Shown here piece by piece: positions 1 through 64,000 of a stretch of DNA of 64,000 nucleotides. Origin of the DNA: Owenia fusiformis (taxonomy: Eukaryota > Annelida > Polychaeta > Sabellida > Oweniidae); NCBI GenBank assembly GCA_903813345.2, contig CAIIXF020000003.1:13468931-13532930 (forward strand), given 5' to 3'. The translations under genes were made by a program, and so were the position numbers. How positions within the stretch are numbered: position 1 is the first letter of the stretch; each line of letters starts with the position of its first letter. The notes beneath the pieces were generated by a model. That model saw only the letters and a program-made list of their open reading frames with translations, did not search any database and was not told where the DNA came from.

Positions 1-70
1 AGCGCAGACCAAGAGGAGTGAAGCCCCGGAGCTTTAGAGTAAACAGACATAATTACGTCTCTTGCTAACC

Positions 71-1945
71 CAGTACTGTCAACCCCCAAAGATTTTCTCG
101 CGGGACAGATTTTTTAGACCCAGTGCCCAAAATTCGCGGGATTTTGCGGGACATCTACTAAATTCGCGGGATTTCGCGGGACATTTAAGGGATTTGCGTG
201 ATTGCGCTTAAAGGCCAATTTTTTTTATAAAATTCGCGGGATTTCGCGGGACCATTCGAGGGACAAATACCCTAATTGCGGGACAGTTAACAGGTTTACC
301 AGCAAAAACTTCATAGAGGGACAGATTTTCTAGAAAAAGTGCCCTAAATTTGCGGGATTTTGCGGGACATCCACCTAAATTTGCAGGATGTCCCGGGACA
401 TTCAAGTGATTTGCGTGATTTGGACTAATGTAAAAGCGTGTAAAAGTACTTAAATCAAACTTTCAGATACTGATTAATCAAATATAATGCACCGTTACAT
501 TGTGACTTAAATAAACGTCAACATAACTTCACAAAATACGCATAGAAATATTATTTCAATTGAAAGCCCATGGTATAGGGTTTCGATTAATCTACATCAA
601 ATTATAGGGAATGAGGTTACTTTTCTAGATAGGGTTTGTAGAAAAAACCGGGTACCGGGTAGTAAATCCTCAATGCTGGGTTCAAACTTGGTACCCGGTC
701 GAAAAAAACGGGTACCAAAAAAACGAAATATACAAATACAACATAATTAGATCATTAGAAAACGTGTAAGATTTGTTTTGAATTTACAAAAATGTATGTA
801 ACTTCCTTCAAAATTGAGATAGAAGCTTCAAATAAAAAGCATTTTAAGCCTCTTTTCTTCCTCTATCATCATGGTCATATTTCCATTGGTAATGAAGGGG
901 GAGGGGGGGTGCGATCGCACCATCACACCCTCACCTGGCTACGCCAATGACATTGTAAGACGATTTGAATAACAAGGCAAATCAATTTTACTCTATTTTC
1001 AATAGTTCGTATGTTGGTACGTGAATTGTTTTGATTATGATTTAAATCTGTAAATTGCTATCGTTGCTTTAGCAGAGAGGTGACGTGTGTTAATTTACAT
1101 GATGCAATGTGTAAGATTTTGATTATTAATCATAATTTAAGTTAACCCAACTGTCGACAAAATGTCCACTGAATTGTCCACTAAATTGTAATGTCTTACA
1201 ATGTCATAGGCGTAGCCAGGAGAGGGTGCGATTGTGCGATCGCACCCCCCCCCCATAACCGATGAAAATATGGTCATGACGATAGAGGAAGAAAAGAGCC
1301 TTAAAATATGCTTTTTATTTGAAGCTTCTAGCTCAATTTTAAAGGATGTTACACACATTTTTGTAAATTCAAAACAAATCTTACACGTTTTCTGATAATC
1401 TAATTATGTTATACTCGTATATTCGTTTTGTTTTTGGGTAAGCTTACCCGTTTTTTGACCGGGTACCGGGTACCAAGTTTGAACCCAGCATGGAGGATTT
1501 ACTACCCGGTACCCGGTTTTTTCTACAAACCCTTTCTAGATATCAGCGTCCATTTATTGTAACTCGCGTTTGCTAACATTAACTCAGTTCTGAGATGAAG
1601 GCCACACGGATAGTAAAAAGGCCAACGTTGGAACTATTTGACCTACATCCCTATTGTCGTAATTAAAATGAAAGTTGAACCCTTCCTCTTTATTTTGATA
1701 CCAAACAACAGCATGCTAGGTACTTAAAGTTAGGTAAACTTTACTCCTCAAAAGTGCAAAAACTTAGCTTCTTATATAAGATTAGATAATCACAATATAG
1801 GGGATTGCAACAATTTCTGAATTTCGCGGAGGTCGAAAGCCACATTTGGGGGACTTCGCGGGACATTGCGGGACACGCGAATTAGCCTAATTTTGATCAA
1901 ATTCGCGGGATAATCCCGCCATTCGCGGGACACTTGACAGCTCTG
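71..1945 (-). mobile_element. hAT-like non-autonomous element, 6-bp TSD (copy 1)
   Basis: Left end CAGTACTGTCAA and right end (reverse complement) CAGAGCTGTCAA form imperfect terminal inverted repeats, flanked by direct repeats CTAACC at 65-70 and 1946-1951. Both ends are rich in repeated gcgggaatt/tcccgcgaat motifs, which look like subterminal binding sites. The element is interrupted by the foldback element 632-1532; without it the length is about 0.96 kb. A near-identical complete copy lies in opposite orientation at 27414-28593. No transposase ORF is present, so it is non-autonomous. Assignment to the hAT superfamily rests on CAG...CTG ends only. Confidence 0.75.
632..1532. mobile_element. 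Foldback (long-TIR, MULE-like) element
   Basis: Two inverted arms of about 340 bp (632-965 and about 1190-1532) begin gggtttgtagaaaaaaccgg and carry repeated gggtacc motifs at the tips. The element is flanked by a 10-bp direct repeat TTTCTAGATA (622-631 and 1533-1542). The paralogous sequences near 27940-27960 and 44370-44390 contain a single copy of that target and no insert, proving the insertion. Long arms with a 9-10 bp duplication are typical of Mutator-like foldback elements. No transposase is present. Confidence 0.8.
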
Positions 1946-1975
1946 CTAACCGTCTTCATTTGTTCGTATTTTCAC

Positions 1976-2424
1976 TAGTGTTGTCGCGATTAATCGATAC
2001 ATCGCGATATACATCGCCAAAGCTGATTCTGGCGATGCATCGATGTCTGAAACAAAACATCGATGTTTTTAAAAAAAATTCATTTGCTAAAAATCACCCT
2101 TTCTTATCTTATTTTGACGCAAATCGCTTAACTTTCTCATGTCTTATTTCATTTCCCAATGTTTTCTGATATTATTTCGCTTTAAAACTGTTTTAGCTAG
2201 TCGAAATGAACCATTAATCTAAAAAAATTTACTTTGCTTTAATTTCACCGTTACTAGAAGTTCCCGGATGAACCAGCGTTCTGTATTTTAGTGCATTAGC
2301 GTTCGGTATTTCAGTGCACTTTTCTCGGACTTTTTCTCGATGTACATCGCGATGTGCATCGATGTTTACTACTGAAAATTGCCGATGCATCGACGTACGA
2401 TTATGGCACATCGCGACAACACTA
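1976..2424. mobile_element. hAT-like MITE, 8-bp TSD
   Basis: TIRs TAGTGTTGTCGCGAT at both ends, flanked by the 8-bp direct repeat ATTTTCAC (1968-1975, 2425-2432). The interior is rich in atcgatgcatcg-type palindromes. 449 bp, no gene. Confidence 0.8.
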
Positions 2425-2720
2425 ATTTTCACCAGCTTGTTTCCAAACACGACATGTCAATGTCATGTTTTAATTGATGTAGGCATATTCCATTATTAAC
2501 ATAATATTATTCGAAGCGTTTTTTGAAATCCTTGGAGACAATAACTTTAAAATTATAACTCAAATTACAACAACCTTTGGGAGCGACTAGGAACATGAAA
2601 TAGGTACGTGTACTCTTAAACATGTACAATTAATGCATAAAATGATGGATCTACACTGTACAACAAAAAAGTGACATAAAATTTGAAAATCTGACAAAAG
2701 GATTCAGAGATACAGTATTG

Positions 2721-3215
2721 CAGGCCTGTCAACTGTCCCGCAATTTGCGTATTTGTCACGCATTTGCTGAAGAATTTGAAGTCACGCCAGTTTTTTTTGC
2801 GTGACAGAAAATGTCACGCAAAATACGCATTTTACCTCGCAATTGTCAAGCAAAAATAGTTCTGTAGAAATTTTTTCGAAATATGTTTACGATACGGTAA
2901 AAATACGAACGTCGGAAAAAACCGAACGCAATTTGTTCGGATTTGTCACGCGAATCCCGTATGTGTCACGCATGTTCATTGGAAATTTTTCGTACCTACC
3001 CCCCCCCCCCCCCCCCCATTGACGACATCGCGAGCGTACCGAGCGCGAAAAATTTGAGGTGTTCAAAGTTTGGCAAAGGTGCTCAAACTTTGGCCAAAGG
3101 TGTTTAAAAGTTGGCCAAAGGTGTTCAAAATTTGGACAAAAGTGTTCAGATTTGGACTTAGGTGTCCAACATTTTGAAGTCACTCATATTAGGTGGTCCC
3201 AAGTTGACAGCCCTG
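2721..3215. mobile_element. Short hAT-like element, 6-bp TSD (GTATTG)
   Basis: Ends CAGGCCTGTCAACT and (reverse complement) CAGGGCTGTCAACT, flanked by direct repeats GTATTG (2715-2720, 3216-3221). Shares the CTGTCAA terminus and the 6-bp duplication with the elements at 71-1945 and 27414-28593, so probably the same superfamily. The interior holds a 17-bp C run near 3000 and short tandem units around 'aaggtgttcaaa' (3055-3160). Small ORFs here are artefacts of the repeats. Confidence 0.75.
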
Positions 3216-3533
3216 GTATTGCCATGTCTGAACATCTATTGGAAATATTTTCCCGTGTTTCAAAGTGTTCCAGAAAATCAGCCTGCTACTTTTAGCTATT
3301 ATTCAGTCACATTTTCAGAAGGCTGAAAAGGTTATTTCATCATGTTTAGGGTCATTCCTATCATAATACGCTTTTGTCCTGGTCATGTAAATGATACAAT
3401 ATGTGGTACAGTACTAGTCAAACTGACTGGAGGTCAAAACAGAACTCTGTTATCTTAGTTCAAAAAATATTCAAAACCCAGCATGGTTTTGTAACTTCCT
3501 GTTTTTTAATTTCCTGTTAAGTACCATGGCATC

Positions 3534-3907
3534 TTAAGGTTCAGCTGGAAAGTAACATTTTGGTAAAAAATTGCTATACCTGCACATGTTATTTTCTGGT
3601 ACAAAATTAAGTATGAAGGCATGTGTGTATTTTCTTGCTTTTTTCAGGAAAGTATCATCACACTGTCTACTTTTAGTAAACCTGGAAACAGGTCAACGGT
3701 AGCTCCTGTGTTGTCTGGAAACTTTGAAAGAAAATTTGGAAAAATAGAAAGTGTAAAATATCCTACTGAACTCCTACCAGATATTCTAAAAGAAGACAAT
3801 GGAATGATACTTTCCTGAAAAAAGCAAGGAAATTGACACATGCCTAAATAACATGTGCAGGTATTGCAATTTCTTCCAAAATGTTACTTTCCAGCTGTAC
3901 ACCTTAA
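3534..3907. mobile_element. Palindromic TTAA-flanked MITE
   Basis: The element is almost wholly an inverted repeat: two arms of about 180 bp, the left starting aggttcagctggaaagtaac and the right ending in its near complement. TTAA lies at both ends (3534-3537, 3904-3907), as in piggyBac or Kolobok insertions. The two opposing 65-codon ORFs are mirror images of the arms and are not genes. Confidence 0.7.
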
Positions 3908-4019
3908 TTCGTGTTTAAAAGGTCACTACATTGTATTATTCAGCTGTCCATTTCCCCGTTCTCGAAGTGAGTAAATAATGGTGAGATTGAGCTGTCAGAG
4001 AAGAGATTTGAGACCTTAT

Positions 4020-4770
4020 CTGTTGCAAGACTAACGCCTGGCGTAACCGTCACCATGTTATTCAGTGTTTTTAAGTAGTGCAAGGATCCTGTCATGACCG
4101 TGGTAATGTTATCGTGAAAGCCTGGTATAACTGCGACAATGCTGTATTATATTGCAATGCCTGCCATGACTGTGACAATGTAATATAGTTCTGCAAGGCT
4201 TGGCATGACCGTGACAATGAAATATAGTACTACAAGGCCTGGCATGACCGTGACAATGTAATATACTGTAGTACTGCAAGACCTGGCACGACTGTGACAG
4301 TGTTATATAGTTCTGCAAGGCCTGGCATGACCGTGACAATGTAAAATAGTATTGCAAGTCCAGGTATGAGAGTGGTAATGTAGAAATTTACGATTAGGAC
4401 TGTTATAACCGTAACAATGTTTATTGCAAAGCCTGGCATGACCTTGGCAATGTAATATAGTACTGCAATGCCTGGCATGGCCGTGACAATGTAATATAGT
4501 ATTGCAAGGCTTGTTATGATCGCCGTGGCAATGTGATATAGTATTCCAAGTTCGGGTATGAGAGTGGTAATGTAGAAATTTATGATTGCTATAAGTGACC
4601 GTGACAATGTGTATTTCAAAACCTGGCATGACCGTGACAATGTATTATGGGATCGCAAAGCCTGGTATGACCATGACAATGTAATATAGTATTGCAAGGC
4701 CAGGTATGAGGGTGGTAATGTAGAAATTTAGGCTTAGTCCTACTATGAACGTTATAATGTATTGCAATGA
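4020..4770. repeat. Minisatellite, unit about 35-40 bp
   Basis: Degenerate tandem units built on 'tgcaaggcctggcatgaccg' followed by 'tgacaatgtaatatagtac'. About 18 units are visible. Related single pieces occur at 5814-5900, 37920-38045 and 44030-44100. Reverse-strand ORFs are repeat artefacts. Confidence 0.8.
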
Positions 4771-4948
4771 CTAGTAAATATGTATGACATTAATGCCAGG
4801 AATATCCTTAACAATTTTAAGTGATCATCATTAAAACAGTTTAATACTATGATCATGGTGTTTAACTACCTTAATCATGTCAAAATCAAAATTACTACTA
4901 TACATTAATATTCACATTAACTTATAAACCAAAATAAAAGCTACGGTC

Positions 4949-5804
4949 AGAGATCACGATAGTTGAAAAAACTTGTTAGCCATTGTGGCTAAATCTTCCA
5001 AAATATTTTTAGCCAACCAAAATATGAATTAGCCATTTTGAAAAACCGTAAAAAAGGGAATTCGCAATAGAGGTGTCACGGTCCAAGAAAATTTCGGTAC
5101 AGTACGGAACGGTACAAATGGTCTCAACACGTTACTTTCGGGACGGGACGGGACAGAACATTAAAAATGATGAAATGTCTGATGATGACAGTTTCACTTT
5201 TCAAAATCATATTCAGGAATAAAAAAACGTCCATTAAAATTGAATGTAAAGCATCTGCCGCGAATGTGATCGGCATTTCACATAGTCTGCACGGTGTAAT
5301 ATTACCAATTCGTTTACCTTGTGATATCGGAGTCCCAAAATACTTCCAAACTGCCGAGTTTTTCGACTTAGATGCCGGCTCGATTTTTCAATTTCTTTCC
5401 TACATCCGGCATACTGATAATGCACTAGATTTGCGAACGACGATGAAGAAATTTACGAACAAGCATTACCATCTACCTGAAATCGCGGGTCCGTTAATAA
5501 CACTTTTCAATGCAAAGAAGTGTAATCTAGGTACGAGGTAAGTGAAAATATTTCAGAACGAAATCGGAGGTGTTCCTCGCTATTTATACACGTTTTTATG
5601 CATTTTAGTGAAGGAATCTATATACCGATATTAACCCTTTCTGTCCCATGTCCCGAACCGAAGCATCTGGACCGAAATTCGGTCCAATATCGGGAAACTG
5701 TGACACCTCTAATTCGCCATAACTGCGAAATACCTTTACATATTTTTCGCCACCTCTTTCGAAAATTCGCAATTGGCGAATGGCGAACGTCTACCGTGAT
5801 CTCT
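4949..5804. mobile_element. TIR element interrupted by a second element
   Basis: Ends AGAGATCACGATAG and (reverse complement) AGAGATCACGGTAG, flanked by the 9-bp repeat GCTACGGTC (4940-4948, 5805-5813). Because shared bases blur the border, a CAGAG end with a 7-bp duplication is equally possible. It has inserted into the minisatellite. The interior contains the separate element 5069-5710. Confidence 0.7.
5069..5710. mobile_element. Nested TIR element, AGAGGTGTCACGG ends, 3-bp TSD
   Basis: Ends AGAGGTGTCACGG and (reverse complement) AGAGGTGTCACAG, flanked by AAT (5066-5068, 5711-5713). Removing it rejoins a continuous 'attcgcaattcgcc' of the outer element. It contains a 124-codon ORF (5167-5541) with no recognisable domain. 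A related element is at 22721-23491. Confidence 0.65.
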
Positions 5805-6387
5805 GCTACGGTCGCGCCAGGCTTCCATGATAACACTTCCAGGGTCATGACATGCTTTTACTGACGCAGTTACTACTTTTTGCAAGGCCTGACTTCGTCG
5901 CTAACATGCTAAATATAAGAGTTAGCTGACGTTTGGGAGTCTGACTTACCTTCTAAAGGTTAGAACCCGAATCTTAATGAAACCATATCACCTTTGTTCC
6001 GTCAACCATGGAGCATTTGCCACAACATCCAAGAGGTAAATCATGGACCGAGAAAATGAATGATTTCCTTGTAAGTTCCGGAAGTTTCAATACGAAAAAT
6101 TACCGAACATATATGAAAACCGAATATTTGTTCGTTGTTTTCACGATTTACAGGTTCGTATGTTCTTCAATGTTTTGGTCTAAATTATAAAGCATCACCA
6201 ACAGGTCTTACTCTATTAATCGACTAATACAGCAGACGGCTCATATTTCTATGTAGCATTTCGTTCAGACAAATAGTGGGACTGTAGATCACGCAGTTTC
6301 GTTCGTTGCGTACTTCACTCGAAATTGGTAATTTTATATTGGCTACTTCACTTACATGTAGCTTGGCGGATGTAGAACATTGCTTAA

Positions 6388-7393
6388 GATAAGATAAGAT
6401 AATATTTATTTTACGTCGGTTATAGTGTACAAAAAACATTAGCGCAAGCGCTATTCTCCGACTAGTGTATAATAAAATCTATGGTAAAAAGTGTAACAAA
6501 TAAAATACATGCATACAATAATTTAACAGAGACATCTATAAGACATGAATAGAATAAAATTGATACATAGCATAGACTGGCTATATGACTGAGACATCTA
6601 TTGACTAGTTTATAAAATTGAGGTGATAAGTTAATATTTGCACATTGCACATTTACAATCCTGACCCTCCCATTGGGAGATTAAACGTTTGAACTCTCCC
6701 AAGGAAATTGCCAATCTGCATTTATTGGGGAGGCTGTTCCAAATGAAAGCAGCATCCACTCTGAGAGAGTGTCTACCATAGCGAGAACTACGGTATGGAG
6801 GGACATTGATTGTGTTGGTTGATCTTAAGGAGTATCTGTGAGTGTTAGTTTGAAATAAATCTGACAAATAAGATGGGCACGTGCCTTTAATGATTTTGTA
6901 GGTTTCAATTGCGATTTGTCGCATTCTACTGAGTGTCAGAGTAGGTACCTCAGATTTTACAAGTAGTTCTTCATAGCTAGACTTGTAATCATTATGAACA
7001 AATCTGAGACATCGCTTCTGTAACAATTCCATTTTGACTGAGTTAAGTTTACCACAGTGATGCCATATGGTTGGGCAATAATTGAAGCAGGACAGGATAA
7101 ATGCCTTGAAGATTACCATACGGGTATTTAAATCCAGGTGTTTAGAGATTCTCTTAAAAGCGTTTATCTGTCTTGCTGCTTTGACACATATATCTTTAAC
7201 ATGTAAATTAAAATTAAGTTGATTATCAATGGTAATACCTAGAATGTTAACATTATCTTCAGTTTTGATAGTTTTACCACTAAAAATCAGTTCAGAGGGT
7301 GCATCGGCACCAGTTTTACAGGGCTTTAAAAACATACATTGAAACTTTTCTGGGTTTGCTACCATTTTGTTCGCGTTAAACCAAGTGACCAAG
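6388..7393 (-). mobile_element. 5'-truncated LINE insertion
   Basis: Flanked by a 7-bp direct repeat TGCTTAA (6381-6387, 7394-7400). The 3' end on the minus strand is a short ttatc-type microsatellite tail near 6388-6405, as in CR1/L2-like LINEs. The coding part is described separately. Confidence 0.75.
6631..7392 (-). pseudogene. LINE reverse transcriptase, C-terminal fragment
   Basis: 253 open codons starting at the truncation point. They match the part of non-LTR reverse transcriptases downstream of the catalytic palm: 'NILGITIDNQLNF', 'CFNYCPTIWHHCG', 'LQKRCLRFV' and 'IWNSLPNKCR' are familiar landmarks, and a Cys-rich end (CKCAMCKY) follows. Endonuclease and catalytic RT motifs are absent, so the copy is dead, but the reading frame is undamaged, suggesting a recent insertion. 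The methionine start is fortuitous. Confidence 0.85.
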
Positions 7394-7724
7394 TGCTTAA
7401 TATTCTTTTAATTTTCACACCAGACATGCTTGGTTGACACGTCAACAAAGTTCAAGGGTCAATGCGTTATTTCGTGATAACTACAACGCCTTCCCGAAAG
7501 TCAACATTGATGAAAAATGAAAAAGTCGGAAAAGCATTTACACTAATTTCTATCAAATGCTATGTTTATGCATCATCATCGACGCAACAAAGGTGATATG
7601 GTTTCATCATGGTTTCATTAAGATTCGGGTTCTAACCTTTAGAAGGTAAGTCAGACTCCCAAACGTCAGCTAACTCTTATATTTAGCATGTTAGCGACGA
7701 AGTCAGGCCTTGCAAAAAGTAGTA

Positions 7725-8032
7725 GAAATGGACTCTACAGGGCTAAGCTTAGCATGTGAGCTGTGAGAGATTTGGATGTTTACGAAGTGAGCCTGTATTT
7801 TTTACATCATACAGTGACTGGGAGGGATTTAAATCTTCTTCCTGGGCCTATGCAGAGACATATAAATATATATGTCTCTGGCCAGTGTGGGTATAACAGT
7901 TTAATGAGCATAAAGTGAAATAAATAAGAAATCAAAACAAACCTGACAAGTGTTCGTGCGTAAAACGTCATCAGATTTGCTAGAGAGGGGTACATAAATT
8001 GATGACGTAGTTCACATATTACACAAAGCAAA
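7725..8032 (+). promoter_or_regulatory. Upstream region of RMND5A
   Basis: Presumed promoter and 5' UTR of the downstream gene. A palindrome is visible at 7853-7881 (cagagacatat...atatgtctctg). No TATA box position can be assigned with confidence. The transposon 5871-7724 ends only about 300 bp before the start codon. Confidence 0.4.
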
Positions 8033-9208
8033 ATGGATAGTTGTAGAGCAGTTGAAAAAGAAGTGGATAGAGTTTTGTCGAAATTCGTGGGTATTGATGG
8101 CCACACGACCCAATCTTTAGACGATCTTATACAATATGTTTCGGGGATATCACAGGAACTTTCCGTAGATGTCAATCGACCGGAAGTATCGACTACACAA
8201 CAGTTAATTTTGCAGCAATGTTGCCAAAAAATCAAAGATACGGTTTCTCGACTTGCAAGCGAACACAAGGACTTACACAGCAGTGTGTCGAAAGTGGGTA
8301 AAGCAATTGATAGGAATTTCGTCACAGAATTCAATGGTATTGCTCAGGACTATGTATTTGAAGGTGTTGAAAAACAGGAAATGTTGAATAAAGTTATCGT
8401 TGAACACTTTCTACGTCAAGGAATGTTGGATATTGCGGAGGAACTCATAAATGAAACAAACATAGAAATTGATCCAGTCGCCAAGGAACCATTTCTTGAG
8501 TTACATCGTATTCTTGAAGCCCTGAAACACAATGACCTTGATCCCGCTCTCACGTGGTCTAGGGTGCATCGTCAACAACTCCAAGCACAGAACAGTTCTC
8601 TTGAGTTTAAACTTCACAGACTTCACTTCATACGCTTGATAAGCCAAGGCCCCGAGAAACAACAAGAGGCCCTTCTTTACTCTCAAAATTTCGCTCCTTT
8701 TTCCAGTCAGCATGAACGAGACATTCAGATTTTAATGGGCAGTTTGTTGTATATGAAAAGAGGCATTCAGAGTTCACCATATGCTTATTTATTGGACACT
8801 ATAAATTGGATTGAAATAGCAGATGTTTTTACAAGGGATGCATGTTCGTTACTTGGAATGTCTGTTGAGAGTCCACTTAGTGTGTGTATTCGTGCTGGCT
8901 GTTCTGCCCTCCCCCCTCTGTTGAACATTAAACAAGTCATGCAACAACGACAGTGTACAGGAGTATGGAGTGCCAAAGATGAACTTCCTGTTGAGATCGA
9001 TCTAGGAAAAGAGTGCAGATATCATTCAATTTTTGCTTGTCCAATTTTGAGACAACAAAGTACAGGCAGTAACCCCCCAGTACGTCTCGTATGCGGACAT
9101 TGCATATCGAAAGATGCACTTAATAAACTGGCCAATGGCAGCAAAGTGAAGTGTCCATATTGCCCTGTGGAACAGTCACCTGCAGATGCTAAAGAAATCA
9201 TATTTTGA
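8033..9208 (+). CDS. RMND5A: RMND5A, RING subunit of the GID/CTLH E3 ubiquitin ligase
   Basis: 391 codons, the same length as vertebrate RMND5A, in one uninterrupted exon. With MAEA it forms the catalytic RING heterodimer of the CTLH (yeast GID) ubiquitin ligase, which acts in cytoplasm and nucleus. Seen: N-terminal helical region (1-110), LisH (about 114-146), CTLH (about 153-210), then the C-terminal degenerate RING with C336-PIL, C354-G-H356 and C374-P-Y-C377; the end '[17 protein letters not shown]' is highly conserved in the family. The start is supported by the family N-terminus and the context aaaATGG. Vertebrate orthologues are multi-exon, so this copy is either a retrogene or a gene whose introns were lost; the frame is intact and looks functional. 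Confidence 0.95.
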
Positions 9209-10345
9209 ACACTAACACTAAACATGTCTGAAGAATTTATTAACATTAGCAAATGTAAATACAAATGTAAACTTGCCGTCATTGATTGACGTAGAACTAT
9301 AATTTATTTAATTGATGTTAAAAGACTTAGATATGATATTTAGTGTTTAATGAAAGACCTTTGAAAAGTATTTCTGGTCTAAGAGAACATCAGACAATTT
9401 TTAGGATGTCCCTCCAGTGATCAGGTGATTGAACTTACCTGGTACAGTGAATACAATGAACTATAATTGACTAGTGACTAGTTCTTTACACCAAATGACA
9501 GTGTTTTTATAACTAAATGTAATAGAAAATTATTTAGATCAAAAAATATAGCGGCATGTACATGTTATATGTAAATGCATTGTATCCTATACCCTTCATA
9601 TAAATCACAATGATATTGTAGCAGATTAAGAGGAATAGGACTACAATAAGCACTTTATATGAAAATATTTTCTGCATTTAGTAGGCCAGAGTTAAAAAAT
9701 TCTCGTAGATTGGATGCAAAATTCGAATTTGACCCGGAAACTTGTAAAGTCAAAATATTCACATTTTCCATCTTGCTCCAGCATCATACTACCCTTTGCA
9801 TTCGTTCGAGTTCACTTCTTAAAGAGAGCTTCGTCTTCACTCTCAGTTTACAATAAATATCTGATCTCACCGAGCCAATCAGACTTCGTCGTCGAAATTG
9901 GATCGAAAGTGATCACTCAGTTGGTTTGTAAAGGTTCTCACTGACTGCAAACTCCCATAACACATTAATAGCCCATTGAATGGCAAAGTCAGTGAATTAA
10001 TTGGTAGCCATGTAATGTAAAATTTATTCTATGATGAATGTATTATAATGTCAATCGATGTTTCTATATTTATATTAGATTAGTATACATTACATACATG
10101 TATATCAAATGGTAATAAAAATCAAAAAAGGTTTCTTGAATTTATTTTAATGTAGAATTTCTTATATATTGAACTATGTATCCAAACAAATCTGAGTCGA
10201 ATTTTACACCCTCTAATCCAAACTTTCCATTTAACTTTTCTTCCATTGACACCCCTGTTAAAATACTTGAAATAAGAATACTTCCTAATCTAAACACTAA
10301 TGGCTGGTCCTTAGTGTTTATTTTCACTATCCCATTGGTTGAATG
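9209..10345. other. RMND5A 3' flank, no gene seen
   Basis: AT-rich sequence. An AATAAA-like hexamer occurs near 9851 but whether it ends the RMND5A transcript is unclear. The short ORFs (9659-9944, 10142-10420) show no recognisable protein features. Confidence 0.5.
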
Positions 10346-10347
10346 TA

Positions 10348-10915
10348 CAGGGTGGTTCAAAAAATAGAAACATTGATTATCAATTTGTGGAGAATGTATT
10401 CTTCCTCTAAAATACAGCAAAAGTATACAGTTTGGAGCTTATTCGATTGTCCATAGTCCGCCAAGTTTTCATGAATAGTCCATCTTGGTAACATTATATG
10501 AGTCCATGTGACATCTTTCTTATCTCCAGAATTACAAGGCAGAGCCTAGGCTTCCATTCCACTATCAATCTGACATTGTGTGAGCTTCCTCCATAATGTC
10601 TATATGACTAGCTTCAACTAAAACTAAATGGTTTGCCTTAATACACTATTTGCTGAAGCATACCCGACAATCTATAGTCGAAAGGGTTCATGTTGGGGAC
10701 TGTTTGGAGGAATGAAGAAGGGGACATTCTTTTCAAGATAGATGATTGTTTTGAATGGTGGGATCGATGGTGGTCCATCTTGTTCGAAAATGAAGAAAAT
10801 ATTATTGTTCACTTTCTTAATATCTCTCATCTGTTCTTTTTGAAGTACATTTTTGTGTATTAGAGTTGATATTTGTAATTGTAAAATGAAATGTTCCACT
10901 TTTTGGACCACCCTG
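10348..10915. mobile_element. Mariner/Tc1-like MITE
   Basis: Ends CAGGGTGGTTCAAAAA and (reverse complement) CAGGGTGGTCCAAAAA, flanked by TA (10346-10347, 10916-10917). 568 bp, no transposase. The CAGGGTGK-type tips match mariner-like elements and resemble those at 55758-56829. Confidence 0.75.
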
Positions 10916-10937
10916 TATTTGTCATAGTGGTGATATA

Positions 10938-11262
10938 CTGTACGCCCGGTATTTTCCGCGAGTTTTAATTTCGCGAATTTTGAGAAATACCAATTTCGCG
11001 GCCCTTAAATTTCGCGGATTTCAAAGTTTTAAATTTCATTATTCTCTGGATCCTCAAGATCTGTAAACTAATTTACCTTATGTACAGTAATAAGATCTAC
11101 CCAATGTCATATTTTGATTTACAATTTCTAGGTCTAAGTCAACGGCATGTTGCACCTTAGCCTTTAATTTTGGCGAAATTCGCGACGATTAATTTTCGCA
11201 ATTTTAACACTGTCGCGAAAAGCGCGAAACTAAATCGCACGCGAAAAATACTGGGCGTACAG
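10938..11262. mobile_element. TA-flanked MITE with ttcgcg-rich interior
   Basis: Ends CTGTACGCCCGGTATTTT and (reverse complement) CTGTACGCCCAGTATTTT, flanked by TA (10936-10937, 11263-11264). 325 bp, non-coding. Numerous ttcgcg motifs lie in the outer parts. Confidence 0.75.
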
Positions 11263-12777
11263 TAATACTGCTGTTATCAGGTTATTCCACTCACCCGCCT
11301 TTACATTACTCACTAATTGACAACCACAGAATCAACCAATCAAATTAATTGAAGCTGAAACTCCAACAATATATCAAAATATGTTAAAACTTTAAACCTT
11401 GACATTGAAATCCATGAACAAATAAAAAAGTCATGAAAAATATCTTATTTCCGAACACCCTGTATTCCCGATTGATGTCATAATTCAATTAGGATGGATA
11501 TCTGTAGGTCTCCAATTCAGAGCCTAGTGTATGAACTAGGCTTCTGCCTAGTGTATGAACTAGGCTCTAATTCACATGGTACCTGATACTTTGTCCACAG
11601 CTGCATGATGCTAACTTCAGTAGGTGCTCTAACAACAGCCCAAATGTTCTTGATATGGAAAAATTTTGATTCAAATCATCATAATTATGTTGGTTTGCTG
11701 GCTGCCATGCCAATTTGAGCAAGAATTATCTGAATCACAAATTTCCTTGTGCAATAGACTAGATGCGAGTAGGATTAATATTGATTTACGTCATTTAATA
11801 TTCAAAATTCAGTCAAAGTGATGTCATATTTGAAATCTGCATGTAAAAGTACATCTAGGAATATGGTTTCGAAAATTGTCTATCAACTTTGAAAATTTAA
11901 TTTTTTTTGAAAATGTGACTTCTTGTTCGGGTTGATTCCCCATAGACCCCATGTTACAAAATCACAAAAAGTGAATTATCTTATCTTGTATTGGACAAAT
12001 GACATATTATTTTACTGGACATATTTTAATTTGCATAACTATTAGATACATATAGCGGGATAAATAATGTAAAGTAATCGCCGTTTGCGGAACAAATCGT
12101 GAAACTTTCCTCAAATGATCACTGATTGCTACTCTTCAAATAAAGCAACTGTGCCAAAAAATCGCTCCATAGGAACTACCCTAATTTTACAATTCTTACC
12201 CCCCCCATGGTCACGGAGGGGGGAGGGGGGGCTAAAAAAAATTTGACACAATTTTTTTTTACTAAATTATGCTCATACTTCAAATTTAATATTACCTTAT
12301 CATGTTAAGAAGTTAATGTTGAAGTAAAAATATGAAATACCATTGATTTTCGATTGCTATGTTAAAGGGTGGTGATGGGCGACGCCCACTTTTCTTGTAT
12401 TGAATATTTTGCACCATATCACAGTAGCAGGAGTAAATCAAATAAGTGATATATGATTTTAAAATTACATCTATATCTAATGCTTCACATGACTATTATT
12501 TTTCACCTTTTTCACTGTTAAAGGCTTGTTTTGAGTCACACCCATCTTTTAGATATTCAGAAAAAATGGTCGAAATGGGTTGACTTGTGGTTTCTTTTGG
12601 CTTCTGAGTGCAGTTAGACTCCATATATCAACTATCTATATCTGTTTCATAGTTCCTTTAGTTTCACTTTTCACACATTTTTAAATCATAGTTTTATTAA
12701 TCTTATAGAAGGATTTATACTAGTGTCTATCAGTATCATAGTTACTTTTTGGTATGTTGCAGTGTCCTTATGAAGAA
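11263..12777. other. Intergenic, no gene seen
   Basis: AT-rich. At 11518-11566 a 24-bp unit 'cctagtgtatgaactagg' is repeated in tandem, each copy itself a hairpin. A purine/C-run patch lies at 12195-12235. Otherwise nothing recognisable. Confidence 0.5.
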
Positions 12778-14985
12778 CAATTGCTATCACACACACATAA
12801 TGCTGTACAAACAAGATTTCCTTTCAGGCACTTGCATCGTGTTGATATGCATTGGTTTTTGCAGCTACATTTATGAGAGCCTGGCAAGTGTCTGATGCTT
12901 GGGGTAAGGTTGTCCACCTTGGTATCCATTTGGTGTCTTCAAATATCCAGCCTCACTCAGCTGGGGAAGGAACTTGAGGATTCGCTGTAAGTGATTGCCC
13001 CCAAATAAATACAGCTTGGTATATGACTCTCTTCATATGCTGTAAAAAGGCATCTGATGTTGGACGAATGTGTGATATTAATGAAGTTCTCTTTGTGAAC
13101 ATCTCCTTCCTCGCAGTATTGATTGATGTTTCATTGCTTGTTTTAAGTTGGAGACCAGAATAATGAACAGCTCTAAAATAGGCATCAAGCAGGGTATTGG
13201 GTCGTATTGAGATTTCTGTTAATACTGTAGTCAATTCAGGGTAGGTACTCCATTGGTTCCAGGCTGATGTCTTAGACTTTCCATTAAAGCCTGATGTGGT
13301 GTCACACCCAGTCATAGCATGGAATATTGGGAAACACATGGCTTTCTGAGGAGTCATCTCATGGGCAATTTCGTGGGCTGGAAGGTATCTATAAGACTTT
13401 CCCTTGCCAAAGGTGAGTCAGCTTTGAATGTTAAGTTGTACTAACTTCCAGAACAACAATGTCTGAATCAACTGTTCTAATCGTCATTTTTGTGAAGCCT
13501 TTTTTCATTGCATCATATATGTGCAGAAAGATTCGGGACTCTTCATGGGATGATGGTGAAACATGCTGCTTAGGATATGCCTCTGCAGAATTCCCAATTG
13601 TTGTAATCAGGATTTTATTCTCTGGTACTGGAATGGCTGAGACATTTGATGCAAGGAAGGTAAAGAGATCACTTTTCTTGTCATCAGAGCGTAGAAATTC
13701 TGGCCAATTCCCTGGCAATTTGTTTTCTGGATAAACTATTTGACGCTTTCCAGATCCATGATTTTTTCTTGTTGAAGATTTGACACTATTTGGTATATAT
13801 TGATCCCATACAATATTAAGTCTTTGTACTCTATTAAGTTGATCTGCAGTATACTTATTAAATAAATATGTCATTTGAGTATTGTAGGAAGGTTCTTGCT
13901 TCTTGAGTTTTCAGCAGGTGGACTATTACGGCACCATCAAGAAACAGGGCTTCAACATCTGGTGTATTGATCTCTCTATTTGGAAGGTCTTCCACTGGTT
14001 TTAAGATATTTGCTTTGAGTCCAGTCTTGATTGTGCCATCTTGTGAAAGGGATGGAGGGAATGCCTGGTTCTCATGTCGGAAAAGTTCATCTAAGTTGCC
14101 GTCTCTATTCTGGCACATTATGTCTAGTTGTGAAAATAGGGCAGTGTCATTTTTCAAGCTTGCTAGCTTTGAACTTGACTTAGATTTGTTGGAAGATCTT
14201 GAAATTGTTTCTCTTGATAGGGTCTAGTGATGGCTTTTGATCTTTCAATAATTCTCTCCTTATTATATATACTTCACATTGACTTTTGCCCCTTTTCTCA
14301 ATTGTGTTCAATGTGTCAACTGCACTGCTTGACATTACATCTCTAGTATCAAGTGTTGCAATAAAGGGGTTTCCTAAATCATTGATAACTTAAGTAAGGG
14401 AATTGACATATTTGTTGAAACTGGTTTGATAACTAACACTGTGCTCGTGGTTTGCAAGGACCATCATTATTCTTCATCTCATCCTCAAACTCAGTTAACA
14501 ATCTTGCGATCTCTGGACCATCGACCATCCACTTCTGTAATGCGGTTGGATTGTCGAACAACCCCACAGCTCCACCCTCACTTTTGATCACACTATTATT
14601 TTGCTCATGGGCTTGGTCTATTGACATGGAGGAGAAGCTTTTTCTTGACTTGCTGACAGTGAAATGCCCCTTCATGAAACCATTGTGAACTTCAGGGTGA
14701 TTTCTTTGAGCTGAACCATATCACTTACATGGACAGGTACCCAGCGGGCATAATTGGTATGATCCAGGGAGACAAACCATGGCATGATTTCCATGATAGT
14801 TTCTTTGTAGAGCTTGAAGTTCCCAAGTCTCACAGCTCTTAAACATTTGTTAGACCCAGAACTTGTAATTGGAGTACCATGTACCAGAATTTGAATATAG
14901 GCGACCCTGTTTCTTCACTCTGCTGTGTATCTATCAAAGATTCAAAATCAAGAGGCAAAATTGTATTGATTGGTAATCTACCTGA
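12778..14985 (-). pseudogene. Decayed copy of a multicopy invertebrate gene with HA-TGCDT motif
   Basis: Read on the minus strand, blocks in three frames line up with a protein family that is abundant in cnidarian, mollusc and other invertebrate genomes: 'SLDHTNYARWVPVH' (near 14760), 'SIDQAHEQNN' (14620), a DG-rich block at 14157-13858 ('FLDGAVIVHLLK'), 'VWDQYIPNS', 'PGNWPEFLR' and 'TVDSDIVVLEV' (13874-13431), 'YRYLPAHEIAHEM' and 'HAMTGCDTTS' (13380-12953), and a Cys-rich tail 'RCKCLKGNLVCTALC' (about 12840-12790). Frameshifts separate all blocks, so it is a pseudogene. The acidic 'E-ADTRI'/'D-D-VVL' and 'TGCDT' spacing resembles FEN1/PIN nuclease folds; that is inference. The family may itself be transposon-borne; no TIR was found here. 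Confidence 0.75.
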
Positions 14986-16959
14986 AATCTACCCAAGTAA
15001 CAAGACGCCCTCCCAATACACATAACACTCATTCTTAATTCAAAACTGCCCTTATTAGACCAACAATATCATATTTTAAAACATAACAGTTAAAGATGCA
15101 TCATGCCATAGGTTTCTCCCCCAGACAATCAATGATGTCCTATTGTTATTGCTCATATAATATCTCACATACCATAGATATATCTTGAGAATAACTTTTG
15201 GATATATCATTGCCGAAATATCGGAAATAATCAACAGAACAACCAAACTCCAGAATTAAACACAATCGATTCCTCAGCTAGCGAGAGGAATCCCCATTGA
15301 GTCACACAAGTGCCCACAAGTGCCTTGAACCAGGCAGCCAATCAGGTTTATGATTAACAAATTCAACGACCAATCAGATAACAGGACAACTTTCCTGGTA
15401 TATTCACACTTCAGATTGAATTAATTTCTTCGAAAATAATTGGATCGGCCAGCACAATCGCGAAATTAACACTGAAAGAGGGGGATTTGGGACTTCTTCT
15501 TTGGTAAGTAGATGGGTATATGTGTGGTGAAACTCAATATGCAAAAAGTCCAGAGGGGTCTTGATTTTGCTATCCTATGGCATAGAGCCTCTTTAATCAA
15601 AATAAGCAGAACAACTTCTTGATTATTTTTATTAATCATGTAGGTCAAAATCATACTTACAAAAACTGATCTAGATCCTATCACAAACGTTGATGCTCAT
15701 TGTCACTTAAGCATGACCTTGTCAAAAACAAGAAGTGATTTTGGTAGTTGTTTAAGAAAGATACACTTTTTGCTAGATTATTCTGTATTTGCATTCAAGT
15801 CACTCATCAGATGTCACATAGTTTGTCAAACTTTATTTTCAATTAAAATTACGTTGTTTATCATGTCGAAGTACATGCCACTATGGAAAAGAGATAAAAG
15901 GAATTAATTAAAGATAAGTAAATATTCATTTTGCTAAAAATCTCACTCATTATCATGTGTATCATGGTAAAAGGTCCCAACATTGAAATTATGATACTAT
16001 TTAATGATAATTATAAAATGTTATGGATGGTCATTAAGCTTACCCCTATAAATTTTAGGGGTAGGGGTAAAAATTGCGAAAAGTATATAAAAAATGGAGG
16101 AAATTTTCGGCACAGTTGCTTTTTACACCCAGGAAGGTTGTCTGGTCATATATGGAAAGTTCCACGATTTGTTCCGTTTTCGGCGCTTTCACCCTTTTTT
16201 ATGTCACTATTTATCTCGCTAATAAGGGTTATATGAAAATTGAACCACGCAAATATATGTAATTTAAGTTAAAAGGAACTTTCTACTATACCCGCCATGC
16301 TATCTGACCTGAACGAGCCATCTGGTGGTGAATCTGGTAACTACCTATTCGCATCTGCGTTATTCTCAGATTTCTGAGATATTTGAAAATTTTACAATTT
16401 TAATAAATAAAATATAATATAATAAAATAATATGTTTTTGTCACAAATATTTTTGATGCATGGCAGTTATAGTCTAGCTATAACACTAGGTAAATTAATA
16501 TTTCCAAACATCTTAGAATTATGTCTGACCGTGTTTGTTAAAACCTAACTGCTTTCTATTTCTATGGAGGAAATTGATAAGATACCATCTTATAACAAAC
16601 ATGAAAAGCTTATTTATACATCATTTATTTACAACAGTAGGAAAATTTGTATCATTTCTGACACAAAAAAATCTGAGCATTCAGATGACATTCCCATACA
16701 CTTCACAATTTCTTCACTTGCTCATCTCAATTTCAAATATCATTTCCCATTTTAAACAGTTTATATTTGCATTCAATATTAAGCTTAAGTAGACCATAAT
16801 TTATGTCAAATATAATTCAAACAATCCAGACGTGATCCAATCAAATAATTCAGAGGGATGAGTCCATCGATTTGATTTGCAAAAAACTATTTAGACTTGT
16901 TTTTATTGGTGGTATTTAAATCCAGCTCAGTATTTAAATATTCAGGGTTCTGTATTCTG
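14986..16959. other. Intergenic, no gene seen
   Basis: AT-rich sequence between the TGCDT-family pseudogene and the satellite. ORFs up to 101 codons show no domain and low complexity. No RNA gene or clear transposon end was recognised. Confidence 0.45.
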
Positions 16960-18245
16960 TATGTTCTGTATAGTATTTCATTGTTTCAAGTATGACTTAT
17001 TTTCAATGCTCAATACAGTATTTAAATTTTTTGTTCATTATTTCAATGTTCTATACATGATTTCAATGTCTGATACAGTAATTCAATGTTCTATACAGTA
17101 ATTCATTGCCTGATACAGTACTTCAATGTTTTATACAGCAATTCAATGTCTGATACAGTATTTCAATGTTCTATACAGTTATTCAATGGTCTATACAGTA
17201 ATTCAATGTCTGATACAGTATTACAATGTTCTATACAGTAATTCATTGCCTGATACAGTATTTCAATGTTCTATACAGTAATTCAATGTCTGATATAGTA
17301 TTTCAATGTTCTATACAGTAATTCATTGTCTGATACAGTATTTCAATGTTCTATACAGTAATCTAATGTTCTGTACAGTAATTCAATGTCTGATACAGTA
17401 TTTCAATGCTCTTTACAGTAATTCAATGTCTGATACAGTATTTCAATGTTCTATACAGTAATTCAATGTCTGATACAGTATTTCAATGTTCTATACAATA
17501 ATTCAATGTCTGATACAGTATTTCAATGTTCTATACAGTAATTCATTGTCTGATACAGTATTTCAATGTCTGATACAGTAATTCAATGATCTATACAGTT
17601 ATTCAATGTCTGATACAGTATTTCAATGTTCTATACAGTAATTCAATACCTGATACAGTATTTCAATGTTCTATACAGTAATTCATTGTCTGATACAGTA
17701 TTTCAATGTGCTATACAGTAATTCAAAGCTCTATACAGTTATTCAATGTCTGATACAGTATATCAATGTTCTATACAGTAATTCAATACCTCATACAGTA
17801 TTTCAATGTTCTATACAGTTATTCAATGTCTGATACAGTATTTCAATGTGCTATACAGTAATTCAAAGCTCTATACAGTTATTCAATGTCTGATACAGTA
17901 TATCAATGTTCTATACAGTAATTCAATACCTCATACAGTATTTCAATGTTCTATACAGTTATTCAATGTCTGATACAGTATTTCAATGTTCTATACAGTA
18001 ATTCATTGTCTGATACAGTAATTCAATGCCTGATACAGTAGTTCAATGTTCTATTCAGTAATTCAATGTCTGATACAGTATTTTAATGTTCTGCTCGGTA
18101 ATTCAATCTGATACAATATTGCAATGTTCCATACAGTAATTCAATGTCTGATATGTATTTCAATGTTCTGTCCAGTATTTTGATTTATGTTCAGTATTTC
18201 AATGCTAACAGAATTTCAATGTTTGATACAGGATTTCAATGTTCT
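16960..18245. repeat. Satellite array, 20-bp monomer in 40-bp dimers
   Basis: Alternating 20-bp units of the type 'attcaatgtctgatacagta' and 'tttcaatgttctatacagta', about 60 units, decaying at both edges. A 140-bp shift repeat (17701-17800 versus 17841-17940) shows a later, larger duplication. It lies downstream of the GPS2 gene. No spacers, so it is not a CRISPR array. Confidence 0.95.
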
Positions 18246-18817
18246 TTGTATATTATAGGTTCCTTTGCTTACTATCTAATAGTACCTTTGACCAGGGAAC
18301 GAGTGTCTTTGTGCCGAGTTCTGCGGAGTGGAATACACACTCTGAAAAAAAATTCATGAAAATGGATACGAACGCCAATGCAAGAATTATAAACCACATG
18401 AGAAATTGAAAGACAGCAGATTTAGTTTTTTTTGTGGTCCTCATTTTTAAATTGAGTACGTAATAAAAAATGATTATGTCCAATGAAGTGTAGTGCTTAG
18501 GTCAGAATCTTAATATCTCAATGAACACTTAGATAAGACTATTAACTTCATATATAATGTTCTAAATCTTTAATTTTTTTCGTGAAAATCATTTAAATGA
18601 AATTTACTACTTGCAGAATATAGTGTGAATTCTTTTCAAATAATCTTGTATGCCTCAGTCAAATGATCCACGGCAACAGGACGGCAGCCGTTGCTTCCCA
18701 AAATCGAGAAAATATGCAGCATGAAATATAGGGAAAAGCAGTACAATGTTGATTTTCTATATCAATTTTGTGAAGCTATGGCTGCCATACAGCAAATGTG
18801 TCTGAGACTTTACTCAC
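18246..18817. other. Region expected to hold the last GPS2 exon
   Basis: The exon ending at 18818 has a good donor (G/gtgagt), so a further exon on the minus strand is expected at lower coordinates. A weak candidate lies near 18650-18690. If the donor is ignored, translation would run 14 codons into the intron to a TAG. Neither was convincing. Confidence 0.3.
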
Positions 18818-21800
18818 CTTGCCCTGGCTATGGGATACTGGGGTTTGATATGGGGCAGTATGACTTGGGCCTTGGGTCCTCACAGGATACCCTGACACAA
18901 TGCTGCCCTGAAAAGAAATTAGGAATCACAATTAGAATTGAAAACGATACAGGATATGTAGATTGAAATATTAAAGGGGAGTTTGTACATTGCAGAACAA
19001 AAATTCACGATGTTCATGTTTCACCCCGGACACAATCCAGAAAGAAAACAATGCTGACTATCTTAGTTTATATGAAAGATTGAGAGCAGAATACTGTAAT
19101 TTAGATTTAAAAATGATTTAAACAGATTTAAAATTCGGATCTCTGAAAATGTTCAACTTCAGTTGCTTTTTTGGACTTACTGACTTCATTTCAAAATCTA
19201 ATACATTCATTGAACTTGGAAAGTGTACCTTTTGTGGTGGAGGAGCCTGCTGTTGTATGGGTAAACCTTGCAGACCCTGGGGCATCTGGGTGCCACCCTG
19301 CTGGGGTAGTGTCATCTTACCCCTCTGGCCAGGATGCTATAACATATTGTTGCATACAATTATATTTAATCGTTCCAAGTTATTAATTTCATTTTGTTTT
19401 TCTGTTCAGGGGTTTCATGTGTTGTCTTTTATCCGAAATTATAATGAAAACGCTGAAACTTGTAAAATAATAGTTAATTGTAACATGTGGGGTGGTCATT
19501 TCTAATTATAATTTTATGCCTGCACATATACATGAACACCATTTTCTCAAAAAAGGAGTATTAAAGACTAAAACCAAGTATTAACCTGTCCAGGTATTTG
19601 CTGCTGGCGTTGATATTTTTCATCACTAAATCCAGATTTTTTGTTGGCATGCTCCAGTTGCTGTAGCGATAGATTAGAACCATGTGGGTGACTGTAACCT
19701 AGAAAAAAACAAGAACAACATATAACAAAAAATTATGAATTCAAAACATTATTGCTTTTACCAAAAATATATGAACAAAAAATATGTGAGAAGACATATT
19801 TTAATTGAACATTTTAACTTTTGACTATTGTCTTCAGCTTCTTGTTTTGGATATCATGTTGATACCACCTAATGTTAGATGAATCAATCAATGGGAACAT
19901 CTCTCAAACTATTGTTTAGCCAGTCCTGTTAAAGGGTGAGCAAAAATAAATCTAACCTGAGGAAATATTATTTTGGCACAATTTAACCTTGTTCAATGTT
20001 CTTTGAATGTATCAAGTGTCACGGGTCTATTCCAAATGGTAATCAAATGATTTTATGAACATTTTACAAAACATGCTCCAAATGCCAGCCACTTCATTTG
20101 AGGCAGACTTGAACACATGGGATAAAATCCCTTGTTCAAACTCCCTGGTGCTCCTGGCTATCCAGAGTTGTTGGTGTAAAAATTAGCTTTGAGACAGCCC
20201 GAGGCTTGTCGTGAAATAAGACTGGCACTTTGAGCATGTTTTGTATAATACCCATGAAATCGTTTCTGTTTCATTTTCTTTATTGTCTTTTATACAACCA
20301 TTTAATAAAATGCAACTTACTTGCTTGAGATGTCTGTGGTCGACCCGGAGCTGCAGGAGATGACATTCTGTGCATGGCCCCCTGGGGATATCCTCCAGTG
20401 TAATGATCCGTCAGCTGCTTTTGCTGGTGGGCATAATGGCTGGGGTAGGAGGAGAATGCAGAGGAGCCTGGGGGTGCATACTTTGCAGCAGCTTGGGCTG
20501 TAGAATATGCAGGCTGCGATTGTTGGTAGCTGTGTTGCTGTTGTCCAGACTGGCTGGCATGTTGGCCTGACTGGCTGGCATAAGTTGTATGCTGACTTGT
20601 ATGGGAGGCTGGAGTCTCTGAAAGATATAACACTGAATTAGCTGTGCTGTTGTTGACCTGACTGACTGGCATTAGCTGTATGCTGACTTGTATGGGAGGC
20701 AGGAGTCTCTGAAAGATATAACACTGAATTAGATGTGCTGTTGTTGACCTGACTGACTGGCATTAGCTTTATGCTGACTTGTACGGGAGGCAGGAGTCTC
20801 TGAAAGATATAACACTGAATTAGCTGTGCTGTTGTTGACCTGACTGACTGGCATAAGCTGTATGCTGACTTGTATGGGAGGCAGGAGTCTCTGAAAGATA
20901 TAACACTGAATTAGCTGTGCTGTTGTTGACCTGACTGACTGGCATTAGCTGTATGCTGACTTGTACGGGAGGCAGGAGTCTCTGAAAGATATAACACTGA
21001 ATTAGCTGTGCTGTTGTTGACCTGACTGACTGGCATAAGTTGTATGCTGACTTGTATGGGAGGCAGGAGTATATGAAAGATATAACACTGAATTAGCTGT
21101 GCTGTTGTTGACCTGACTGATTGGCATTAGTTGTATGCTGACTTGTATGGGAGGCTGGAGTCTCTGAAAGATATAACACTGAATTAGCTGTGCTGTTGAT
21201 GACCTGACTGACTGGCATTAGCTGTATGCTGACTTGTATGGGAGGCAGGAGTCTCTGAAAGATATAACACTGAATTAGATGTGCTGTTGATGACCTGACT
21301 GACTGGCATTAGCTGTATGCTGACTTGTATGGGAGGCTGGAGTCTCTGAAAGATATAACACTGAATTAGCTGTGCTGTTGATGACCTGACTGACTGGCAT
21401 TAGCTGTATGCTGACTTGTATGGGAGGCTGGAGTCTCTGAAAGATATAACACTGAATTAGCTGTGCTGTTGATGACCTGACTGACTGGCATTAGCTGTAT
21501 GCTGACTTGTATGGGAGGCTGGAGTCTCTGAAAGATATAACACTGAATTAGCTGTGCTGTTGTTGACCTGACTGACTGGCATATGTTGTATGCTGACTTG
21601 TATGGGAGGCTGGAGTCTCTGAAAGATATAAAAATGAATTAAAACGTGTTAAAATATCACAACTTAATTGCAATTAAAAAGATCGTCAGTGTTGTTATTT
21701 TTAGTACTTCATAATATGACTTACTGTGTGGGTATTGAGGTTGTTGCGGTTTCTGGGCACCCTGGGAATATCCTGCGGGGAACTTCTGTTCAGCATAACC

Positions 21801-24800
21801 TGGGTAATTGTGACTTGCTATAGACACTGGAGGTGGAGTGGGACTTCGTGGTCTTTTCTGAAGTTGTACAATTAAATGCAGAGGTTTCATTAGAATTTCT
21901 CACAACAGGCTAAATAAATGAAAACAAGAGGCAAAATTAATGGAAATCATTAATCTAACATGGAAAAGTCCTAAAAAACAACAGGCGATTTTGAGAAAAC
22001 CGGTGAAAATCAACTGTTGTCTGCTCTAATGAAAGCCCTGAAATGGGTATCAAAGTCATTGACTTTTTCGAGATTATCTGAAAATCAGAACTTCCATCTC
22101 TAACTAATCCTAATCAAGTTTATTTTCTAAAACAAGACACAAGGTGAAGAATACTGTACCTAGATGCAGGTTTATATACTTAAAGAACTAAATTTCAACA
22201 TACCTTTACTTGAGGGGGTGGAGCAGCAGCCTGTGGGGTAGCTTGTGGGGGCTGCTGGGGCAGGTAGTATTGCTGTTGCTGCTGGGTGGGACGGTACATG
22301 GCAGGCTTCCCTTGGGGACCCATGTGGGGGCCCTGTACAAACAGCTGCCCTTGAATAAGTCCTGGCTGTTGAGGGAACCCATGTCCGGTCATACTCTGCA
22401 TGTACTCACTGGATAAAAAATACAATGTTTAATAACTTGTCAATTGAACTTCATGATTTTTTTAACTTACAATTATTTATGGAGGAAAAGGTAATTTTCT
22501 AATTCTCAACTCACTCGGTTTATGTATAAGGCAATTTCGCATTTTTAGAGTTCTGTATAAAATGCCAATTTGTTTCAATGATGGAAAATCCAGAAGAGTA
22601 CATTGACACTTAAAGAAATTGACTGTGAGTCTGAAGTATGTTGAAACTGAATCACATTGACACTAAAGCACATTGCCACTGAAAAATGTTGCCAATGAAA
22701 CACTGAAACACATTGACACTTGAGGTGTTACGGATACCCAATTTTGTTCTGTTCCGCGGAATTAGGCTCTCAGGTATGAACATGGAACAATTATTCAACA
22801 TTTTGGATCAGTTCCGAAACAAGAAAATTGTACCTTTACACAGCTTTTTGCCCTCATTTTTCTTTGCATCGAAAGAAGTCCATTTTTCACTCCTTCTCAT
22901 TGAAGAGTTTTAAAGAGATTTTTGCTACTTGACAGACCTAGTCGATCAACGTATTGTATACATTATGATACTAAATATGCTGAGTGTTTATCTTTCTCAA
23001 GTAGTATGATCTGCGACTTTGCACAGATCATGGCGCCGGCTAAACTCAAAATGTCAAATGAGCTGAAACCCAGAAAACAATTAAAGACGCTTCAAAGGGT
23101 GGGAAAATCCATGTTTGGAAATATTGCAGTAATTCCGTGATCGGGGGTTAGATTCAGCGGGACCAGAGTGTCTTCAAAGATTTGAGGTCCTAATAACAGG
23201 AGCTCAAGGTGAGGGGATCATTAATTTTTCTTCCCAGTTCGAATGGCAGATCTACTTCTAGGACATGTAGATCTAATTTTATATTTCCTGTACAAGCTAG
23301 ATATCCAGTCATTGTTCATAGACTTGCAAAGTTAAGTCGTTTTGTTGCATAAGACTCAATCTTGGCCTACAATAAATGGGGCAAGTTAAAGTATACACAC
23401 AGTCACTTTGTTCCGGAATCATTCCGAAATTATTCCGTTCCGAAATATTGTTCCGAACCGTTCCAAATTTTTTTTGTTCCGTGACACCTCTAACTGACAC
23501 TGAACATAGATACTAGTATTCCGTAATTCCGCGGCGTGGATGGAATTTGACAAAACTTCAATTTTTTGCAGAATCCCTGATTTTCATGAAAATCCCGCGG
23601 AATTACCAGAAATTACATATTTTACGATCTCCTACCTTTGCGGGGTATTTGAAGAGTGTCTGTTTATGTCCAACAATCAATCATTATTGAGTACAAATAC
23701 GATTTCACCGTGAAATTCAACATTCTATCACGTTTAAATTCGCTAAAGTTCGCTAATGACGCGCAGTTCTTACCTAGAAAGTAGCTGACTTCCGTTTCCG
23801 TTGCTACGTCAATTTTCATCGTTTTAAAAGATTGCAGAATTTGGAGTTTTTTGAAAATTTGTGCAGAATTTCGATTTTCTCCTTGCAGAATTTGCTTTTT
23901 TTCATGCAGAAAACTAGTATCTGTGACTGAAGCACATTGTCACTGAAAATTGTTGCAACTGAAAATTGTTGCCACTGAAACACATTGCCACTGAAACAGA
24001 TTGCCACTGAAACACATTGATTCTGGAAAACATTGAGAAAATAACTTACTCTTCCTTGATTTGTGTACGTCTCCTGGCTTCATCTTCATGGTGAAGCACT
24101 TTCTTCAACTGAGAAAACATATCATGTTTCTCACGCCTTAACTTCTCAAGTTTCTTTTCCAATTCAAGGACCTATAAAAACAAAGTTCTTTTCCAATTCA
24201 AGTTTCGATAAATACTGTTAAAATATAAAGAACAGTAAATTTTATCAAAATACAGTAATGTTTTTGCAGAAGGATAACTTGGTTGATTATTTGTAAAGAA
24301 ACATATTCTCTAATAAAAATTGATGAAATATGACTGGAGCGCATCATGGACCTCATGTATGTAGTTTATAAAAAGGAGGATACTAAATAAAATCAATTAT
24401 ACCTGTTCCTTTGTCTGCTCCAATGTTAAACTGTTAGCTTGTTCTCTCTTTTTCTTCATCTCTTGCTCCTTCCTCTGCCTCTCAATGGCAGCATCTTGCT
24501 CTTGTTCTATAAGTTGAAGAGACTATAACAATATGTCATCAATCCTGGTGGTGACATAGAAATAAACTTTATCCAAGCAGCCATTTTGAATTGAGTTGCC
24601 ATCTTGAAGCTTTTTGTGAACAGCTGTCTCATTTCCATGAGAATCAATCTGAATCAGCTTTAAGGTAACTTATAACTTAATCAAAAAATCCAAGATGGCC
24701 GAAACCAGGAAGCACATGGCATTTGAGTATAATCTGACCATCAAAATTAACTGTCTTTTGGTTGGATTTTCTCTCAATTTTTTAGTTCCACTTATCATTT

Positions 24801-25580
24801 ATATAACCAGGCTCACTGTGGTAATGCAAATAGAAACAGTAAACATTTTGGAATGGGAATTTGAGCCCTCTTAAAATGTGACAGAAAAATTGACAAAAAG
24901 AGTAGCACTGCAAAGGTCCCTGAACATTTTTTTTCTAATTTCTTTGAAACATCCCTTTAATATAGCCCAAAATGGAAGGAGCTTTAGAATTTTGAAATCT
25001 CTCATACAAATTAAAAAAAAAATAGAAAAAACAATTTGAGAAGTGTACTTTTTTCCTTATTTTGATCCCAATTTTTTTATCGGGTAATTTTTCAAATTTC
25101 CGTTGCTCCTTCGTTTTTGATATATGTTTGAAGTATATTTTCTGAAATGTTCAGATATTTTGAATCAGCGGTTTTTCACAGGCTACTCCTAGAAAAAAAT
25201 CTTCTCAAATTCTTTAAACTGCACTTTTTTTCTCAAACTAAAGTTTTTTGTTGTTCTTTGATGTCTTTGTAATGATTACAGTGCACAAGCATATGTGAAA
25301 TAATAAAAACGACTTCTCAGGAAGAGTTTGAAAATTTCAAGATTGTGAAATTTTCAATTTTTTCTGAAAATCGATTAAGTTAACAGTCACCTTAACAATG
25401 TCTTTCTGGTATTTTTGACATTTACCTTGTAATAGTCTGTTTTTGAGTCTGTATAAAAGTAAAATGGATAAATAAGTTTATTTTACCTTGTTTTTTCTTC
25501 TCCCGTTCTTTCATTATGTGTTTCTTCAATGCCTGATACATTGTACGGGTCATCTTTGGTCTTTCAATGAGGGCAGGCAT
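18818..25580 (-). CDS. GPS2: GPS2, subunit of the NCoR/SMRT-HDAC3 corepressor (3' end incomplete)
   Basis: Nine coding exons (minus strand): 25580-25487, 24506-24403, 24171-24050, 22408-22204, 21857-21725, 20617-20321, 19698-19586, 19324-19229, 18907-18818. All have AG/GT borders and phases join to 418 codons. The N-terminus is diagnostic: 'MPALIERPKMTRTMYQALKK', then a basic/acidic coiled coil (exons 1-3, residues about 15-107) with 'LEQTKEQVLELEKKLEKLR' and 'FSQLKKVLHHEDEARRR', as in human GPS2, where it binds NCoR/SMRT and TBL1. The rest is Q/P/S/Y-rich with the conserved 'LSLQQLEHANKKSGFS' block. The protein represses transcription in the nucleus and inhibits Ubc13. Human GPS2 is 327 aa; the excess lies in the low-complexity part. 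Intron 5 ends in the tandem acceptor array 20611-21630; intron 3 is filled with transposons. Confidence 0.92.
20611..21630 (-). repeat. 91-bp tandem array replicating the GPS2 exon 6 splice acceptor
   Basis: Twelve copies of a 91-bp unit with no length change: the marker 'ggagtctctgaaagatat' starts at 20611, 20702, 20793, 20884, 20975, 21066, 21157, 21248, 21339, 21430, 21521 and 21612 (21066 has substitutions in the splice-site region). On the minus strand each unit reads tgttatatctttcag/AGACTCC, that is a polypyrimidine tract, an AG acceptor and about 75 nt homologous to the start of exon 6. Only the last (20617) leads into the full exon. In the frame used by GPS2 each upstream unit reaches TAA after 'QQQHS'. 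Confidence 0.9.
22605..22720. repeat. 18-bp minisatellite in GPS2 intron 3 (left part)
   Basis: Units of the type 'cattgacactgaaacac'. The same array resumes at 23930-24030, so the intervening 1.2 kb was inserted into it. Confidence 0.7.
22721..23491. mobile_element. TIR element in GPS2 intron 3
   Basis: Ends tgaggtgttacgg and (reverse complement) agaggtgtcacgg, related to the element at 5069-5710. The interior shares gttccgttcc-like repeats near the right end. No clear target duplication. Small ORFs are not convincing. Confidence 0.55.
23509..23931. mobile_element. Probable second TIR element in GPS2 intron 3
   Basis: Starts 'gatactagtattccg' and ends in the inverse 'actagtatc'. It has an internal repeated 'ttgcagaatt' motif. 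Ends are short and the call is tentative. Confidence 0.35.
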
Positions 25581-25939
25581 GATGATTGTCAGACTTCAGG
25601 ACTTGCAAGAAGAATAGTATTAGGCTAAATAGGATGACATGAATAGAGAAACTATTCAACTCTACAAAATCGCTGCTGTTACTAGACTATAAAACTTATG
25701 CTAGACCTGTCTAAAACTAGTCAAACTCAAACTTTCAGAAACTCAGTTTCAAATATTTTTTATGCAAAAAAAAGACTAAAAAATCAAACAATTCAGTCGT
25801 CATCAATGGGTTTGTTTGTTTGTTTGTATCCTTTATAGCGTTATAATGCCGCTTATTGGTCACGTGTTACTGGTTATTCCCTTGTGCTTGCTCTTGATAC
25901 TTATTCACTTGTTCTTTATCAAAAGTCTAAAATTCCTTA

Positions 25940-26760
25940 TACTATAATTATATACAGTTTTTATTGCTCATGTATCTACCAAAATTTCACAAGTAGTAGG
26001 AATTCTTTTCAAGGTCAAAAATAAGATAAATCACACTGCAATGATGTCTATCTATTACTCTCTTATATATAGCCATATAAATTATTGTATTCTTATCTGG
26101 GGAACAGCAACTAAAGCTCTATTGTTTCAAATTTTGAAAGTACAAAAAAGATTCTTAAGACTAATTACAAACAGTGCTAGAACAGACGATTCCTCTCCAC
26201 AATTTAAGAAAATAAAAATACTTAAATTAGAAGATATTCATAAGCTAAATGTCGGTATTTTTGTATATAATTGTCTCAAACGACCTAAAGAATTTCCTCA
26301 AACTTTATTCTCTGACTACTTCATATCAAATGCTCAAACTCATGGTCAAGAGACACGTTATAGATTCAATCTTAGAGCTAATCAATTTAAATCTACATTT
26401 GGACAAAGGAGCATTAAATACATAGGACAGATAACATGGAATGAATTACCTGAAACTTTTAAACATCTGAATTCTAGAAATAAATTTAAGTCAGATTTGA
26501 AAAAGTATTATCTGGACAAGTATTAAATTAATCTGTATAACATTTAGCTATATGTGCTTTTATATATGTATAGTCTATTTCTTTCTCTTCTATCACTTTT
26601 CTTCTAACTTTCTATCTTAAAAAACAGTTTTATATCTTGTCATCTTGATTAATACAATTATGTAATATAATCATATGTAACTATATACACCCGTATGGGT
26701 GTCAGTTGCCTGTACATTTAAAATCGATTTAATTGACAAATAAACAACTATGCAAACTGT
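25940..26760 (+). mobile_element. 5'-truncated LINE fragment
   Basis: Open frame from about 25945 to 26526 matching the C-terminal third of a non-LTR reverse transcriptase ('SHINYCILIWG', 'LQILKVQKRFLRLI'-type block, 'TWNELPETFK'). It ends in a 3' UTR with caaataaac near 26740. Catalytic domains are absent. It lies just upstream of the GPS2 start, head-to-head. Confidence 0.8.
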
Positions 26761-26939
26761 ATATGTGCTCATTTAAAATCTCCTGGTTTGCCTAATGTAA
26801 TTGCAAAAGGCATGAAATGGGGTTCCCCAAATTCTTAGTTTACTTGCATACCGATTCGATCAAAACTCTACCTATTAAACCTCAGATATGTCTTCAATAT
26901 CAAAGTAAGATATAAACGGTAATTGCAATGATTAAATAC

Positions 26940-27357
26940 CTTATATATTGAGAATAAGACGACGTTAGTTCATTATAATTTTCCAAAATGTCTTCCAATT
27001 TCCGAGCTCTCCAGTTTAGGAGATCAGAAAAATATAGGTGGCGACACTCAACTTTCAAGCAATGTGAAACATTTTCTGATTGTTTTAGCAGGAATCCAGC
27101 TAAAATGTAAGTAATTACTGATCAATTGTTATGTATTATTGAGGTATTGTTTATTATCTTTGACTTTTTTAGAGATACCTGTAGTTCTGTTATCATATAG
27201 GGCCTGAATCGTGTTTCAAAGAACGTAGTTTTCTTACCGGAAGTCCATTTTTATGTTTTGCAAATAGGCTATCACACAGTCTCCGAGCCTTTCGTCCAGT
27301 GCCATCCGTACCTCCTGTGCCCAGAGGGGGAGAAACACCAGGGTTCAAAGATGACAT
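26940..27357 (-). CDS. Two candidate exons of an unknown gene
   Basis: Exon A, 27357-27238: ATG followed by 40 codons beginning 'MSSLNPGVSPPLGTGG' and ending 'FAKHKNGLP' at a good donor (G/gtaagaaa). Exon B, 27099-26940: acceptor acattttag, open for 52 codons including 'LYFSDLLNWRARKLEDIL', donor AAG/gtattt. Both look protein-like and unlike transposon sequence, but exon A ends in phase 0 while exon B is open only if one base is carried in, so a direct A-B join does not work; a small exon between them or a chance ORF must be assumed. I do not recognise the protein. Confidence 0.35.
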
Positions 27358-27413
27358 ACGCTTATAATGTAAATCTGTATTGAGATGACACGGTCGCTGA
27401 TTGGTCAAAAGTC

Positions 27414-28593
27414 CAGAGCTGTCAAGTGTCCCGCGAATGGCAGGATTATCCCGCGAATTTGATTAAAATTTGGCTAATTCGCGTGTCCCGCAATGTCCCG
27501 CGAAGTCCCGCAAATGTCGACTTTGACCTCCGCGAATTTTCAAAATTGTAACAATCCCGGAGGCTAAATAATTGTGATTATCTTGTGATATAAGAAGCTA
27601 AGTTTTTGCGCTTTTGGGGAGTAAAGTTTACCTAATTTGAATAGTGCTGCCAAACTCCCAGTGTATCAGATCATTGAAGACTGCTTTTGGAAAGAGCATA
27701 GTCCATTTATAAAACTGTGATTTTTATCCAAATAACACCATAGTTGGCTTCTCAAGTACTTAGTATGCCATTATTTGGTATCAAAATAAAGAGGAAGAGT
27801 GCAATTTTCATTTTAATTACGAAAATAGGGATGTATGTCACCAATAGTTCCAACGTTGGCCTTTTAACTACGCGTGTCACGGCCTTCATCTCAGAACCGA
27901 GCAAATGTTAGCAAACGCGAGTTCCAATAAATGGACCCAGATATCTCGAAAAGAAACCTGATCTGACTCCCTATAATTTGATGTAGATTAATCGAACCCC
28001 TATATGAATAGGTATATTTTAATATATAGCACTTTGGGGGGTAAATGTTTCATAGTTGGTCACGAACGCCATAAGTGCAAAGTATTGTTCAGAATTTTTG
28101 AATTTCATGTTGGATTACGGTACTCACACCTTAAGCGTGGTTTTTGATAGTTTAATAATATTTCTATGCGTATTGTGTGGAATTGTGTTAAATTTAGTTA
28201 AGTGCATTATATTTGATAAATCAGTATCTGAAAGCTTGATTTGAGTACTTTTACATTAAGCCCCAATCACGCAAATCTCTTGAATATCCTGCGACATCCC
28301 GCAAATTTAGGTGGATGTCCCGCAAAATCCCGCGAATTTAGATCACTTTGTCTAAAAAAAACTGTCCCCTATGAAGTTTTTGGTGGTAACCCTGTTAACA
28401 GTCCCGTAATTAGCGTGTTTGTCCCTCGAATGGTCCCACAAATTTGATCAAAATAGCGCAATCACGCAAATCCTTTGAATGTCCCGCAAAATGCCGCGAA
28501 TTTAGGTCGATGTCCCGCAAAATCCTGCGAATTTTAGACACTGGGTCTAAAAATCCTGTCCCGCGAGAAAATCTTTGGGGGTTGACAGTACTG
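27414..28593 (+). mobile_element. hAT-like non-autonomous element, 6-bp TSD (copy 2, complete)
   Basis: Ends CAGAGCTGTCAAGTG and (reverse complement) CAGTACTGTCAACC, flanked by AAAGTC (27408-27413, 28594-28599). 1180 bp. It aligns, inverted, with copy 1 (71-1945) throughout and lacks the foldback insertion there. Subterminal zones contain repeated tcccgcgaattt/tcccgcaaa motifs. No transposase. Confidence 0.85.
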
Positions 28594-28604
28594 AAAGTCG
28601 ACAA

Positions 28605-28744
28605 ACAAATGACGTCATCAATGGCGGTTTCAAAATTTTCGAAATACGCTTTGAATAATATTATGTTCATTTCTGGCGTGTTAACCAATATCATAGCTTC
28701 TCATTTCACATCAAGATAAAGAAAGGTGTACGGAATATGCCTAT
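28605..28744 (-). repeat. Host repeat piece, inverted relative to 36430-36560
   Basis: Reads inverted against 36430-36560 ('taatattatgtt...atttctggcg', 'accaatatcata', 'aagataaag'). The same family as the split repeat at the start of the window. Non-coding. Confidence 0.55.
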
Positions 28745-30869
28745 AGGCATTTTCACGAATAAGTGACACTTTTCAGTATTTTTTTGTAACAGCATCCTTA
28801 TTTATTCAATTAAAGGTATAAAAGAAAAACAATGCTTTCTAGAAGTTGGTTCCATAATGCTCTTATATGCACATCATGAAAAAATACAATATGTTGATGC
28901 TTATTTTAAAAATCAACAAGTAATGACCCAAAATATGCTTTTTTTGGTGTAACAAGCATTTCACTTAAATTGTGACCATGTTTACATGATCACAGAAGAG
29001 CTAATATCATAGATAGATAGACAATTTTGATACCAAGTGGTAGCTAAATCATTTATCTTTATTATGTTTTTTAAATTGTTTCAAACACTGTCATATAGCC
29101 CAAGTTGTAACCGTTTTTATGTCATGACTACTCTGTAACACTTTTCCATTTTTTGGAGAGGTATTTTATGTTTTTTAATACAGAAAATCTGCAGCTGAGT
29201 ATTTTCCTTCATATATAATGATTTTGAATAGCTAACATATTCATATATAACTTATAAAAAACTTTTCACTTGGAATTAATTAATCAACAAATAGCAAATA
29301 AAAGTTCTGAATCATATTTTAGGAGTCACAAATCATGAGGTGTCCGTAATGGCAAAGTTTCTACAATTTACACAGTACTTATATCTTAACTATTCTTATT
29401 TTTTAATGAAATGAACACAACTTATCAATCAAATAATAATTTAACAATGATTGACCTTTTACTTTATGATACAGAAGCAGATATGGTGTCTGAAATGTCG
29501 TGAGGTGTCCGTAATGCTACATAGTTTATCAGTTCAAATTGTAAAATTAGCTTACTTTATCCCCAAAATCACTGTTAAATATTTCCTAAGTGTCTCTCTA
29601 CACATGTTTATTAAATTTAAACTGGTATTGCCACTAAAAATATTTGAAATTTTTTTTACCATAAGCTTCGGGGGTCCATTTTACAAACATCAGTACTGAT
29701 TAAAAATGAGGCAGAAATGAATTAAAATTGATTTTAAATTCCAAGTCTTTACTAGGCATAATGAGTCCAAACTAGATTTAGTTTATTGAAATAAATGGAA
29801 ACAAATAAAAAGAATAAATGTTTTTTAAAAAACATTACGGACACCTCAAGCCTATTGATTTAATGTTTATAGCAAAAATAACTTATTTTCAAAGTAGTAA
29901 TTTTACCTTTATAAGTAAAAATGGAAAAAAACAAAGTATACAGAGAAGGAAAAAGATATTAGGTTAAAAATACAAAACAAGCAAAAGAAATTAAGAGGAA
30001 ACATGTACCAGAAAGAAAAAAAGAAAAATGTTGCACTTAAAAGGCAATGTATCTATTAGTGATATAGTCTAAATCTTTTAACCCATTGTACTGAAATGAG
30101 TTTATACTGAAAACACATTCTGAAATGACTCATGAAGTATCAAAAAAGCATTGCATCAAAAACCATGATATTTGAATTCATATAAATACATTGTACTTTA
30201 CTTGTACAGTATAGTGGAGATGATGAGTTTTGATCTTTTGTGACAACTAGACCAAAGAACAGCAAGTACCCAAAAACAGAGCAGCAAGGGTGCTTCGAGT
30301 TCATTTTGGTTAAATATATGAAAAGCATAATTCATTTTCAATTTTATATATTCATTTTAAATTGTTTGTGTCATTTGATATACACCTTTAAGTTTGTAGT
30401 GTAGTCAATTGTTTACCTTGCCTTGTTCTTTCCCTAAGCTTATGTTCATTGATTTGAATTGCCTAACTTGGCGGATATGTGTCTTAAAGCAAGACTAATT
30501 TGTTGGACAAAACTAAAACAGTAATATGGTTCCAATAGAACAATATTACCACATAACATTCTCGTCAAAACATACCAAATTGCAACATAAACAAGGGTAT
30601 AGTAATCAGTGGTAAAGTGAGATTTTTTTTTTTCATGTTATCGATTTATTTCAAATAATAACATAGATGTACAAAGTTAGCTGATTGCCAAAGTTTTGCA
30701 ACATTAGCGGCAATTAAATAATATAACATAAATGAAATAATAGATATAATATAAAATACAAAAGGTTTACATATATTCTTAATTCCAAATCACTGAATCA
30801 AGGAAATCCCATGGGCGGGGATGATGACAAAAAGGAAAGAGCAGAAAAATGAAGAAACGGAACCTGTTG

Positions 30870-33800
30870 TCACAGACGTGATATGATAGTGAAACTCGTG
30901 TATATATAATAACTAACAATATGAATTAATTCTTCATTTGTTGATGCATCTAAATCATCTTTTCCAAAAAGTAAAAATTGTAATTTATCATTCAAATTGT
31001 AGCTGTTAAACAGGTTTCCTAAATTGTAAGTATGAAGGCCTGCAATGAGGTTGATTCTTTCATCATGGAGCAGTGGGCAATTTAAAAGAAAATGCAAGGT
31101 AGTCAATGGAACACCACATTTACACAAAGGGTCACTAATGTCATTAAAGTTATGTGCATAAAGGTGTGCTTTAAGTAAAAGGCCACACCTGAGTCTATTA
31201 AAAGGTATTTCAATATGTCTGGGTAAGGTCACATTCAATTTAGAAGTTGGAATTAAAGAGACTGGGCTCTTGTGTTCTCTTACTAATCTTTTAAACCTAG
31301 AAATAGGTTGACCCATTCTAGTATCTGATGGCAAATTATTCCATAAAGTTATAGATTGGAAGATGGTAGTTTTTTTAAAAGAGAAGCTAAGGCGAGTTGG
31401 GAGAACATAATCTCTTTGATGTCTTAAGGGGCGGACCGGTATATGTTCATATTTCCGAAGTAAGTCACAAATAAATGGAGGATTAATGTTATACCTGCAT
31501 TTAAAAGTAAACATGTTTAAGTGCTCAATTCTTCTGGTTGTTAGCTGTTTCCAGTTTAAAGAGTTTAAAACTTTGATAGTATTGGAACCATGTATAGCCC
31601 CAGAAACCAGGCAGGCTGCTCTGTAGTGAAGTCTTTCAAGAGCTTGTAATTTCATGTTAGATGCCTTGTTGTAAATGACATCACAATAGTCAAAATGAGG
31701 CATAATGTAAGTATTATATAATATCTCTAAGTGCTGACTATTTAGAATTTTACTCAGCTTTATCATCGGTCTCAAAAGAGAAGTAACTCTTTTTATTATC
31801 TGGTCAATGTGATAATTAAAGTTAAGGTGAATATCAAAATTAAGGCCAAGATGTTTGTGATTCTCACAGCTAGGAATAAAATCAGCACCTAATCTCAAAG
31901 GTGGTGGATGAGATAAAATGTTCCTTCTAGAAAAAATCATATCTGCACTTTTTTGAGCTTTGAATTGCATCTTCCAGGTGGCAGCCCAGAGAGCAAGCTT
32001 GTCTAGATCACTTTGGATTGGCTCGTGAATATTGAAAAACACTTCATTTTTTTCGTATGGACAATAAATTGAGGTGTCATCAGCAAAAATGAACGATTTT
32101 GAAACAAGCCCATCAGGCAGATCGTTGATATATATTAGAAATAGCAGGGGTCCAAGGACAGACCCCTGTGGTACACCAGCATTGATGACAAAATTATCGG
32201 TCTGCATATTAGGCTCATTTTGATTATTCATACTATTGGAAGACCATTTTGAAAGTGTACCGTTTACTTTGACTCGAACTCTCCTATTTTCTAAGTATGA
32301 CGTCATTAATTTGACAAAGTTCAGGTTACATCCATAACCCTTAAGTTTGGATATTAATAATTTGTGTGGGACTAAATCAAATGCAGAAGTTAAATCTAAA
32401 AATACTGATCTGACATTTTTGTTATCATCGATGTTTTCATGAATATCATGCACTATGTTAATAAGTTGGTTGACAGTATTATGTTTAGGTAGAAAACCAC
32501 TTTGAAGCCGATAAATAAGATTTTGCTGCAGAAGGTGAGTCAAAAGTTTTTTGTGGATTATTGATTCTAGGATTTTGGAGATTGAGCTAAGCAGGGTCAC
32601 TGGTCTGTAATTAGAAGCTAGTCCTCTATCTCCTTTTTTGAAAATTGGGACAATTGTACCTTCCTTCCAAATATCAGGAAAGGTGTTTTCTTGAAATATT
32701 CTATTAAAAAGTAAGGAAAGTGGTTCGGCGATAGAATGTGCACATAATTTGAGCATTTTGTTTGATATTTCATCAGGACCATGTGCTTTTGTAATATCGA
32801 TATCATTAATTAGATTTAGAACTTCTTCAGATGAGGTTGACATGTCAGGCAAGATACTTTGAGTTCTTGGTCTAAAATAAGGAATATAGTTGTCATTGAT
32901 GTTCACAATGTTCTTATTGACAAAATATTTCATGAGGACATTTGCTTTATCAAAACTATTGACTGCTGATGAATTTGATGTTGGGTCAAAAAGAATAGGT
33001 ATGGATGAGACTTGGTTTTTACCAAGAAGTTCTTTAATCAGTGACCAATAGTCCACAGAACCTTTAGATAAATTATCTATTTTATTTCTAATATTAAATT
33101 CATGTTCTGCTTTAGCTTCTTGGATTAATTGATTAACTTTTTGATTTTGAACAACATATTTTTCTCTGAACACAGGATTATTCGAAGCTTTAAATTTATG
33201 ATGAAATTTGTTTCTTTTATATATGGCTTTTTTGATTTTGCTTGTGAACCAAGGCTGATCATCAAACCGTGAGGAAATTGTTCTATTAGGAACAACTTCC
33301 TTGACTATTGAGAGAAAGGTATTTGCAAATCTAATAGCAGCATCGTTAACTTGAAAATCAAAGACAAAATTCCAATCAACTTCGGCAATTTTGAGATTTA
33401 GCAGGTTGGTATCGGCATCATCATAATACCACACGTTTTTTTTAATTGATGGTTCTCTTGGAATGCTGACTCTTATTTTAGTAATAAGTGTACAGTGATC
33501 AGAATTTCCTATTGGAGGTTCAACTGAGCTTGATAGAAGATGTTCAGAATCTGTAATCAGTAGGTCAATACAAGATTTGGAATTCATAGTAATCCTTGTT
33601 GGTTCAAAAATAAGTTGTTGAAGACCAAGATCAGTCAGAACATTGTTTAATTCAATACCAGCCATATTATTAATGTCATTATCATACCAGGCATTGTTTC
33701 TGGCATTGAAATCTCCTTTGATAATGACCCCATCATTTGGTTGCATTAACACATTGGAGATATTCTCCTTAAATTTTGATAAATATTGTCTAGTCTCATT

Positions 33801-34601
33801 CGCAGTTAAGGATGGTGACCGATAAAAAAATCCATACTTGAAAGTCTTATGTTCAGCCTTAATTGATATCCAGCAATTTGCTAGATCTTTAGACATGTCC
33901 AACTCACATACGTTAGTCTGAACAGTATCATGAACCCATAGAATAAGGCCTCTTCCCTCGTTCGTTGAATACTTTGGTTTGCCAAAACCTCTTATATTAA
34001 ACATATTTGATTCTAGATCATCCGTGGTAACATTGCCTGTTTCACAAAGTGATATTATGTGACAATTCTCTCTTGATGCATATTCTTTAAGATACTCTAG
34101 CCTAGCAAATGAATCTGCCTTGATACTATTAACATTACTAAATAAAATCTTTAAATTATCCATTGGACCAGGATTGCTCTCAACATCTCCTGACATGAGA
34201 AGAAGCAGTTGACATATGATACTAGGATTAAAAAAGAGCAATGTTGTTCCAGGAACACAACTTAAAGTTGCAACTACTACAGCAGTTTTGGCAATAACTA
34301 AAGATAAATTTCGATGTCTCCCTAACAATTTCTTGAATATACCGTATAGCATCATGGAACAAAGGCATATGTTGGCAACATGGCTTGTAAAGATTGTGGC
34401 AAACACTAAATATTTCAATAAAACAGGGTAATTATTTGTCAATAAGCAATATAACCCTACACAGATTAGTATGAGGGTTAAAATAAACATTTGGATATCA
34501 AAGACATAATTTGGTGATTTCTGCTCTGAATGGAAAGCTGGAATACTATATGAGTTGAAGAGCCCAACTGCTGATCTCCAAATTTGTAAACTAACAGGCA
34601 T
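30870..34601 (-). CDS. LINE ORF2: hydrophobic leader, 2A-like site, AP endonuclease, reverse transcriptase
   Basis: 1243 codons. Residues 1-136 form a leader with about four hydrophobic stretches (38-55, 60-90, 101-115, 119-136). It ends in a 2A-like site, G138-DVESNPG-P146, where ribosomes would skip between G145 and P146, releasing the leader from the enzyme. The AP-type endonuclease follows at once (about 149-377: catalytic E187, GDFNAR 296-301, SDH 367-369). The reverse transcriptase (about 640-900) shows 'PIFKKGDR', 'NYRPVTLL', 'FLDLTSAFD' (D736), 'GVPQGSVLGPLLF' (809-821) and FADD (839-842). A CxC...H...C knuckle near 1165 is typical of the group. All catalytic motifs are present, so the copy may be active. 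The ATG overlaps the stop of a 69-codon ORF as TAATG. Confidence 0.92.
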   Translation of the reverse strand: MPVSLQIWRSAVGLFNSYSIPAFHSEQKSPNYVFDIQMFILTLILICVGLYCLLTNNYPVLLKYLVFATIFTSHVANICLCSMMLYGIFKKLLGRHRNLSLVIAKTAVVVATLSCVPGTTLLFFNPSIICQLLLLMSGDVESNPGPMDNLKILFSNVNSIKADSFARLEYLKEYASRENCHIISLCETGNVTTDDLESNMFNIRGFGKPKYSTNEGRGLILWVHDTVQTNVCELDMSKDLANCWISIKAEHKTFKYGFFYRSPSLTANETRQYLSKFKENISNVLMQPNDGVIIKGDFNARNNAWYDNDINNMAGIELNNVLTDLGLQQLIFEPTRITMNSKSCIDLLITDSEHLLSSSVEPPIGNSDHCTLITKIRVSIPREPSIKKNVWYYDDADTNLLNLKIAEVDWNFVFDFQVNDAAIRFANTFLSIVKEVVPNRTISSRFDDQPWFTSKIKKAIYKRNKFHHKFKASNNPVFREKYVVQNQKVNQLIQEAKAEHEFNIRNKIDNLSKGSVDYWSLIKELLGKNQVSSIPILFDPTSNSSAVNSFDKANVLMKYFVNKNIVNINDNYIPYFRPRTQSILPDMSTSSEEVLNLINDIDITKAHGPDEISNKMLKLCAHSIAEPLSLLFNRIFQENTFPDIWKEGTIVPIFKKGDRGLASNYRPVTLLSSISKILESIIHKKLLTHLLQQNLIYRLQSGFLPKHNTVNQLINIVHDIHENIDDNKNVRSVFLDLTSAFDLVPHKLLISKLKGYGCNLNFVKLMTSYLENRRVRVKVNGTLSKWSSNSMNNQNEPNMQTDNFVINAGVPQGSVLGPLLFLIYINDLPDGLVSKSFIFADDTSIYCPYEKNEVFFNIHEPIQSDLDKLALWAATWKMQFKAQKSADMIFSRRNILSHPPPLRLGADFIPSCENHKHLGLNFDIHLNFNYHIDQIIKRVTSLLRPMIKLSKILNSQHLEILYNTYIMPHFDYCDVIYNKASNMKLQALERLHYRAACLVSGAIHGSNTIKVLNSLNWKQLTTRRIEHLNMFTFKCRYNINPPFICDLLRKYEHIPVRPLRHQRDYVLPTRLSFSFKKTTIFQSITLWNNLPSDTRMGQPISRFKRLVREHKSPVSLIPTSKLNVTLPRHIEIPFNRLRCGLLLKAHLYAHNFNDISDPLCKCGVPLTTLHFLLNCPLLHDERINLIAGLHTYNLGNLFNSYNLNDKLQFLLFGKDDLDASTNEELIHIVSYYIYTSFTIISRL

Positions 34602-34810
34602 TATCCAATGCCATCTCTTGCAGGACTACAACCAACAATTAATTCATTCTGCAACAAAAACAACAAGAAATGCCCATGAGAAAACAATTCAAGACAAACT
34701 GATTTAGAGTTAAGTGTCCTGCCAGAAGTTCTAAGAGTCACATAAACTGTAATATTCAGAAAACTAATCCAGGCAGATCTGACATTGGTATTAAGTCTAG
34801 ATGATGTCAT
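34601..34810 (-). CDS. Small upstream ORF of the LINE (possible ORF1)
   Basis: 69 codons, no recognised domain, ending in TAA that shares its last A with the ORF2 start (TAATG, 34603-34599). Such an arrangement allows termination-reinitiation, known for LINE SART1. Whether it is translated is unknown; it could be a chance ORF in the 5' UTR. Confidence 0.4.
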   Translation of the reverse strand: MTSSRLNTNVRSAWISFLNITVYVTLRTSGRTLNSKSVCLELFSHGHFLLFLLQNELIVGCSPARDGIG

Positions 34811-35953
34811 AAATGCAACAAGCTATTAATCAGCAAGGAAAGACCCACTATAGTTCAATGGGAAAAAGAACTCAATTTCTTGGTCAGTCCATATACTAAG
34901 TAACAGTTCAAGTAACATTACATAATGCAAACTGCTTCATTATAATCGTAGATGATATAAAAGAGAACAACAAAAAAATAAGATAGATATTCAATGTTAA
35001 ATTTGAACAAAATACTACCCTCTCATGTTTAGCAACTATAAAGTGAGATATCCATAATGTTTGAGATAAAATGACTATAATTAATTAAATAATTAAATAG
35101 GACCATATCCAAGTGATTTCACTGCTTAAATTGTTCAATCCAGGTACATATTGTTTTCCTCTAATTATCTTGCTCAATATTTAGTATATACTGTTAAATC
35201 ATTCATTTCTTTGTAAAATTCAATGTATGTTTACAAATGTATTGTATACCTAGGCAAGTGGGCAAAATCAAGTCCATTAAGTATACATATTCAATTGTTT
35301 TGATCAATAATTGTTACAAAAAGATTTTTGTATATATATATCTTCAAACAAAACTTGATTTTGCGACCTAAAACTGGAAAGAATTTAAAACAAGCAAATT
35401 TGAGGTGTCCGTAATGCTATCTCTTTCATTATTTAAACATTAATTGACAGATTTTGAAACAAATACAGATAATTCAGTGGATAGCAATTGAAAGACCATG
35501 GAATAATCCACAAAATTGGATACTTTTGTTGAGGCTACAATGTGAATTAAGCTAATAATGTGACTTTATTTTGTAAAATATAATTCATTAAGTGATGAGG
35601 TAGACATGTTCAAAACAAATATTACTTTTTCTTCATATTTTGCAGCCAGTCATTGTACAAAATGTGTTATCAATGATATAAGACTTAGAAAAATATGTCA
35701 GAAACAAATATATTCCTGTTTTGAATGTTGGTTTGTGAACATATTGAGAGTGAATTGTCCGTAATGCCAATTTCAGTACCTATAAAGATGACAGTATTTT
35801 GTAAATTTGCAGATGCGGATACTTAAGAATTTTTACATTGTCAGGAGCCTGACATATGAAAGTGTAAAAATCTTCATAAACAATAAGGAAAACTTGAAAA
35901 AAATTTTTTGACATTTTGAAATGGAAAAGTGTCACTTATTCGTGAAAATGCCT

Positions 35954-36927
35954 TATATCAATTATAACATCCCATCGAAGTGTAGTATTTGATAACTAGC
36001 CGATGAAAATTCGAACGAACGAAGGTGGTAAGCAAGAGAGGTAATTATGTCTGTCATCTTGAAACTCTGGGGCTTTCCCTCCTCTTTCCTGTGCCTTACC
36101 TCGTGCAGATCTTTAAATTCCCGCGAAATTTACCCTTCTAAATATTTTGACCTGCTTCAAAAAATATATTTTTTTGCGTTTGCTACTGATTGTATTCGTT
36201 GTATTTTATAAAATGTTTATTTCTAATGTAGTAAGAATGCATTCATAAGAAAAATATTAAGTAATTCGTAACAAACTGTTAAAAATGAATACTTAGGAAT
36301 TTGCAAGGTCAGAAATTGTTTATTAACACCGTTGCTATGCAGTTCGTTTTGAAGTGACGTCATCCCCATATTCGAAATTTTAATCGTCTAATAAACGAAT
36401 ACCACATGTCGATGTGATGTTTTAATCGATAAAATTGAATTTCTTACATATTTCTTTATCTTGTTGTTAGATAACACGTTATGATATTGGTGAAATCGCC
36501 AGAAATTAACATAATATTATTTGAAGCGTTTTTGGAAAATTTTGACACCACCATCTTGAAATCGTGTAGTAATGTAATGCAGTGATTATCGATCTTGACA
36601 TTTTACAATTTGTTGCTCCGCGGAGATTTTTACCTAAAAACACATCAAATACAACATTGATTATCAATTTCGATGATAAAATCATTTGTAAACTTTATGA
36701 TTAATGGAATTTTAAAGTTTTGGCGTTGTTGATTTCGTAATAAAGAAAGTACTAATTTCTGAAGCTTTCTAAGATCGTGCCCCGGGAATTTTAGAACTAT
36801 TTTAACAACGTCAGAGAGGTAGTGAAGGTACGCAACGAACGAAATGAATTTTGAGAATGAATATCACACTCCAAAATATTCTAAAGTGTGAAAATAAAAT
36901 TATATCAGCCACGTAACTACTAACCAG
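35954..36927. repeat. Host repeat copy (empty-site reference) and unexplained flank
   Basis: 36000-36560 is the other copy of the split repeat 1-2560, without the insertions seen there. 36561-36919 shows no gene or recognisable element. Confidence 0.5.
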
Positions 36928-37804
36928 TAGGGGTCAAACGGTTCAAAATTTTAACGGTTTGGTTCGGTCACGGTTTTTAGGTTCACGGTTCGGTTCTTTC
37001 ACGGTTCTCGCGGGTCTCGTAATATAAAATTGTAAAGACAGCTCATAAAAAACAGGTTTTAGCTTTCTTTCTAGCCTTGCCTAAGTTGGTCACTTTCTGG
37101 TCCCACTATCCTTTTTTATTAAATTGACTTGACAAAGCAAATTTTATTGGCCTAGTGGCCCACTTTAAATTTAAAACTTAAGATTTTTCTGTCCTTGATA
37201 AGATTTCTGTCAGATAAGAGCTGAGATCTACATGTAGCACAAGCACTAACATAGCCCCGGGATTCTTGTAGTCTGTCAAAGCAGCTGAATCAGCACAGAT
37301 GGCGCTGCGATTGTGCGGGAGATTTAAACACAAATATGTTTCAAGTTTTTAACAAAGACATTAGTAATGTTATAATTTCTGTAATTGCAGTATTTTTTAA
37401 ATAATATTGATTAAAAACTAACTCATTATAACAGACAAAACACCTCCACGAAGCAAAATTAATTGTACTATGAATAGCGTAATCTGGCGAGACCAACTTC
37501 CGGTCTATTTATATGTCACAAAAATGTAAACAATTACTTGTCTATCGATTTGTGAGCGATCTGTTTCATATCTAAGGTAAGAATTGAATGTTCTCTATTG
37601 CTATAAACATGTTTTTAAGGAATATATACATGAAGAATAAGTTCATGTAGAACGAAAGAGAGAATATTGAAGTCTAAAAAATTTCATTTTTCAATTTTTC
37701 CTCGAACCGTGGATGAACCGAATCTCATGTTTATGAACCGAAAATACCGTCTTAGCATCATTAACCGCGGTAACCGCGTACCGCGGTTAACCGTTTGACC
37801 CCTA
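36928..37804. mobile_element. hAT-like element, TAGGGG ends, 8-bp TSD
   Basis: TIRs TAGGGGTCAAACGGTT, flanked by CTAACCAG (36920-36927, 37805-37812). Near both ends accgcgg/cggttc-type short repeats are frequent. 877 bp, no transposase. Confidence 0.85.
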
Positions 37805-37854
37805 CTAACCAGTATGTTATATGACCTCCGGGTTCTTTGGTTACCTCGTGAAAC

Positions 37855-38790
37855 TCAGTCTAACACGATAGTGAAGGCAGTATTCTGAGGTAATAAAATA
37901 TTAGATCTAGAGTCAATTTCGAGACCTATCTGTTGCAAGACTAATGCCTGGCACAACCGCTCACCATGTTATTAGTGTTTTTAGGTTTCGCAAGGATCCT
38001 GCCACAACCGTAGTAGTGTTATTGTGATAGCCTGGTATAACCGTGACAATACTAGAATCTGAACACAAATTCTCGGTATAAGTTCATATGGTGAAAATAA
38101 CGAAATAATGAAATGTAACCGTGTGTCTACTTAGCAGTTTGTTCTATGTCATCCTTCCTGCTAGGTTACATTGTGGAACGCAGCCAAACACGATAATGAA
38201 GGCAACAACATGTCGATGTTGATCTTAGCAGAATTTTTGGAAATTTAGATCATTCATTTTGCAAGCTCACGTGACTGACACGTGACATGTGTCTGATCAT
38301 GTGACTAGTCACTGTATCGATCATGTGACTTAATGACGTGTCATCCAACTATGTCTTCAAGGAAAACGGAAGTAAATATTTTGGAAAATGTTTTCCAAGC
38401 ATTTGCTACTGATTATAGAAGGCCCAATAACACAACGAACGAAACTGCTAAATTGTATTTCGTGCCTAACAGGCCCAGTACGCAATGAAAGAAACTGCTA
38501 AATTGTATTTTTAGTCTGCTTATTGATCTATTGATTCATAAAGACCTGAAATGATGCATTCAAATAAGACCGCCTCCTAAATGAAAACACTACACATAAA
38601 GTGGTGAAAAACAACGAACTAAAGTTGAAAGATCGCAACGTTCGCTACTTTGTTCAATTCCGGAAGGGGCTGCAAAAGAAGAAGAAATGGGAAATTTTTA
38701 CGATTTAGATTTTATAACCTCAGAATACTGCCTTCAGCGTCGTGTTTGCCTGAGTTCCACAATGTAACCTTGCAGGAGGGATGACATAGA
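37855..38790. repeat. Inverted-repeat composite with minisatellite remnant
   Basis: 37920-38045 is a piece of the minisatellite seen at 4020. The stretch 38046-38175 reappears inverted in two parts, 38755-38790 and 41929-42030, which are continuous once the hAT-like element 38791-41928 is removed. It therefore gives the empty site for that insertion. Confidence 0.6.
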
Positions 38791-41700
38791 CAGGGTTCGT
38801 ACACACCTGGAAATGTCAGGGAAATTGATTTATTTTTCCAGGTGCTGGAAATGTCAGGGAATTTTAAAACTGGGTCAAAAAGGGCCAAAAATGTCAGGGA
38901 ATTTTGAAACAGTAGATGTGTCAGGGAAATGTCAGGGAATTTTGTATCAATGTTGAAAGAATAATGTTCCAGCAAAATACATTTTAGGGCTATGACAGGA
39001 TATAAGTGAAATCCAAAATCATCTAGTTGTTTCCACAAATTGCAAATCTTTTCATTAGGGTTGATTGAATGACATTAGATCTGGTATTGTCTATTTGTAA
39101 GAACAGTGTGAACATTACACTGAAACCGAACAATAAAAATAATGTATAGATGATTTAATACAATTATGCTTGTTTATGTAGTAAGCTTAGTCTAGGCCAT
39201 TCAAAGTAAATTACTGGTATACTATATATATATTTCATGGTTTGATGAGGGGTTAATCTGAGGGGGCGGGGCGGGAGGTGAAAAACAAAAAAAATTCTGT
39301 GAGCTCTTTACAGTGTAAAATTGTATTTATATTTATATTAAGAAGCTGTATGTTCGACAGTCCGATCGTACATCAGTCTTTTCAACTTTCAGGGGCTTTA
39401 GTCTACTTTGCCAATTTTGAAAACCTTAGCACATGGAAGTAGGCAACCAAAATGTGTGTGGGGTACTATTAACAGTTTTTTGATTTGGTCCAAATTTTTC
39501 TTCTTGTAAAGATGAACCCAGCATTTTACCTTGGCTCAAATTTTGTATGATGTAGTCTTAGGGACAAAGGACCTGCTCAAGAAGAAATATTCAAGATGGT
39601 CTCAGAATTCAAAATCGCCACCATTTTTTAATGAAATTTTTGATAATTTAAAGAAATTTGATTCCTGATAACACAAAATACTGATTATTTGATTTGGTAT
39701 CATAGGCCTGAGCCTTTTCGTGATCTGGTGATGCTACTTGAGAAGGAATTTCTAATATGGTAATTTTCCCAAAAGGGAGAAGACAATAGTAATGCCAGGT
39801 TATTGCTATCATATAATGTTCACAATGATAGTATTCAATAGAAATATTTATTTATTTATTTATTTAGATATACACTTTTTTAACAGTGGCACTCTTACAT
39901 TAAGGTGCATCTAATCGAAAATATCCAAAAGGCCAAAAACAACATTTTATCAAACTAAAATGAGTCTTAAAAAGAATTAAAACATAGGTATGTTAATATT
40001 TACTTAAAATCTTATTTAAAAAGCTTTTTACTAAAGAGTCGAATAAAACACCATATTCGTGCCCCCCAAAGATGTATGCCTCATCTCCGAGTAACCATTT
40101 CAATTTTGTGTCAGTTGGGGCGCTAAAGAATATCCCTGTTAAATTTATGGGAATTTTATCCTCAAGTATTTTATAAAATTTGGATCTTTCCCCTACAAAA
40201 TTAGAACAAAATAGTAATCTATGTTCTTTATTCTCTTCTTTATCAGAGCAAAAATCACAGAATGGGCTTTTAACTTGTACATTTGCCCATTTATATGTTT
40301 CAACATTAAGACCTAGTTTCCCGGTCCGAGCAAGAAATTTTAATTGTGCGCTTGCAAAATCAAAATCATTTCTTAAATAGTACTGTAAACCTTTATGTTT
40401 AAGATCAATAAGCTGTCTATACAGTGTCAAGGAAGACTTTCCATTCATTTCAGTTTGTATCTCAGAGTCGCATGTCTTCTGAATAGAAGATTCATAATTT
40501 TCTATCAAAGTATTTAAGTTATTGTCAATGCCTTTAAGGTCAATCAGTTTAAAGATATCATTTATGTGCTTGACATATTTCCAACTATTTGATTTGTTAC
40601 ATGCAAATCGTTCTTGCATTCTTGTTAGTAGTAATCTTATGAATGACCCCTGATCAAGAGTCTGTAAATGGAGAAAATATTGGACTTGTCGCTTGAGGAC
40701 TATGTACTTAATTGGTGTCCAACCAAGTTCATTAATGATAGCAACATATGCAGGGGTACTTTTTATATTGAAAATACCCCTGGTCATGTCATATTGCATT
40801 GTCCGGAGTCTATCAAGGATGGTCTTGGTATTCGTAACCCAAACACCACAGCCATGTAACAGCCCCGAGAGGAATTTTGTTGAATAAAGCGTATTACCAA
40901 ATTCAATACGTTTAGCATTTAAATGTTTGCTCAGTATAAATGTAATAAAGTTCTTCAGAGTCTTTGACTTTTCAATTTGTTGATCAATTATGTGGTAGTT
41001 ATCTTTCAAGGATCGATCAATATGAATACCTAAATATTTATAGGTTTGGACTTCTTGTCAGTTGAGATCACCTAATTTCCATAACTTGTTCTTATCAATC
41101 TTCTTGCCTATAACCATGACTTTTGATTTTTTCTCACTAAACCTAAAACCATATTTAATAGCAAAATCATTAGTGACATTGAGCATCTTATTGAGATCAT
41201 TTTCAGAATTGCCTAAAAGTACTATATCATCGGCCCACATGAGGCTAGGGAATTTTGAGTTACTATATGTTTCATTAGGTGGGAATTGCCCCTCAAGCAT
41301 TCTGATACTCATAACATCTTTCTGTTTCACCTGAAACATCTCAGGGCTGAGAAGAAATGAGATGTCATGGTATATCATGATGCCCCTCAAGTGAGTTGCT
41401 ATTTTTCTAGTAGGATTTAGATCATAATTTTAAAGTTTCAGTTGTCATTTGGATTCATTACAAAACATTAACAAATTATAGTTTGAAATGCTTAGAATGC
41501 ACCATATACAATTGTCAATTTTGAAAAATTTCCGGGGGTGAACCCCCGTACCCCCCTTCTGGTTTTCCATCGCTCGCAGTGATGCGAACCTCAAAAAATG
41601 CACCCCCTTGACACTTGCTGACTATGCCCCTGTACATGTATGTTTACCTTTGGCCTTATGCAATGTAAAATATGTAATATTAAAAATAAAATGTATCAGG

Positions 41701-41928
41701 AATAAATTAGTGAATAAGACTGCCTGTACAAGTAGTTAAGGCATGAGAAATGGTACTGAAGGAGAAACCCCAAATGTTTCATAATAAGTCTTTTTGTCTT
41801 GAATAATACAGTTGTTTGAGACTTTTTAGAGGGCGCGCGAGGAAAATTAGATCTGGAAATTTCCTTTTTTGCCTGGAAATGTCAGGGAATTGTCAGGGAA
41901 ATTCATTTTGAAAAAGGTGTACGAACTG
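38791..41928. mobile_element. hAT-like element, CAGGGTTCGTAC ends, 5-bp TSD
   Basis: Left end CAGGGTTCGTACACACCTGG, right end (reverse complement) CAGTTCGTACACC, with repeated 'gtcagggaatttt' motifs inside both ends. The 5-bp direct repeat ATAGA (38786-38790, 41929-41933) is confirmed by the inverted paralogue near 38135, which has a single ATAGA. It contains a LINE fragment (39847-41395). No transposase seen. Confidence 0.75.
39847..41395 (-). pseudogene. 5'-truncated LINE with one stop codon
   Basis: Minus-strand frame 41390-39993 carries 'LMWADDIVLLGNSENDLNKM' (the RT catalytic YADD variant), then 'YKYLGIHIDRSLKDNYH', 'KFLSGLLHGCGVW' and a zinc-knuckle-like C-FC...H...C at the end ('SPFCDFCSDKEENKEH'). 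A single TGA at 41055-41057 breaks an otherwise open frame of about 460 codons. The 3' end is an (aaat)n tail at 39847-39867 on +. Endonuclease and the first RT motifs are missing. Confidence 0.85.
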
Positions 41929-42289
41929 ATAGAACAAACTGCGAAGTAGACACACGGTAACATTTCATTATTTCGTTATTTTCACCATATGAACTTATAC
42001 CAAGAATTTGTGTTCAGATTCTATGTCATTCTTCTTCTTCTTCATATAGACTGTATCCTTCGTCTGAGTAGATTCAGACTGTAAGTCACCTATTGTAAAA
42101 TGTGGTGTTGTATAAATGTTACAAAAAAATTTGTATCATGATAAAATGATTACCTTATAAAGAACTTACAATATTATTTTATTCGTATATTGTCCTCTTA
42201 CTGAAGATATTCATAAAATATACAGACGCTTCTTGTAGTGGAGGCATTGATTAGGTCAATCCATTTTTGCAATTCCAATTCTCTCACGA

Positions 42290-43812
42290 TCAACGAGAAT
42301 TAACCAGTGACGTCAGTCTATTTGTAAACAAATAACACGTGGAGCGGACGGAGCAACATTACAACAGCGTTATAAATTCAATTTGTTCAGGAATTTATTA
42401 GTCATTTATTATCATTATCCAGATTGATTTTAGTCATTTATAGTAAATAGAGCGGGAATATTCATTAAGAAGGCCGAGGTAATCAAGTGGTCATGTGTTT
42501 GAAGTTAAAAGTCAAAGTTCAAAAATTGCATATCTCGTAAACAAATAACACTCGGAGCGGCCGGAGCAACATTACAGAAATATTTACAAATTCAATTTGT
42601 GCGGGAATTTATTAGTCATTTATTATCATTATCCCGATTGATTTTAGTCATTTACAGTAAATAGAGCGGGAATATTCATGAAGAAGGCCGAGGTAATCAA
42701 GTGGTCATTTGTTTGAAGTTAAAAGTCAAAGTTCAATAATTTGCATATCTCGTAAACAAATAACACGCGGAGCAGACGGAGCAACATTACAGAAATATTT
42801 ACAAATTCAATTTGTGTGGGAATTTATTAGTCATTTATTATCATTATCCCGATTGATTTTAGTCATTTACAGTAAATAGAGCGGGAATATTCATGAAGAA
42901 GGCCGAGGTAATCAAGTGGTCATGTGTTTGAAGTTAAAAGTCAAAGTTCAAAAATTGCATATCTCGTAAACAAATAACACTCGGAGCGGAAGGAGCAACA
43001 TTACAGAAATATTTACAAATTCAATTTGTGCGGGAATTTATTAGTCATTTATTATCATTATCCCGATTGATTTTAGTCATTTACAGTAAATAGAGCGGGA
43101 ATATTCATGAAGAAGGCCGAGGTAATCAAGTGGTCATGTGTTTGAAGTTAAAAGTCAAAGTTCAAAAATTTGCATATCTCGTAAACAAATAACACGCGGA
43201 GCGGACGGAGCAACATTACAGAAATATTTACAAATCCAATTTGTGTGGGAATTTATTAGTCATTTATTATCATTATCCCGATTGATTTTAGTCATTTACA
43301 GTAAATAGAGCGGGAATATTCATGAAGAAGGCCGAGGTAATCAAGTGGTCATGTGTTTGAAGTTAAAAGTCAAAGTTCAAAAATTGCATATCTCGTAAAC
43401 AAATAACACTCGGAGCGGACGGAGCAACATTACAGAAATATTTACAAATTCAATTTGTGCGGGAATTTATTAGTCATTTATTATCATTATCCCGATTGAT
43501 TTTAGTCATTTACAGTAAATAGAGCGGGAATATTCATGAAGAAGGCCGAGGTAATCAAGTGGTCATGTGTTTGAAGTTAAAAGTCAAAGTTCAAAAATTT
43601 GCATATCTCGTAAACAAATAACACGCGGAGCGGACGGAGCAACATTACAGAAATATTTACAAATTCAATTTGTGTGGGAATTTATTAGTCATTTATTATC
43701 ATTATCCCGATTGATTTTAGTCATTTACAGTAAATAGAGCGGGAATATTCATGAAGAAGGCCGAGGTATCAAGTGGTCATGTGTTTGAAGTTAAAAGTCA
43801 AAGTTCAAAAAC
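42290..43812. repeat. Tandem array, 214/215-bp units in 429-bp dimers
   Basis: Seven units located by 'aggccgaggt' at 42471, 42685, 42900, 43114, 43329, 43543 and 43758. Two types alternate: one with 'cactcgg...gtgcggg' and a 5-A/2-T junction, the other with 'cacgcgg...gtgtggg' and one extra T. Non-coding. Confidence 0.95.
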
Positions 43813-43970
43813 ATTCCATTATATATATCAACTTGTACCCGCGTTATGCAAAAAATTTTGCTTTTAGTCTCTTCAACATGTTCAACAATTTTCAAGGTGA
43901 ACATTCTTGTAATAAACGAAAAATTTATGTGCACAAAATACCGCTGAGATTTCCTTGCGAAAGGTATTAA

Positions 43971-44022
43971 TCATAACAGACCGAATATTATATTTGGTCT
44001 GTTGGATACATACTACTATATC
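43971..44022. repeat. 50-bp hairpin (copy A)
   Basis: Inverted repeat around 'ataacagac' and 'gtctgttggatacatactac'. The same outer sequence forms another hairpin at 57768-57815. Confidence 0.6.
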
Positions 44023-44135
44023 ATGTTGCATGGCCTGTCATGACCGTGGTAATGTTTAAGCCTGATATGACCATGATAATGCTATATTATATTGCAGAGG
44101 TTCCATATCCATCCGCCAAAAGGTATGACCCCTAC

Positions 44136-44730
44136 ACAGTCCATTTAAAAACCTGTACTTTTGTTCTAAATAATGCCATAGTTGGCTTCTAGGGTACCTA
44201 GTATGCCATTATTTGGTATCAAAATAAAGAGGAGGAGTCTACCTTTCATTTTAATTATGAAAATAGCGATGAAGGTCAAAATAGTTCCAGCGTGAGCATG
44301 TTTACTATGCGTGTGCCCGTCATCTCAGAATTGAGCAAATGGTAGCAAATGCGACTTACAATAAGTGGACGCTGATATCTCAAAAAGTAACCTGACTCCC
44401 TATAATTTGATGTAGATCAATCGAACCCCTATATGAACAGGTTCATTTTGATATATAACACTATGGGGTTTAAGTGTTCAGGGCACGCCTTTAGCGTCGG
44501 ACAGCTGGTCATTATCTGGTTACTTTTGATACCGACCAGTTGATTTTTTCACTAGGTATAGGAAAATAACATTGCAACTGGTCAGTAATGCCTTTTTGAC
44601 CAGCAGCTCTGGAATCCTTAGGGCATACACTGTAAGTGTTTCATTGTTGGTCACGAACACCATATGTGCAAAGTAATGTTCAGAATTTCGGAATTTTGTG
44701 TTGGATTACGGAACTCAGTACTCACACCCT
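44136..44730 (+). mobile_element. Internal remnant of the 6-bp-TSD hAT-like element (copy 3)
   Basis: Aligns with the interior of the element 27414-28593 (from 'catagttggcttct' to 'tactcacacc'); both gcggga-rich ends are missing. It is split by the 154-bp MITE at 44479-44632. It also supplies an empty site for the foldback element 632-1532. Confidence 0.75.
44479..44632. mobile_element. 154-bp hAT-like MITE, 8-bp TSD
   Basis: Ends CAGGGCACGCCTTTAG and (reverse complement) CAGTGTATGCCCTAAGG, flanked by TAAGTGTT (44471-44478, 44633-44640). The paralogue at 28035-28050 has the uninterrupted site. It contains internal 'gaccag' inverted repeats. Confidence 0.8.
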
Positions 44731-45060
44731 GATATGACCGTGACCTGATATGACAGTTACTAGAATTGTTTTGTTATCATACACGAGGTTTGATTTCTCA
44801 ATTTTTAAGACAGTTTGTTTTGACTAAAAATTTATCAATAGGCTTCAGTGAGCTCCCCAGCATTTAATAACTTTTGAATTGTGATTTATACTAACAAAAA
44901 ACAATTCTTGTTTATTCCTGCAATAATATTAAATGATCTTATAACTAGTAGCTACAGAGTGCAAAAACCCAAAAACTTGATAATCCCCCCCCCCCCTTCC
45001 TGCTATGAAAAGATAATACATCTAGAATATTGTATGATGTAACAATTTCATATTTTCCAG

Positions 45061-48000
45061 ATGGCTTCTCATGGTGAATCTGGTGCACAAGGGGGTGGGT
45101 CTCAATCCTCCAAGGATGCAGAAATTATGGAGCTTCAAAGACAGAACCAAATGATGCGAGAAAAACAAGCTAGAATGCTCTCAAATATTCCACCTGAGCA
45201 AAGGATGCAAATGGAACGAAGGCAGATGATGCAGAGACAACAGATGATGCAGCAGAATGTTGCGATGGGTCAAACCCCACAGGCTGATGTGATCAGGCAG
45301 AAAAAACAACTTGAACTAAAAGAACAGGCTTTGGCTATAAAGCAGAAACAAATTCAGGTTGCAGCCATGGAGCTAGAGGTGAAGAAAAAGAGACAGGAAA
45401 TGGAGACCAATGTGAAACAGTTGACATCTAAGTCAAATCAAGGGAGTGTTCCAGATGATGAAACTGGAGCTGATGATAACAACGAGAAATCATCTGATAA
45501 TGTTGATCAGTCTGTGAAACCAGACAATCAGGCTGACTCTGAACTCCAGGATGCTTTGGACACAATGGGCTTACCAATGGGTTTTGGGAGAGGATTTGGA
45601 CATCAAACTGAAAAGGAGAAACTCTCCAAAACAAGTGAAAGTGAAAAAAACAAAACTCCAAAAAAGCGAAAACCAGGTTTTAGTGATGAAATAGAAATTG
45701 AGGAAAGAATGGAGAACCGTGGAGAAATGAGGGGGAATTGGGGAGGAATGATGGGGAATCATGGTGGTATGATGCAAAATCTGGGTTATCGTGGTGGAAT
45801 GATGGGAAATCGAGGGGGAATGATGGGATATCATGGAGGATTCATGAGAGGTCACAGAGGAATGATGAGTAACCAAGGGAGATTTCCAAATTTCCCAAAT
45901 GACATTCAGACTGGTCTCCAAAGAGACATGATCTTATCTAGACAAGAATTTCAAAACAAGCTGGATAGCGTAACATATGGCCAGACATCAATGAACGAAC
46001 CTAATACATATGAATTTCAAGATAGACTACCTTTGAAAGACAAGGAGGACAAGCACAATGATGATGATAATGATGAAGAGCCTGATCCAGAACAAGATGC
46101 ATTAGACAGTATGGGTTTACCTATGGGATTTGGGAGGGGTTTTGGAAACAGAACTGTAGAAAAGGCCAGGGGCAACTATGGGAAAAAGAAAGAGAGAAAG
46201 CAGCAACGAGAGTCGTCCATATTGGGTGCCTTTCCAGGGCAATGTTGGATTGGAGATCAGAGGGCACCACCACAGGGATTTCAACAATATGGGCAAGGAC
46301 GTGGCTATGATTATTATCAAGATGATTATGGTTATCAGCAATACTATAACATGCAGCAACAAATGATGCCTTTTTACCCAGAAGTCCCATATGATCAACG
46401 TTACAATCAAACCAGGAATATCACAAATTGGCCTTTCGAGAGACTGGAAGGTAAAGAAGTAGATGAAAAGGAGGCTGAATATAGTTGGGCCACTGGCTAT
46501 GCTGGCAATTTGAACTTCGATATTGACAAGGCCAAACGGGAAAGATGTGAAAAGTTGAAAGCAGCTAAAGAGCAGGCTTTGAAAGAAATTGGTCAGGAGG
46601 ATGAAAATAATGAAACTACAGAAGACAGCAAAAAGACCGAGACAGTTGGACTATCCATAGAGGAAAGAGCTGCCATGGGGCTAAAACCCAGGAGAACTCT
46701 ACCTGGACTTGGAGCAAATAAAGATAAAGAGGGTGATGAGCCAATGAATATTGATGTGCCTGATCCTAAATCTGATGAGTACAATGTGCCATTCTACAGT
46801 GGTTATTTTGTGGGTGGTGGCTCACTGGTTAGCAAAGACCGAGCTAAGCTACATGATGATGAAACTGACTATGCTAATGAGCCAATGGAGGTTACAGAAG
46901 AGGGAACAAAGTCTAACTTTATTGGCCCAGAACAGCCAAACATACGCCAGGCTCCAGGTGATCAAGATGCTTACATGGATGAAAATGTAAGTGCAAATAT
47001 GGTAATGCCCATTAATGATGATGACATTGTTGCTCCGAGAGCACCGATGAGACCTGATTGGAAAAAGGATTACTATGACGATCATGAGGATCCAAAGTAT
47101 CGTAACAAAAACCTTCAACATGTTCCAAAGAAGATCTACAAACTTGACACAGAATTGGTCGAGAAATTTGAAAAGCTACGTCAGCTGTTGAAAGATGGCG
47201 AACCAAAACCCCAGCCTGGAGAAGAACCCCTTGGAAAAATACCCAGATTGCACAGTTGTACAAGCACTTCAGGACTAGAGGTATGTGGTGAACTTAAAGT
47301 AAATTGAAATGGAGGGTAAATTATGCCACCTGCCCTCACAAAAATAAATTAGAGAACCCCTTTGAGAAAGCTAGAACTTTGAATAACTACATTTTTAAAT
47401 GTAAGCATGATGTATAATCTCTGACCTTTCCTCCAGTACTCAATTGACTTTCTTCACAGGTGACCCTCATCCTTGATTCAGCTGGGCGAGTTAACAATAT
47501 TCAGCGATTCACGTGTAAGCTGTTTATTGGAGATGTGTTCATTGTCAACGCAGATGGTCCTTCCAAACGTATGGCCAAATCAATTGCATATGCTCGTACT
47601 GAGGAGATGCTGATGAATGAAAAAACAAATACAAAGGCCTTGTTGATAACCCATGCTAGACTCCAACCAGAGGATACAGAAAATGCAATAAGCACGTTTA
47701 ATAGTGCCTCAAGTAAGTGATGCACTCACAATGACCTCCATTTTTGTGGCTTGTTTTTGGCTCACATAGTGAGCCTACGGGATCAACCAGGCATCCGTCC
47801 GTCCATTGGTCCGTCCGTTGGTCCGTCCGTCAACATTGGCCGCACAAATTAAAACTGCTGTTCAGATTGAGTCATATCCACATTCATTTTATGCATATCC
47901 ATAATGCCTATTTGACCTATCATCGCCATTTCCCAAGTTTGCCCGGTTTCCGAGAAATTGCTGATTTTGACGTCAAAAAGTCAAATTTTCTGTAAATACT

Positions 48001-51000
48001 AGGCACTTTGTTGAAGTAGAACTTTCAAATAACTGCTGTATATGCAACTTACGTTCTCTGAAGATTTCAAAGCTCTTGAAATTAAATTTTTTGGTGTTTA
48101 CTCTATAAAATTTGACATTTTCAGGGAACTGTCTCATGTATAAAGTCAATCATCATTGGCTGCACAAAACACTGTGTGAGCACAGGACCGTAGGTCCTTT
48201 ATTATTAACATTTAGTGCTACAAGTTTTAAAGTTTTGATGTTGTTATGGTCTCCATTTTTTGTGACGGCAATTGGCAGTTGGTGGTTGGCGGTTGACCAT
48301 CAGTGTCTGTAACAATTTCTTACACCTTCCAATAACTTGAAAAATACTGTTTAGACGGACTTCAAATTGACCAATTCTTTTTTTCAAAATCATCTACAAG
48401 TTCTCAGAAGTCCACATCTGATTTTAGATTTGAGATTTCACCTTCAATTACCTTCTCAGGGTAAAAAAACTTGCTTCTTTCAAATTGACCATTTTTTCAA
48501 AATCATCTACAGAGTTCTCAGAAATTCAAATCTGACTTTTTGAACTTATAATATCGTGAGCAACTAGGTGATGACATTTTGTCATGTTAATGCCTTGTCT
48601 AACCATTTGCAACGATTTTCAAGTAATTGTTTGTTTCTACATTTTAAGTACAACTTAGTCGACTCTCAAATTCCTTGTAATAATTGGAAAGAATATCAAA
48701 AAAGGAATCCAAGTCATAAAAACAATTCCTGTATTTGCGGAAATTGAGTTGGAATAATGTTTGGAGTTTTATAAAAACTTGTAAATATTTAAATTGCATA
48801 TTTTGATAATGTCATGAAATCTGACTTTCAGAGTCTAATAGTATTGAAACTAATGCAGCAGTGCTAGGAAAGAGACCAAAGAGACCATGGCATGAGCTTG
48901 TTATCCTGGAAAACAAGGACTTGAAGTGTAAGTTATTTAAGGATTTAAGCCCTAGACTATGTACGTCGACTGATATCATTCCTTGAAGATGTTATTTCAA
49001 ACTCTGGACGATATTCACAGAATTGAGTGCTAAGTTTAGGAAACAACACCCGAGCGGAATGAATTAGCCACAATACATTGAGTCCCGGGCTTAAATTCTT
49101 TTCATACTAGTGCAAAATATTTTCCTACAAATCAGCCAAAAGATACGCAATCTCAAGAGGAACATATTATCAATGAAACTTTTTGCAAGGGTCAAGTTTG
49201 CAAAGTATCAGTTTCAATCTGTAGAGTCAAGTTGTAACATTGACAACCATTCAACAAATGACATTGGGTGGGTTGTTGGTTATATAATGCAGTGCAGTTA
49301 TATGAAATAATGTTTTCAGATTGGCTGGAATCTGACACATCTCACCTAGCTATGTGTGAAATATAGTTTAAGAACATCTCAAAAGTGATCTTCATTTGAG
49401 GCAATCTTATATGCAGATTTGCCCCCCCCCCCTATGATCTCTCAATCATCAGGAGGATGTATTATAAATCATTGGAAAGGTTATTCAATTCCCAGTATTT
49501 TGCCTCAAATTGAGCCAAATTGAGCCATTAATGACAAAGAAATGTATATTCTAAGAACAAAGGGGTTTATTGTTTCAGGTCAAAACTACTGACAATTTGG
49601 GTAGTTTACTTTGACCAGCCTAGGGTAGTTAGAGTCACAATTCTTTCACTAAAACATGCCTAATTCAATTTTAAGAAAAGCCAGAAAGTTTCAGATCAAA
49701 AGACATGGTTGGAAAAAAGTTATCAAAAAGTATTTATCTGAACCGCTAATTGTTTGAGGGTTAGGTGAGCATAAGCGGAACACCTCCCACTTGGAGCACT
49801 TTTTAGTGGTACCAAAGGTGTTCCACTTAATATAGATGGTTTTACTGTATTTTGAACTCGCTCTGTATTAAAATCAACAGGTGGCAGTGGTGGCCATAGT
49901 CTACTTCAGCAGAGTGCAGACTTCAGCAAGATGCTCCTAGAATGGAAATACACACGTTTCTATGTTGAAAATGAGAATGAAGAAGGAGCTGAAGAATTTA
50001 GAGTCACGTGAGTCATATATTATTACTTACTGTAGGTTGGGTTAATTTGGCGCCCGCTTTAATTTGGCGAATTTTGCGAAATTGAAACATTCGCCAATAT
50101 AAATCTTCGCCAAAATTTAGAATGAATTCCCGAGAATTATCTAGGGTATTTCGTCCAGTGTATTTAGGTCACTTCCTGTTTAGTTTTTTCCAAAAATATG
50201 AAAAAATATCTCTCATAAATTGGCTGCAGAACTGGTCAGTCACTCATTAATACTCTGGGAAAAACTAGAAAGGAAAAGCGCGGTATAGTAGCAGCATCGA
50301 TCGAGGTGCAAAATGTAAAGGATGATCTCACAAAAATGTACAAACCTGGTGAATATCGCCAGTGGTCCTCAAAAGAAAAAATGAACATAGCCAAACATGC
50401 CCATTTACATGGTAATTCGTGATTTTTCCCTCTTTCTACAATTTTGGTTGGATACTTTTTTTGTTGATTTTTATGGCACCACCAGAATCGGCGACATATG
50501 GTCTTTTTGTGGATTGTGTTCGGTGTTTGGCATTCAATGGTCAACATCTGTAACAAATGGCAGGTGGTGACATTTTGCATGTTGCTGCCTTGTGTCATTT
50601 TCATGTAGGTGCAAATTGATTTAAAAGTGGCTGCAACTTTCAAACTAACATTTGTACTGCATGAATGGGGAGGTCAATCAATAGTTGATACTTGATCAAC
50701 ATTCTACAATAATGAAAAGCACAAATAGTGACATTGGGAAAAACAAAACAACATAACTTTCTTTTTGGATATTAAAGAATAAATCGTGAATTGTTAAGAG
50801 ATAAATATGCTTTAATGTTTCAAAAATTATATATTGTTCCTTGAGGTTTGTAGATTTGCCGAGTTGCTGTTTCTTGTTTTTCAATTTGAATATAGTCTTG
50901 AATGAAAATGAGGGATCTATCGAATATTTTTCATTATCATAAATTGAACCTTTACATGTGTATTTTCCACCAGGTGCCAAGTAGCAATAGAAAAGCATAT

Positions 51001-54000
51001 TCTCGGAGAGGCCACAGCCAATGAGAAGAAAATCGCTAAACAGCTTGCTGGAGAAAAGGCTTTGGCGTACTGTGAACAAGTCTGCACAAAAGTCATTGTA
51101 AGTTCTGTCAACCTGTATCCAACAGCAAGTGATGTGGGTCATGTCAAAATGTGTAGCTATATTGCCAAAATACTTTTGCTAGTTATGCCAATTTGGCAAT
51201 ATATTACTGCTAATTTAGAAACACATGTACATTACATTTGTTCAAAATTAATAGAAAATTGGTACAGTATTAGTACAGAATTAGCAACATTTGGACAAAA
51301 TCTATAGCAGTAGTAAAGCTTGTCCAAAATTGTAAAAGAAATCTGATGCTCTGCTAATTTTCCGGAAAATAATCCTGATTTTTCCCAAATCAGGTGGTCG
51401 AGGGTATCTTAGATTTACAAAACTTGAAAATTCAGAGAATAATGAAATTCAAACTTGTGAAATATGCAAAATTTAATTTGAGCGAAATTGTGATTTCTCA
51501 AAAAAAAAGATTTTTCATATTTGGTGAAAAGACGTGTACAGGTCAGTGTTTTTCCAAAATTGCAACCACTAAAGCTTTTTGGTTGACGTTTTGGTGTCTT
51601 ATGCATATACTGTTAATACAATTATTCATTTAACAAAAAATGCTGCCTAATGGTGGAACTCTCATCAAATTAAAGATATGAAAATACTGTACCCTCAATT
51701 TAATGCCATAGGATTTTCATATAATGTGAAAGGATTATTTTATATTTGGAACTGTGCAAGTTGTGCTATATTTTCAGGGTCATGATTTCAAAACACAAAT
51801 TACATAGTTTCTGGATTTTAACAATGTCAGCTTGCTTCTCAAAAAACTCATTCCTAAATTCACATTTTTTGTCACTTTCACGTGAATGATCCGAGGCAGG
51901 TAGAGAAAATGTCACGCTCTCAACTCATTCCTAAATTCACATTTTTTGTCACTTTCAGGTGAATGATCCGAGGCAGGTAGAGAAAATGTCACGCTCTCAA
52001 CTATTTCCTAAATTCACATTTTTTGTCACTTTCAGGTGAATGATCCGAGGCAGGTAGAGAAAATGTCACCCTCTCAACTCATTCCTAAATTCACATTTTT
52101 TGTCACTTTCAGGTGAATGATCCGAGGCAGGTAGAGAAAATGTCACGCTCTCAACTATTTCCTAAATTCACATTTTTTGTCACTTTCAGGTGAATGATCC
52201 GAGGCAGGTAGAGAAAATGTCACGCTCTCAACTCATTCCTAAATTCACATTTTTTGTCACTTTCAGGTGAATGATCTGAGGCAGGTAGAGAAAATGTCAC
52301 GCTCTCAACTCATTCCTAAATTCACATTTTTTGTCACTTTCAGGTGAATGATCTGAGGCAGGTAGAGAAAATGTCACGCTCTCAACTCATTCCTAAATTC
52401 ACATTTTTTGTCACTTTCAGGTGAATGATCCGAGGCAGGTAGAGAAAATGTCACGCTCTCAACTCATTCCTAAATTCACATTTTTTGTCACTTTCAGGTG
52501 AATGATCCGAGGCAGGTAGAGAAAATGTCACGCTCTCAACTCATAATGGGGGGGTTAGAAAAGGATGAACCCAAGAAAGATGCAAACATGTTGAATAAAG
52601 GTCCTGGAGCTATGATTATGATGAAGTGGGGATGGGACGGTGTTAGCGCTCTCGGCAGGGGAGGTGGTCTTGTCGAACCTATCCAACCCATAGACTTAAC
52701 CTCGGTTTATGGATTTGAGTTCGCCTTTGGGAAGCGACGTGTTATCACCGATAGTTTCCGTGAGAAAGTAGAACTTATCGCGAAGAATTACATCCATTCT
52801 GATAACCCAGATGATTTGGTGTTCTGTGATGAATTTGGGAAAGAAGAACGTCAAATTATTCATCGTATTCTTACAAATGTAGGACTTAAAGCAAGTACAA
52901 AGACTTTCAAAGTAGGACACGGTCAGTTCAGATGTTTTTTAAGAGCCAGGCGTAAGTTCACATCAATTGAATTGGTGAACATGTTGAGACGCCACGGTGG
53001 AAAATCAAACATGTATACCCTAATGGAGGCCCCAATGATTGTCAGTGAACGTGGTAGGATCCAAGAGCGGAATACGAACATTGGTGGTTTTACAACAGTG
53101 AAATCAACTGCCAAATCAAGTGCACCCCCGCCATCCAAGGAAAACACTGCAAATCCCGCACTGAAGGCTATCTGGCAAAGCGATGCAGTAACTGGATTAG
53201 GTGGTAATGCTAGAGAGAAACTTAGCGCAAAGGGTATACAAGGAACAGCAGCCTCTGCCAGAGCTGCCACTGGGCAACATCAAAATAAATGGGGAAATCA
53301 ACAAGGTGGTAAAAAGTATTACAACCACAGACAAGTGCATGAAGTGCAAGGCTTTCAGGTTGTCAAACCAGACGCAGCTACCGGCAAGGTACCTGATAAT
53401 CGTCCCAAGATCCAAAAGACTCAGTTCACTCGTCAACCGGGACAGCCTGTCGTTTCAAACAAATGGGTGAAATCCGGATCATCAACAGCCGAGACCTACA
53501 AATCCCTACCGCAAAAACAATCTAGTAGTAATTTAGGAGCAACACCCAGCTCTAAACCCATCGGTGGATTTACCATTCCAAAGGTATCTAGCACTACAAC
53601 CTCTTCCCAGTCAAGCTATTCGGGAGTTAAAACTGGATATGAAACTTCGAGCAGCAAGCAAAGTCAAAATAACTATGCATCAGCTAAAGGTAACACCTCT
53701 GGATATAAGAGCCAGGGTAATGCTAGTAACTATGGATCGAGTGCTAGTAACTATGGATCGAGTGCTAGTAACTATGGATCTAGTGCTAGTAACTACGGAT
53801 CTAGTGCTAGCAACTACGGAGCTAGCGCTAGTAACTATGGTGCTCAAGGAAGTTATGGAAATCAAGCTGGGTACTCAACCCCTGCTAATTCAAGTGCCCA
53901 ATCTGTATATGGGACTCAAGGAAGTTATGGGACTCAAGGGAGTTATGGCTATGGGGCAGATAGTAGATATTCAATTCCAGTGGCCACCCCACCTCCTCCC

Positions 54001-54108
54001 CCTCCCCCAGAGGCCCCTGCCCAGTCTAGTTACATTACCACCCCCCAGAACACTTATGGAACAAATTATTCTCAGTATGGAGCTACTAATTATGGCCATC
54101 AATACTGA
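45061..54108 (+). CDS. NKRF-like RNA-binding protein (dsRBD, G-patch, R3H)
   Basis: Coding exons 45061-47280, 47460-47712, 48832-48927, 49881-50007, 50974-51097 and 52498-54108 join in frame to 1476 aa plus stop. The ATG directly follows an acceptor (tattttccag), so a 5' UTR exon lies upstream. Residues 1-740: Q/M-rich coiled coil, a duplicated 'MGLPMGFGRGFG' motif (about 168 and 352) and a GGMM-rich stretch. Exons 3 and 5-6 encode dsRBD halves ('GPSKRMAKSIAYARTEEML', 'NEKKIAKQLAGEKAL'). Exon 7 begins 'VEKMSRSQL', then a G-patch (975-1002) and R3H (1026-1092; R1058, H1062), the C-terminal order of human NKRF, which regulates XRN2 and rRNA processing. The tail is S/N/Y/G-rich with (SNYGSSA)n. 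Human NKRF is 690 aa; the long N-terminus is different, so orthology is likely but unproven. Confidence 0.85.
47743..47860. repeat. Dispersed repeat start in intron of the NKRF-like gene
   Basis: 'ggctcacatagtgagcct' followed by tandem 'ggtccgtccg' units. I recall this type of sequence from bivalve genomes. Its downstream end is not defined. Confidence 0.5.
51847..52545 (+). repeat. 77-bp tandem array replicating the splice acceptor of the last NKRF-like exon
   Basis: Nine exact-period units. The exon start 'gtgaatgat' falls at 51882, 51959, 52036, 52113, 52190, 52267, 52344, 52421 and 52498. Each unit is ttttttgtcactttcag/GTGAATGATCCG plus the first ~45 nt of the exon and a short linker. 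In the first unit the AG is changed to AC. Only the last unit continues into the exon; from any other the frame runs 'SQLIPKFTFFVTFR' into TGA. Confidence 0.95.
53720..53845 (+). repeat. 21-bp coding repeat (SNYGSSA)
   Basis: Six near-identical 21-bp units inside the last exon encode repeated S-N-Y-G-S-S-A. It makes a prion-like, low-complexity stretch. Confidence 0.9.
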
Positions 54109-54285
54109 TGAATCTAGTTACATTACCACCCCTCAAAACACTTATGGAACAAATTATTCTCAGTATGGAGCTACTAATTATGGCCATCAATATCGATGAG
54201 TCTAGTTACATTACCACCCCTCAAAACACTTATGGGACAAACTACTCACAGTATGGAGCTACTAATTATGGCCATCAATATTGAT
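54025..54285 (+). repeat. Three 88-bp copies of the C-terminal coding end and stop
   Basis: Units start at 54025, 54113 and 54201 and each encodes 'SSYITTPQNTYGTNYSQYG' through 'GHQY' and a stop. Only the first is translated in frame; 88 is not a multiple of three, and the other two lie in the 3' UTR. In unit 2 the first stop is changed to CGA but a TGA follows. Confidence 0.9.
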
Positions 54286-55660
54286 CTAAGAATAAAACGA
54301 AATGAAGAATATTCATCCATTGTTATCCTATGTTAAAAGCATAGGATATAGCACAGAAAGGAGTGAATGACTTTTATCCTGTATCTTGAATGTATAGGAT
54401 ATGCTGTTATCTCAAACAAGAAATGACGTATTGAGATATTATGGATGATGAAGTAATTTATCTCAAGGAAAAAATGACTTATTGAGATATAGCCTAATTG
54501 TAAATATTTTAATTAAATCAGCATAGCGAAAGGATAATCCTTGTGAGTTTTATCAAGTACAAAAATTAAATGTTCATGATATCTCCCAGGCCTCCCTTGT
54601 ATGCTCAGAGAGCTTTATTTAAAGGAAAAACGACTTATTGACATATTATTTGATGAAATCTCAAAGAAGAAAGAACCAATATGAGACGTATAACTGTACA
54701 TCTCGTAGTTATATAATCTATCAGTCTCCATGATATTCTAATCTTTTCAATACACAGAACATCTTATCTCAAACAAAAAAGGACTTATTGAGATATATAC
54801 ATCTAACTGTACAAAGTAGTATAATCAATCGAGTTTACATAATATCCTAAATCTGATCAATGCTTGGAGCATCTTATCTCAAACAAGAAAGGACTTCTTG
54901 AGATACATTCGTACATAGTAATATAATCATTTGGTGTAGGTGTTATAGGGTAACACATCTACATGATATCCTATATCTGTTCAATGCACGGAGCATCTTA
55001 TCTCAAACAAGAAAGGACTTATTGAGATACATTCGTACATAGTAATATAATCATTTGGTGTAGGTGTTATAGGGTTCTACATGATATCCTATATCTGTTC
55101 AATGCACGGAGCATCTTATCTCAAACAAGAAAGGACTTATTGAGATATATGTGTGTACATACTACATAGTAATATAATCATTTGGTGTAGGTGTAATAGG
55201 GTTCTACATGATATCCTATATCTGTTCAATGCACGAGCATCTTATTTCAAACAAGAAAGGACTTATTGAGATACATTCGTACATAGTAATATAATCATTT
55301 GGTGTAGGTGTAATAGGGTTCTACATGATATCCTATATCTGTTCAATGCACGGAGCATCTTATCTCAAACAAGAAAGGACTTATTGAGATATAATAGCAA
55401 GTAAATTGACTGTACTGTAAAACATGTAATTTTGGCTTCTTGGAATAGGTGATTTTCAAATTTTGAGGGGATGTGTTTGATACAGTTTGATGGTTTTGCA
55501 ATTGGAAAGTGAGAAGTGTGCCAAAATATACCTGTTTTAAAGTAATTTCATTCAATTGATGTGTTTATCGAATATAATATACATGTACATGTCTTCGGTC
55601 TGGTAGTATGTAGGACTTCTTTGCTATGTTGGTGTATGGTTTAAATAAAATATACTAACT
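54286..55660 (+). other. 3' UTR of the NKRF-like gene with 118-126-bp tandem repeat
   Basis: Five units marked by 'gcatcttatctcaaac' at about 54869, 54993, 55111, 55237 and 55355; weaker related units extend back to 54400. Each holds 'aaaggacttattgagata'. A polyadenylation signal AATAAA is at 55644-55649. Confidence 0.7.
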
Positions 55661-55757
55661 TTGTGTTTGACAGCATATCAAGCTTTCATTGAATTCTATA
55701 TTTGGTTCAGCAGAGAATAACATTGGTCTCAACACAATTCCCATCAATTAAAACGTA

Positions 55758-56829
55758 CAGGGTGTTCCAAAAGTAACAGGACTGGTGCTGGCATTTCGTC
55801 AATTTTGCACTGAGTATCTTCAAATTTTCACAGATTGTACTTTGAAGTATTGCAACTTTAATTACAAAGTTTCAGAAAAAATGATGAAATGCGGTTAGAG
55901 TTATGGTTGCTATAGTAACATGACATTCCAATACCCGGGGTAACTTTTCTCCTGAAAATATGATATCTAACATTTTTGTATTACTCAAGAAAGTATCTAA
56001 TTCACCTATTATAATACAACATTTCTTGTTTATTTTATGAGTTCCTTTGTTGTAAAGGTGTTGCTATACAACTCAGATTCAAGTATAATTTCATAATGAT
56101 AATAACATGTATTCAATTTCCTGGAATATCACTATGTATAACAGTCTGAACAATTCACGGTTGAGTTTTTGAAAAGACCCAATTTGAAGCCAGTCATCTA
56201 CCTTGATAGCGCGCCTGCCAGCAAGTCGCCATTAAAGACCATGCAGCTATAGAAGAACTATAGGTCTTGAGGTCTAAAACCATGCACCATACTCCTCTGA
56301 TCATGCAATATCTAATTTTTACTTATATTAAGGACGGGATGCTAATCAATGCTGTAAGACCTTTAAAGATGAGAATGACTTTCTCCAAATTGTCCAATCG
56401 ACCCTGCGTGACATGCCCTCAAATGGGTTCACTCATGTGTTTGGGTCATGGATACAGAGTACTACTCTTGTACTGATCAAAGAGGAGCCTATTTTTCAAA
56501 GTAGAGGATACAAAGGAATATCGAATGATGTAAAACAAATGTAATTCCCACCAGTTGTTGCATTTTAACTTTGATATGGCATGTACAAAATGATATGGCA
56601 TGTACAAAATGCTTAATGTCTCTGTAACTTTTTACGTGGAATGTTGCCCCGGGTATTGTGATGTCATGTTACTATAGCAACCATAACTCTACCCGAGTTT
56701 CATATATTTTGTAGAAACTTTGCAGTCTTAGTAACGATACATGAAAGTACATTATGTAAAATTTTGAAGACGATTGGTGCATATTTAACAAAATGCCAGC
56801 ACCAGTCCTGTTACTTTTGGAACACCCTG
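55758..56829. mobile_element. Mariner-like element with long TIRs
   Basis: Ends CAGGGTGTTCCAAAAGTAAC, inverted similarity extending about 190 bp inward, flanked by TA (55756-55757, 56830-56831). 1072 bp. No intact transposase; the interior ORF (56267-56476) is unrecognised. Confidence 0.8.
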
Positions 56830-56831
56830 TA

Positions 56832-57767
56832 TGTAGTTATCACCAGAAGCAAGACATGTCTCCCTTGGCTTAACTGACTTTTTTTCTAAACTGGCACAAG
56901 ATGTCTAAAAACTTCTCATTTGACCCATGTGTTACTGTCAAATACAGGTATGACTGGACCAAAGGTGGAGTGATTGTTAAACTGACATTTAGGCATCAAA
57001 ATATTCCTGCTGTTCAAGTTATAAAATATTTAGACAATAAATGACACCTACAACTAGAAATCAACATTAACATCAATTTCCTCCTGAATCTAATTGGATC
57101 ATAATTTGACTGCTCCTCATTTTGGTGACACAATCTATGCCAGAATAACAGAATAATATCAGATATTAATACTTATTTTTTCTCCATTAGACGAAGAGGC
57201 AAAATGGCAAAATTCACAAACTTCATTTTTTACTCGGACAAAATATTCTGATACTTTGTCCAGAGTTAACGCTGATGCAGAGGAAAGTTGCCGCTGTTAC
57301 AGAGGGAAGTTTACGCTGTTGCAAAAAATGTTGTAGCTGCAGAAGAAAAATAGATGAATTAGCCCTAACTGAATTTCCGGGATGGCTTGAATGTATGGAT
57401 CGCTTCAGGCGCTTTGACTCCCAATACATGCCTCGCCTCTACATGTGAGGTAGATGAAATGGTTGGTATGGGGGGGGGGGCAAGAGGATTGATGCAAGAC
57501 TAGAAATCTGAGAATTACAGGCCGTTAAAATATATTTGCTCCTAATAGGTTTACTACTGTCTTGTAAGTCATAAGCTTCAGTGATGCTACAACATTTTCA
57601 TTTATTAATCAGATTCCTGTGTAACTCAGTATTGACACGCCCGGTGATTGTACAAAATGGATAGAGGGGGGATTAGGCGATTTCTGCAAGAAAACTCAAC
57701 GGAAGATTTATTTTTTCAAGAGAAAATTTACAACTGAATTGCCAAATGAATAGGCGCAGTGTAGTAT
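56832..57767. other. Intergenic, no gene seen
   Basis: Low-complexity pieces, a G run near 57470. A 68-codon minus ORF at 57223-57429 has no recognisable feature. Confidence 0.4.
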
Positions 57768-57815
57768 GTATCCAACAGACTGACTAGAAGTCAGTCTGTT
57801 ATGATGTACTACTTT
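57768..57815. repeat. 50-bp hairpin (copy B)
   Basis: 'gtagtatgtatccaacagac' pairs with 'gtctgttatgatgtactac'. It shares its arms with the hairpin at 43971-44022. Confidence 0.65.
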
Positions 57816-57874
57816 CCTGTGGAAATTGCAGTGACATTTTTTTGCGCGAAATTATCAATTAGAGGAACCATTCC

Positions 57875-58990
57875 TTTGTATAGAAATACAAAGGAATTTT
57901 TGGATGATTTTAAAAAAGTATTCAAAAAATTAAAACAAAATCCCCTAAAATAGATAAAAATCAAGATAAACCTTTTATTTCATTAACAAGATACTTTTTT
58001 AAAATCAACCAAAATGACCTTTGTACAATTACAATTACAGATGAAGTTATAAATACAAAGGAGGAACTGAATGATCTACACAAGACATTACTGAAAAATG
58101 ATCATGTAATATGGCACCAACAAATGTGGAATGAAGGTAGGAACATTAACGACAATAAATTGAGGTTGTACAGAATTCATAAATCCCATGCCATTGGCCC
58201 TGAGGCTTATGTGAATGCTAACCTCACCCGCCATGAAAGACGTGCCATCGCTCAACTACGAAGTGGCACTTTACCGTTAAAATTAGAAACGGGCGGTTAT
58301 ATCAATATGCCTCTTGAGGAGCGCCTCTGTCATTGCGGTAACGCTGTCGAAACAGAACTGCATTTTCTGATAGAATGCCCTTTATACCAGCTCGAGAGGA
58401 ATGAGCTTATGGATAGTGCAAGGACAATATTTGGCGATGACTTTGAAACATCTAACCTTGCAAAATATTGTTTGATAATGAACTGTGAGCTCCTTCAACG
58501 TCGTTTGGGAAAGACAATTATTAAACTATGTATTAAAAGACGATCATTTTAACTTGTTTAAAAACTTTGGTCTTAAAAGTGATTATTGTACACCATAGTG
58601 TCTCATATGCCGACACCGGCAGGGCCAGTGATTTTATGTAGTTTTTAATAATATGTAATCTTATATATTGGCGTGACACTTAAATAAATAAATACATACA
58701 TACATGTACATATATGTCGCTTTGTTCCAATGAGGTTCGGAAAGATGTTTCATTTCACTCTGGAAACGTGATAACGAGAACAAAACGAGTGTTTGATGTG
58801 TTTTCTAAAACAATATAGATGAAAGTACATATATATTTTTCAAATTATATTGTTACTATTCAAAAGTAACCATTAAATTGACGATGTGTTACATTTTTAG
58901 ATTTTTTTTCATGATTGGTTTAAGAAAAACGTGTGTTCAAAAAGTTCTCCATATCGATACCATTCCTCAGAATTTGAAATCTAAATAAAA
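57875..58990 (+). mobile_element. Copy of the foldback element 61714-62412, carrying a LINE fragment
   Basis: 57875-58035 and 58710-58990 match the right half of the foldback element at 62010-62410 (landmarks 'gattttaaaaaagtat', 'tgaggttcggaaagatg', 'atcgatacca'). The sequence between is a LINE 3' end. Confidence 0.65.
58036..58705 (+). pseudogene. LINE ORF2 C-terminal fragment
   Basis: Open from about 58038 to 58552: 'NDLHKTLLKND', 'RRAIAQLRSGTLPL' and the terminal knuckle 'RLCHCGNAVETELHFLIECP' are typical of the end of CR1-like LINE polyproteins. It is followed by an (aaat/acat)n tail at 58681-58705. No catalytic domain. Confidence 0.8.
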
Positions 58991-59727
58991 CCTGTATTGT
59001 TCAATAAACCTGTCAGGATCCGATATAATACTGCAAAAACAAGGAGCAAAGCTGTGTCAGTTTCAATTTCATTTTTTTTATTTCATGATTATCTTTATAT
59101 ACATAAAATATTTTTTCAACTGATTACAGATGATTAAATGAAAGTTTTACAGTATACCATTTTTGATTTACCATTGAAAAGTTATTTGAATATATTTCAT
59201 GGATACAAATTTTATCCATCGAATTTATAAAAAGAGATCACATATCTTGAGAATTCAGTCTATTGATCATCATGTCCATCTTATCCCGTGCCAGGACTAT
59301 ACGTAGAGATAGTCTTGGAACGAGATAAATGTCCATCCTGTGGGAAAACAGGAAATTTTGTGCACAAATTCACTTCCCAAATATAAACATTTTAACAATT
59401 CAATTAAGAAGGTACAATTTCATGCTATAAAAAGTAACACAGCATGTTGTCAAATGGAAATAAAGCTAGGTGAAGTAACAAATATGCAAATTAATATACT
59501 CCACCGGCCATTTTGAATGGCACTTTCTATGTAAACAAATATTTTTCAATCCCAGATTTTAACATATGTGGGGTATAGTCTGAATATTTTCATTCCAATT
59601 ATAGTCTAAGAAAGAAGTACACAACTATTTACATAATTTCCTTTTTATTATTATTATAATTTGCCCCTGAGTAGAATTGAACTCAAAATAACTCAACATC
59701 ACAAATGACTCAGTCTAAATTAGGTAT
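58991..59727. other. Intergenic with one small hairpin
   Basis: A 50-bp hairpin at 59282-59331 ('ttatcccgtgccaggactat' versus 'atagtcttggaacgagataa'). No gene seen. Confidence 0.45.
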
Positions 59728-59955
59728 GCACTGGCGGATCCAGGGGAAGGGGGCATGCCCCCTCCCCCCCACTTGGGAGGTCCCAGAAAGTTTTTGGCCA
59801 ATATATTTTGTAGGGCCTAATCAGTAGGCCTTTTTGGGCATTACTTCAACTTTTGGGCCTTTTTAGGCCGAATTATCAAAAGATGGGCCTCAATTTTTTT
59901 TAATTTTAGAGGTGCGCAATTATGCCCCCCCCCCTGTTGGCTTCTGGATCTGCCA
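59728..59955. mobile_element. Short MITE, cactggcggatccag ends (copy 1)
   Basis: Inverted ends 'ctggcggatccag' and 'ctggcagatccag', C-rich and 'gggcct'-rich interior. A second copy is at 60690-60940. Confidence 0.6.
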
Positions 59956-60179
59956 GTATATATAATGTGAAAGACTTATTGAAACATCATTTTTAGATTA
60001 TAAATAACACAACAATATGGCATGTATAAATGCCTTCATTCGAACAAAATAATCCATGAATGGAAATAGAATGCTTGCTTTTTTGAAAGCGAATCCCCTT
60101 GGCAAAAGCTGTAACTACTTTTATCCCATACTTGGACGTGTTACGGGTACATAAAGCCGGTTTGTAAAAACTTATATTT

Positions 60180-60643
60180 TCATCAGCGGGCAGATATAGC
60201 TTTACGTCCCGCTCTGAGCGGGCAGATATACTATATCTGCCCGCTACGTCATAATCGCTGTTCCCGTATTGGTTCTTTTTTGTAACGTTCGCATACTGCA
60301 AACGACAATGGAGAAAAACGCAGACAATCTCGACCTGTTTGATGCTTTAAAGAAGGGAAGGAGCAGTGTACCGGCGTTAATAATCAAAGATTTGAATAGG
60401 AAAAGAAACAGGAATACAAAACTGGACATGAATATTTTAAGAATATTCCACGGTTGGTTGCAAAGTTTCTGAACTTTGGCAAATTGAACAATGTGATTGG
60501 TATGGGATAAACAGATCATCCTATAGTCGGTTCAGGATATTTGGATTATCCCTTGGCCAATATAATATATCTACCCTCGGGCAGATATATTATATTGGCC
60601 TTGGGATAATCCCAATATCCTGAACCTCATATAGGATAATCTC
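60180..60643. repeat. gggcagatata-motif region with long hairpin
   Basis: The motif gggcagatata occurs repeatedly near 60189, 60221, 60232 (inverse) and 60580. 60514-60643 forms a near-perfect hairpin with ~60-bp arms and a ~10-nt loop. Between them lies a 54-codon ORF from 60309 ('MEKNADNLDLFDALKKGRSS') that I do not recognise. Confidence 0.6.
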
Positions 60644-60689
60644 TATATATACATTTGGTCAAGGGTTTGTTTTTAATTGCTATGCAACT

Positions 60690-60940
60690 CACTGACGGAT
60701 CCAGGGGGAGGGGGGGGGGGCACAAAAATATTTGGGCCCAAATATGTTGTAGGGCCTCAAAAATGGGCCTTTTTTGGACTGGGCATAATTTGGCCTTTTT
60801 TGGCTAAATTATCTAAAAATGGGCCTTGAATTTTCAAAATTTTGGGCCCAACTTTTGGTTAAGGGGCCCAAAATCTTTTTCCTGTCTCGAAATTTGCCCC
60901 CCCCCCCCCCCCCCGTTGTTAGCTTTTGGATTTGCCAGTG
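60690..60940. mobile_element. Short MITE, cactgacggatccag ends (copy 2)
   Basis: Inverted ends 'cactgacggatcc' and 'cactggcaaatcc', possible direct repeat CAACT on both sides. Long G and C runs inside. Confidence 0.6.
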
Positions 60941-60945
60941 CAACT

Positions 60946-61713
60946 TAGATATATAACATGTATAACAATTAATTAAATGTGGGCAGCATACACATCTATT
61001 TTATCACTTTTCTTCAATTTCTCACTGTTCAGACAGTTCACAATGTTGCGATATGTTTTCAATTATTTTATTATATTTTTTATCATTAATTTAGCCCTAC
61101 TTAATCAGACCTTTCTGCATATCAGAACCATTGGCATCTCATTTGGCATATTGCATTAGGTGTAAAATAACAAAAAGAGAATTCACATTATTGAAATGAA
61201 TCATGGTTTCCACATTCCATTAGCACCTACTGAATGATTAACACCATCAACCATCAAAATTCATCGTGATGGTAAAACACTGAAAATTCACCAAAAACTG
61301 CCACCAAATAAAACATGTTACTGTGTTACAATACTGTACTATATACATGTAGGTTGATGAGACAAATAGTTGCAGAGACACTCTTGTATTGTGAGTTTCA
61401 TAGCCTCTATTTTCTCAAAAAGATTTTAGATTATTAGACTCTGACAACTCGGAATGCTCTCATGCAGTCATATGCAGTATCTGTGATTCTCATGAATCGA
61501 TATTTCCAGATGAAAACTTTTCTGATTTCCAGATGAAAATATTTCTGTTTCCTTAATCAATCAAGATTAGAAATGCTTGAACTGTTGATCACAGTCTTAG
61601 AGTACTTAAAGGAACTAGAAGTTTTAGAAACAATTATAGGGTCACCATGTGGTGGATAAATCAAACACTATGTGGTGGGGACATAAAAATGGATATCCCA
61701 TTAGGAATTTGGA
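60946..61713. other. Intergenic, no gene seen
   Basis: AT-rich, no recognisable coding or repeat structure. Confidence 0.4.
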
Positions 61714-62412
61714 AAGGAGTGGTATCGATATGGAGAACTGAATTCAACAATGTTTTTCTCTTAACCAATCATTGAAAACATTCTGTAAAAAACACTGTAT
61801 TTTATTGTTGACTGATTGACAACAATTTAATGCGAAAATTCTTTATACATATTATATAACTGTTTTTGTTAACATTTTTGTTTTTTTTAGTTCAATTGTT
61901 TTTCCTCCTTTCTACCAATTCTTGAGAATGAAATAAAATGTCTTTCCGAACCTTGTTGGAACAAAATAGCATACACAACATGTTTTTAGGCCTCTCAATA
62001 TCATAGTAATACAAATGAATTTTTGGTTGATTTTAAAAAAAGTATTCAAAAAATTAAAACATAATCCCCAAAAATGGATAAAAATCAAGATTAAATCTTT
62101 TATTTCATTCACAAGATACTTTTTTAAAATCAACCAAAATTTCCTTTGTACAATTACAATATTGAGAGACCTAAACATGATGTGTTTATGTTGTTTTGTT
62201 CCAATGAGGTTCGGAAAGATGTTTCATTTCACTCTGGAAACATGATACCAAGAACAAAACAAGTGTTTGATGTGTTTTCTAAAACAATATAGATGATAGT
62301 ATATAAAGATGATCAATAAATTGACGACATGTTAAATTTTTAGATTTTTTTCATGACTGGTTTAAGAGAAACATGTGTTCAAAAAGTTCTCAATATCGAT
62401 ACCACTCCTTTC
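61714..62412. mobile_element. Foldback element, ~700 bp palindrome
   Basis: The left arm starting 'aaggagtggtatcgatatgg' pairs with the right arm ending in its inverse; further paired landmarks are 'ttccgaacctt/aggttcggaa' and the central 'gattttaaaaaaagta/tacttttttaaaatc'. Opposing ORFs inside are mirror artefacts. Confidence 0.75.
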
Positions 62413-62609
62413 TGCATCTTAAATCTTCAATAAGATTGCTTCCAAACTTTATGTTCTCCATCTCTTCTAATTCCTGTAACAATTATTTACATTTTACCAG
62501 CAAAATTAGGTTACTATAAGTTGTCATATCAGGAAAATGATGCAGCTGAATTCCTCACAAAAAATTAATATTCCAAAGCTAGGAAATTGCTGTTGCTCAA
62601 TTATCACCA

Positions 62610-62826
62610 TTATCCTTTCACCACTGGTTTCTTTAGGATACCTTTACTCCTTAAGTATCTCACAATAAGTGGAGTACACGTTAATGTTGTTGCTATCCTG
62701 ACTGGTGCGAAGACTTTATGTACAGCGTATGCCACGACAAATGTTCCAGTTCCTGTTGCTAACCTTGATTCAAGGATAGATTGTCCAACGCCCAGTTTTT
62801 GTAGAAAGCTGACCATATCAATCCCG
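62610..62826 (-). CDS. FAM210A/B-type protein, terminal exon
   Basis: Minus-strand exon: acceptor cttattcttccag, then 71 codons to TAA at 62610-62612. It encodes 'GIDMVSFLQKLGV', 'TGTFVVAYAVHKVFAPVRIA' and 'TPLIVRYLRSKGIL', the conserved C-terminal half of the DUF1279/FAM210 domain, which anchors these proteins in mitochondrial membranes (hydrophobic segment around the TFVVAYAVHK block). Upstream exons lie beyond the window's right edge. Wording is closer to FAM210B than FAM210A, but I cannot separate them. Confidence 0.8.
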
Positions 62827-64000
62827 CTGGAAGAATAAGAGATATTGTATAATCACACAAAGTATATATGGATTGGTTGGTAAGCATTCATCCATGCATG
62901 AAAGTGGTTCAGAGAAAATGCATTTTAAAATTTTGTTTACCAATGGTACAGTAATATATAAAACATAATATATTTTTCTTTTCAACCTAGTTAAACAATC
63001 AACATTGGTTTATTTTGAAAGCTTAGTACCTTTAGTAAAGACTGACATGGAAATAATAAAAAAAATTTCCTTAAAATGTTTGCACCACAAGTGATGTTTC
63101 AATGATGTCACTTAGGGTGCAAAATTGTTTTAATATGCTAAAACATTAAGGTGACACTTAAGATATAATGTGTTTGTCACAGTATAGTGAAATATTTGAT
63201 GATTAAAAAAGTTCCCCTTTTTTATTTGAAAAATGGCGGAAAGATTAAAATATTTGAAAAATAAAAAGCCAATAATTTTTTTCCAAAATCTCTACAAGTC
63301 ATAAAAATATAAAATGAATAATTATAACTTTTTTTGAACTTTGCATGTAGCCTTTAACTATAAATTGGTTAGTCAAGAACTAGCCTCTGCACAGGGTTAA
63401 GTTGAGGTCATTGTCCTCCTATATTAAATTCAATAGGACTTCTAAGGTCAAATACATTATTGGATCAATTTATGCCTTTAATAATATTATAGATTCCTAT
63501 AGAATACCTTCAAATGCTTATACTTTTCTGTATAATAAATAATAAGCCTTATAAATTATTTATTCCAACTCGTGTAATGTTCTCTGGATGTCCTCACTAA
63601 AGGTTAATAGGGGTTATAGATCAAACATTATTTTTGCAAATTCTAAATTCAATCTAGGAATATAAATAATATTTTTATTTTTATGAAAGCCTATAAATTT
63701 TTCACATTCATCTAATTTAACCCTCAAATCCATATTTTTCTTGATTAAAAACAAACCCTTTTAAATCCAACTAATGAAATAATTCTCAGGGGACAATATC
63801 CTCATTTACAGATCAATAGGAAAATTGTAAACAAATGAACATGAAGCCAGAGCATGACTGACAAATGCTATGACTGCATCATACTACTACAGTGAAACCT
63901 GTAAAGTCAAACATCTTTACAAGTGGAACACTGTTAGTGGAACACTTCTGAGAGTCCCTAGATCAACTGATTTAATGATAAATGAACCTCTATAAGTGGG
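62827..64000. other. Intron of the FAM210-type gene, no exon seen
   Basis: AT-rich sequence upstream of the terminal exon. From 63889 'cagtgaaacctgtaaagtc' resembles the end of a known kind of TIR element and runs off the window. Confidence 0.4.

Follow-up and report, generated by a model that had tools for sequence, protein, structure and literature searches.

A mirage-type minisatellite across the predicted last 3' splice site of a six-exon gene, with similar arrays near other exons of the same genome

The predicted last 3' splice site of a six-exon gene is repeated in a tandem array of nine 77-bp copies, and this array is a real and well-formed case of a known type of repeat, the mirage, which has been described in amphioxus as minisatellite-like tandem duplications of exon-intron boundaries (PMC3087553, PMC3902484). 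Very probably, the array is a tolerated duplication in which the copy joined to the exon, at position 52498, is used for nearly all mRNA while the additional, decoy copies are close to neutral; we infer the origin of the array, the choice of acceptor and the neutrality of the decoys from the DNA sequence. The arrays of this genome probably extend the mirage type to a new branch of animals, in which they are apparently not rare.

The 77-bp array and its host gene

Within the window, i.e. the complete 64,000-nt stretch of DNA that was analysed, six predicted exons on the plus strand join into one open frame of 1476 amino acids with all introns of the GT-AG type. In this joined model, exon 1 extends from the ATG at 45061 to 47280 and ends in the donor GAG|GTATGT; exon 2 (47460-47712) encodes a weak first dsrm domain (E = 0.0014 when taken alone, under the Pfam cut-off), and is followed by exon 3 (48832-48927) and by exons 4 (49881-50007) and 5 (50974-51097), which encode the first and the second half of a second dsrm, respectively, the latter exon ending in the donor ATT|gtaagt. 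The real last coding exon, exon 6, starts in phase 0 at 52498 and is closed by the TGA at 54108. Following the frames from all nine acceptors of the array, the one at 52498 is the sole choice that stays open to this point. A possible AATAAA is located 3' of the coding end (54291-54296). A further array, identified by TRF and in the sequence, consists of three 88-bp units over the gene's own stop codon (54025-54285, plus strand) and copies the last codons together with the stop codon into the 3' UTR.

On the joined exons, dsrm was recovered by Pfam in two stretches (E = 3.6e-11), R3H stayed under the Pfam cut-off (E 0.03-0.2), and a G-patch was absent from the Pfam matches of the gene's exons and of the joined protein. 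Of the two domains that the initial annotation had named, R3H is thus sub-threshold and the G-patch was not found. The label NKRF-like is plausible from the predicted order of the domains, as a statement of likeness and not of orthology. A search of PDB sequences with the protein gave a best E of 0.38, and a single-sequence structure model of the protein tail reached a pLDDT of 35 and was unusable.

The 77-bp array occupies positions 51845-52544 on the plus strand and comprises 9.09 units (TRF: period 77, 9.1 copies, 97% matches, score 1344; confirmed by a repeat search and by inspection of the copies), the copy number being that of one assembly. As read directly from the sequence, each unit joins the last 37 bp of an intron, closed by the AG, to the first 40 bp of an exon, and the repeat runs 47 bases into the real exon if the seven bases common to both array edges are counted. 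The first bases after the acceptors are 51882, where AC takes the place of AG, and 51959, 52036, 52113, 52190, 52267, 52344, 52421 and 52498, all preceded by AG. Copies 2, 4 and 8 are identical to copy 9, and copies 1, 3, 5, 6 and 7 are one to three bases apart from it, with eight substitutions in total. The tract preceding the AG contains 13 pyrimidines in 15 positions, which makes it the best among the gene's six acceptors, and the decoys have it in common. A search of the whole genome with two 77-bp units returned at least four matches, all of them inside the array.

Whichever of the eight upstream acceptors exon 5 is joined to, the copy that follows closes the frame with a TGA (AGG TGA), and the predicted product has 966 amino acids, 26 of which lie beyond the exon 5 junction; seven intact decoys lie between 51959 and 52421, and the most upstream acceptor, at 51882, is dead owing to its AC. 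Most of what had been annotated at the outset on this array is borne out: a pyrimidine tract, an AG and the start of the exon make up the unit, the AG is retained in eight of nine copies with AC in the most upstream one, and all eight upstream frames close, with loss of the protein tail. Two statements need to be amended, as the nine tandem copies had been called exact but are 97% alike with four of the nine identical, and as the predicted loss of domains holds for the tail but not for a G-patch, since none was detected.

Both edges of the array are formed by the 7-bp direct repeat AACTCAT, on the left at 51845-51851 and on the right, inside the real exon, at 52538-52544 (both read directly on the plus strand; 700 = 9 x 77 + 7). 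This arrangement points to slippage or microhomology as the origin, and a single-copy ancestor probably had two AACTCAT motifs 77 bases apart, flanking the splice site. A tandem duplication would have begun between these two motifs and would, by accident, have caught the end of the last intron together with the start of the last exon; the array would then have expanded by unequal exchange, with one and two units per step. Copies 3 and 5 have the variant CTATTT in common and copies 6 and 7 the variant CTG, a pattern which fits exchanges of monomers and dimers. Tandem repeats are prone to assembly error, and copies might have been added by mis-assembly. However, the copies have ordered private variants and exact edges, and nine different junction-array units are present in the same genome, so that we regard an assembly artefact as extremely improbable.

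A second acceptor-spanning array is located on the minus strand of the window (20560-21641; 91 bp x 11.9, from TRF and reading frames). Only the last of its 12 acceptors, at 20617, is open; all 11 upstream acceptors lead to stops, and one of them has AT instead of AG. The predicted donor for these acceptors, which run from 21618 to 20617, is at 21725, and another donor comes after the array at 20321. The inner decoys of this array have common bases that the functional boundary copy is without, as in concerted evolution.

Acceptor choice and the role of the decoys

For nearly all mature mRNA, the spliceosome would take the exon-joined copy at 52498, which may be favoured because it is the only copy backed by the full exon, whereas each decoy is followed by a short exonic piece and then by an intron-like stretch. 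The remaining copies would leave with the intron and be selectively near neutral. Older splicing work indicates that exon sequence can outweigh proximity among duplicated acceptors; near-identical upstream acceptors, on the other hand, are expected to compete strongly, as suggested by work on splice-site duplications. The sequence by itself gives no reason for the farthest acceptor to win, and this counts against the reading that we prefer. With eight and 11 decoys, respectively, the two arrays of the window are cases on which acceptor choice could be read.

The initial annotation had proposed that decoy use would switch the protein off. In a regulatory setting of this kind, the upstream acceptors would deliberately give a tailless form of 966 amino acids, which would either switch the protein off or serve as an inhibitor with the dsRNA-binding part retained. 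Seven decoys are intact and all give the same stop, as such a function would lead one to expect, and the stop of the shortened mRNA would be located in the last coding exon, so that classical NMD should be escaped: in the six-exon coding model no junction follows the decoy stops, and junction-dependent NMD is thus not expected, although an intron in the 3' UTR is conceivable. For the same reason, treatment with an NMD inhibitor would be poorly suited as a test of the 77-bp array. Against a regulatory function, like arrays occur at unrelated genes, at donors and, in one case, across a stop codon; the array is young and homogeneous; and the AGs of the decoys are kept no better than the rest of the unit. 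Decoy dinucleotides were changed at 2 of 38 positions and the other positions at 65 of 1528, a comparison which covers the two window arrays only (the copy finder missed degenerate copies in loci L024, L029 and L068), omits seven deviating positions in the first, leftmost copy of the 91-bp array (72 of 1535 if these are included) and counts shared ancestral changes more than once on both sides. The decoys thus appear to be neither specially retained nor specially lost, which argues against a needed switch and likewise against a strong cost, and the lack of any sign of such a cost would fit decoys that are rarely used. The copy nearest to the donor is the one without AG; this could reflect selection, but at odds of one in eight it may well be chance. 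On present evidence a regulatory switch, whether by an inactive form or by an inhibitor, is not supported, and we consider it very unlikely.

Each unit further offers two in-frame ways around truncation that the initial annotation left out of account, though both have weak donors. An upstream acceptor might be used and the transcript then be spliced onward, in which case decoy use would be harmless or would add VNDPRQ repeats. In a recursive variant, the onward step would start at the regenerated donor ATT|GTGAAT without leaving a trace. In a microexon variant, it would proceed from CAG|GTAGAG after a candidate in-frame exon of 18 nt, which is present in every unit (52498-52515 on the plus strand in the last copy, where it encodes VNDPRQ), and VNDPRQVNDPRQ joins would be predicted. 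AG|GTGAAT is found at each intact copy, the reading frame of the joined model is kept with one, two or three 18-nt inserts, and a potato gene is described as having gained an intron by duplication of an intron-exon boundary (PMC4974935). Yet both GTGAAT and GTAGAG match the donor consensus at six of nine positions and are without the G at +5, while the five real donors match at seven to eight positions and have it. The regenerated donor, with six of nine, equals the donor of the microexon instead of being stronger than the exon's own, as would be typical of a recursive site. The would-be intron between copies measures merely 59 nt, and GT follows four of the five internal acceptors of the gene, so that AG|GT is ordinary here. 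Onward splicing from a decoy is, in our estimation, quite improbable. On paper, the 77-bp unit already forms a candidate for a complete 18-nt in-frame exon plus a 59-nt intron.

Comparison with mirages and other boundary duplications

According to the two amphioxus reports, mirages occur in Adh3, the globin genes BflGb6 and BflGb9, PGBD5 and troponin C, their units measure 10-72 bp (Adh3), 60 and 108 bp (PGBD5) and about 150-160 bp (globins), and they leave regular splicing undisturbed (PMC3087553, PMC3902484). Length differences among haplotypes or within the soma are a further mark of mirages. As in these accounts, the arrays described here consist of tandem units over an acceptor or donor, with many decoys in which AG or GT is intact. 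The 77-bp unit lies across an exon-intron boundary, the functional boundary is the exon-adjoining copy in both window arrays, as judged by reading frame only, and arrays recur at several genes of the one genome. Similar to what is given for BflGb6, the inner copies of the 91-bp array resemble each other and the boundary copy is deviant; unlike BflGb6, for which three and six copies are given in the two haplotypes, the window arrays have nine and twelve.

In the host genome, a mir-2 cluster was identified with at least four matches within about 5 kb, three of them over the cut-off (60 of 155,227 candidates were scored); in the control search, Caulobacter matched below the cut-off. The mir-2 family marks protostomes. 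Unlike the amphioxus mirages, those reported here thus reside in a host that carries mir-2 and is probably a protostome. Other markers gave no indication of the host: neither the genome nor the controls (14 in the case of GFP) had a match to Pfam GFP or to mollusc haemocyanin, COX1 matched in 8 of 14 controls but not in the genome, so that the mitochondrial code could not be read, and guanidino kinases did not single out a phylum. At the gathering cut-offs of Rfam, nothing was found in the 64,000-nt window. A partly amphioxus-centred search of the open-licence literature yielded no mirage of a protostome, the printed cases that it brought up all being from cephalochordates. The term Mirage in a nematode paper denotes, in the relevant part of that paper, a class of transposons which is unrelated to boundary minisatellites.

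In the RdRp gene of potato, a duplication across an intron-exon boundary made a new intron with its donor from a formerly exonic part, as set out in a report that cites the Rogers model of such intron gain (PMC4974935). There as here, the boundary is duplicated and the exonic part of the upstream copy has a possible donor; the array described here differs by its nine copies, as opposed to two in the account of the potato gene, and by a new intron or exon which is only a candidate. A likeness to recursive splice sites or ratchet points, as portrayed in PMC8605326, consists in the AG that is immediately followed by GT as a possible donor. The present case departs from such sites in that its donor after the AG is weak, its intron spans only 1.4 kb and exons of the gene often start with AG|GT. 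Should mirages prove widespread beyond lancelets, they would provide natural experiments on the choice of the spliceosome among many near-identical sites, and perhaps also a path to new introns which could be followed by comparing individuals.

Arrays elsewhere in the genome

Seven more arrays at acceptors or donors were found near RRM exons, with splice sites that were assigned by eye on the basis of sequence and translation. Two are located at acceptors (L015, 133 bp x 3; L029, 54 bp x 2, 81%) and five at donors (L024, 29 bp x 8.7; L034, 103 bp x 2; L065, 25 bp x 5.4, truncated where the stretch ends; L068, 20 bp x 8, 79%; L084, 78 bp x 2.6, reaching the end of the stretch); those of L034 and L084 include about 5-6 exonic bases only. 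Among the nine junction-array periods (77, 91, 133, 29, 103, 54, 25, 20 and 78), two are multiples of three, and periods that are not bound to multiples of three would be expected if the sequence is treated as non-coding. The part of the six-exon gene that encodes the protein tail contains coding repeats (53721-53948) with periods of 21 and 18 bp, which, unlike those of the frame-free junction arrays, are divisible by three.

We applied TRF to 79 RRM windows, each consisting of a match +-200 bp and some of them overlapping. Of these, 30 were RRM loci, which make up 22 distinct stretches with a total of 78,015 bp, and 49 were added by match rank: 91 of 121 matches were without a locus, 42 of these 91 were not taken, and nine within the sampled ranks were skipped (four in long open frames, four inside sampled loci and one beside a sampled window). 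Nine arrays were obtained, four of which (L029, L065, L068 and L084) span the edge of the matched exon; the arrays of L015, L024 and L034 are at a distance from the matched exon and did not enter the test. With a period of at least 20 and a score of at least 50, four of nine compare with 1.0-1.6 expected by chance (P 0.011-0.055), and with a period of at least 15, four of the 14 arrays listed compare with 1.3-2.1 (P 0.03-0.14), where the cut-offs were picked after looking at the data and non-spanning arrays were classed by position, not exon by exon. Many tandem arrays were also present in fifteen random stretches that were scanned as unannotated sequence; 14 of them were 10 kb and one was 8.9 kb long, and 13 came from across the chromosomes and two from the flanks of the window. 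An enrichment of arrays at exon edges is suggestive at most, as the sample is small and lacks some long open frames, and a common repeat process that meets exon edges by chance is compatible with the numbers. It might be speculated that tandem duplication in this probably protostome genome is generally junction-prone, that it copies acceptors and donors repeatedly at more exon edges than chance would give, a few percent of the total, and that it thereby supplies material for new introns and microexons, but we consider this rather unlikely.

Further repeats in the window include a 214-bp x 7 array (96%) at 42324-43811, upstream of the six-exon gene, and, at 17001-18245, an array with a 40-bp period and higher-order periods of 140 and 180 bp. 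On the minus strand, 30870-34625 harbours an open frame of 1251 amino acids which, by eye, encodes the endonuclease and reverse transcriptase of a non-LTR retrotransposon. Elsewhere in the genome, L041 (C2:10000001-10010000) contains long 145-bp tandem arrays with a unit that has, by eye, tRNA-like T-arm sequence. Intronless open frames of 420 (L004, C10) and 432 amino acids (L005, C1) match mitochondrial creatine kinase, L004 being the frame whose match was tested, and are possible retrogenes; a partial creatine kinase copy lies beside L005 on C1.
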